A stretch of DNA of 32,671 nt from a virus, in IMG/VR virus record IMGVR_UViG_3300045131_003274, positions 1 through 32,671 of that record. One strand, 5' to 3'. The notes under the pieces are model-generated. The model was not told the DNA's origin. It did no database searches and worked only from the letters and a program-made list of their open reading frames with translations. Shown here piece after piece: positions 1 to 32,671 of the stretch. The number at the start of each line of letters is the position of its first letter. Position 1 is the first letter of the stretch. A program made the position numbers and the translations under genes.

Positions 1-1446
1 GCCGCGGCCTTGACAAGGAAGCTTGGCATGCTCGAATCGCTCGCTACCAAGCGCGGCAAGCCCACCGTTAAGCTCGAGATCATGGCAGAGCTGCTCCGCG
101 AATACTTCCAGCAGTGTGAGCATCACTGGGTGTTCACTTGCGATGACAACGACGTAATCCTGCCGTATTTTGTGTCAACCATACGATACCATCCCAGGGA
201 CGATCGTCGCGAAGCGCCTGCCTATGTGGAGTTTGAAGCGCAAGCCTACTGCCGAGGTGAAATTGTTTCTATTCAACGGCACTGGCAGCGTAGCGCGCTT
301 GGCGGGCCGTTGGGTCTTACCGTCGAAGCACTGCTTGAGAATGAAGGCTTTGTCAGAGAAACTCCTGAGCTCGTCGACTCCTGGACGCAGGATGCCGAGA
401 AGTACCACAGTGTCCGCGACAAGCTGGGTCACATGTTTGTGGCCACAGGTGGCGGCGTCTCTTTCGGCGATGACTTTGATCAGCAAGAACGGCGCAGCCG
501 CTACAACAGGGAAGACAACGTCAAGTTCGACGGCTCGGGTGGCAATCGTGTCGTTATGAATGACACCTTCAAAGAAGGCAAGCACACCGCGGTGACTTGC
601 TCTTTGTGGAGCAAGGACGCCAGCGACGTCGAACAGAGTGTGAAGCTGCCGCTACACCCCTTCGTGGTCGTCTTCGACTTGACTCTGCATGAGTTCGTCC
701 GCGTGCATGTCAAACAGATCACCGCATATCGCTACGACAAGACTGCTGAAGGCAAGCTGGTGCTGAGCGATGATCGCAAAGAGCTCATCGACATGCTGGT
801 CAGGGCTTCGCAGGAACGCAGCGAAGACATCGTCAAAGGCAAGTCAGGCGGAGTGATCATGCTGCTGTCCGGACCTCCTGGTGTCGGCAAGACGCTGAGC
901 GCCGAAGTCTACTCAGAGTTCGTCAAGCGGCCGCTCTACACAGTGCAGTGCAGTCAGCTCGGCATCACCGCAAACAAGCTCGAAGAGGAGCTGCAGATCG
1001 TTCTGAACCGAGCCATGCAATGGAAGGCCGTGCTGCTGATCGATGAAGCCGACGTCTACATCAGGTCGAGAGGCGATGACATCAACCAGAACGCCATCGT
1101 GGGTGTGCTGCTCAGAGTGCTCGAGCATTACAGCGGTGTGTTGTTCATGACGACGAATCGCGCCACCGTTGTCGATGATGCCATCATGTCAAGAATGATC
1201 GCACACATCAAGTATGAGCTGCCTGACGAGGATGAGTCTGTGAAGCTGTGGAAGGTGTTGAGCACGCAGTATGGTGTTGAGCTTTCCGAAAGTGAGATCG
1301 CCGCTGCCGTCGCATACTTCAAGCAGACCTCAGGCCGTAGCATCAAGAACATGCTCAGGCTCAGCAAAGTCTTGGCGGCGGCACGCAAGACCGAAGTCAA
1401 CCTGAGCATCCTCAAACATGTCGCGAAGTTCCAGGAGGCGATGTGA
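1..1446 (+). CDS. AAA+ ATPase, 5'-truncated by the window edge
   Basis: The reading frame is open to the first base, so the true start lies upstream; ATG at 28 and TTG at 10 are only internal candidates. Counting from codon 10, about 185 N-terminal residues carry no domain I recognise. The C-terminal half is a clear AAA+ module: Walker A GPPGVGKT (288-295), Walker B VLLIDEAD (341-348), a sensor-1 Asn in MTTNR (about 383), a candidate arginine finger in SRM (about 395) and a sensor-2-like SGRSIKN (about 441-447). Such ATPases remodel proteins or nucleic acid using ATP; the substrate cannot be read from the sequence. The stop overlaps the GTG start of the MazG-like gene, so the two are probably translationally coupled. 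Confidence 0.88.
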   Translation, partial: AAALTRKLGMLESLATKRGKPTVKLEIMAELLREYFQQCEHHWVFTCDDNDVILPYFVSTIRYHPRDDRREAPAYVEFEAQAYCRGEIVSIQRHWQRSALGGPLGLTVEALLENEGFVRETPELVDSWTQDAEKYHSVRDKLGHMFVATGGGVSFGDDFDQQERRSRYNREDNVKFDGSGGNRVVMNDTFKEGKHTAVTCSLWSKDASDVEQSVKLPLHPFVVVFDLTLHEFVRVHVKQITAYRYDKTAEGKLVLSDDRKELIDMLVRASQERSEDIVKGKSGGVIMLLSGPPGVGKTLSAEVYSEFVKRPLYTVQCSQLGITANKLEEELQIVLNRAMQWKAVLLIDEADVYIRSRGDDINQNAIVGVLLRVLEHYSGVLFMTTNRATVVDDAIMSRMIAHIKYELPDEDESVKLWKVLSTQYGVELSESEIAAAVAYFKQTSGRSIKNMLRLSKVLAAARKTEVNLSILKHVAKFQEAM

Positions 1447-1736
1447 GCCGAGACGAATACCTGCTTACGTTGCTGCTGGAGGAGTGCGCTGAGATACAGC
1501 AGGCCGCTTCGAAGGCGTTGCGTTTCGGGATGGACGACAACTACAAAGACAATCCGACGAACCGAGAAAAGCTCCATCAGGAAATCCAGGATGTGCTCGC
1601 GGTTATAGATCTCTTGACCGAGGCAGAGGTCTTTGCAACAAACCCGTCGATACGCGACCCTGTCCGACAAACTGTGAAGCGCGCAAGAATTGAGCACTAC
1701 ATGCGGTATTCGCAGGAGATGCTCCGGCTTCAATAA
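1443..1736 (+). CDS. MazG-like nucleotide pyrophosphohydrolase
   Basis: This 97-residue all-helical protein has the MazG/dUTPase-like metal-binding pattern: EECAE at residues 13-17 and EIQDV at about 47-51, matching the ExxE...ExxD arrangement of the family. Family members hydrolyse nucleoside triphosphates to monophosphates, and phage versions are thought to adjust host nucleotide or alarmone pools. The GTG start is supported by AGGAGG at 1433-1438 and by overlap with the stop of the ATPase gene. The TAA stop lies inside the conserved upstream box of promoter cassette 1. Substrate specificity is not determinable here. Confidence 0.75.
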   Translation: MSRDEYLLTLLLEECAEIQQAASKALRFGMDDNYKDNPTNREKLHQEIQDVLAVIDLLTEAEVFATNPSIRDPVRQTVKRARIEHYMRYSQEMLRLQ

Positions 1737-1820
1737 AAAAGTTAAGTCATTGTAACAAAACCGCTTGACAGATCCACCGAACTTTCCTATAATGAGCCAC
1801 ATGGAAGCAAATACGAAAGG
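1730..1820 (+). promoter_or_regulatory. promoter/leader cassette, copy 1
   Basis: It has a TCAATAAAAAAG then TTAAGTCATTGT upstream box, a perfect -35 TTGACA (1765-1770), a 17-bp spacer and a perfect -10 TATAAT (1788-1793). A conserved leader (GAGCCACATGGAAG then CAAATACGAAAGG) follows and contains the ribosome-binding site. The same 91-bp layout recurs at 5477, 15286 and 17285. It drives the gene starting at 1828. Confidence 0.92.
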
Positions 1821-1827
1821 AAAGACG

Positions 1828-2175
1828 ATGAAGAAGTTGGCAGACATTCTCGCAGAGATCTCAGAAGCTCGTGGGTTCGCGCTACGCGGAGTTGGACGTG
1901 ACGGTTACATCAGGTCGCGCGGCACTTGGCTCTGCACCATCGACAAGGACGGCCAGTGCAGGCCCAACATCGAAGCCGAGTGTCCGGAATGGAAAGGCAC
2001 GATGCATGAGATCAAGGACCTCATTGCCGAAGTCGAAGCCAAGTACCCTGGCGTCACGAAGATCTACATTGCAGGCGGCTACGACAAGTTCGAGAGCTTT
2101 CGTGGCTTCATCGACGGCGATGAATATGAGCCTTGGGTTGGCGCCTGGGACGTTACGATTTGGGAGCGCACATGA
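1828..2175 (+). CDS. hypothetical protein, first gene after cassette 1
   Basis: The 115-residue product (begins MKKLADILAE) is not one I recognise. It is a mixed alpha/beta, soluble-looking protein with an acidic C-terminal half and no signal peptide or membrane segment. The ATG at 1828 was chosen because GAAAGG of the conserved leader lies about 7 nt upstream; longer in-frame starts would fall inside the promoter. Its stop overlaps the next start (ATGA). As leader gene of a strong sigma70 unit it is likely expressed early, which is inference. Confidence 0.8.
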   Translation: MKKLADILAEISEARGFALRGVGRDGYIRSRGTWLCTIDKDGQCRPNIEAECPEWKGTMHEIKDLIAEVEAKYPGVTKIYIAGGYDKFESFRGFIDGDEYEPWVGAWDVTIWERT

Positions 2176-2420
2176 ACATCGACGAAGCAATAGATGCGCT
2201 GCAAGTCGCACTTGGCCCAGGGTACAGGGTGCGTCGCTACACAGGCAGCTCGAAGGTTCCGGCGATGGATATCCATCACAATAACAAGGTTGTGACCTTG
2301 TCGATTCTCACCTGGAACAACGTTGTTGTCAGCAATGCAACACGGGTGCCTGTCGAGTGGTCGCGAGATATCGAACGCTTCAAACAAACTGTTGCGGAAA
2401 TGAAAATGGTGCTACAATGA
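2172..2420 (+). CDS. hypothetical protein
   Basis: An 82-residue protein (begins MNIDEAIDALQ) of unrecognised family, predicted mixed alpha/beta, with a central beta-rich part and a C-terminal helix. The ATG overlaps the upstream TGA, and GGGAG lies about 6 nt before it. The next gene begins in its stop codon, so it sits inside a coupled operon of small genes running from cassette 1. Confidence 0.72.
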   Translation: MNIDEAIDALQVALGPGYRVRRYTGSSKVPAMDIHHNNKVVTLSILTWNNVVVSNATRVPVEWSRDIERFKQTVAEMKMVLQ

Positions 2421-2683
2421 GCGAACACATCCCTCACGAAGTTTACGATCCTCAGGAAGAGATCGAAATGCTGGCCCGGCAGAACCTGCAGGCCAAGCTG
2501 CAGGATATCGGAATGAAACACGCACTGGACGCCTGCAACAGAATGCTCGACTTTGTGCTCGAGCGTCAGATCGTCATAGGGCGGATGGGTGGCAAGTACA
2601 GAGCGTCGACGCCGTCCCGCACCTTTGATTGGGCAGATACGCCGAGAGACGCTGTTATTATCGCCATGGAGGATTGGACATGA
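2417..2683 (+). CDS. hypothetical protein
   Basis: An 88-residue soluble protein (begins MSEHIPHEVYDPQEE) with a charged helical N-terminal half and a C-terminal stretch ending DAVIIAMEDWT. I do not recognise a family. The ATG is chosen from the ATGA overlap with the previous stop; an upstream in-frame GTG at 2357 would overlap the previous gene by 60 bases and has no better ribosome-binding site. Confidence 0.72.
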   Translation: MSEHIPHEVYDPQEEIEMLARQNLQAKLQDIGMKHALDACNRMLDFVLERQIVIGRMGGKYRASTPSRTFDWADTPRDAVIIAMEDWT

Positions 2684-2880
2684 ACTGGATACTCGGAGGC
2701 TTGGTCTACGTGTTGACACTCCTGCTGCTCCTCAGCATGATCTTAAGGCGCAGAGCCAATGAGGACTTCGAGCTCAAGCCGCTTGAAGGCTGCACCTGCA
2801 CGAAGTGTCCGCATCGTGCAGGCTGTCAGTTCGCTTTCGATGTGTACAATTACAAAGGAAACTGCCGTGCCTCTGTATAA
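2680..2880 (+). CDS. small single-pass membrane protein with Cys cluster
   Basis: This 66-residue protein has one N-terminal hydrophobic segment (residues about 3-22, including VLTLLLLLSMIL), then a positively charged RRR that suggests the tail stays in the cytoplasm. The C-terminal part has a Cys-rich segment (CTCTKCPHRAGC, plus a later Cys) that could bind a metal ion. The ATG overlaps the preceding TGA, and GGAGG lies 5-9 nt upstream. Function is unknown; a membrane-anchored zinc-binding protein is the most that can be said. Confidence 0.7.
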   Translation: MNWILGGLVYVLTLLLLLSMILRRRANEDFELKPLEGCTCTKCPHRAGCQFAFDVYNYKGNCRASV

Positions 2881-3238
2881 TGAGCCCGTACTCATTGCGG
2901 CACCGCTCATGCACAGCGCTGCCGCACTTGAAGCGCTTCGTAGTCTACCAAAGCATGAACCGCTTATCATACCACAAGCAGTGCGCGATGAAGAGACGTT
3001 CAACGATTTCATGGGCGCCTTCAGCCCCAGACAGCAAGTACACGGCGCACTTGCAGCTGCAGCGGCCCTGGGCTGGGACATGCCAGCACTGAAAAGGCGC
3101 CAACCGAAGCCACTACACAAGTGCGACCTTCCGGGATGTGACATCATGACAGCCCGAGACTACTGCTGTGCCGAACATTGCCACCAACACAAGGAGCTGA
3201 GATGTGAACGAAACAAGCTTGCCAGGCGTACGGTCTGA
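2867..3238 (+). CDS. hypothetical protein with C-terminal Cys/His zinc-binding motif
   Basis: The product has 123 residues. GTG at 2867 is preferred as start because AAAGGAA lies 6 nt upstream; the frame is open further upstream but inside the previous gene. The N-terminal two thirds are Ala/Leu-rich and helical. The C-terminal 35 residues hold CDLPGC, then CCAEHCHQH, a likely zinc-binding knuckle. Family not recognised. The first codons overlap the end of the membrane protein gene in another frame. Confidence 0.65.
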   Translation: MPLYNEPVLIAAPLMHSAAALEALRSLPKHEPLIIPQAVRDEETFNDFMGAFSPRQQVHGALAAAAALGWDMPALKRRQPKPLHKCDLPGCDIMTARDYCCAEHCHQHKELRCERNKLARRTV

Positions 3239-3494
3239 GCCCTTCATAATGCCATGCTTCAACACCCACATTCAAGTCAAAACTACGCATGACGCGAGGA
3301 GCGCGGCTCAGTTTGAGACCGTTCGTAATCTTGTGGCTCGCGATGACTTTGACTTCTCATGCTATGACAAGTGTTTCTGCGATGATCCTGAAACCCGTGA
3401 CTACCGCGGCCCGTTCGCTTTCCTGTGGTATGACAAGAGCGGCACGTTGTGGCTTAGCTGGATTCTGTGGAACGGAAAGATTGTGCCGAGATGA
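3204..3494 (+). CDS. hypothetical protein
   Basis: A 96-residue protein with GTG start; AAGGAG (3191-3196) is 7 nt upstream, which decides this start over ATG 3249. The sequence is rich in aromatic residues (FAFLWYDKSGTLWLSWILW near the C-terminus), suggesting a compact beta-rich domain or a membrane-associated end. No family recognised. Its stop overlaps the start of the nuclease-like gene. Confidence 0.65.
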   Translation: MNETSLPGVRSEPFIMPCFNTHIQVKTTHDARSAAQFETVRNLVARDDFDFSCYDKCFCDDPETRDYRGPFAFLWYDKSGTLWLSWILWNGKIVPR

Positions 3495-3985
3495 CAGCCA
3501 CCGAAATCGAAATCGCAGTCGCCCTGCACTTCGGATATCTTGAGAACATCATAGTTCCGAATGTCAGCTACGGCATGCACTTCCAGCATGAACTCGACCT
3601 ACTTGTGGTAAGACCCACAGGCTACGCCATCGAAGTAGAGATCAAAGTCGACCCGAGTGACATCAAAGCTGACGCACTCAAGCGCCATCATCATGCTGGC
3701 CGAGTCGCTGACCAGCTGTTGAAAGCCTTGTGGTTCGCGGTTCCTGAACGTCTCGAAAATCATCCAGACATACCCAAGCACGCCGGCATACTCAGTGTGT
3801 ACAAGTACGAACGCGATGTAAGGCTGCATGTCAAAGTGATCCGCAGTGCCCGTAACAATCCCAAAGCACGCAGGCTGAACGATAAGGAACTCAGGAATCT
3901 TGGCAGGCTTGCAGCAATGCGCATCTGGACACTCAAAACGAAATTGATGAGAGAAAGGAAACATGCAAAAGCCAGCCATCAGTAA
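3491..3985 (+). CDS. PD-(D/E)XK nuclease-like protein
   Basis: The 164-residue protein has the core of a restriction-endonuclease-like fold: HELDLLVV (E34, D36) followed by a turn and EVEIK (E50-x-K52), which fits D...(E)xK metal-binding catalysis. The downstream RHHHAGRVADQLLKALWF would form the helix after the core. Related small proteins act as DNA nucleases in repair or host-DNA degradation; the target here is not known. The ATG overlaps the previous stop. It is one of three proteins in the window with this fold signature (with 12206 and 18171). Confidence 0.62.
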   Translation: MTATEIEIAVALHFGYLENIIVPNVSYGMHFQHELDLLVVRPTGYAIEVEIKVDPSDIKADALKRHHHAGRVADQLLKALWFAVPERLENHPDIPKHAGILSVYKYERDVRLHVKVIRSARNNPKARRLNDKELRNLGRLAAMRIWTLKTKLMRERKHAKASHQ

Positions 3986-4178
3986 GGCCATGCGGCGAGC
4001 CTATCGAAGATTACGTAAGGGCGAAGTGATTCGTGAACACGACATGTTCTGGTATGTTGGCTCCAACATACACAGCGACGACGCTTATTGGCGCAGTCAG
4101 CTTGCCGCACTCGAGAATTCGATTGGCGAAGCTTACCGCCCAGGCCACCATGAGCCTCATTGGAGACTGCGTTCATGA
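3963..4178 (+). CDS. hypothetical small basic protein
   Basis: A 71-residue protein whose first third is strongly basic (RRAYRRLRKGE), possibly nucleic-acid-binding, followed by a His/Trp-rich C-terminus. The ATG has AAAGGA 3 to 8 nt upstream and overlaps the last 23 bases of the nuclease-like gene. Family not recognised. Its stop overlaps the start of a 30-residue membrane peptide. Confidence 0.65.
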   Translation: MQKPAISKAMRRAYRRLRKGEVIREHDMFWYVGSNIHSDDAYWRSQLAALENSIGEAYRPGHHEPHWRLRS

Positions 4179-4267
4179 CACGTGTAGACTGGTTATGCCT
4201 GGTCTGCGTGATCATGCTGCTGCTTGCAGCTTCTGTCATGACGTGCATTGCAATTACGAATGTCTGA
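4175..4267 (+). CDS. 30-residue single-pass membrane peptide
   Basis: Codons 1-30 encode MTRVDWLCLVCVIM followed by LLLAASVMTCIAITNV, almost wholly one hydrophobic segment after a short charged N-terminus. The ATG overlaps the upstream TGA as ATGA, and GGAG (4162-4165) is 9 nt upstream, the same arrangement as the confident genes around it. Small hydrophobic phage peptides can be holin-like, superinfection-exclusion or host-protein-inhibiting factors, but nothing here chooses among these. No known family recognised. Confidence 0.55.
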   Translation: MTRVDWLCLVCVIMLLLAASVMTCIAITNV

Positions 4268-4296
4268 GTTTCGTGGTGTAACGAGTAGCACAAAAC

Positions 4297-4314
4297 GCGA
4301 GTGCAAGCACTCGC
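4297..4314 (+). other. inverted repeat between operons
   Basis: GCGAGTGC-AA-GCACTCGC is a perfect 8-bp-arm inverted repeat in the 70-bp non-coding gap after the membrane peptide. There is no T-run behind it, so it is a weak terminator candidate; it could equally be an mRNA hairpin or a protein-binding site. Confidence 0.5.
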
Positions 4315-4337
4315 AGCGCTAGATGGAGGAAACATCA

Positions 4338-4622
4338 GTGAAAATACCGGAGAATTCGAGGTGTTTGGGTGGTTTGAGTGGCGGAAAAACACTGCGCACA
4401 CGCGCTTCGCGTAGCATGAAACCCGTACGAATGATTCGTGATCCGCAGATCATCACGGGTGCACGAACGAAACCCGCAGTGTGTTGGCGGTACAGTTGTG
4501 TGGGTCCGCATGAGGCAGCGTCCGCGCATTACATAGACGGCGTGCATTACCATTTGTGTGAGCGCTGTGCGATGGTCGTGAAAAGTCGATCCAGGGCAAA
4601 TGCGCTACGCCAATCGCCGTAG
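4338..4622 (+). CDS. hypothetical zinc-binding protein
   Basis: A 94-residue basic protein. The GTG at 4338 is preferred because GGAGGA (4325-4330) sits 7 nt upstream; ATG 4323 overlaps that ribosome-binding site and would have none of its own. The C-terminal half has CWRYSC and, after a loop, CERC, a Cys4 zinc-ribbon-like arrangement. The N-terminal half is rich in Arg/Lys, in keeping with RNA or DNA contact. Family not recognised. Confidence 0.62.
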   Translation: MKIPENSRCLGGLSGGKTLRTRASRSMKPVRMIRDPQIITGARTKPAVCWRYSCVGPHEAASAHYIDGVHYHLCERCAMVVKSRSRANALRQSP

Positions 4623-4631
4623 CGGCATATA

Positions 4632-4655
4632 AACATCGGGAATATTCCCGATGTT
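4632..4655 (+). promoter_or_regulatory. perfect 24-bp palindrome (operator or terminator)
   Basis: The half-site AACATCGGGAAT is followed directly by its exact reverse complement ATTCCCGATGTT, in the 76-bp gap between 4622 and 4699. As RNA it would give a 10-bp stem with a 4-nt loop. Only CAACTTGTTG follows, not a T-run, so an operator for a dimeric regulator is at least as likely as a terminator. Confidence 0.65.
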
Positions 4656-4698
4656 CAACTTGTTGTACACAGTATACACGAAATAGAGGAATGCGTAT

Positions 4699-5049
4699 AT
4701 GGACAAGCAATTGGAAGTAGACCTGGCAGGGCTTGGCGAGGATGTGAGGGCTAGGCTGCGTGATCACCTGGAATTCACACGGCCTGACGTCGGGGTCGCT
4801 GCGATGCTTGCCGCACTAGGGCCCAGGCCTTTGCGGTTGGCGGAAGCGTGCTGCCCTAAGTGTAAGGCCGGAGCAGATCATCTCGAGCTCAGCGAGATGG
4901 AGCTGGAGTATGCGTTCCGCGGAGACGAACACGCCAGCTTCTTGAGAACGCGGCCCGCGGAGTGCCGCTGTGGCTGGAAGGGCAAAGGCTCAGATTGTTT
5001 GACCTTTACACGAGAACCGAAAGGAGCACATGAGAACAATAGAAGATGA
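4699..5049 (+). CDS. hypothetical zinc-ribbon protein
   Basis: A 116-residue protein with a Leu/Ala-rich helical N-terminal half and a Cys4 motif: CCPKC (about residues 51-55) and, about 40 residues later, CRCGW. This is a typical zinc ribbon. AGAGGA 9 nt upstream supports ATG 4699; the ATG at 4691 gives only nine codons. It is the first gene after the 24-bp palindrome, so it may be controlled by it. The end overlaps the next start by 20 bases. Confidence 0.7.
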   Translation: MDKQLEVDLAGLGEDVRARLRDHLEFTRPDVGVAAMLAALGPRPLRLAEACCPKCKAGADHLELSEMELEYAFRGDEHASFLRTRPAECRCGWKGKGSDCLTFTREPKGAHENNRR

Positions 5050-5215
5050 ACAGGCCACTGATATCGGGAAGCAGCTTCTCGCTGACGCCAACGACTTGGC
5101 AGTGGAAAAAGAGCGTGAGCCGCTGAAGACGGCGTCGCAGCGTGTGCTTCGTATTCTGACAGCGGAGATTGACAGGCTGCGGGTGCTGGCCAGGGCGCTA
5201 GGAGTGTCGTCATGA
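5030..5215 (+). CDS. hypothetical small helical protein
   Basis: A 61-residue, highly charged, helical protein (begins MRTIEDEQATDIG) with heptad-like Leu spacing in its second half (ILTAEIDRLRVLARAL), consistent with a short coiled coil. AAGGAG is 3 nt upstream of the ATG. Its stop overlaps the next start. No family recognised. Confidence 0.68.
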   Translation: MRTIEDEQATDIGKQLLADANDLAVEKEREPLKTASQRVLRILTAEIDRLRVLARALGVSS

Positions 5216-5460
5216 CGGAGGCCCTCAAGTACAGGAATCACACGCACGACCAGCTTGTCGCCATCATCCTGGCACAGGAATTCAACCATGACACCACGAT
5301 CGGTGAAATGCTTGATCCCGAAGACGAAGCGGAGATCGGACTGCTGGGCCGCGATGCCAGTCTCCAGTTCGTCAAATTGTGTGCGGCATTCAATCAGCAG
5401 AAGGCTGAGATTGCCGCGCTTACCAGAAGCATCGCCTTTCAGGCAGCAGGCGCGTCATGA
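5212..5460 (+). CDS. hypothetical helical protein
   Basis: An 82-residue acidic helical protein (begins MTEALKYRNHTHDQL). No catalytic motif or membrane segment visible, and family not recognised. The ATG overlaps the preceding TGA. It is the last gene before promoter cassette 2 and so probably ends this transcription unit. Confidence 0.68.
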   Translation: MTEALKYRNHTHDQLVAIILAQEFNHDTTIGEMLDPEDEAEIGLLGRDASLQFVKLCAAFNQQKAEIAALTRSIAFQAAGAS

Positions 5461-5476
5461 ACACTCACAGCATGCT

Positions 5477-5567
5477 TCAATAAAAAAGTTAAGTCATTGT
5501 GCCAGAACATCTTGACAGCCCATGTATGTTTTCCTATAATGAGCCACATGGAAGCAAATACGAAAGG
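5477..5567 (+). promoter_or_regulatory. promoter/leader cassette, copy 2
   Basis: Same 91-bp layout as copy 1: upstream box, TTGACA (5512-5517), 17-bp spacer, TATAAT (5535-5540), then the conserved leader ending in CGAAAGG. The segment between upstream box and -35 and the spacer differ from copy 1, so conservation is confined to discrete blocks. It drives the gene at 5575. Confidence 0.92.
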
Positions 5568-5574
5568 GTCAAGG

Positions 5575-5925
5575 ATGAGCAAGTTCAGACTGCAACTTCA
5601 ACGAGACGCCGTCAAGCGGCGTGACACCTACCGGAACATGTATGAGTCTCCGGCGGTCAAAGCCTATGCTGCACAGCGATCAGTTCTTTGCAGCTCGTTC
5701 GAAAACAACGCTATGGGTAGCGGAGGCAGGATGAGTGTTGACATGCTTAGTTTGATCCGGGTGGCATGCCGCCACGGGTATCTGACAGCACTGCTCGCGG
5801 TGCTGCGCGGCTGGCAGGACGACAGTGTATACTTATGCATATTCGTATTCTGCGCGCTGTGGATTGTCTTTCTGGCAACGATCTTGCTGCTTTCGAATTC
5901 ACGAAGCATACAGGAGGCGGCATGA
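5575..5925 (+). CDS. hypothetical protein with C-terminal membrane segment
   Basis: A 116-residue protein: a basic N-terminal part ([17 protein letters not shown]), a middle part of low complexity, and a hydrophobic C-terminal segment (about residues 84-107, including [19 protein letters not shown]), so probably a tail-anchored or single-pass membrane protein. The ATG lies 7 nt behind the leader GAAAGG. Family not recognised. Its stop overlaps the start of the pentapeptide-repeat gene. Confidence 0.72.
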
Positions 5926-6473
5926 GAACTATCACAAAAGATGAACTGAAAGAAATACTGAGACTACACCTGAAATACATTATTGGTGAATCGGGCGGCA
6001 TCAGGGCCGACCTGAGCGGGGCCAACCTGCGCTGGGCCGACCTGCGCTGGGCCAACCTGAGCGGGGCCAACCTGAGCGGGGCCAACCTGAGCGGGGCCAA
6101 CCTGCGCTGGGCCAACCTGAGCGGGGCCAACCTGAGCGGGGCCAACCTGAGCGGGGCCAACCTGCGCTGGGCCGACCTGAGCGGGGCCAACCTGCGCTGG
6201 GCCAACCTGAGCGAGGCCAACCTGCGCTGGGCCGACCTGAGCGGGGCCAACCTGAGCGGTGGAACTGACATAATCAGCGTGTCTGGTATCGGGTCAGCGA
6301 GACGCATGACCACCTATCACATCCAGCAGGATCGTGTGTGGTGCGGGTGTTTCACCGGCACGCTTGCTGAGTTTGAGGCGCAGGTTGAGAAAACCCACAA
6401 GGACAACCCGAAACATCTGTCGAATTACCGGAATGCGATTGCGTTGCTCAAGGGCGCAAAGGAGGCGGTATGA
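5922..6473 (+). CDS. pentapeptide-repeat protein
   Basis: A 183-residue protein. After a 28-residue helical leader ([13 protein letters not shown]...), 17 perfect pentapeptides of the type A(N/D)L(S/R)(G/W/E) occupy residues 29-113; these fold as a right-handed quadrilateral beta-helix in known members. The last 60 residues ([20 protein letters not shown] and onward) form a small alpha/beta domain often found after such repeats in phage and bacterial proteins. Some pentapeptide proteins mimic DNA and bind gyrase, but nothing here proves that. AGGAGG lies 5-10 nt before the ATG; the frame is open further upstream only inside the previous gene. Confidence 0.88.
6006..6260 (+). repeat. 17 x 15-bp coding tandem repeat
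   Basis: The pentapeptide units are encoded by near-identical 15-mers of only a few types (GCCAACCTGAGCGGG, GCCAACCTGCGCTGG and the GAC variants). Codons are the same in almost every unit, which indicates recent expansion or homogenisation at the DNA level rather than old divergent repeats. Confidence 0.93.
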
Positions 6474-6670
6474 GCAGCTGGCACAACAGACTGAGGAGGC
6501 GTCGTAACAAACAACCGCAGCTGCCTCCGGTAGTACACCCAGTGTGCCCGGTGTGCGGGGGAGTGCCTCGCAGCACGCTGTATGTTGAGGTTGTGGAGCG
6601 CGAAGTTGTGCGTGTGGTTTGCTTGGATTGCGGATCAGTATACAATAGACGCGCCAGGAGGTCGTATTGA
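6470..6670 (+). CDS. small zinc-ribbon protein
   Basis: A 66-residue protein with an Arg-rich N-terminus (NRLRRRRNK) and a Cys4 ribbon: CPVCG at about 26-30 and CLDCG at about 51-55, separated by beta-strand-like sequence. Probably zinc-binding and possibly nucleic-acid-binding. Start overlaps the previous stop; role unknown. Confidence 0.72.
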
Positions 6671-6861
6671 AACACGATGATTGTTGGATTGCGCTGCACG
6701 CGCGATTTGTAGTTGATGTGCGGGCGCTGGGCCGTACCTGGGAGCATTTCCACTATGTTGAGGCGCGCTGCGAACTCAACGCGCTGTACCAGGAAAGCGC
6801 CGAAGCCTATGTTCAGTACCCCGAGGAGATGATCAATGCAACTCCGATTCCACATCCCTGA
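6667..6861 (+). CDS. hypothetical protein with TTG start
   Basis: A 64-residue protein (reads [13 protein letters not shown] after the start). TTG is chosen because it overlaps the previous stop (TTGA) and AGGAGG lies 5 nt upstream; no ATG is available near the 5' end. Mainly helical, acidic at the end. Family not recognised. The 3' end overlaps the next gene by 26 bases. Confidence 0.62.
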   Translation: MKHDDCWIALHARFVVDVRALGRTWEHFHYVEARCELNALYQESAEAYVQYPEEMINATPIPHP

Positions 6862-7564
6862 GCCCTACAGCCAGGACTTCACTATACAGGTCAACGTGAC
6901 CACGCAGGGCATCTTTACAGCGACTTTGCCACATGAGGTCAGCAGACTGTTCGAAGGCAAGATCGAGCTCGCTCACTACAGACGAGACAGCGCGCCAGGC
7001 TACTTCAGTGACGACACCCTGGAAGGTCTCAAGACGCAGATTGGCGGCAAGCTCGCAGCGTTGTGCAGTGAGAACTTGGTCAGCACAGAACGCATCATCC
7101 GCTTTGCCATCGAGACGGCTTGCGCGTATGCCAAGGACAATGATGGCGTTATCCATGCAAATGCGCAGGGACCGGGTCGTGATTGGTGTAACGGTATCTC
7201 TGCTCGTAACGCAACAGCTCGCGGGCCTTACGGCCTGCAGATTTATGTCTGTGTGCTCGACAAGCTCAGGTACCGATACACGAGCACCGGCGCCACACGC
7301 ATCGCCTATCAGGAGATCGAGCGCTGCGATGATGAAAACGACCCCGCCGAGTGGCTGTGCAGGCTCACAGGCCTTAGCGCGCATAACGGTTACAACGCGA
7401 ATCATCTCACACTGCAGGAGATGCCCTATACAGAAGAAGCCGCACATTTCTTCGTGGGGCTGTTCAAATGGCTGTTCAACGTGAATGAACGCATCACACC
7501 TTTCTTGAATCCAGAAGGCATCAAGATTCTTGCAGAGAGTGGTGCCAAGAGGCTGTTAGCATAA
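6836..7564 (+). CDS. hypothetical protein (242 residues)
   Basis: One of the larger proteins in this region (begins MQLRFHIPEPYSQDF), predicted mixed alpha/beta and soluble, with no signal peptide, P-loop or obvious metal motif. A C-terminal aromatic stretch (AAHFFVGLFKWLFNV) probably packs as an amphipathic helix. The ATG has GAGGAG 7 nt upstream. I do not recognise a family; it sits among accessory genes of the cassette-2 unit. Confidence 0.75.
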   Translation: MQLRFHIPEPYSQDFTIQVNVTTQGIFTATLPHEVSRLFEGKIELAHYRRDSAPGYFSDDTLEGLKTQIGGKLAALCSENLVSTERIIRFAIETACAYAKDNDGVIHANAQGPGRDWCNGISARNATARGPYGLQIYVCVLDKLRYRYTSTGATRIAYQEIERCDDENDPAEWLCRLTGLSAHNGYNANHLTLQEMPYTEEAAHFFVGLFKWLFNVNERITPFLNPEGIKILAESGAKRLLA

Positions 7565-7579
7565 GTAACGAAAGGAAAC

Positions 7580-8017
7580 ATGAACATCAAATCGACGATT
7601 GAGCTGCTGGCATTGATCGACACCACAACCCACCAGACGGGCACGGTGGCCTATGGTCTACCCAACCCCAAGGACAACGACAGGTTCTGTACGCAAAGCG
7701 CGTTCAACGCAATTGTGTCAGCAGCCACGGCCCAGGGCATCGAGACAGGCATCGCTGAAGGCTACAACGACTCGCGCAGCGTGACGCTGGCATTGGCCGG
7801 TCAGAGCTTCAACCTGTTCGTGGTGCCTGACGAAGACATCGATGTGATGCTCGCCGTCACAGATATGGTCACAGCGGCAGCGCAGCGCCTGCCCGAGGCT
7901 ATGTCCCGCAAAACGTTTCGTGTCATGTTGTTCCGTGTGCTCCGCGACACCTTGACGATGATGCGGAAAGAGTCGATCTTCGTAATCATCAGCAAGCCGG
8001 AGCCAGCGCAGTCATGA
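7580..8017 (+). CDS. hypothetical protein (145 residues)
   Basis: Begins MNIKSTIELLALID; predicted alpha/beta with a central acidic loop (VVPDEDIDVM) and a C-terminal pair of helices rich in Arg and Met. GAAAGGA lies 5-11 nt upstream of the ATG, the commonest ribosome-binding site in this window. Family not recognised. Its stop overlaps the next start (ATGA). Confidence 0.74.
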   Translation: MNIKSTIELLALIDTTTHQTGTVAYGLPNPKDNDRFCTQSAFNAIVSAATAQGIETGIAEGYNDSRSVTLALAGQSFNLFVVPDEDIDVMLAVTDMVTAAAQRLPEAMSRKTFRVMLFRVLRDTLTMMRKESIFVIISKPEPAQS

Positions 8018-8232
8018 GTAAGCCGTCCAAGGCGGACGTTGTGTCACCTCGCGAACGCATGCGCCTGAAGGCTTACTTTGCGGGTCAGGCCCTAGCAGGC
8101 ATGGCGTTGAAGGATGACAGTGTGTATTCCTCAAGTGATCACGCCAGCGGGCTTCCTGCGAAACGCGCAAAATGGTGCGCCACCGCAGCCTGGCGTTATG
8201 CCAATGTCATGATGGAGACGATGCAGTCATGA
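8014..8232 (+). CDS. hypothetical protein (72 residues)
   Basis: A small basic, helical protein (begins MSKPSKADVVSPRERMRLKAYFAG) with a central segment AKRAKWCATAAWRYANVM. This general form occurs in many small phage proteins of unknown role. The ATG and the stop both overlap neighbouring genes by four bases, supporting a coupled operon. Confidence 0.68.
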   Translation: MSKPSKADVVSPRERMRLKAYFAGQALAGMALKDDSVYSSSDHASGLPAKRAKWCATAAWRYANVMMETMQS

Positions 8233-8396
8233 ACCTCGACAAGAACGGCTACGAGCTTTACGAGAATGACACTGTGATCTGCGACGCCGGCGAGACTGGC
8301 GTTATTGAGAGTTTCGGGGGACTTGGCGCCTATGTCAAGATGGACCTTGACAGCGAGGTTATCGACTGGTCGTTGCATCAATTGGAGAAAGCATGA
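8229..8396 (+). CDS. small SH3-like barrel protein (putative)
   Basis: A 55-residue acidic protein (begins MNLDKNGYELYENDTV). The pattern of short strands and glycine turns (DTVICDAGETGVIESFG, AYVKMDLDSE) resembles KOW/SH3-type small barrels, as does the gene at 9933, but without a defining motif. Function unknown. The start overlaps the previous stop. Confidence 0.6.
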   Translation: MNLDKNGYELYENDTVICDAGETGVIESFGGLGAYVKMDLDSEVIDWSLHQLEKA

Positions 8397-8827
8397 GCGA
8401 ACATCCTCGAACAGATGCGATGCCGTCTTACACAATAGCAGTGTCACGCGGCAAAGAACCTGCCGAGTTTCCGGTTGTAGTGGTGCGGCGAGATGATTGC
8501 CGCCAGCTTGAACTCGACTTCTGCGAGCTTCTGAGGCTTTACAACAAGGTTGAGCAGGAACTCGGTGAGCTCAAACGTCGCAGCCCCGCGCCCCTGTACT
8601 GCCCGCTCTGCGGTAGAATACTCTATCATGGTGCTTCTCGCGAATACCCCTGGTACTGCTCGTCGAGCTTCACTGTAGGCCCTGGCCATTGCGACTACGA
8701 GCAGCAAGAAGGCGTACAGATGAAGCAACAGAACCCCGCACAAGGCAGTCCAGAGGATGTGCCTTCCTGCGTAGGAGATGGCTGTGACGGAAAGTGTGAG
8801 ACTTGTCAACGTGATATCTCGCAGTGA
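8393..8827 (+). CDS. hypothetical zinc-ribbon protein
   Basis: A 144-residue protein. The N-terminal 60 residues are mixed, then a helical stretch (LLRLYNKVEQELGELKRR) leads into CPLCGRILYHG and, about 23 residues later, CSS and C residues that can complete a zinc site. A second Cys-rich tail (CVGDGCDGKCETC) could bind another metal. ATG overlaps the previous stop; GGAG is 6-9 nt upstream. Family not recognised. Confidence 0.68.
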   Translation: MSEHPRTDAMPSYTIAVSRGKEPAEFPVVVVRRDDCRQLELDFCELLRLYNKVEQELGELKRRSPAPLYCPLCGRILYHGASREYPWYCSSSFTVGPGHCDYEQQEGVQMKQQNPAQGSPEDVPSCVGDGCDGKCETCQRDISQ

Positions 8828-9101
8828 GAGCATAAAAGAAAACAGGACACAATCAGTGACGCCTTCCCAGATACTTAACCATGGCGGGGAAAAGATCATT
8901 GTTCAGTTTGTTCATCGCTACATCTGTAAGCGTGACAGCCTGGGCAGAAAAATCAGAGGCAGCGCTGTCCCTGTTGAGTTTCTGGGCATTTCGTGCTTTA
9001 GGTTGACGGACCGTGTAGCGATACCTGCACCGCCTGCATTGTTGGAAAGATATCATACGGTTGACACTGGCGCAGTTATGAAAACACAAAGGAGAACATG
9101 A
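8784..9101 (+). CDS. hypothetical protein, start uncertain
   Basis: GTG 8784 has AGGAG 6 nt upstream but would overlap the previous gene by 44 bases; GTG 8856 is an alternative with a weak ribosome-binding site. The shared part is beta-rich (EKIIVQFVHRYICKRDSLG, then VPVEFLGISCFRL) and basic. Family not recognised. The stop overlaps the start of the next small gene, which supports the frame being real. Confidence 0.5.
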   Translation: MTESVRLVNVISRSESIKENRTQSVTPSQILNHGGEKIIVQFVHRYICKRDSLGRKIRGSAVPVEFLGISCFRLTDRVAIPAPPALLERYHTVDTGAVMKTQRRT

Positions 9102-9226
9102 ACATTATCGGATCGACGTCTGCAGGGAACATTCTGGTTGAAATGAGCGATGCGGAGATTGAAGGGATGCATCGCATCCCGCATCTCAAAGGCGCCTTGA
9201 GGCGGCTCGGCGTCAACGTTCTGTAA
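9098..9226 (+). CDS. hypothetical 42-residue protein
   Basis: Begins MNIIGSTSAGNILVEMSD and ends LRRLGVNVL. A perfect AAAGGAG (9088-9094) sits 3 nt before the ATG, which overlaps the preceding TGA. The short helix MSDAEIEGMHRI suggests a small folded domain or binding peptide. No family recognised. Confidence 0.6.
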   Translation: MNIIGSTSAGNILVEMSDAEIEGMHRIPHLKGALRRLGVNVL

Positions 9227-9231
9227 ACTAA

Positions 9232-9260
9232 GGGCTCGATTGGTTTCGACGGGTCCACCA
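9232..9260 (+). other. tmRNA 5'-end-like sequence
   Basis: GGGCTCGATT then GGTTTCGACGGG resembles the conserved 5' end of tmRNA (E. coli ssrA starts GGGGCTGATTCTGG, ATTCGACGGG), and it is followed at once by TCCACCA, the same seven bases that end E. coli tmRNA. No room exists for a full tmRNA in this 52-bp gap. It may be a remnant, a small tRNA-like hairpin or coincidence. Confidence 0.3.
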
Positions 9261-9278
9261 CTTGAAATGGAGGAAGCT

Positions 9279-9515
9279 ATGACACTCGAAGATCGCGTGA
9301 AAGAGATTGTGGGATTGCATCTCGGCTTGGCGGACACCAACATCCCGCCAGACTCCAGGATTGTCGAGGACTTGGGCGCTGACACCTTCGACCTGATCGA
9401 ACTCGTCATGACGTACGAAGAGGAGTTCGGTATTGCGATCGATGGCGCCGACGCTGACAAGCTCACGACCGTCGAAGCGGTCATAGCATTCCTCAACGCC
9501 AGGGGTTGTTGCTGA
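9279..9515 (+). CDS. acyl carrier protein with Thr at the phosphopantetheine site
   Basis: The 78-residue protein aligns along its whole length with bacterial ACP: VKEIVGLHLG in helix 1, VEDLGAD before the attachment site, ELVMTYEEEFG in helix 2 and KLTTVEAVIAFLN at the end. ACP carries acyl chains on a 4'-phosphopantetheine attached to the Ser of DSL. Here that triplet is DTF (D35-T36-F37), so the attachment Ser is replaced by Thr and the following Leu by Phe. It may be unmodified and act by mimicking ACP as a binding partner, or be modified on Thr; this is inference. It ends in two Cys. GGAGG is 6 nt before the ATG. Confidence 0.88.
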   Translation: MTLEDRVKEIVGLHLGLADTNIPPDSRIVEDLGADTFDLIELVMTYEEEFGIAIDGADADKLTTVEAVIAFLNARGCC

Positions 9516-9532
9516 GCGCTGTAAGTACTACC

Positions 9533-9940
9533 ATGAACCTGGAAACCTGGAACGCGTTATCGGAGACGCAGCGCGACCTCGAAGTCGCTAAGGCTTGCGG
9601 CGCTGAAATCCACAGTGAGCATCTCATGGAAGGACAGGATGACGGTCGCTACTATGAGTGTGCGCGCTGCAAGATACATTACAGTTGGCGGATTCGCGCG
9701 AAGAATGAAACGCCCAGGGGCCCGTGTCCGGGTCGCGACTACATCGGCGATCTTGAAGCGATGCGCGAGCTCGAGCTTGCCCTCGATGACGCCCAGTATG
9801 AGCGCTACGGGAAAGCACTGTGTGATCTCGCCGACCTCGAAGGCACGAGCGACACAGACCGCGCTCGATTGATGTGCTCAGCGAGCGCTGAGCGTCGCGC
9901 CTTAGCCTATGTCGTTATGAAAGGCCTTGAAAATGCCTGA
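9533..9940 (+). CDS. hypothetical protein with CxxC motif
   Basis: A 135-residue acidic, helical protein. ATG 9533 is used, although no good ribosome-binding site is present; TTG 9506 or 9509 next to AGGGG would extend it by 8-9 residues. The N-terminal half contains C...H then CARCKIHYSW and a later Cys, a possible zinc ribbon; the C-terminal half is helical with several Arg/Glu pairs. Family not recognised. Confidence 0.62.
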   Translation: MNLETWNALSETQRDLEVAKACGAEIHSEHLMEGQDDGRYYECARCKIHYSWRIRAKNETPRGPCPGRDYIGDLEAMRELELALDDAQYERYGKALCDLADLEGTSDTDRARLMCSASAERRALAYVVMKGLENA

Positions 9941-10127
9941 GCAGGTACAAGCCGGTGATCGTGTCAAAGTCAGCGCGATGCGCTGGATACATGTTGATCA
10001 CCGCGGACAGCTAGGCACTGCTGTTTCTGGGGCCGGCGACGGCTTCTGGCGTGTTGATCTTGACAACGGTTGGAAGCTGCTGTTGCGTGACAACGAATTC
10101 GAGAAAGTGAGCGTGGCAATTGGATGA
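9933..10127 (+). CDS. small SH3/KOW-like protein (putative)
   Basis: A 64-residue protein. ATG 9933 lies 8 nt behind GAAAGG, which favours it over TTG 9927. The sequence VQAGDRVKVSAM, then GQLGTAVSG and FWRVDLDNGW, follows the strand-turn pattern of small KOW/SH3-like barrels that often bind RNA, DNA or proteins. Specific function unknown. It overlaps both neighbours by a few bases. Confidence 0.6.
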   Translation: MPEQVQAGDRVKVSAMRWIHVDHRGQLGTAVSGAGDGFWRVDLDNGWKLLLRDNEFEKVSVAIG

Positions 10128-10293
10128 TACCGTCTACACGATTCGAAAGCAGGACGACGGTGATTGGCCCGCCTCGATAGATGAGTATGGCAGTCCTGTG
10201 AGGAATCCTCGAGGCAATCACCGCTACCCCTCAAGGCGCAGTATTAAGTCACGTCGCAAAGCACAACGTGTCGCCAGGAGAAAGCAACGATGA
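10120..10293 (+). CDS. hypothetical 57-residue basic protein with TTG start
   Basis: The frame from TTG 10120 fills the gap between 10127 and 10290 exactly and ends in an ATGA overlap with the next gene. The N-terminal half reads as a short strand-rich domain (TVYTIRKQDDGDWPASIDEY); the C-terminal 28 residues hold about a dozen Arg/Lys (RRSIKSRRKAQRVARRKQR), as in nucleic-acid-binding tails. The start is uncertain because its ribosome-binding site is weak. Confidence 0.5.
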   Translation: MDDTVYTIRKQDDGDWPASIDEYGSPVRNPRGNHRYPSRRSIKSRRKAQRVARRKQR

Positions 10294-11318
10294 ACCAGCT
10301 TGAGAAGATATGCCTGCTTGAGAATCGGCTAGGTCGCGCCTACGGAATGCTAACAGCCAGCGAGCGTGAGGCTTTTGACAGCGCGCACAGAACACACGCT
10401 GTCGTTGAGGTGCTCGCTGGCTTTAACAATGGTGCTGCCGAATGGAACGGTACCCCTACGAATCACCTGGAGCCTACGCGTATCTACAGAGTGCGCTTTG
10501 GTTCAAGAAGCCATGAAGAGTGCTACGGTTGCCAGCTGCGCCAAGTCGAACCCCGGGCATGTTACGGACACCCAGAAGGGCCCACGCGTTGCCCAGAATT
10601 CACCAAGCCCCTTGCCTCGTATCCGCGCTGCCCTGTATGCGGGCTGGCGTTGCGTTGCATAAACCCCATCACCGGAGCGCATCGTTGCGATTGTGGATGG
10701 ACGCAACCCGACCCTGCCCCTCGGCCAAAGATGCCGGAGCCGAAAGCAGGATATCATTACGAATGGCGTGTTCCATTATGGTACGATAATTCGTTGGGTG
10801 ACAAATCGAATGAACCGTGTTGGATCGCCGTACCTAACGCCTCGAAGCCTGAGCCGGTGGAAGTTAATCGAACCCACGAGGAGTGCGCTTCACAACACTC
10901 GTTACCGCCCAAATGCCCCGGTCATGTTTCTGGCGAAACGCGTTGTCGAATGCTTGTCAAGAAGACGGGTTTTACATGCCCTAGGTGCGATGCAGCCCTA
11001 GTGGATCTTTGCGATACAGGCTCTCTGGTTTGTTCTAATATGCGGTGCGGCTACATGCAGCGCGAGCACATCCAACGACCCCACCAGCCGAAGCCGCCGA
11101 CAGGCTTTCATTACGTGTGGAATGACCTGCCTGTACCTGGCTGGGTTTGCATTGAGGAGCCTGCGCTTGCAGCGGCTAAGGCTTACGCATCAACCCATGA
11201 TGCTCATGGCAACAAGAAGCCTGAGAATGCCCCGCCGTTTCGGATCAACGGAAGCATGCAAGAACTGTGCGCCAAGCTTGTCGAGCTCGAGCGTCGCGTA
11301 ACCGCACTGGAAGCATGA
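10290..11318 (+). CDS. multi-zinc-ribbon protein with coiled-coil tail
   Basis: A 342-residue protein. It has at least two Cys4 ribbons: CPVCGLAL...CDCGW (about residues 114-136) and CPRCDAAL...CSNMRCGY (about 230-255), plus CYGC at about 78-81. Between and after them are related segments GYHYEWRVPLWYDNS and GFHYVWNDLPVPGW, so the protein looks internally duplicated. The last 20 residues (LCAKLVELERRVTALEA) form a short coiled coil. AGGAG is 9 nt before the ATG. Zinc binding is a fair inference; the partner is unknown. Confidence 0.74.
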   Translation: MNQLEKICLLENRLGRAYGMLTASEREAFDSAHRTHAVVEVLAGFNNGAAEWNGTPTNHLEPTRIYRVRFGSRSHEECYGCQLRQVEPRACYGHPEGPTRCPEFTKPLASYPRCPVCGLALRCINPITGAHRCDCGWTQPDPAPRPKMPEPKAGYHYEWRVPLWYDNSLGDKSNEPCWIAVPNASKPEPVEVNRTHEECASQHSLPPKCPGHVSGETRCRMLVKKTGFTCPRCDAALVDLCDTGSLVCSNMRCGYMQREHIQRPHQPKPPTGFHYVWNDLPVPGWVCIEEPALAAAKAYASTHDAHGNKKPENAPPFRINGSMQELCAKLVELERRVTALEA

Positions 11319-11539
11319 AGAAGACCAAACGAGGCAAAGGCATCGACTTCGGCAACGCAGGCACGTCGAGATGCTACGTAAAGCCTACGCCTTTCGCGGG
11401 GCCAGCGAGCCGCGGGTCAGGCTGTCAAGCTGTTACACTATTTGAAGACGTTGTAGGATGGCGGTGTTGCCACTGCGGGCGCTACAACGCAGAGGCGCGA
11501 ACAGAGTGCAGGGATTGCAAACACAGGAGATGTTCATGA
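11315..11539 (+). CDS. small RanBP2-like zinc-finger protein
   Basis: A 74-residue basic protein. Its C-terminus WRCCHCGRYNAEARTECRDC has the W-x-C-x(2)-C-x(10)-C-x(2)-C spacing seen in RanBP2-type and zinc-ribbon fingers, which bind RNA or ubiquitin in cellular proteins. The N-terminal half is Lys/Arg/Gly-rich. ATG overlaps the previous stop. Whether the finger is truly of the RanBP2 family is uncertain. Confidence 0.65.
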   Translation: MKKTKRGKGIDFGNAGTSRCYVKPTPFAGPASRGSGCQAVTLFEDVVGWRCCHCGRYNAEARTECRDCKHRRCS

Positions 11540-11763
11540 AAACGTGTGAATGCAGGGTACGTCTTAAAAAGATGCTTTTGCAATGCAAAGCAACAAGTAC
11601 TGACGGTTTTTTAGAGTGCACGCGAATAGCGGGGCACAGCGGACCGCATATCGCGTGCGGCGTGGCTTCACATAGACTCGGTGTTTGGAGGGACAAGGGT
11701 CGTGTAGATTATTCGAAACCCTATCCTGTTGACGGCATCATCACGGAAGAGACGGGCGCGTAG
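11536..11763 (+). CDS. hypothetical Cys-rich protein
   Basis: A 75-residue protein (begins MKTCECRVRLKKML) with four or five spaced Cys and a His in its first 45 residues (CECR, CKAT, CTRIAGHSGPH), enough to bind a metal ion. AGGAG is 6 nt upstream of the ATG, which overlaps the previous stop. Family not recognised. The 63 bases after its stop hold no supported gene. Confidence 0.65.
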   Translation: MKTCECRVRLKKMLLQCKATSTDGFLECTRIAGHSGPHIACGVASHRLGVWRDKGRVDYSKPYPVDGIITEETGA

Positions 11764-11826
11764 TTGGTGCAATAGGACAAAAGCTGAAGTGTGATAGGTG
11801 CGCCAAGAACAAGTCTGAGCGGTGAC

Positions 11827-12045
11827 ATGCGAATCCTCCTCATAGTGCTTTCAACTGTGGCGTGCGTGGCAGGCCTAGGCTTGTGGAGCATTAACGCAGC
11901 GCTTCTAATCAGCATACACAACCAGCGTCTCAGGTTCGGCAGCAAGCAATTGCATCACAGATCCTGGATAGCCGAACGGTGGCGCGACTCCTTGTGGTGT
12001 TTGGCTGCAGGGCTCTTGGGTCTGCTCGTGCTTGTCCTGCTATGA
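11827..12045 (+). CDS. two-pass membrane protein
   Basis: A 72-residue protein with two hydrophobic segments, residues about 2-26 (ILLIVLSTVACVAGLGLW) and about 55-72 (CLAAGLLGLLVLVLL), joined by a basic loop (HHRSWIAERWRD). It could be a holin-like or envelope-modifying protein, but no family is recognised. ATG 11827 has only a weak ribosome-binding site; GTG 11791 would add 12 residues. Confidence 0.6.
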   Translation: MRILLIVLSTVACVAGLGLWSINAALLISIHNQRLRFGSKQLHHRSWIAERWRDSLWCLAAGLLGLLVLVLL

Positions 12046-12209
12046 AGCTCGCCAAGAACAACTCGAAATGGCAAGGGCTGCCTGTCAAGAAGCCTAAAGT
12101 TGCGGTACCGAAAGACCCTTACCAGCGACGCGTTGTATGTTCGTATCGTAGTCTACCTGATGCAATAAGATCAACAGCTCGCCGAGAAAAGAGCAATGGC
12201 ATAGCATGA
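12042..12209 (+). CDS. hypothetical 55-residue basic protein
   Basis: Begins MKLAKNNSKWQGLPVKKPKV; rich in Lys and Arg throughout, probably extended or nucleic-acid-binding. The ATG overlaps the membrane-protein stop, and its own stop overlaps the next gene. Family not recognised. Confidence 0.6.
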   Translation: MKLAKNNSKWQGLPVKKPKVAVPKDPYQRRVVCSYRSLPDAIRSTARREKSNGIA

Positions 12210-12862
12210 CAACGCTCAAAAGACGGTCAGCACAGCTCCTGCTCGATCCGTCTTGGGATGACATCAGCATCCTGAACTATCACGACGGCATTGTGATAGT
12301 TGGCGATTTCTTTGAAGAACTCAGCGCCAACGCCATGCACCTGCCAAGACTCGCGACCAACGGCCAAGACACGATTTGCCCAGACCTCAGAGACGACAAG
12401 CTGGTGGTGGAGTCAAAGGCCTGCAACGCAGTGTCCACTGGAAGGTTCATGGTCTGGGATCACCAGCTGGAAAACTACGAAGGCATGACAGAGGCAGAAG
12501 GCGTATCGGTCTTCTACTTGTTCTGGCAATACCGGATGTCGGGCCAAGACTCGCACCGAGTAGGCGACTACAAAACACGGAGTGCGCTTCGCAACGCTAT
12601 GGCAAGATCAGATATTCAAGGCTGGTTCATGCCGCTCTCCGAGATGGCTTGCGTGGCGCGAACCCAGCGTCTACAGAAGTATACGCGCGGCGCAAACCAG
12701 AACCCTGATGATGTCTGGTGGTTCCATCAAGTCAACGCTAAGCTGCTCGACGCTGCCACACAGACCTACAGGCACGTCAAGCTGCCCAAGCTGGTAGTGT
12801 ATGAGCACGTCACAGCAAACATCACGATGCGCGTGCCTAAGCTTCTCGGACAGCCGTTGTAA
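12206..12862 (+). CDS. putative PD-(D/E)XK nuclease-fold protein
   Basis: A 218-residue protein. The order of conserved-looking elements fits the restriction-endonuclease-like fold: GDFFEEL (E37/E38), ICPDLRDD (D60), VVESK (E69-x-K71) and a later HQLENYEG that could place an active-site Gln. The region after this is Arg- and Trp-rich. Phage proteins of this fold act in DNA repair, recombination or host genome degradation; the exact role is unknown. The start overlaps the previous stop. It shares no obvious close similarity with the other two candidate nucleases in the window. Confidence 0.55.
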   Translation: MTTLKRRSAQLLLDPSWDDISILNYHDGIVIVGDFFEELSANAMHLPRLATNGQDTICPDLRDDKLVVESKACNAVSTGRFMVWDHQLENYEGMTEAEGVSVFYLFWQYRMSGQDSHRVGDYKTRSALRNAMARSDIQGWFMPLSEMACVARTQRLQKYTRGANQNPDDVWWFHQVNAKLLDAATQTYRHVKLPKLVVYEHVTANITMRVPKLLGQPL

Positions 12863-12879
12863 TTATTGAAGGAGGGCGT

Positions 12880-13176
12880 ATGGAAGCAACATTGAAGTAC
12901 AAGTTGAGCCGTTGCGGTACTGAGGTAAGCTTACGGATCTACGAGCAGAGATTCCGGCACAGGTTTCAGTGGTTGCCGCGTCGCGGCATGCGCGTGAAGT
13001 CCGAGCACTACCCAGCATTGGGTGACTTCAGCGTGTTCATTCGTGGGTCGAGTATTTCGAATGATCATCAACGCGTTACGCACGGGTCATGCAGTGTCCG
13101 CGAAGCCATTCGGTACAGGCGTCGTGTAGATCGCGCCCTGAAGAACTACATCAAGCATGTCGAGTCATGTCTGTGA
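12880..13176 (+). CDS. hypothetical basic protein
   Basis: A 98-residue, Arg-rich protein (YEQRFRHRFQWLPRRGMRV), beta-rich in the first half with a C-terminal helix (REAIRYRRRVDRALKNYIKH). A strong AAGGAGG is 4 nt upstream of the ATG. The high positive charge suggests nucleic-acid contact, but no family is recognised. Confidence 0.7.
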   Translation: MEATLKYKLSRCGTEVSLRIYEQRFRHRFQWLPRRGMRVKSEHYPALGDFSVFIRGSSISNDHQRVTHGSCSVREAIRYRRRVDRALKNYIKHVESCL

Positions 13177-13397
13177 AGATCACAGTCAATGATATGTGTC
13201 GCGTAAAGCTCACGGCTTACGGTGTCAAGATACTCAAGGCGAGACGCGGCTACATGCTGACACTGCCTTGCTGGAACGCCACGCGCAGCGAACTCACTAC
13301 GGAGCTCTGGACGCTGATGGCAGTCTTCGGCGACTGTCTGTACATGGGCAATACGCAGATTCCCTTTGTACGCAACAACATAGACTTGTATGAATGA
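13167..13397 (+). CDS. hypothetical protein
   Basis: A 76-residue alpha/beta protein (begins MSVKITVNDMCRVKLTAYG). It overlaps the previous gene by 10 bases; the ATG is chosen because the longer frame would run deep into that gene. The pattern VKLTAYGVKIL resembles other small phage proteins of unknown function, but I cannot name a family. Confidence 0.65.
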   Translation: MSVKITVNDMCRVKLTAYGVKILKARRGYMLTLPCWNATRSELTTELWTLMAVFGDCLYMGNTQIPFVRNNIDLYE

Positions 13398-13647
13398 CGC
13401 GATCAATGGTGGCTTTGAAGCGATCGCAGGCCTTCTCATGTGGCTCAACGTGGCTGCGGTTATCAAGGACAAAGCTGTCCACGGCGTCAATCTGTGGTCG
13501 ACAGGCTTCTTCGTGGCGTGGGGTTACTGGAATCTCTGGTACTATCCGAGTCTCGCGCAGAGCTTTAGCTTCTTAGGCGGGCTTATGGTAGTCACAGCCA
13601 ACACCACTTGGTTCATTCTGCTGTTAAAGTACAAAAGGAGCACATGA
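13390..13647 (+). CDS. small multi-pass membrane protein common in phages
   Basis: An 85-residue integral membrane protein with three likely segments: AIAGLLMWLNVAAVI, STGFFVAWGYWNLWYY and LGGLMVVTANTTWFILLL. The order NV..-DK.V.GV-...-WGYWNLWYYPSL-... fits a widespread group of short phage membrane proteins whose function is unknown (family knowledge from memory, not checked). ATG overlaps the previous gene by 8 bases. Confidence 0.68.
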   Translation: MNDAINGGFEAIAGLLMWLNVAAVIKDKAVHGVNLWSTGFFVAWGYWNLWYYPSLAQSFSFLGGLMVVTANTTWFILLLKYKRST

Positions 13648-13859
13648 AACACAACCTAACAATCACAGTGAGCGGGCCTGCGAAGTCTGGAAAAACAACG
13701 GTAGGCGCGCTGATCGTTGCGCACCTCAGGGGCCTAGGCGTGCCTACGAGTTTCGCAGACGTTGACGGTATGCCCAAGCAGCTCGACACCAACATCGCGC
13801 TGCTCAAAGCAGCCAAGAACATCGAAGTCGTAGTCCACACTGTGCAGGAGCGACGATGA
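13644..13859 (+). CDS. mini P-loop protein
   Basis: A 71-residue protein with a perfect Walker A, SGPAKSGKTT (residues 8-17), after a short beta strand, then a helix, SFADVDG and a final strand IEVVVHTVQE. It matches a class of very short phage nucleotide-binding proteins that keep the P-loop but are far smaller than normal NTPases; a Walker B acidic strand is not clear. AAAGGAG is 3 nt upstream. Likely ATP/GTP-binding; role unknown. Confidence 0.72.
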   Translation: MKHNLTITVSGPAKSGKTTVGALIVAHLRGLGVPTSFADVDGMPKQLDTNIALLKAAKNIEVVVHTVQERR

Positions 13860-14236
13860 CAACAAAGATTGAAGGACAGCTCGAGATTGATCATGAACGC
13901 GGCGTGATCTATTTCCATGAGAACGCCACAGGGATTACGAGGCTCCGGATTTGTCAGCTGCCTAGACCCGTGCCTTCGACCGATCAGCTCGACGTCACAG
14001 CGATCGGTGCGCTGTGTAGCTGGAAAGGCGCGACGACGTTCCGCACAGGGGCATACCTGAATCCGAATATGCAAGTGCTGAGCCCTGACAAGATCGCGCC
14101 TTTCCTGCCGAAGCCAGGCGAGCGCTTCGCCGAAGTCGACTATCCAGTGATGCTGCAGCTCACCGAGGACCCAGGTGTACAAGTCATGGGCAGTGAGACG
14201 CATCGCTCACAAAGCGAACCCGAAGGGCCAAGATGA
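13856..14236 (+). CDS. hypothetical protein (126 residues)
   Basis: Begins MTTKIEGQLEIDHERGVIYFH; a beta-rich N-terminal part and a proline-rich C-terminal part, no transmembrane segment. The first residues (LEIDHERGVIYFH) look like the strand-turn-strand pattern common in small phage proteins; family not recognised. Both ends overlap neighbours by four bases. Confidence 0.7.
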   Translation: MTTKIEGQLEIDHERGVIYFHENATGITRLRICQLPRPVPSTDQLDVTAIGALCSWKGATTFRTGAYLNPNMQVLSPDKIAPFLPKPGERFAEVDYPVMLQLTEDPGVQVMGSETHRSQSEPEGPR

Positions 14237-14748
14237 ACAACGAATACACAGATCTCTGTGAATCGAAAGCAAATACGCAGCCCGGCCCATATTTGCTCAG
14301 CGGAATGATGCCGGCCGATAGGGTAACCTTGCTCGTCTCGCTCATGGACATGGGCATGGTGACAGGCTCGAGGCGCTGGAACGTGCATACCGAGGAAAGC
14401 GATCTCGACATCGTTGTTAGGAAATGCGACTGGGATTACTTGTGCAGCACGTTCCATCTGATCGAAGGCGGAGACTACTGGAAAGGCGGATCCGGCGGTA
14501 ACGAAGAAACCCCAGAGACGTTTGACTCGTTCTGCCTGTGCCTGGGCATGTCCGTCAATGTTATTGTGGTCACCAATGAGGGCTACGCGATGTGGGGCTT
14601 CGCTACCCGCATGACAGACAAGCTGGCGATGCCTGCGACAGATACGATTCGCAACAAGAAGACCCGGGTCGAGATGTTTGAGCACTACAAGAAGGAGTGG
14701 ATACATGAGAATAGCGAGACTTCAGTTCCGCAGGTCAAGGGGCAGTGA
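14233..14748 (+). CDS. nucleotidyltransferase-like protein
   Basis: A 171-residue protein with the minimal nucleotidyltransferase (DNA polymerase beta superfamily) signature: TGSRRWN (residues 44-50) followed by ESDLDIVV with the D57-x-D59 metal pair. A third acidic strand needed for catalysis may be in MSVNVIVVTNEG, but its Asp is not evident, so activity is uncertain. Such enzymes transfer nucleotides to small molecules, RNA or proteins; the substrate is unknown. Start overlaps the previous stop. Confidence 0.7.
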   Translation: MNNEYTDLCESKANTQPGPYLLSGMMPADRVTLLVSLMDMGMVTGSRRWNVHTEESDLDIVVRKCDWDYLCSTFHLIEGGDYWKGGSGGNEETPETFDSFCLCLGMSVNVIVVTNEGYAMWGFATRMTDKLAMPATDTIRNKKTRVEMFEHYKKEWIHENSETSVPQVKGQ

Positions 14749-15292
14749 CGGTGTAGCGCGCTGCTGGATGTACAGGGTCTATGACCCGCACCGCGGCTTC
14801 AACTCGTGGCGTATCGCAGATAAGCTGATTAGAGCAGGCCTACGTGACTGGCTCTGGTACTGCTTTGAGCTCCGGTGCCAGCGCTGCGGTGAGTGGATAC
14901 CTGATCAGCTTGACGAAGCAGGTCGGCCCCTGCTTGCCGATGACAAGCAGCACGGATTCATCTGCCTGGACTGCGAAGAATCGCGGAGTGCTGCTGCCGA
15001 TCGCGATGAGGATTGGATGAAGCTTCTCAACACATTGCGATGCAAGCTGCGCGGCCACTCCTGGAAGATGATCTACAGCAACTGGTACCGGCGCCCGCTG
15101 TGTATTCATCGTGATGTGCTGTTTCGCTGCTCGACATGCGGAGTCGAGACCCAGCAGAATCGATGGGCGTTTGATCCTCATGTTGACAGCGGGAGCCTGA
15201 CTTACTTCTTCGGGCGGAGCGATTGGGTCGCCGAACACGAGCTCGGTAGCCTCGGGGCGATTCGCATCACAAGCATGCGAATACCTCAATAA
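14705..15292 (+). CDS. double zinc-ribbon protein, DUF1660-like C-terminus
   Basis: A 195-residue protein. The first part contains CQRCGEW and CLDCEES (about residues 59-92), a Cys4 ribbon. The second part, CKLRGHSWKMIYSNW followed by FRCSTCG (about 116-150), resembles the short phage DUF1660 pattern (Cys, then GH-W, then CxxCG). AAGGAG is 7 nt before the ATG; overlap with the previous gene is 44 bases. It is the last gene before promoter cassette 3, whose upstream box covers its stop. Confidence 0.68.
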   Translation: MRIARLQFRRSRGSDGVARCWMYRVYDPHRGFNSWRIADKLIRAGLRDWLWYCFELRCQRCGEWIPDQLDEAGRPLLADDKQHGFICLDCEESRSAAADRDEDWMKLLNTLRCKLRGHSWKMIYSNWYRRPLCIHRDVLFRCSTCGVETQQNRWAFDPHVDSGSLTYFFGRSDWVAEHELGSLGAIRITSMRIPQ

Positions 15293-15376
15293 AAAAGTTA
15301 AGTCATTGTTGAATCTCTCCCCGCCAGACGCCCTGCACTTTCCTATAATCGGCCACATGGAAGCAAATACGAAAGG
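15286..15376 (+). promoter_or_regulatory. promoter/leader cassette, copy 3 (degenerate -35)
   Basis: The upstream box (TCAATAAAAAAG, TTAAGTCATTGT), TTTCCTATAAT (-10 at 15344-15349) and leader (GGCCACATGGAAGC to CGAAAGG) are kept at the same spacing, but the -35 position (15321-15326) reads CCGCCA instead of TTGACA. It drives the gene at 15384, perhaps weakly or with an activator. Confidence 0.8.
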
Positions 15377-15383
15377 AAAGCCG

Positions 15384-15527
15384 ATGAAACACACAAACCA
15401 AGAAGCCTGGAAGTACAGCTACGCAGTTGACGGAAAGCCTGCCAGTGAAGCCGCCACCAAGCAGCAGCTGTCTAAGCATTCTTCAGATATCAAGCCCGCC
15501 TGGCGGCATCTTCGAAGCGAAGCCTGA
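15384..15527 (+). CDS. 47-residue leader gene, possibly frameshifted
   Basis: Begins MKHTNQEAWKYSYAVDGKPA right after the cassette-3 leader GAAAGG (7 nt spacing), so translation surely begins here. The zero frame ends at 15527. The +1 frame is open from 15388 to 15615 and its end (PQYLVKFRNHSGP, VPESWLKGLSL) reads like real protein. A +1 slip at CCC-G (15495-15498) would give a 76-residue fusion. It could be a programmed shift, a decayed gene, or chance. Confidence 0.6.
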   Translation: MKHTNQEAWKYSYAVDGKPASEAATKQQLSKHSSDIKPAWRHLRSEA

Positions 15528-15615
15528 TACCGAACCACAATACCTCGTGAAGTTCAGGAATCACTCAGGGCCACGTAGCGTGCCGGAGTCCTGGTTGAAA
15601 GGGCTTTCTTTGTAG
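15498..15615 (+). other. possible +1-frame continuation of the preceding gene
   Basis: This frame reads PGGIFEAKPDTEPQYLVKF and on to WLKGLSL before TAG. It has no start codon with a ribosome-binding site, so it would be expressed only by frameshifting from 15384. From 15616 to 15680 I see nothing supported besides the ribosome-binding site of the next gene. Confidence 0.35.
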
Positions 15616-15680
15616 TAGTGATTCGTTTCTCTCGCCTGTAAGTATCATTGACAGTAGAAAAACAAACATGAAAGGAAGAC

Positions 15681-16628
15681 ATGAGTGCGAATATTGATAG
15701 CATGTTTTATGTAGGAAATGCGCCGTGGCATGGACTAGGTACGCGACTCGAAAGCCTAGCCACCTCCAAAGAGGCTATCGACGCCGCCAAGCTGGGCTGG
15801 GGCGTGAGGCTCGAGCCCTTGTTCGCCCAGCACGGCGAAATGCAGCTCAAGGTGCCGAATCGCTTCGCTACGGTCAGGGACGACCGCCACGAGGTCTTGG
15901 GTGTTGTCGGCAAATCCTACACGCCCGTTCAGAACGCCGATGCCTTCAGCTTCTTCGACGGTGTGGTCGGCGAAGGCAAGGCCATCTACGAAGTCGCCGG
16001 TAGTTTGGGTCGCGGCGAGCAGGTCTGGATCCTTGCGAAGCTTCCCGGCGAGCTGCGCATCGCCAAGGACGACATCGTCGAGAAGAACCTCCTGCTCGTG
16101 AATTCCCACGACGGCATGTCGACCCTGAAGATGTTCTTCACGCCGATCCGCGTGGTGTGTCAGAACACGTTGAGCGCCAGCCTGAGCCAGCGGAAAGCCG
16201 GAGAAGGTCTGGCCCTGAAGCATTACGCCGGCATCGCAGAGAAGATCAGCGCGGCGCAGGACATCCTGGGCATTGCCACGCGGAAGTACGACGAGCTTGG
16301 CGAAATGTACAAGCATCTTGCCAGCGTCAAGGTCGACACGCCCTGGATCGAAGAGTACGTCAAGCTGTGCTTCCCGGCCGTCAAGGAAGACCAGGTCAGC
16401 ACGCACATGAAGAACGTCCGGCAGTCTGTGGTTGAGCTTGTCGACTCGGCGAGCAACACACTGGTGGGCTCGGCAGGCACGGCCTGGGGCGCCTACAACG
16501 CGGTCACCGAGTACATCGACCACAGGAAGACGGCCAAGACCGGGGCCAAGCTTCGCAGCATCTGGATCGGCACCGGCGCTGTTGTCAAGGATGCCGCCCT
16601 GCGGTTGGCTGTCAACCTCACGAAGTAA
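15681..16628 (+). CDS. DUF932 phage/plasmid-like protein
   Basis: A 315-residue protein with the family hallmarks: MFYVGNAPWHGLGTRL near the N-terminus, then GWGVRLEPLFA, VLGVVGKSYTPVQNADAF and RVVCQNTLSASLSQ. DUF932 proteins occur widely in phages and plasmids and their biochemical role is not settled; links to DNA recombination or replication have been proposed. Length is normal for the family. GAAAGGAAG lies 4 to 12 nt before the ATG. Codon use is more GC-biased than in the small genes around it, perhaps reflecting high expression or a different origin. Confidence 0.86.
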   Translation: MSANIDSMFYVGNAPWHGLGTRLESLATSKEAIDAAKLGWGVRLEPLFAQHGEMQLKVPNRFATVRDDRHEVLGVVGKSYTPVQNADAFSFFDGVVGEGKAIYEVAGSLGRGEQVWILAKLPGELRIAKDDIVEKNLLLVNSHDGMSTLKMFFTPIRVVCQNTLSASLSQRKAGEGLALKHYAGIAEKISAAQDILGIATRKYDELGEMYKHLASVKVDTPWIEEYVKLCFPAVKEDQVSTHMKNVRQSVVELVDSASNTLVGSAGTAWGAYNAVTEYIDHRKTAKTGAKLRSIWIGTGAVVKDAALRLAVNLTK

Positions 16629-16636
16629 CACGAAAG

Positions 16637-16660
16637 CAGGGGCTCGTGGTAGGGCCCCTG
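16637..16660 (+). terminator. possible terminator hairpin after the DUF932 gene
   Basis: CAGGGGC (16637-16643) and GCCCCTG (16654-16660) form a 7-bp GC-rich stem with a 10-nt loop, nine bases after the stop. Only GGTTCACTGG follows, without a T-run, so it may attenuate or stabilise mRNA rather than terminate fully. Confidence 0.45.
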
Positions 16661-16677
16661 GGTTCACTGGAGGAAGC

Positions 16678-17184
16678 ATGAATACAGACTTGTCAGTAAA
16701 CGAGCCGAACGAAACACCGCTACAGTACTACAAACGAGTTCGGCTCGTGCTGGAAGACAGAATCGAGAAGCTGCGGGCTGAGCTTCGCGCCGCCAACCTG
16801 CGAATCGATACGTTCACTGGAGGAAGCATGCACTACAGATTGTACTTTGACAGAGAGGTGGAGAACGACAACGGGGCGAACTTTATCTCCCCGGACTCCG
16901 AAGATTTCAGCACAATCGGAGAAGCACTTGCGTTTATCGGTGAGCGCAGTTGGCGTGAATACTGTCTCAAGCCGCTAGCTACGATGTTTGTGGCTCAGCG
17001 CCTTGTTGAGGTCACGGAGAACGTTGTCCTCCCTGCAGGCGCCTCTGAATTCGTCAAGGCCGTGGAAGCCGGAAAGTTTGCGCTTGAGGCTAGGCTGGCT
17101 CCGCGGATTTCCGCCGACGCTGCACGTGCTGAAGCGCATGAACGACGCATGCTGGAGCAGCTCAAACGAAAGTATGAGACATGA
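16678..17184 (+). CDS. hypothetical protein with two in-frame starts (16678 and 16828)
   Basis: From ATG 16678 the product is 168 residues; from ATG 16828 it is 118. Both ATGs sit at the end of the same 19-base module GTTCACTGGAGGAAGCATG (16662-16680 and 16812-16830), each with GGAGGA about 4 nt upstream. The first 50 residues (VRLVLEDRIEKLRAELRAAN) form a coiled coil; the rest is alpha/beta and ends in a charged helix (HERRMLEQLKRKYET). It looks like a short coiled-coil gene joined in frame to a second gene, or a long/short isoform pair. Family not recognised. Confidence 0.7.
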   Translation: MNTDLSVNEPNETPLQYYKRVRLVLEDRIEKLRAELRAANLRIDTFTGGSMHYRLYFDREVENDNGANFISPDSEDFSTIGEALAFIGERSWREYCLKPLATMFVAQRLVEVTENVVLPAGASEFVKAVEAGKFALEARLAPRISADAARAEAHERRMLEQLKRKYET

Positions 17185-17291
17185 CGCTACTCATCGCCTG
17201 TTTGTTGATTCACGGATTGCAACTTAACCCATGGCTTTACATCGTTGCTGTTGGCGTCAGGCTCATGCGCTTAGGAATGAAAGGCGATTAA
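17181..17291 (+). CDS. 36-residue membrane peptide
   Basis: Codes for MTLLIACLLIHGLQLNPW, then LYIVAVGVRLMRLGMKGD: a hydrophobic peptide with one or two short segments and a basic C-terminus. The ATG overlaps the previous TGA (ATGA), and the TAA stop lies in the A-tract of promoter cassette 4. Function unknown; the position and composition resemble the 30-residue peptide at 4175. Confidence 0.52.
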   Translation: MTLLIACLLIHGLQLNPWLYIVAVGVRLMRLGMKGD

Positions 17292-17375
17292 AAAAGTTAA
17301 GTCATTGTAACAAAACCGCTTGACAGCCTCCCGGAAGTTTCCTATAATGAGCCACATGGAAGCAAATACGAAAGG
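17285..17375 (+). promoter_or_regulatory. promoter/leader cassette, copy 4
   Basis: Identical to copy 1 from the A-tract to the -35 TTGACA (17320-17325), with a 17-bp spacer, TATAAT (17343-17348) and the conserved leader to CGAAAGG. The first four bases differ (CGAT for TCAA). It drives the gene at 17383. Confidence 0.92.
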
Positions 17376-17382
17376 CGCAAGA

Positions 17383-17727
17383 ATGAAGCTCAAAGAAGAA
17401 TGTGGCGTCACAATGTACTCCCTGGCGAACGCTGAGATGCTTTTGAACGCTCGCGGCGTGCCCATGGAAATCCGCGTGGAAGCCGACACCGAGACTGGCG
17501 ACTACAAAACCATCGCTGATTTCCGCGATGGCTCGTCCCACGTCTTCACAGGGTTCTCCGTAGGTTACTGCGGAGAAGGGCCCAGGGGCCTGCACAAGTT
17601 CCTGGGCATGTGCGGGATGCATATCCCCTTCGAGCAGATCAGCAATCCCGCCAAGCTCGGCGAGCGGGTCATCCTCACTGTTACGCCGTCACGCAATGTC
17701 GTGGCCCCGGTTTGGGGGTCGAAGTAA
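17383..17727 (+). CDS. hypothetical protein, first gene after cassette 4
   Basis: A 114-residue soluble alpha/beta protein (begins MKLKEECGVTMYSLANAEML) with several Gly and Cys (GYCGEGPRGL, GMCGMHIPF). The ATG is 7 nt behind the leader GAAAGG; longer frames would start in the promoter. No similarity to the other three cassette-led genes is visible by eye, so the cassette, not the gene, is the repeated unit. Family not recognised. Confidence 0.78.
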   Translation: MKLKEECGVTMYSLANAEMLLNARGVPMEIRVEADTETGDYKTIADFRDGSSHVFTGFSVGYCGEGPRGLHKFLGMCGMHIPFEQISNPAKLGERVILTVTPSRNVVAPVWGSK

Positions 17728-17737
17728 GAAAGGAAAC

Positions 17738-18112
17738 ATGAACACAGAAGCATACAAACACAACATGGAACGCCCACAAGCGCCTGTGCAGCCTCGCCGT
17801 CCACGGCGCTTGCGCTGCCCAAGCAGTGTGGCGGAGTGCGAGTCGCTGGCCTCTGAGCTCCGCGATTACGAAAGCGCGATGGCTGAATATAACACGAAGT
17901 GGCAGGAGTACAAGGACAAGCTGCTACCGATTCAGCAAGAGGAGTCGCGCCTGCTCATGCTGTTCAAGTCTGTCGCTTTGAAAGAGCTCGGACTTACTGG
18001 CCATCCAAAAGCTGATGCACTGTGGCAGCTCGCTTGGGATCGCGGTCATGGCGGCGGACTCAGCGACGTTTGGAATGAGATGCAAGAGCTCGCGCCCCTG
18101 GTGACACCGTGA
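17738..18112 (+). CDS. hypothetical coiled-coil protein
   Basis: A 124-residue protein: a Pro/Arg-rich N-terminus (RPQAPVQPRRPRRLRCP), then a long helical stretch (ASELRDYESAMAEYNTKW, YKDKLLPIQQEESRLLML) likely to form a coiled coil, and a C-terminal region with GHPKADALWQLAWDRGHGGG. GAAAGGA lies 5-11 nt upstream. Proteins of this form occur beside packaging genes in several phages, but I cannot name a family. Confidence 0.72.
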   Translation: MNTEAYKHNMERPQAPVQPRRPRRLRCPSSVAECESLASELRDYESAMAEYNTKWQEYKDKLLPIQQEESRLLMLFKSVALKELGLTGHPKADALWQLAWDRGHGGGLSDVWNEMQELAPLVTP

Positions 18113-18127
18113 TAAACCATCGATGAT

Positions 18128-18155
18128 TCATGATGTCATGATGTAAGTCATGATG
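18128..18155 (+). repeat. three TCATGATG repeats upstream of a nuclease gene
   Basis: TCATGATG occurs at 18128, 18136 and 18148, two of them directly abutting, within the 58-bp gap before the next start. Each includes the palindrome TCATGA. They could be operator sites or a run of near-start codons that affects initiation; there is no -35/-10 pair beside them. Confidence 0.5.
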
Positions 18156-18170
18156 AAGGGGAAATTCATC

Positions 18171-18821
18171 ATGAAGAAATGGTGGGGTGTTGATTTACGT
18201 GTGCCACTCGAAGGCCATACTAAGGCCTCGATTCGAACCATCCTTGTAGCCACAGGCCTCCTGAAAGGCGAAAGCCTCAATGACGTCAGGCTTGTAATCA
18301 CTAAGCGGGGCTTGGGCGGCGGCAAGGGCAAGCAAATCGGAAGCGACTATGAGCGACGTATTGCTGGTATCCTTGGCAAGTGGTGGGGCTGTGCGTTCCG
18401 AAGAACGCCGAGTTCGGGCGGCTGGGATAAGCTGTCCCGAGATGGTCAGACTCTTGCAGTCGGTGATCTATACGCACCACCCGAAGCTGGATTTCCTTTC
18501 AGTGTGGAGTGCAAGAAGCGGCGCACAGCAGTCAACCTGTACTGCACAAACAGCGAGTTCTTCTTGTGGTGGAAGCAATGCTGCGACGATGCAGCAAGCG
18601 TAAACAAGCTTCCCATGCTCGTGTTCAACACCGACGGCACTGATTATGTTGCGTTGTCCTTCGCTGTACTTGTTACCCACGCCGGGCTGAGTCATGAGTT
18701 GTTTGATACACAAAAAGATGATCGCTGCCTCCAGATTCATAGATTGCAGGATTTGCTTGAAGCGCAGCTCATTAGCCTGAAAACCCAGGAGGTTCTGCAT
18801 GACGGAAAAGCCAGAGCCTGA
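18171..18821 (+). CDS. PD-(D/E)XK endonuclease, resolvase-like
   Basis: A 216-residue protein with a clear restriction-endonuclease-like active site: YERRIAGIL (E61), RRTPSSGGW (78-85), VGDLYAP (D99) and FSVECKKR (E113-x-K115). This set (E, then R-P-SGG, GD and ECK) is typical of phage Holliday-junction-resolvase-like or recombination nucleases. It lies immediately upstream of the packaging genes, where a nuclease could trim branched DNA before packaging; that role is inference. ATG 18171 is preferred because AAGGGG is 9 nt upstream; ATG 18150 would add seven residues. Confidence 0.75.
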   Translation: MKKWWGVDLRVPLEGHTKASIRTILVATGLLKGESLNDVRLVITKRGLGGGKGKQIGSDYERRIAGILGKWWGCAFRRTPSSGGWDKLSRDGQTLAVGDLYAPPEAGFPFSVECKKRRTAVNLYCTNSEFFLWWKQCCDDAASVNKLPMLVFNTDGTDYVALSFAVLVTHAGLSHELFDTQKDDRCLQIHRLQDLLEAQLISLKTQEVLHDGKARA

Positions 18822-19491
18822 AGTCAAAAAGCATCAGTGCCCGTTCTGCGAGTACACCGCCAAGCTGCCAAGCATTCTCTCGAGGCACGTAAATCACCAC
18901 CACAAAGGGATCACGAAGCTTACAGGGGAAGCCAGACCCAGTACCGCCGGCGATCTGCTCGATCAGATCAAGGATAAAGAGACTGTCGGCGACATGTTGA
19001 TCGCGACCAGTGAGTGGCTCGCCAAGCTCACAAGCCCTATGGACGGAAAGATCAGCTCTGACGCCATCGAGTGGCTCAAGCGGCATGATGCCAAGACGCA
19101 ATTCGCGCTTCGCATCATAGCGTTCGTGAAGATCAAGAGGGCGCTGGACCTTGACACCAACCTGCAGGCGCTTGACAAGATTCTCGGCGAAAAGCTCAAG
19201 GATCAGAAGTGGCAAGCGAATTCCAGCCCTCACGAAATCGCAGGCATGATCGAGCGGATTCAGACGCAGCAGCAAAAAGAGCTGGAGTTCATCAAAGAAG
19301 TTTCGCAGCTTTCGACTGTTGATATGAAGGACATCGCTGATGTCTTGAGCCAAGCCTTCGGGAACATCAAGATGGAAACCACAAACAGCACAGTGATCAT
19401 TCCAGGCATGCCTCAGACGCCTGAGGATCGCGAACAGCTCCGGCAGGTGCTTCTGAGCTGCGCCGGACAGTTCACAGGAGAGAAGAAATGA
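18799..19491 (+). CDS. putative small terminase subunit with C2H2 zinc finger
   Basis: A 230-residue protein. Residues 14-35 have CPFCEYTAKLPSILSRHVNHH, a classical C-x2-C-x12-H-x3/4-H finger able to bind DNA. The remainder is helical and charged (EWLKRHDAKTQFALRIIAF), as in oligomerising small terminase subunits. It is two genes upstream of the large terminase, the usual place for the DNA-recognition subunit. No direct sequence match to a known TerS family is claimed. AGGAGG is 6 nt upstream of the ATG, which overlaps the nuclease gene by 23 bases. Confidence 0.6.
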   Translation: MTEKPEPEVKKHQCPFCEYTAKLPSILSRHVNHHHKGITKLTGEARPSTAGDLLDQIKDKETVGDMLIATSEWLAKLTSPMDGKISSDAIEWLKRHDAKTQFALRIIAFVKIKRALDLDTNLQALDKILGEKLKDQKWQANSSPHEIAGMIERIQTQQQKELEFIKEVSQLSTVDMKDIADVLSQAFGNIKMETTNSTVIIPGMPQTPEDREQLRQVLLSCAGQFTGEKK

Positions 19492-19655
19492 CGAAGTTCG
19501 GATGGCGATGCACGAATAAGAAGTGTAAGTGGAAGCAAGCCTACAGGCACCCCGAGCCGCTGTTCTATAAAAAGGGCGACCCGCCTGTCTATTACCACGC
19601 CTGCCCCAAGTGCGGTGAGCCCGCAAACATGGTTGACCTGCCTGATCCGAAATGA
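19488..19655 (+). CDS. 55-residue zinc-ribbon protein between the terminase genes
   Basis: Codes for MTKFGWRCTNKKCKWKQAYR, then ... YYHACPKCGEPANMVDL: CxxxxC and CxxC pairs about 26 residues apart, a Cys4 ribbon. Both ends overlap neighbours as ATGA, and AGGAG is 8 nt upstream. It may assist packaging-DNA contact, but this is only suggested by position. Confidence 0.72.
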   Translation: MTKFGWRCTNKKCKWKQAYRHPEPLFYKKGDPPVYYHACPKCGEPANMVDLPDPK

Positions 19656-21493
19656 GTCTTGCCCGTACATTGCAAGGCCTGAGTCCCGAGATGAAGGCAT
19701 TGGTGCAAGCCGGCATCAAGCAGATGAAGGCTACGGGGAGCTACGAGTACCTGGAAGCGCTCTACAAAGTTGATTATGAGCGCATCCCAGTAAGCCCTAG
19801 ACAGTTTCTCGATGACGACCAATACCTGGGCAAGTCAGTCAAGCACCTCAGCGAAACCTGGAAGCGGGAGTTCGACGAGATCTTCGCCCCTCTCAGTCTG
19901 ATCAACACACTGATCATCACAGGCGCCATCGGGACGGGAAAGTCAACGTTCAGTGCGGTGTGTCTGGCCCGAAAGCTCTACGAGCTGAGCTGTCTGAAAG
20001 ACCCTGCGCACTTCTACGGGTTGCTGCCCCGCTCGAAGATCGTGTTTGGCGTGTTCAACATCACCATGGACAAAGCGGATGACGTCACCGACCTGGTGCG
20101 AATGTACGTGGAGGCTTCACCATACTTCAACGAGCACTGTCCGGTCCGCCCCAGGCCACGCGAGCCCATGTTCTTTCCTACAAAGAATCTTGAGATCAGC
20201 ACAGGCAGTCTAGGCTCGCACGCCCTCGGCGACAACATGCTGAGCTTTCTGATGGATGAAGCCAACTTCTTCAAGAAGGTAGCGGCGCCTGACGCTACAG
20301 CCGAGAAGACCCGAGCCCATCAGTTGTTCAACGAAGCCAAGTCCAGGTTGACTTCGAGATTCATGAAGAAAGGGCGCACGCCAGGCCTCGCCATCATCAC
20401 GTCGTCCCGTAAGTTTCAGTCGAGCTTTCTTGATACACTTGTTGAAAAAGCCCGAGCCGAGAAGATCAAAACCTCACACGTCATCGAGGTCGCACTGTGG
20501 CAGACCAAGAACCCTAAAGACTTCAGCGGGGGCAGCATCGAAGTCCTGATTGGCTCTGAGCAGTACGCGTCCCGTGTGCTCGAACCAGATGAATTCGTAC
20601 CCGAAGGTGCCGAGGTCGTCAAGGTTCCTGTCGAGTACAAGCAGCAGTTTGAAGATGATCCTGATTTGGCGCTTCGTGACATTGCCGGGGTTTCCACGGC
20701 AGGGTCTGCCGCCTACTTCCCTGTCAAAGCACGCATCATGCAGTGTGTCGACAGAATGCGCAGCCACCCGTTCATGCGCAGCGAAATCAGTACACCGCTG
20801 GGCGCTGACATCAAGATCAGTGAGCTGTTCAAGCAGCGCAACCTTTGCCGCATCGAGCAGTCTCACTGGACGCCGATCTACCATCCAGGGATCGAACGTC
20901 ACATCCACATCGACTTGGCCTATAGCGGGGAGTGTATAGGTTTCAGCATGGCGCATGCCTACAACATGCAGGATGGTAGGTTCGGGTGTTTCGTGGATTT
21001 CATGCTGAGAATACGCCCGCCAGTAAAAGGCGAGCTCGAGCTGGGCGCTGTTGTTGAGTTCTGCAAGCATCTCAGGCACTGCGGGTTCAAGCTCAAGCAC
21101 ATCACGTTCGACTCGTTCCAGTCGCGCATGCCGATTCAGCTGCTCGTGCAAGCCGGGTTCAATTGCAGTCTACTCAGCGTCGACGCCATTCACTACACGC
21201 AGCTCAAGACGTGCTTCAACGAGAAGCGCATCAACATGTACGAGTACGCTCCGTTGATCGAGGAGTGTGTGGCGCTGAGAAAGGATCCGGCAGGCGGGCG
21301 ACCCCATCATCCACCAGAAGGTCTCGATGACGTCACGGACAGCCTCGCCGCCGTTGTGAGTCGATGCTACAACGTCAATGGCGCTACCTCGAAGAAAGGG
21401 ACAGTCGGAAAGGATCAGGTTTCCACAGGAGTTCCGAAAAGTCCGCTGTTAGTATCGTTTTCATCAAGCCACGATCAAGAGGAGATGCGATGA
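19652..21493 (+). CDS. terminase large subunit
   Basis: The 613-residue packaging motor. The ATPase half has Walker A GAIGTGKST (91-99) and Walker B LSFLMDE (197-203, catalytic Glu 203), with a coupling-type motif IITSSRK at about 248-254. The C-terminal RNase-H-like nuclease half has three acidic positions in the expected order: HIHIDLAYS (D421), ITFDSFQS (D487) and DDVTDSLAA (D563). The enzyme cuts concatemeric phage DNA and drives it into the prohead through the portal. Length and layout are normal. The ATG overlaps the preceding stop. Confidence 0.93.
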   Translation: MSLARTLQGLSPEMKALVQAGIKQMKATGSYEYLEALYKVDYERIPVSPRQFLDDDQYLGKSVKHLSETWKREFDEIFAPLSLINTLIITGAIGTGKSTFSAVCLARKLYELSCLKDPAHFYGLLPRSKIVFGVFNITMDKADDVTDLVRMYVEASPYFNEHCPVRPRPREPMFFPTKNLEISTGSLGSHALGDNMLSFLMDEANFFKKVAAPDATAEKTRAHQLFNEAKSRLTSRFMKKGRTPGLAIITSSRKFQSSFLDTLVEKARAEKIKTSHVIEVALWQTKNPKDFSGGSIEVLIGSEQYASRVLEPDEFVPEGAEVVKVPVEYKQQFEDDPDLALRDIAGVSTAGSAAYFPVKARIMQCVDRMRSHPFMRSEISTPLGADIKISELFKQRNLCRIEQSHWTPIYHPGIERHIHIDLAYSGECIGFSMAHAYNMQDGRFGCFVDFMLRIRPPVKGELELGAVVEFCKHLRHCGFKLKHITFDSFQSRMPIQLLVQAGFNCSLLSVDAIHYTQLKTCFNEKRINMYEYAPLIEECVALRKDPAGGRPHHPPEGLDDVTDSLAAVVSRCYNVNGATSKKGTVGKDQVSTGVPKSPLLVSFSSSHDQEEMR

Positions 21494-21813
21494 ATCAAGA
21501 AGCCCTGTACAAACGGGTAAAGCAGCTGTCAGAGTCAGAGTTTGTGCTTCGAGAAAAACGCTACGCGCTGATCAACGCAGCTGCAAAAAAAGCGCTAGGC
21601 TATGGTGTTGGCGATGTGTTTCGAGTATATATGTTAGGCCGTTGGCAATACTACAGCGTCACCGAACTTGGCGGAGTCTTCCTTCCCAACATGCGGCTTG
21701 AGTGCTGGCTGCAAGCCAAACGCTGTACTGCGAAAGGTGTACCGCATCACAGCGCCCCAAGCCGCTGGTACAATGCGTTACGACTACAAGGGGTTGCTCG
21801 TGTCTCTGTATAA
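21490..21813 (+). CDS. hypothetical protein between terminase and portal
   Basis: A 107-residue basic protein (begins MNQEALYKRVKQLSESEFVL) with a helical first part and a beta-rich second part (VFRVYMLGRWQYYSVTELGG). GAGGAG is 5 nt before the ATG; the frame is open further upstream within the terminase gene only. No family recognised; position suggests a packaging or head-assembly accessory, unproven. Confidence 0.65.
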   Translation: MNQEALYKRVKQLSESEFVLREKRYALINAAAKKALGYGVGDVFRVYMLGRWQYYSVTELGGVFLPNMRLECWLQAKRCTAKGVPHHSAPSRWYNALRLQGVARVSV

Positions 21814-21829
21814 CGAGTAGAGGAATACA

Positions 21830-24637
21830 ATGATTCAACTACAACCCTGGACCCAACTCAAGAAGATCTTTGGCTTCGGCGCGGGTGCCGCACAAGGCAC
21901 CATCGGCCCCGTCAGCGTCAAAGATGTCGAGAAGAGCGTCTACGTCTACGGCCAAGACCCCATCAGCTCCTGGTATCGCGACCAGATGAAGCTTCAGGCC
22001 GACCGCTTCCAGCTTTATAAAGAATTTGAGGATCTCGACAGCAGCGACGTAATTTGCTGTGCACTTGACCTTTATGCCGAGGATGCAACTCAGGTTGACA
22101 TCACAACGGGTCGCACGATTTGGGTAGAAGCTGAGAACGAGAATGTCGAAACGATCCTGAACAACATGTTTGATCGCATCGGCGCGAATGGCTTGGCGTT
22201 TCCTATTGCTCGTGAAATCGCGAAGTTCGGCGACAGCTTCTCAGGCATCATCAACGAAGCCAAAACCGACGGCACTCCTGGGCGTATCGTGCAGATCGTA
22301 CCTTCGCCGGTATTCTTCACGTCGCGTGTCGAAGATGCCCATGGCAGACTTTCGGGGTTTACCGTAAGCCCTATCGAGCAGATGGGCTCACAGACCAGCA
22401 GCGGCGCCGTCGAGACCTCTGACGAAGCCGAAACCGTTGCAACCGACCCTCCCTGGAGTTTTGTACACTGGCGGGCTCTCGGAAGGAACCGTCAAGCCAT
22501 ACACGGCTCTTCGTTCCTGGCGAGCGCGAGAATACCCTTCCGCAGATTGCTGATGTGCATGACAGGGGATACGAGGATCTCGCTTCTTGATGGCAGAGAA
22601 GAGCGGATGGACGATCTTTTCAAACAATACGGCAAAGATCAGTGGTTTGATGTCTACTCATACGATGTTGACGCGCAGAAGGTTGTAGCTGGGCGAGCGC
22701 GGCATGCCGGTGTCACGCGAAAGAATGCTCAGCTTGTTGCTGTGACGCTTGACAACGGAGAGCGAGTGCGATGCACCCCGGACCATCGTTGGATGCTTAG
22801 GGACGGCTCTTACAAGGAAGCGCAAGCTTTGGTGCCTGGGGAATCATTGATGCCGCTGTATCGGGAGCGCGATGACCTGGGATATGAAAAGATCAGAAAT
22901 CCGTTTACATGCACGCTCTTGATGCAGGATATCCATACGCATCGTCGAATGGTTTCCGGCGTTCGCGCTGCTAGTGATGAGGTTGTGCATCACATCGATC
23001 TCGATAAGAACAACAATTCCCCTGATAATCTGGTATGGATGCCCAAAGCGGAGCATCTAAAATTCCACCATGAGCTAACAGCGCTTGTAAAGGATGACCC
23101 TGAATACCATGCGAAAAAGGTTGCTGCAGGGAAAAAGCGCTGGGCAGTGCCTGGTCGTCGAGAAGCAGCGTCAGCAGCGTTGCGTACAAGTTGGCAAGAC
23201 CCTGAGACAAGAAAAAATAGGATTGCAGGGCTACATCGTGCTGCGCCGCAAAATCGTGCCCACGCCTATGTAAATTGGGCGGACCCTGGTTATAGAGCCA
23301 AGGTGACTGTGGCGCAGCGAGATCATGCAAACAAGTGCTGGGAAGGTAACAGCGCACGACGCGAACAATATTCGATTATGATGAAAGCCCGCGAAGCGCA
23401 GCCTGAGCGCCGAGCTGCGGCGAGCGATCGCGCTAAAGCACAATGGGCAGACCCGCAGCGCAGGGCCCGCATTCTGCAGGGCAGGGCTACCGCTACGAAT
23501 CACAAAGTCGCAAGTGTTGAGTGGCTTGAGCAACGCGAAGACACCTACGACATTGTTGTTGAAGGTACGCATAACTTCGCGCTCACCGCTGGCGTATTTG
23601 TTCATAATAGCGAAGACAGTCTTGTCCAATACCGCCTCAAGCGCTGCCCTGATCGTTTCGCTTTCGGCATCAAAGGGCTCTCCGGCATGGCCCCTGAAGA
23701 CAGATTCAAGGTGATGAATCATCTGCGAACCCAGCTCAGGAAGAAGCAGCAGATTGAGCCGCAGACCGGCAACATCAAGCAGGAGCTGAATCCTGTAACG
23801 CCTGACGAAGATCTGATCTTTGACTCAGAAGCTGTAACCATCGAGCACTTCTCGGGCAGCGCGCAGATCAATCCGGTGCACGACATCGAGTATCTCAGAA
23901 AGCGGCTATGCGGGGCCTTGAAGATTCCCCCGGACTATCTGGGCTTCACAGACGCCTCGAAGGGCGGCACTCTCGGCGACAACCCGCTGAGCATGCTCGA
24001 CATCAACTTCGCCAGGATGGAAAAGCGCTTGCAGCGCAGTATCATGGAAGGCTTTTCGATCCTGTGCATGCTCGAGCTCGCCTGGTCAGGCATCGATCCT
24101 ACCGCAGTGGACAGCAAGTTCACAGTCCACATGAATCCGGTAAGCGCGCTCGACGAGCGTCAGCGTCTCGAGCTTGAAAAGGTCCGCATCGATACCATCG
24201 AGAATCTCCAGCGAATCGGCAAGGACTTAGGAATTGACAGCGACGAGTGGCAAGCCTATCTGTTGAAGCGCAGTATGATACCGCTGCACTTGATGCGTAC
24301 CTCCGGCAAGGAGCCCACCAAGATCATCAAAGGCAAGATGGATGTCATGACGGAGGCTGTAACGCAACGCGTAGAGGAAGCGCTGTTACAACACGACGAG
24401 CATAGCAAACTGTTCGAGTCAGCGTTATCCAAGGCCAAAGCAGTTTTCAAGACGGCACGCTGGCCGAATTCATACGCCCCTGACGATGGATTGGCGTTCA
24501 CAATAGAGCTGGCGCTGGCCGAAGCCAAGAAGCCTGGCGGTGCGAGCGTGGCTCCGCTGACTGAGGTTGTTAAACCTACACCTACATTGATGAGCTTGGT
24601 GGTGGAACGAATCAAAAAGAAAGAGGAAGAGCAATGA
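21830..24637 (+). CDS. portal protein (T4 gp20 type) interrupted by an intein
   Basis: The 935-codon frame encodes a portal split by an intein (residues 243-593). The joined exteins give a 584-residue portal, close to the usual size. Extein motifs support a T4 gp20-like portal: SSWYRDQ, EFEDLDSSDVICCALDLYAED near the N-terminus, EDSLVQYRLKRCPDRFAF just after the junction, and IPPDYLGF plus DNPLSMLDINFARME further on. The portal forms a 12-fold ring at one vertex and is the DNA channel and terminase docking site. The intein sits just before the conserved EDSLV-YR motif, so splicing is required for function. GAGTAGAGGAA lies upstream of the ATG. Confidence 0.9.
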   Translation: MIQLQPWTQLKKIFGFGAGAAQGTIGPVSVKDVEKSVYVYGQDPISSWYRDQMKLQADRFQLYKEFEDLDSSDVICCALDLYAEDATQVDITTGRTIWVEAENENVETILNNMFDRIGANGLAFPIAREIAKFGDSFSGIINEAKTDGTPGRIVQIVPSPVFFTSRVEDAHGRLSGFTVSPIEQMGSQTSSGAVETSDEAETVATDPPWSFVHWRALGRNRQAIHGSSFLASARIPFRRLLMCMTGDTRISLLDGREERMDDLFKQYGKDQWFDVYSYDVDAQKVVAGRARHAGVTRKNAQLVAVTLDNGERVRCTPDHRWMLRDGSYKEAQALVPGESLMPLYRERDDLGYEKIRNPFTCTLLMQDIHTHRRMVSGVRAASDEVVHHIDLDKNNNSPDNLVWMPKAEHLKFHHELTALVKDDPEYHAKKVAAGKKRWAVPGRREAASAALRTSWQDPETRKNRIAGLHRAAPQNRAHAYVNWADPGYRAKVTVAQRDHANKCWEGNSARREQYSIMMKAREAQPERRAAASDRAKAQWADPQRRARILQGRATATNHKVASVEWLEQREDTYDIVVEGTHNFALTAGVFVHNSEDSLVQYRLKRCPDRFAFGIKGLSGMAPEDRFKVMNHLRTQLRKKQQIEPQTGNIKQELNPVTPDEDLIFDSEAVTIEHFSGSAQINPVHDIEYLRKRLCGALKIPPDYLGFTDASKGGTLGDNPLSMLDINFARMEKRLQRSIMEGFSILCMLELAWSGIDPTAVDSKFTVHMNPVSALDERQRLELEKVRIDTIENLQRIGKDLGIDSDEWQAYLLKRSMIPLHLMRTSGKEPTKIIKGKMDVMTEAVTQRVEEALLQHDEHSKLFESALSKAKAVFKTARWPNSYAPDDGLAFTIELALAEAKKPGGASVAPLTEVVKPTPTLMSLVVERIKKKEEEQ
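22556..23608 (+). other. intein with HNH homing-endonuclease domain in the portal gene
   Basis: A 351-residue in-frame element. N-terminal splicing block: C1 in CMTGDTRISLLDG. Block B: RCTPDHRW (T74, H77). C-terminal blocks: YDIVVEGTHNF and ALTAGVFVHN with His350-Asn351, followed by Ser594 of the portal as +1 nucleophile. All residues for splicing are present. An HNH nuclease lies inside (EVVHHIDLDKNNNSPDNLVW, residues 142-161), followed by about 130 residues with a repeated W-x-DP-xx-R pattern (SWQDPETR, NWADPGYR, QWADPQRR) like NUMOD3-type DNA-binding modules. It probably homes into intein-less portal genes of related phages. Confidence 0.93.
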
Positions 24638-24837
24638 CCACAACGACAAACCCCGTGATGACCGAAGACCTGCCAAGTAGCGGAAACCAGCCGTGTCAGC
24701 ACACCTGGCAGGTTGTGGAAAGCACTGAGACCGAGATGGTCTTGGTGTGCAGCAAAGCGAATTGCAACGCCTCGAAGCGCGTCCCGAAACCCAAGGTCAC
24801 GGAGAGCAAGTCCGAAAGACCTGTACTTCTGGGGTGA
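24634..24837 (+). CDS. small zinc-ribbon-like protein
   Basis: A 67-residue protein, Thr/Pro-rich at the start, then QPCQHTWQVV and VCSKANCNASKRVPK: Cys, His and two further Cys that can bind zinc. Such small C-x-H-W / C-x4-C proteins are frequent in phage genomes. The ATG overlaps the portal stop. Function unknown. Confidence 0.68.
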   Translation: MTTTTNPVMTEDLPSSGNQPCQHTWQVVESTETEMVLVCSKANCNASKRVPKPKVTESKSERPVLLG

Positions 24838-24840
24838 GAT

Positions 24841-25110
24841 ATGTTGTGCGAACAAGAGCTAGTAGCGACTTCGCAGATCGATGAGATCAAAGCAGCCTTC
24901 AGCAAGATCAACGCAATGAAGGCTGTGCCTGCTGAATTGCAGGGTCTGTTCGAGGAGTTCCGGCGCCTCGAGGAAGACCTTAGCACAGGCGACTGGGGTC
25001 GCATCGGCGTGCTTGCCGGGCTCTTGTGGTACAAGCTGGATACGTTGATCAAAATACTCGGCGACAACAACCAGGAGCTGAAAAACATTGGAAACTCGCT
25101 CAAACGATAG
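24841..25110 (+). CDS. hypothetical helical protein downstream of the portal
   Basis: An 89-residue, almost entirely helical protein (begins MLCEQELVATSQIDEIKAAF) with amphipathic stretches (LQGLFEEFRRLEEDL, IGVLAGLLWYKLDTLIKIL). Family not recognised. The ATG follows the previous stop by three bases, with GGGGTGAG upstream. Possibly a small head-assembly accessory by position only. Confidence 0.68.
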   Translation: MLCEQELVATSQIDEIKAAFSKINAMKAVPAELQGLFEEFRRLEEDLSTGDWGRIGVLAGLLWYKLDTLIKILGDNNQELKNIGNSLKR

Positions 25111-25387
25111 TTGTGTGTTATGCGGTCTCTTTCTCGACGGGTCTCGCCGCTATTACGCGCAAGAAGATGAGTTTGTGATTGTTGAGAGCACCGAAACCTA
25201 CACGCCAGTATTGGTCAGCGTTCACGGGAAGATTGCGGCGCAGCTTTCCTGGTTCACTGCTGTCAAGCAGGTTGCTGCAAAGCTATATGGCGCTGACTAC
25301 AGTCTGCTCGCTAAGCGAAGCGGAGATCACTTCATGATCACGGTCGAGCCTGTGGTACGCACACGCGACCTCGACTTCAAGCCATAA
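25088..25387 (+). CDS. hypothetical protein, weakly HIT-like
   Basis: A 99-residue protein with a TTG start; AGGAG lies 10 nt upstream. Near the N-terminus CVLCGLFLDGSRRYYAQED is followed by EFVIVEST and PVLVSVHGK, an order that recalls the first half of HIT-family proteins (Cys pair, strand, then VP-hVhhxH). The HxHxH active-site motif of HIT enzymes is not present, so catalysis is doubtful. Overlaps the previous gene by 23 bases. It ends the packaging module before a 96-bp non-coding gap. Confidence 0.5.
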   Translation: METRSNDSCVLCGLFLDGSRRYYAQEDEFVIVESTETYTPVLVSVHGKIAAQLSWFTAVKQVAAKLYGADYSLLAKRSGDHFMITVEPVVRTRDLDFKP

Positions 25388-25411
25388 ACTCAAACAATTA
25401 CTCGCACCTTA

Positions 25412-25438
25412 CCTGGTACAGTAAAACACTGTGTCAGG
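25412..25438 (+). other. RNA hairpin at the packaging/late-region boundary
   Basis: CCTGGTACAGT (25412-25422), loop AAAAC, ACTGTGTCAGG (25428-25438) pair over 11 bp including two G-U pairs. It is followed by CGAATAATATG, not a T-run. It may be a processing site, a mild terminator or part of a promoter region. The rest of the 25388-25483 gap holds the ribosome-binding site AAGGAG and a minor GCCC/GGGC hairpin at 25451-25462. Confidence 0.55.
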
Positions 25439-25483
25439 CGAATAATATGTGCCCGGTAGGGCGAAATTCACAAGGAGCGTGTC

Positions 25484-25903
25484 ATGGAAAATCGGTTGTC
25501 TCGCAGTCAGTGTTTCGTTGGATTGTCCCCTAACGTGTGGCGTTGCATGGCGGAGAAGGAAGATCCGACCGAAGGCCCCATCTTCAACTACCGGCTTATG
25601 AATTGGCATCTGCTCGCCGATTCCGGCAACACCGGGAATGTCGAAGTCATCATTCAGGATTCCGTGGACGGCCTGACCTGGACGAATCGGTACGTGGCCC
25701 CTGCGCCGATCACCCCTGGCGGCATGCTGGATATTTCGGTCTCGACGCTGGGCAAGCGGAGCCGGATCCTGGTGTTCTCGACGGGCGTGGGTCGCGTCGA
25801 TGGCACGTACCTGTCTCCGGAAGAGCAGCAGACCGCGCTGTGGCCGGATGTCAGTACGCTGGCTTGCTCCAGTTACTGTGAGATTAGCCAAGAAACGGCG
25901 TGA
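25484..25903 (+). CDS. hypothetical protein, possible virion component
   Basis: A 139-residue soluble beta-rich protein (begins MENRLSRSQCFVGLSPNVWR). The middle (GNVEVIIQDSVDGLTWTNRY) and SRILVFSTGVGRVDGTYL look like strands of a jelly-roll or beta-sandwich domain; family not recognised. It has AAGGAG 6 nt before the ATG, stands alone between the hairpin at 25412 and the terminator at 25921, and could therefore be a separately transcribed, highly expressed structural gene (inference). Confidence 0.7.
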   Translation: MENRLSRSQCFVGLSPNVWRCMAEKEDPTEGPIFNYRLMNWHLLADSGNTGNVEVIIQDSVDGLTWTNRYVAPAPITPGGMLDISVSTLGKRSRILVFSTGVGRVDGTYLSPEEQQTALWPDVSTLACSSYCEISQETA

Positions 25904-25920
25904 GTTCGGTGTCGGTGAAA

Positions 25921-25954
25921 TGCGCCAGGACCTCAACTGGCGCACGGTATTTTT
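25921..25954 (+). terminator. rho-independent terminator
   Basis: TGCGCCAG (25921-25928) and CTGGCGCA (25937-25944) form a perfect 8-bp stem with loop GACCTCAA, followed by CGGTATTTTT. This is the best intrinsic terminator in the window and separates gene 25484-25903 from the fibre cluster. Confidence 0.82.
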
Positions 25955-25972
25955 CAAGCCCCCGGAGGCAAC

Positions 25973-27013
25973 ATGCGAGCACTGTACATCTTCGTTTTTC
26001 TTTTTGTCTCCTTGGCGGTGCAAGCCGTACAGATCGACCCCCGCGACATCAAGCCAGGCACCGTCAGTGTCGATGAATTCGCGGCGTTGAATGGAATCCG
26101 CACCAACATCCAACAGCAGATCGATCAGATTGATGTTGGCAGCGGCATCACGAGTGTTCAGTGGACAGAAGGCCCCACCAACAACGCATACGTTAACGGC
26201 ACGAACCTCGTAATCGAATTCAGCACAAATGTCGGAGCTTCCGCGTTTAACGTGGTGTGGGATGAAGGCGTCAGCAATAACGTTGCGTTCATAGGCACCA
26301 ACCTGTTTGTGATGTTCAAGACGAACTATTCGGCCGCCGCTGTAGTCGATGCCTCAGCAGTAACCTATTCGAATTCCGCATACGCCGCACTGACTAATGT
26401 CGAACTCGCCTTGAACCAGCTGCTTTACGTAGCACCAGACATCACGAGCCTAACAGGCGGCAGCAGTGTAGAGATTGGCGCAACAGTCGCCAATGTCACA
26501 CTGACTTGGGTGCTCAACAAAACGATGCTGACGCGTACGCTAAGCGCACCAGTGCCTGTAGAGGACAGAGATCGGGGTGCTGGCGGAAGCGCGGCTTACA
26601 CGCATGCCGCAGCAAATCTCACGAATAACACAACCTACACATTGACTGTCGGGGACGGCTCGGGCAGTGACGCCGCCTCAACCTCGGTGCTGTTCTACAA
26701 CAGGAAGTACTATGGCTTTCTTGACGCTGAAAGTGACATCAGTGACGCTGATATACGAACGCTCGCCAATCAGCCTTTGACAACGACGCGTGTAGTGAGT
26801 CGAGTTGTCTTGACGCCGACAGGCACACAATACATCTGGGTGTGCTATCCTGCGACATTCGGCGCCGCCGCTTTCAGGCTTAATGACAACACAGTAACCG
26901 GTTGGTTGATGACGACAGGGGCCTTTGTGAATGCTTCAGGATATACTAACACATTCTACAAGTACAGGTCACCCTTCGCGTATTCTGTAGCGATTCCGCT
27001 GGAGGTCCAATGA
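25973..27013 (+). CDS. signal-peptide-bearing fibre-like protein
   Basis: A 346-residue protein. It starts with a typical Sec signal peptide (MRALYIFVFLFVSLAVQA, likely cleavage after A18). The body is Asn/Thr/Val-rich beta sequence (NNAYVNGTNLVIEFSTNV). The C-terminal 180 residues (VTLTWVLNKTMLTRTLS, then KYYGFLDAE, YIWVCYPATFGAAAF and FYKYRSPF) resemble a domain frequent at the end of phage and prophage tail or surface proteins. GGAGG is 4-8 nt upstream. Next gene starts in its stop codon. A secreted signal on a tail-type protein is unusual. Confidence 0.72.
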   Translation: MRALYIFVFLFVSLAVQAVQIDPRDIKPGTVSVDEFAALNGIRTNIQQQIDQIDVGSGITSVQWTEGPTNNAYVNGTNLVIEFSTNVGASAFNVVWDEGVSNNVAFIGTNLFVMFKTNYSAAAVVDASAVTYSNSAYAALTNVELALNQLLYVAPDITSLTGGSSVEIGATVANVTLTWVLNKTMLTRTLSAPVPVEDRDRGAGGSAAYTHAAANLTNNTTYTLTVGDGSGSDAASTSVLFYNRKYYGFLDAESDISDADIRTLANQPLTTTRVVSRVVLTPTGTQYIWVCYPATFGAAAFRLNDNTVTGWLMTTGAFVNASGYTNTFYKYRSPFAYSVAIPLEVQ

Positions 27014-30000
27014 ACAAGTGGTTGTTTACTCTCATAGTGATTGCGGGCGTGGTTTGCGCCCAGACCCCGCCTGTAGGGCAAGGCACCGTTGTTGGTGCGC
27101 CGATCGTGCCGGCGGGCCAATACGGCACACATGCCGCTGATTACGGGATCGGCGGATGGCACAGCGTCAGCAACCTCGCTGACGTCGCAACCAATCTGTA
27201 CCAGGAAGGGATGGCAGTCTACGAACTCAGTAGCGGTACGCTCTACGTACGCACGAACTCCACATGGGTGACGTTCGCCTCGGGTTCGGGAGGCGACTAC
27301 TTACCCACCACAGGCGGGGTGGTGCGCGGCAATGTGTCGATCTATCAGACCAACCTCACAGGGGGTCGTGGGCTGTGCGCCTACATGTGGGGCGGTAATG
27401 CATTATTGGAAGGGGCAGCAGTAGGACCGGCCTTCACAGGGAGACGAGCCCTAGGTAGCGAAGCAGCCCCGGAAGCCGTAACAAACGGCACTATTCTGGC
27501 CGTTCTGGCAGGCCGCGGATATGATGGTGCGGAGTGGGGCGAGTTATCAGACGCCCAAATTGCGCTAGTAGCTTCAGAAACCTACACAGCAGGCGCTCAT
27601 GGTTCCCGGATCGAGTTCAAGACAACGCTGGCAGGAACGACGTCGCGTGTGATTCGAGCCTACATCGACGACATCGGATTGTCCGCTTACCGCTTTCTGC
27701 GTACGCAGACTGGGGCCTACCTGGGCAACGAGACAATGACATACGATGACATACAGGACGAGATTGCAGCATTGCGAGATTCAACGTTATGGGGCAGCAC
27801 TAACGCGCATCCTGTATTCGGGGATGCCGCCATACTCTCCGTTACTAATCCAGTAGCCACACAGCTGTTATCGACAAATGTCGTGGAGGGTACTAACGAC
27901 TTGGGTCGTACAATCAACATAGAGCCCATCCGCAGCGGGTTGCTTGCAGGTACGTATACGAGACGCACGTATATGAGAAAGTCAGGACCTCCAGCAGCAA
28001 CAGCATACTTTACGCTGGAGAGCATCTCCCCGACAGCGACCAACGTTATACAGGTGTCGAACATCTCAGCCCCGCTAGAGAAGAACACCATCAAGCTATT
28101 CGAGGCGTACGCTCGGCTGCAGACCAATTATGTGGCAACCGCCACCAATGAGTACCTTGCGATTCATCGATACATCGTTAGCGCAGGCAACCAGACGATC
28201 ACGTTTTATAGTGGGGACGGGTACCCGAGTGTGTTACAGTCACCTACCCTTGATTTTGAGGCCGCCGGTGTACAGTCTTTCAACGGCAGGGCCGGTAGCG
28301 TAACGCTTCAGCGCAGCGATATCACGGACCTCGGCTATCTGTTGATGGGTGACGGAGGGGATCCCGGGGAGGGCTTGATCAGAGCCTATACCGCAGACGG
28401 CGAGAACGCACTCGTTGTAATGGCGAGTAACTCGGCTATCGTTGGCACAGCGCTATACGATTACGGAGTGGGCGGCACCGCGAAGAACTATGGCACCGTG
28501 GGGTACGCCTATTACAACATCGGCATCTACGGCTACGCGCAACAGGAATGGGGTGGCTATTTCTCCGGTGCGACTGGTGGTGTGTACGCCGTGGCGCGTG
28601 ACGCAGGGCCAGCCATCTTTGCAGGTAAAGGTGGTCTTGTTGTATCAAACGGAGAGCCGCTGAATCTTGGCGGGGTGGACGCCTACGCATGGCCCGTTGC
28701 TGATTCAGCATGGACCAACAAGTCATCGATCACCAATGTCAGTTATGGACTCACCAACCTAGGGACACAGTACTTCCCGCTTCTCAGCCTGACGCCTGAC
28801 GTTACGAATCAGATCAGAGCAGGGGTAGACGCCTACACGTGGGGTCCACACGCAGGGCTGTACGTCACCAACGACACGCTGATCATTGTCAACAACGTCA
28901 CTCAGAATGTCCAGAACGCCAACTTCACAGTGGAATCAGTGGACGCTGAAACGAGCAACCGTGTGGCGAATGCTCTACAGTACATCACGACCAACTCAGG
29001 CACGGCCTTGTTCGGGTACGCACTGCGTCCTTCCCATATCTATCCTTGGGGTAGTGATGCGCGTCCTTGGGGTCCGTTGTACATCAACCAGGCTGGAGCA
29101 ACCAATGCCCTCTTCCTTGGGGTTAACTCGTTCGTTCGTCTTACTTCGGCTGGTGCGATGCACAGCATCTTTGACGAGGGGTATCCTCCGACAGCAGCGC
29201 AGGTGGGAGCGATCTCCAATGTCGTGATGACCACGAATGCACTTGGCTACTGTCTGATCACCAACAGCACCGCCTATCTCGGCACCGGCACTGTCGCAGG
29301 AGTGAGCGGAGCCATTACGAACAATCAGTTGTCACTGACTCTTGGGCTTGAGACTAATAAGGCGGTGACTGCCGTGATGTCGAACGCCAACGTACTCGGA
29401 CTGGCATCTCTTACCAACGCTAACGTGTCCGGCACACTCATCTCGTCGAATCTGCTGCGCTCGGTGGGCACGTTCGTCGGGCTCGGCGCCTCAGTGTTCT
29501 CGAACAAGCTTTCAGTGCTGGGGACCAACGATGGTGTACAGCTTTCCGTCAGAGGTAGCACCGGCGGCACCCAGCTCAGCAATATCTTTGCTGTGCTCTC
29601 GAAAGACGGAGCGACAGTTGCTGGCATCGACAACGCAGGCAACCTGTCCCTGTCAGGCAGCTTGACCAATCTTGGCATCAAAGCGACCGGCAACGTGGCG
29701 GTGGATGGCACCCTCACCGTCAGCAACACCCTGACGGCAGTGGGTAATCTGGTCAACCGAGGTGTCACCAACCTTGACTCGTTCTACTGGCCCACCTACT
29801 ACCAGACCAACAGCACGGGCACGAACACCATCGCGTTTACGAACGGGTGCAGCATCGACTTGGTGTGCACCGGAGCCTTACCCTGCTACATCACAGCATC
29901 GGCGATGTCGGCGAACTCCTACGGGCAAATGAACCTGTACATCGATAACAATGGCACGAACGTTGTGACGTGGGATACTAATGTGTTCAACGCTCGCTAT

Positions 30001-30294
30001 TGGCCCACCCTGACTGACACGAACGGCACGGACCTTGTGCTGGTCAAGACGGCAGGCAGTACCGTACTCACTGTGAATGGTCCGGTGACACTGGCGCAAA
30101 TGGGTGTAATCACCAATCTGGTGAGAACGAACGCTCCGATATCAGCATCCTACATCAGCGGGTTGTCGTTGATTCTCGGCACCAACATTGCCTATGGCGT
30201 GTCTGCCACGGTGACTAATCTTGGACCGGAAGGCGTCACTAACGTCTCGGTGTATGTTGACGGGTACATGACAACCAATATGGTGAATCCATGA
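27010..30294 (+). CDS. large fibre-like protein with signal peptide
   Basis: The largest protein here, 1094 residues. Signal peptide MNKWLFTLIVIAGVVCA is followed by Q; a lipobox is not convincing because Val, not Gly/Ala/Ser, precedes the Cys. Early in the protein LYVRTNSTWVTFAS and later SFNGRAGSVTLQRSDI (from about residue 423) are typical phage tail-fibre motifs. A Gly/Tyr-rich stretch (GTVGYAYYNIGIYGYAQ) suggests a beta-helix. The C-terminal half is dominated by Thr-Asn repeats (TNAPISAS, VTNLGPEGVTNVSVY). Likely a receptor-binding fibre or a cell-surface protein; structure inferred only. Confidence 0.78.
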   Translation: MNKWLFTLIVIAGVVCAQTPPVGQGTVVGAPIVPAGQYGTHAADYGIGGWHSVSNLADVATNLYQEGMAVYELSSGTLYVRTNSTWVTFASGSGGDYLPTTGGVVRGNVSIYQTNLTGGRGLCAYMWGGNALLEGAAVGPAFTGRRALGSEAAPEAVTNGTILAVLAGRGYDGAEWGELSDAQIALVASETYTAGAHGSRIEFKTTLAGTTSRVIRAYIDDIGLSAYRFLRTQTGAYLGNETMTYDDIQDEIAALRDSTLWGSTNAHPVFGDAAILSVTNPVATQLLSTNVVEGTNDLGRTINIEPIRSGLLAGTYTRRTYMRKSGPPAATAYFTLESISPTATNVIQVSNISAPLEKNTIKLFEAYARLQTNYVATATNEYLAIHRYIVSAGNQTITFYSGDGYPSVLQSPTLDFEAAGVQSFNGRAGSVTLQRSDITDLGYLLMGDGGDPGEGLIRAYTADGENALVVMASNSAIVGTALYDYGVGGTAKNYGTVGYAYYNIGIYGYAQQEWGGYFSGATGGVYAVARDAGPAIFAGKGGLVVSNGEPLNLGGVDAYAWPVADSAWTNKSSITNVSYGLTNLGTQYFPLLSLTPDVTNQIRAGVDAYTWGPHAGLYVTNDTLIIVNNVTQNVQNANFTVESVDAETSNRVANALQYITTNSGTALFGYALRPSHIYPWGSDARPWGPLYINQAGATNALFLGVNSFVRLTSAGAMHSIFDEGYPPTAAQVGAISNVVMTTNALGYCLITNSTAYLGTGTVAGVSGAITNNQLSLTLGLETNKAVTAVMSNANVLGLASLTNANVSGTLISSNLLRSVGTFVGLGASVFSNKLSVLGTNDGVQLSVRGSTGGTQLSNIFAVLSKDGATVAGIDNAGNLSLSGSLTNLGIKATGNVAVDGTLTVSNTLTAVGNLVNRGVTNLDSFYWPTYYQTNSTGTNTIAFTNGCSIDLVCTGALPCYITASAMSANSYGQMNLYIDNNGTNVVTWDTNVFNARYWPTLTDTNGTDLVLVKTAGSTVLTVNGPVTLAQMGVITNLVRTNAPISASYISGLSLILGTNIAYGVSATVTNLGPEGVTNVSVYVDGYMTTNMVNP

Positions 30295-31163
30295 AAGCAC
30301 TCAGCATCCTAGCGTTGTGCCTGCTGTCCTGTGTCTGTCAGGCTGTGGGGATTAGGGGAAGAGCGGTGTATGGCATAGATGCTACTGGCGGAACGATCAC
30401 AACAAATAACGGATATATTTATCATGCGTTCACCTCCGGCACAGGCGTTTTCTCGGTAGCGCGTGGAGGGGGTATTGAGCTTTTAGTAGTAGCGGGAGGC
30501 GGTGGGGGTGGCGCAAATACCCCTGGAGTAGCGACGAGTGCCGGTGGCGGCGGTGGTGGCGGTGGTGGTGTGTGGATCACAAACTTATCCGTTATTGCTA
30601 CGGACTATTCAGTTGTTATTGGAGGTGGAGGTAGTGGGTCGTCTGGCGTTGGCGATAATGGACAAAACAGTTCATTTACCAATCTAGCTGCGACAGGCGG
30701 AGGTGGAGGGGCGTCTCGTCAAAACGGCAACGCAACTACAGGAGGAAGTGGTGGGGGTGGGTGCTATGCGAAGGCAGCAGGTGCAGCAGGCACGTCTGGG
30801 CAGGGATATGCTGGTGGTAATGGGTATGCGTCATCTACCTATCTAACAGGCGGAGGAGGGGGAGGAGCGAATCAAATTGGCGAAACCGTTGTTTCAAACG
30901 TGGGCGGAAAAGGCGGCGATGGTACAAATGTGTGGGGGCTGGGGTCGTACTATGGTGGTGGTGGTGGTGGTGGCGCGAGAACTGACGCAGCGTCTACGCG
31001 AGGAGAAGGCGGTGCTGGTGGCGGCGGTGCTGGTGGACAGACTTACGGCGGGGGTTTACCTGGAACTGCCAACACAGGCGGTGGCGGTGGTGGAACTGGA
31101 CAAAACGCAGGTGCAGGCGGTGACGGCGGTTCAGGAATCGTAATCATAAGGTACGCACAATGA
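30291..31163 (+). CDS. glycine-rich adhesin with signal peptide, copy A
   Basis: A 290-residue protein: signal peptide MKALSILALCLLSCVCQA, then GIRGRAVYG, TTNNGYIYHAFTSG, FSVARGGGIELLVVAGGGGGG and a Gly-rich sandwich of many GGGGGG runs ending SGIVIIRYAQ. This is the Gly-rich fold seen at tips of tail fibres and in environmental adhesins, where polyglycine loops bind receptors. The gene's 3' end is nearly the same DNA as that of the next gene, showing a tandem duplication. Start and stop overlap neighbours. Confidence 0.82.
   Translation: MKALSILALCLLSCVCQAVGIRGRAVYGIDATGGTITTNNGYIYHAFTSGTGVFSVARGGGIELLVVAGGGGGGANTPGVATSAGGGGGGGGGVWITNLSVIATDYSVVIGGGGSGSSGVGDNGQNSSFTNLAATGGGGGASRQNGNATTGGSGGGGCYAKAAGAAGTSGQGYAGGNGYASSTYLTGGGGGGANQIGETVVSNVGGKGGDGTNVWGLGSYYGGGGGGGARTDAASTRGEGGAGGGGAGGQTYGGGLPGTANTGGGGGGTGQNAGAGGDGGSGIVIIRYAQ
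31123..31161 (+). repeat. 39-bp direct repeat closing adhesin copy A
   Basis: The segment containing TCAGGAATCG, TAATCATAAG and GTACGCACAAT recurs at 32013-32051 with 37 of 39 bases the same. It encodes the shared end GGSGIVIIRYAQ. In copy A its last bases also form the start codon of copy B. Confidence 0.92.
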
Positions 31164-32053
31164 AACTAGCAATCACCCTACTTGTGCTGCTCGCTTACTC
31201 GGCCCATGGCCAACTCACGCATCTCTATGCCGAGGGGATTAGGGGGAGAGCACGCGGTATCGCTACTGGCGGGGCAGTTAGTACGAATGACGGGTATCTT
31301 GTTCATTCTTTTACAAGCACAGGAGCGTCTTCTTTCGTAGTGGCGCAAGGGTCTATTTTATGCGACGTTCTCATAGTCGGTGGAGGCGGTGCTGGCGGTG
31401 GATTTGCAACTGCTTACGCAGGAGGAGGCGGCGGGGCTGGCGGCGTCATCATAACGCAACTACTACTGGCAGCATCTACATACACACTTACTGTAGGTGC
31501 AGGCGGACTGGGTCAGTCTACTTTTTCAGCAAATTACAACGGAGGTGATACGATTGCTTTTGGCATCACAGCGATAGGTGGCGGTTGCGGTGGTAACACG
31601 TTCCAAGCTGCTGTATCGGGAGGCTCAGGAGGCGGAGGACCAGGACGACTGAACCAAGCAGGAGGCGCAGGTACGTCTGGGCAAGGGAACTCAGGAGGTA
31701 ACTCGACAGTAGCCACAGGTGAGAGTGCCGGAGGCGGTGGAGGCGGCAAAGGTTCTGCTGGCATGCAAGGAGTATCGCCGGGGGGTTTGTCCACTGGTGG
31801 TGCCGGTGGATCAGGACTGACTAACATATTTACTGGCGCTGCTATAGTGTATGGCGCAGGTGGTGGTGGTGGTGGATACGAAGTAGGAGCGTCCGCTGGA
31901 GCCACAACAGCAGGGGACGGGCGTACGCAAAACCAACACGGCGGAGATGCTACCGCTAACTGCGGTGGCGGAGGAGGCGGTAAGTGCGCATTTTCGCCAT
32001 ACAGGTCAGGAAACGGCGGCTCAGGAATAGTAATCATAAGGTACGCACAATAA
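31160..32053 (+). CDS. glycine-rich adhesin with signal peptide, copy B
   Basis: A 297-residue paralogue of copy A: signal peptide MKLAITLLVLLAYSAHG, then EGIRGRARG, STNDGYLVHSFTSTG, CDVLIVGGGGAGGG and many GGGG runs, ending SGIVIIRYAQ exactly as copy A. The middle loops differ strongly, as expected for a receptor-binding part under diversifying selection. It overlaps copy A by four bases. Function as a tail-tip adhesin is inferred from the Gly-rich family. Confidence 0.82.
   Translation: MKLAITLLVLLAYSAHGQLTHLYAEGIRGRARGIATGGAVSTNDGYLVHSFTSTGASSFVVAQGSILCDVLIVGGGGAGGGFATAYAGGGGGAGGVIITQLLLAASTYTLTVGAGGLGQSTFSANYNGGDTIAFGITAIGGGCGGNTFQAAVSGGSGGGGPGRLNQAGGAGTSGQGNSGGNSTVATGESAGGGGGGKGSAGMQGVSPGGLSTGGAGGSGLTNIFTGAAIVYGAGGGGGGYEVGASAGATTAGDGRTQNQHGGDATANCGGGGGGKCAFSPYRSGNGGSGIVIIRYAQ
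32013..32051 (+). repeat. 39-bp direct repeat closing adhesin copy B
   Basis: Partner of 31123-31161. The identity, much higher than in the rest of the two genes, could reflect recent duplication with diversifying loops or gene conversion at the end. Confidence 0.92.
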
Positions 32054-32065
32054 AGGAGAACAGAC

Positions 32066-32671
32066 ATGGATATCATTCCCGCAAAAGACAAGATCAGTCC
32101 CGCAGTTCCGGCCAAGCCCGAAATCAAGTGGCTTGACTTCATGAGGTTGTTCAAGACGACGGCGAGCGACCCCATGCACATCTCTGTCTACGCTGAGTTC
32201 TGCCCCTTCCGGCGCATCACTACGATCATTCAGGTGCCAGTGCTGAAGGACGGAGTGCCGGTGATCAAGGAGGGCACCATTGTGCCTTTGCTTGACGAGA
32301 AAGGTGATGAGCAACGCTACCCTGACCGGCCTGAAGTGGACGAGAAGGGCAACCCCGTGCTGGACCGTGATGGCAATCCTGTGATGCTTAAGGGCGACGT
32401 GATCATGACGGAAGGTGAGCCGGTCACAGAGGACAAGGAGATCGTGGTCGGTGCCGAGTTCAAGCCTGACGAGAAGGACGGCGACATCACGGTCATCAAG
32501 GTGGACAACCTGATGGAGCAGGCTGCTACCGATGCGGCAGGTGATGCGCTGATCGAGAAGGCGATTGGCGGGTTCCTGATGGCTGGCGGCAACCTGACGG
32601 CACTGGCATTGACGGCTACCACGCTCGCCATCACGCAGGAAGGCCAGCGGCAAGGGAAGTTCAAAGCATGA
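32066..32671 (+). CDS. hypothetical protein downstream of the adhesins
   Basis: A 201-residue protein whose stop is the last three bases of the window. It begins MDIIPAKDKISPAVPAKPEI; a central acidic, repetitive stretch (DEKGNPVLDRDGNPVMLKGD) contains DGNPV/KGNPV units as in flexible linkers, and the C-terminus is Ala/Leu-rich (FLMAGGNLTALALTATTL), perhaps membrane-interacting or helical-bundle-forming. AAAGGAG is 7 nt upstream. No signal peptide. Family not recognised; position suggests a virion or lysis-related role, unproven. Confidence 0.74.
   Translation: MDIIPAKDKISPAVPAKPEIKWLDFMRLFKTTASDPMHISVYAEFCPFRRITTIIQVPVLKDGVPVIKEGTIVPLLDEKGDEQRYPDRPEVDEKGNPVLDRDGNPVMLKGDVIMTEGEPVTEDKEIVVGAEFKPDEKDGDITVIKVDNLMEQAATDAAGDALIEKAIGGFLMAGGNLTALALTATTLAITQEGQRQGKFKA

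What the first reader, a model, noticed from the sequence alone, without database searches (positions are those of the whole stretch)
9279..9515. Phage acyl carrier protein with Thr instead of the phosphopantetheine Ser
The fold residues of ACP are strongly kept, including VEDLGAD and ELVM-EEEFG, but the DSL attachment triplet is DTF. Loss of the modifiable Ser within an otherwise near-canonical ACP points to a changed role: a dominant-negative mimic that binds host fatty-acid or lipid enzymes, or ACP partners such as SpoT, without carrying acyl chains. Thr could in principle accept the group poorly.
Basis: partly seen in the sequence, partly recalled or inferred. Interest (0 to 1): 0.7.

Follow-up and report, generated by a model that had tools for sequence, protein, structure and literature searches.

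The report
Phage acyl carrier without attachment serine
An uncultivated phage carries a well-preserved copy of the bacterial protein that ferries growing fatty acids, but the serine that holds the cargo arm is replaced by threonine, so it probably cannot carry anything and may instead act as a dummy that occupies the host's lipid-making enzymes.

Summary
Window 9279-9515 (+) encodes a 78-aa acyl carrier protein (ACP). It exceeds the curated cut-offs of Pfam PP-binding and NCBIfam acyl_carrier, has a strong ribosome-binding site, and is predicted to fold as an ACP (pLDDT 92; rmsd 0.9 Å to E. coli AcpP). The attachment motif is D35-T36-F37.

Thr is extremely rare here. EDLGADT[hydrophobic]D occurs in no ACP of 84,980 bacterial and archaeal genomes, and the wider EDLGxDT form in no other viral ACP. 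Ser loss itself recurs: four other viral ACPs carry Leu, Glu, Pro or His, against 72 with Ser.

Published E. coli S36T ACP is not phosphopantetheinylated, not acylated and not functional, so the phage protein is most likely permanently apo. Apo-ACP inhibits glycerol-3-phosphate acyltransferase and growth. The best reading is therefore a non-loadable ACP mimic acting on host lipid enzymes; this is inferred, not shown.

Rivals are gene decay, residual Thr modification, an apo-tolerant partner of the MukB type, and sequence error. The host is unknown, with a weak lead to Verrucomicrobiota. New variant of a known kind; moderate interest.

The parts
9279..9515 (+). ACP-fold protein, 78 aa, Ser-36 replaced by Thr (DTF)
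9384..9389 (+). codons ACC TTC: Thr-36 and Phe-37 at the phosphopantetheine attachment site (normally Ser-Leu)
9268..9278 (+). ribosome-binding site region TGGAGGAAGCT directly before the ATG
   Evidence: sequence
9100..9226 (+). small upstream ORF (about 42 aa, MNIIGSTSAGNILVEMSDAEIEGMHRIPHLKGALRRLGVNVL), same strand, family not searched; neighbour only
   Evidence: sequence read
9533..9940 (+). downstream ORF, 135 aa, no Pfam or PHROG match; neighbour only

Best explanation
The gene encodes a phage copy of a type-II fatty-acid ACP that has lost the phosphopantetheine attachment serine and so stays permanently in the apo state. With its acidic helix-II face intact it should still dock on host enzymes that recognise ACP before or without the prosthetic arm, such as the holo-ACP synthase AcpS (as a substrate analogue that cannot be modified) and acyl-ACP-consuming enzymes such as the glycerol-3-phosphate acyltransferase route. 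It would compete there with host ACP and slow or redirect host membrane-lipid synthesis during infection. Shown here: ACP identity, predicted fold, Ser loss and rarity of Thr. Taken from E. coli literature: S36T cannot be modified or acylated; apo-ACP inhibits acyltransferase and growth. Inferred: that this protein does so in its own host.
For: The ACP family cut-offs are passed. The model has pLDDT 92 with helix 36-50 starting at T36, and matches E. coli AcpP at TM 0.91, rmsd 0.9 A. Partner-facing acids D35, D38, E41, E47-E49 are kept, with pI 4.05 the same as E. coli ACP. E. coli S36T is not phosphopantetheinylated, not acylated and cannot replace acpP (PMC3340395; PMC13343975). [quoted passage not shown] Keating 1995 is cited in PMC13343975). 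Four further viral ACPs have lost Ser in other ways (Leu, Glu, Pro, His) while keeping the motif around it, and each is the only PP-binding gene found in its record.
Against: No binding, modification or growth data exist for this protein. No fatty-acid or lipid gene was found by Pfam among the window proteins scanned. No close relative with Thr was found, so conservation of the Thr form cannot be tested. Some ACP partners need the modified form (SpoT) or reject S36T (IscS). Changes L37F and A45T also lie on the docking face and could weaken it.
Confidence: 0.42

Rival explanations
1. Relaxed or decaying auxiliary gene: the phage once gained a working ACP, the function no longer matters, and Ser-36 and Leu-37 were among the residues lost.
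For: Long branch (1.09 changes per column) in the tree. Five Ser-less viral ACPs carry five different residues, as expected if the site is simply free to change. No Thr-bearing relative is known.
Against: Full-length ORF with strong ribosome-binding site and coding composition, curated ACP cut-offs still met, structural and helix-II acidic residues intact, confident predicted fold.
Confidence: 0.27
2. The protein is still a carrier: the phage's real host has a phosphopantetheinyl transferase that accepts Thr-36, so the phage supplies an extra ACP for lipid synthesis.
For: Thr has a hydroxyl; most viral ACPs keep Ser (72 of 77 EDLGAD forms) and are presumably loaded. DSF with Ser occurs in another phage ACP (L217), so Phe-37 alone does not exclude modification.
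Against: E. coli ACP S36T is not modified or acylated. No cellular ACP with EDLGADT in 84,980 genomes.
Confidence: 0.13
3. An apo-ACP used as a constitutive partner of a non-lipid protein, as E. coli MukB is activated equally by apo- and holo-AcpP; the phage would alter host chromosome or other machinery rather than lipids.
For: [quoted passage not shown] The ACP fold matches the AcpP chain of MukBEF (9gm6_D).
Against: The host is unknown; MukBEF is, to my own knowledge, limited to a subset of proteobacteria. No partner gene was seen in the window.
Confidence: 0.1
4. Sequence error: a wrong base turned TCC into ACC in a normal ACP.
For: One base change suffices for Ser to Thr; the record is a metagenome assembly and no reads can be seen.
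Against: The neighbouring codon is unusual too (Phe for Leu), so DTF would need two nearby errors, and the rest of the gene is clean.
Confidence: 0.06

Closest known systems
Bacterial type-II FAS acyl carrier protein (AcpP; Pfam PF00550, TIGR00517)
   Same: Length, fold, pI, helix-II acidic face, 45-53% identity, curated cut-offs met
   Different: Attachment Ser-36 is Thr, Leu-37 is Phe
Phage ACPs (phrog_5934 and relatives), e.g. in Xanthomonas phage phiXF1, Brevundimonas phage Bajun, Erythrobacter phage R6L
   Same: Phage-borne free-standing ACP
   Different: All 16 phage-collection loci fetched here keep Ser at the site (L214-L229)
Ser-less viral ACPs found here: L204 (DPI), L186 (DEL), L173 (DLL), L230 (DHI)
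   Same: ACP-like with the attachment residue lost, sole PP-binding gene of the record
   Different: Other residues at the site, not close relatives; no experimental data either
E. coli AcpP S36T laboratory mutant
   Same: The same Ser-to-Thr change in the same motif; unmodifiable (PMC3340395, PMC13343975)
   Different: Man-made; here natural, with Phe-37 added

Membership tests
Acyl carrier protein family (PF00550 / TIGR00517), as homologue | Profile score above the curated cut-off | tested here: met
   37.4 vs 20.8 bits; 73.0 vs 70.45 and 76.7 vs 71
Acyl carrier protein family (PF00550 / TIGR00517), as homologue | Helical-bundle ACP fold with helix II starting at the attachment residue | tested here: met
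   Predicted model: pLDDT 92, helices 3-15, 36-50, 56-61, 65-74; TM 0.91 to E. coli AcpP
Functional acyl carrier protein | Ser at position 36 (D-S-L) for 4'-phosphopantetheine | tested here: not met
   Codon ACC = Thr
Functional acyl carrier protein | Actual modification and acyl loading | not testable with these tools
   Needs mass spectrometry; the E. coli S36T literature says no
Functional acyl carrier protein | Acidic helix-II docking residues (D35, D38, E41, E47, E48) | tested here: met
   All kept
Dominant-negative apo-ACP mimic | Binds ACP-dependent enzymes and inhibits them without carrying acyl chains | not testable with these tools
   Only by analogy with apo-ACP

The most novel reading that the evidence does not exclude
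Phages repeatedly turn host ACP into a non-loadable decoy by replacing the attachment serine, giving a new class of host-takeover proteins that jam AcpS or acyl-ACP-using enzymes; the window protein is the Thr member, with Leu, Glu, Pro and His members in four other viruses.
Probability: 0.25. Interest if true: 0.72.

Novelty: new variant of a known kind. Interest (0 to 1): 0.42.

Why it matters
Why phages carry ACP genes is an open question. A natural ACP that cannot be loaded, together with four other Ser-less viral ACPs, separates 'extra carrier' from 'binding decoy' and can be tested with one gene, one mass spectrum and one growth assay. If the decoy reading is right, it shows a phage route to stop or steer host membrane-lipid synthesis and points to the enzymes that recognise apo-ACP.

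Tried and rejected
(1) Thr as a recurrent viral variant: EDLGxDT[hydrophobic]D gave 29 viral stretches, none an ACP. (2) Thr in cellular ACPs: EDLGADT[hydrophobic]D gave 8 stretches in genome contigs, none an ACP. (3) Close relatives of the protein in viral and genome collections: none. (4) Close relatives of the terminase in viral contigs: none. Terminase in 115 Verrucomicrobiota genomes: none, and uninformative without a positive control. (5) SpoT or IscS as target: argued against by the literature. (6) Host by tree: ACP too short, the window row is unplaced. (7) A clear excess of Ser loss in viruses over bacteria: 4 of 76 viral EDLGAD ACPs (window left out because it was chosen for this trait) against 0 in 398 Pseudomonadota genomes, where the tested codons began with A, C or G (checked) and a stricter Ser(TCN) pattern hits 18 of 100 genomes. 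Suggestive only, not a proven difference. (8) Lipid or phosphopantetheinyl-transferase genes nearby: none among the window proteins scanned. (9) Literature on phage-encoded ACP decoys: none found in the held library.

Full report
What is there. Window 9279-9515 (+) is a 78-codon ORF with TGGAGGAAGCT before its ATG and GC of 0.60/0.37/0.72 by codon position. It scores above the curated cut-offs of Pfam PP-binding and of the NCBIfam models TIGR00517 and NF002148, and matches the PHROG acyl carrier protein family. Against E. coli, Aquifex and Bacillus ACP it is 45, 51 and 34% identical. The residues at the attachment site are D35-T36-F37-D38, where ACPs read D-S-L-D; the codons are ACC TTC at 9384-9389.

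Context. The window is a whole IMG/VR virus record of 32,671 b, classed linear, so perhaps a fragment. It is a tailed-phage genome: terminase at 19652-21493 (31% identity to Maribacter phage terminase), T4-type portal with an intein at 21830-24637, then genes that read as tail proteins (by eye; no family match). Pfam found an AAA ATPase, pentapeptide repeats, DUF932 and a PDDEXK nuclease, but no lipid-synthesis enzyme and no phosphopantetheinyl transferase among the proteins scanned. The host is unknown. P0001 matched sampled Verrucomicrobiota ACPs better than those of other phyla: 47 of 145 genomes at E <= 1e-16 (own count of the rows), against 1 of 100 in the phylum of G001, an alphaproteobacterium, 3 of 61 in that of G006, a Gemmatimonadetes record and none of 59 in that of G004, a Pirellulales record. 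The best identity was 53%. The tree leaves the window protein unplaced on a long branch, so this is only a lead.

Fold. AlphaFold2 on an 18-row alignment gave pLDDT 92.4 with helices 3-15, 36-50, 56-61 and 65-74; T36 is the first residue of helix II. Foldseek puts it on E. coli AcpP (4etw_B, TM 0.91, rmsd 0.9 A). D35, D38, E41, E47, E48, E49, F50 and I54 are kept; L37F and A45T are changes on the docking face.

Rarity and recurrence. In IMG/VR the DNA pattern for EDLGxDT[hydrophobic]D hits 29 stretches, none in an ACP frame; the same pattern with Ser (TCN) hits 116, and most are ACPs. In 84,980 species genomes EDLGADT[hydrophobic]D hits 8 stretches, none an ACP. For viral EDLGAD ACPs, the non-Ser codons of the site were scanned in classes (AGR was not scanned on its own), and every hit was checked against an ACP profile. 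Each of the four others is the only PP-binding gene in its record. L204 lies beside what reads as a thymidylate-synthase-like gene and a DNA polymerase A-like gene (by eye). In 398 Pseudomonadota genomes no Ser-less ACP was found with first codon base A, C or G. The numbers are too small to claim a viral excess, and the window itself was chosen for the trait.

What it means. The same S36T change in E. coli ACP abolishes phosphopantetheinylation, acylation and function (PMC3340395; PMC13343975). So the phage protein is probably always apo, unless its own host's transferase is unusual. [quoted passage not shown] Hence the best explanation is a non-loadable mimic that competes with host ACP at lipid enzymes or at AcpS. 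MukB, in contrast, accepts apo-AcpP fully (PMC8602292), so non-lipid partners remain possible.

What is not shown. No modification, binding or growth experiment exists. Without relatives that share Thr, selection on the Thr form cannot be measured, so gene decay remains a serious rival. One base change explains Ser to Thr, but the adjacent Leu-to-Phe change makes a mere sequencing error less likely.

Verdict. A real ACP-fold protein that fails the defining Ser test of a working carrier; a natural counterpart of a known laboratory mutant, and one of at least five Ser-less viral ACPs found in this census. New variant of a known kind, with a cheap and decisive test.

Noticed in passing
window 1734-1833, 5481-5580, 15290-15389, 17289-17388: Four copies of a ~100-nt element: AAAAAAGTTAAGTCATTGT, then TTGACA/TATAAT-like hexamers in most copies, then CACATGGAAGCAAATACGAAAGG just before a start codon; looks like a repeated promoter plus leader driving several phage genes.
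   Followed up: no
window 21830-24637: The portal gene carries an intein with an HNH endonuclease.
   Followed up: no
window 5925-6473: Pentapeptide-repeat protein built from 15-nt DNA repeats.
   Followed up: no
L204:140-388, L186:1797-2033, L173 (- strand near 1573-1599), L230:1840-2109: Other viral ACPs with the attachment Ser replaced by Pro, Glu, Leu and His.
   Followed up: partly
L132: Two ACP genes close together on one viral contig, both with Ser.
   Followed up: no
L215 (Xanthomonas phage phiXF1): Phage ACP gene between gyrase B and gyrase A genes.
   Followed up: no
L214 (CAKLQH020000007.1, listed as Acinetobacter phage): The record holds rpmF-fabD-fabG-acpP in bacterial order, so this stretch is probably host chromosome rather than phage.
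   Followed up: no
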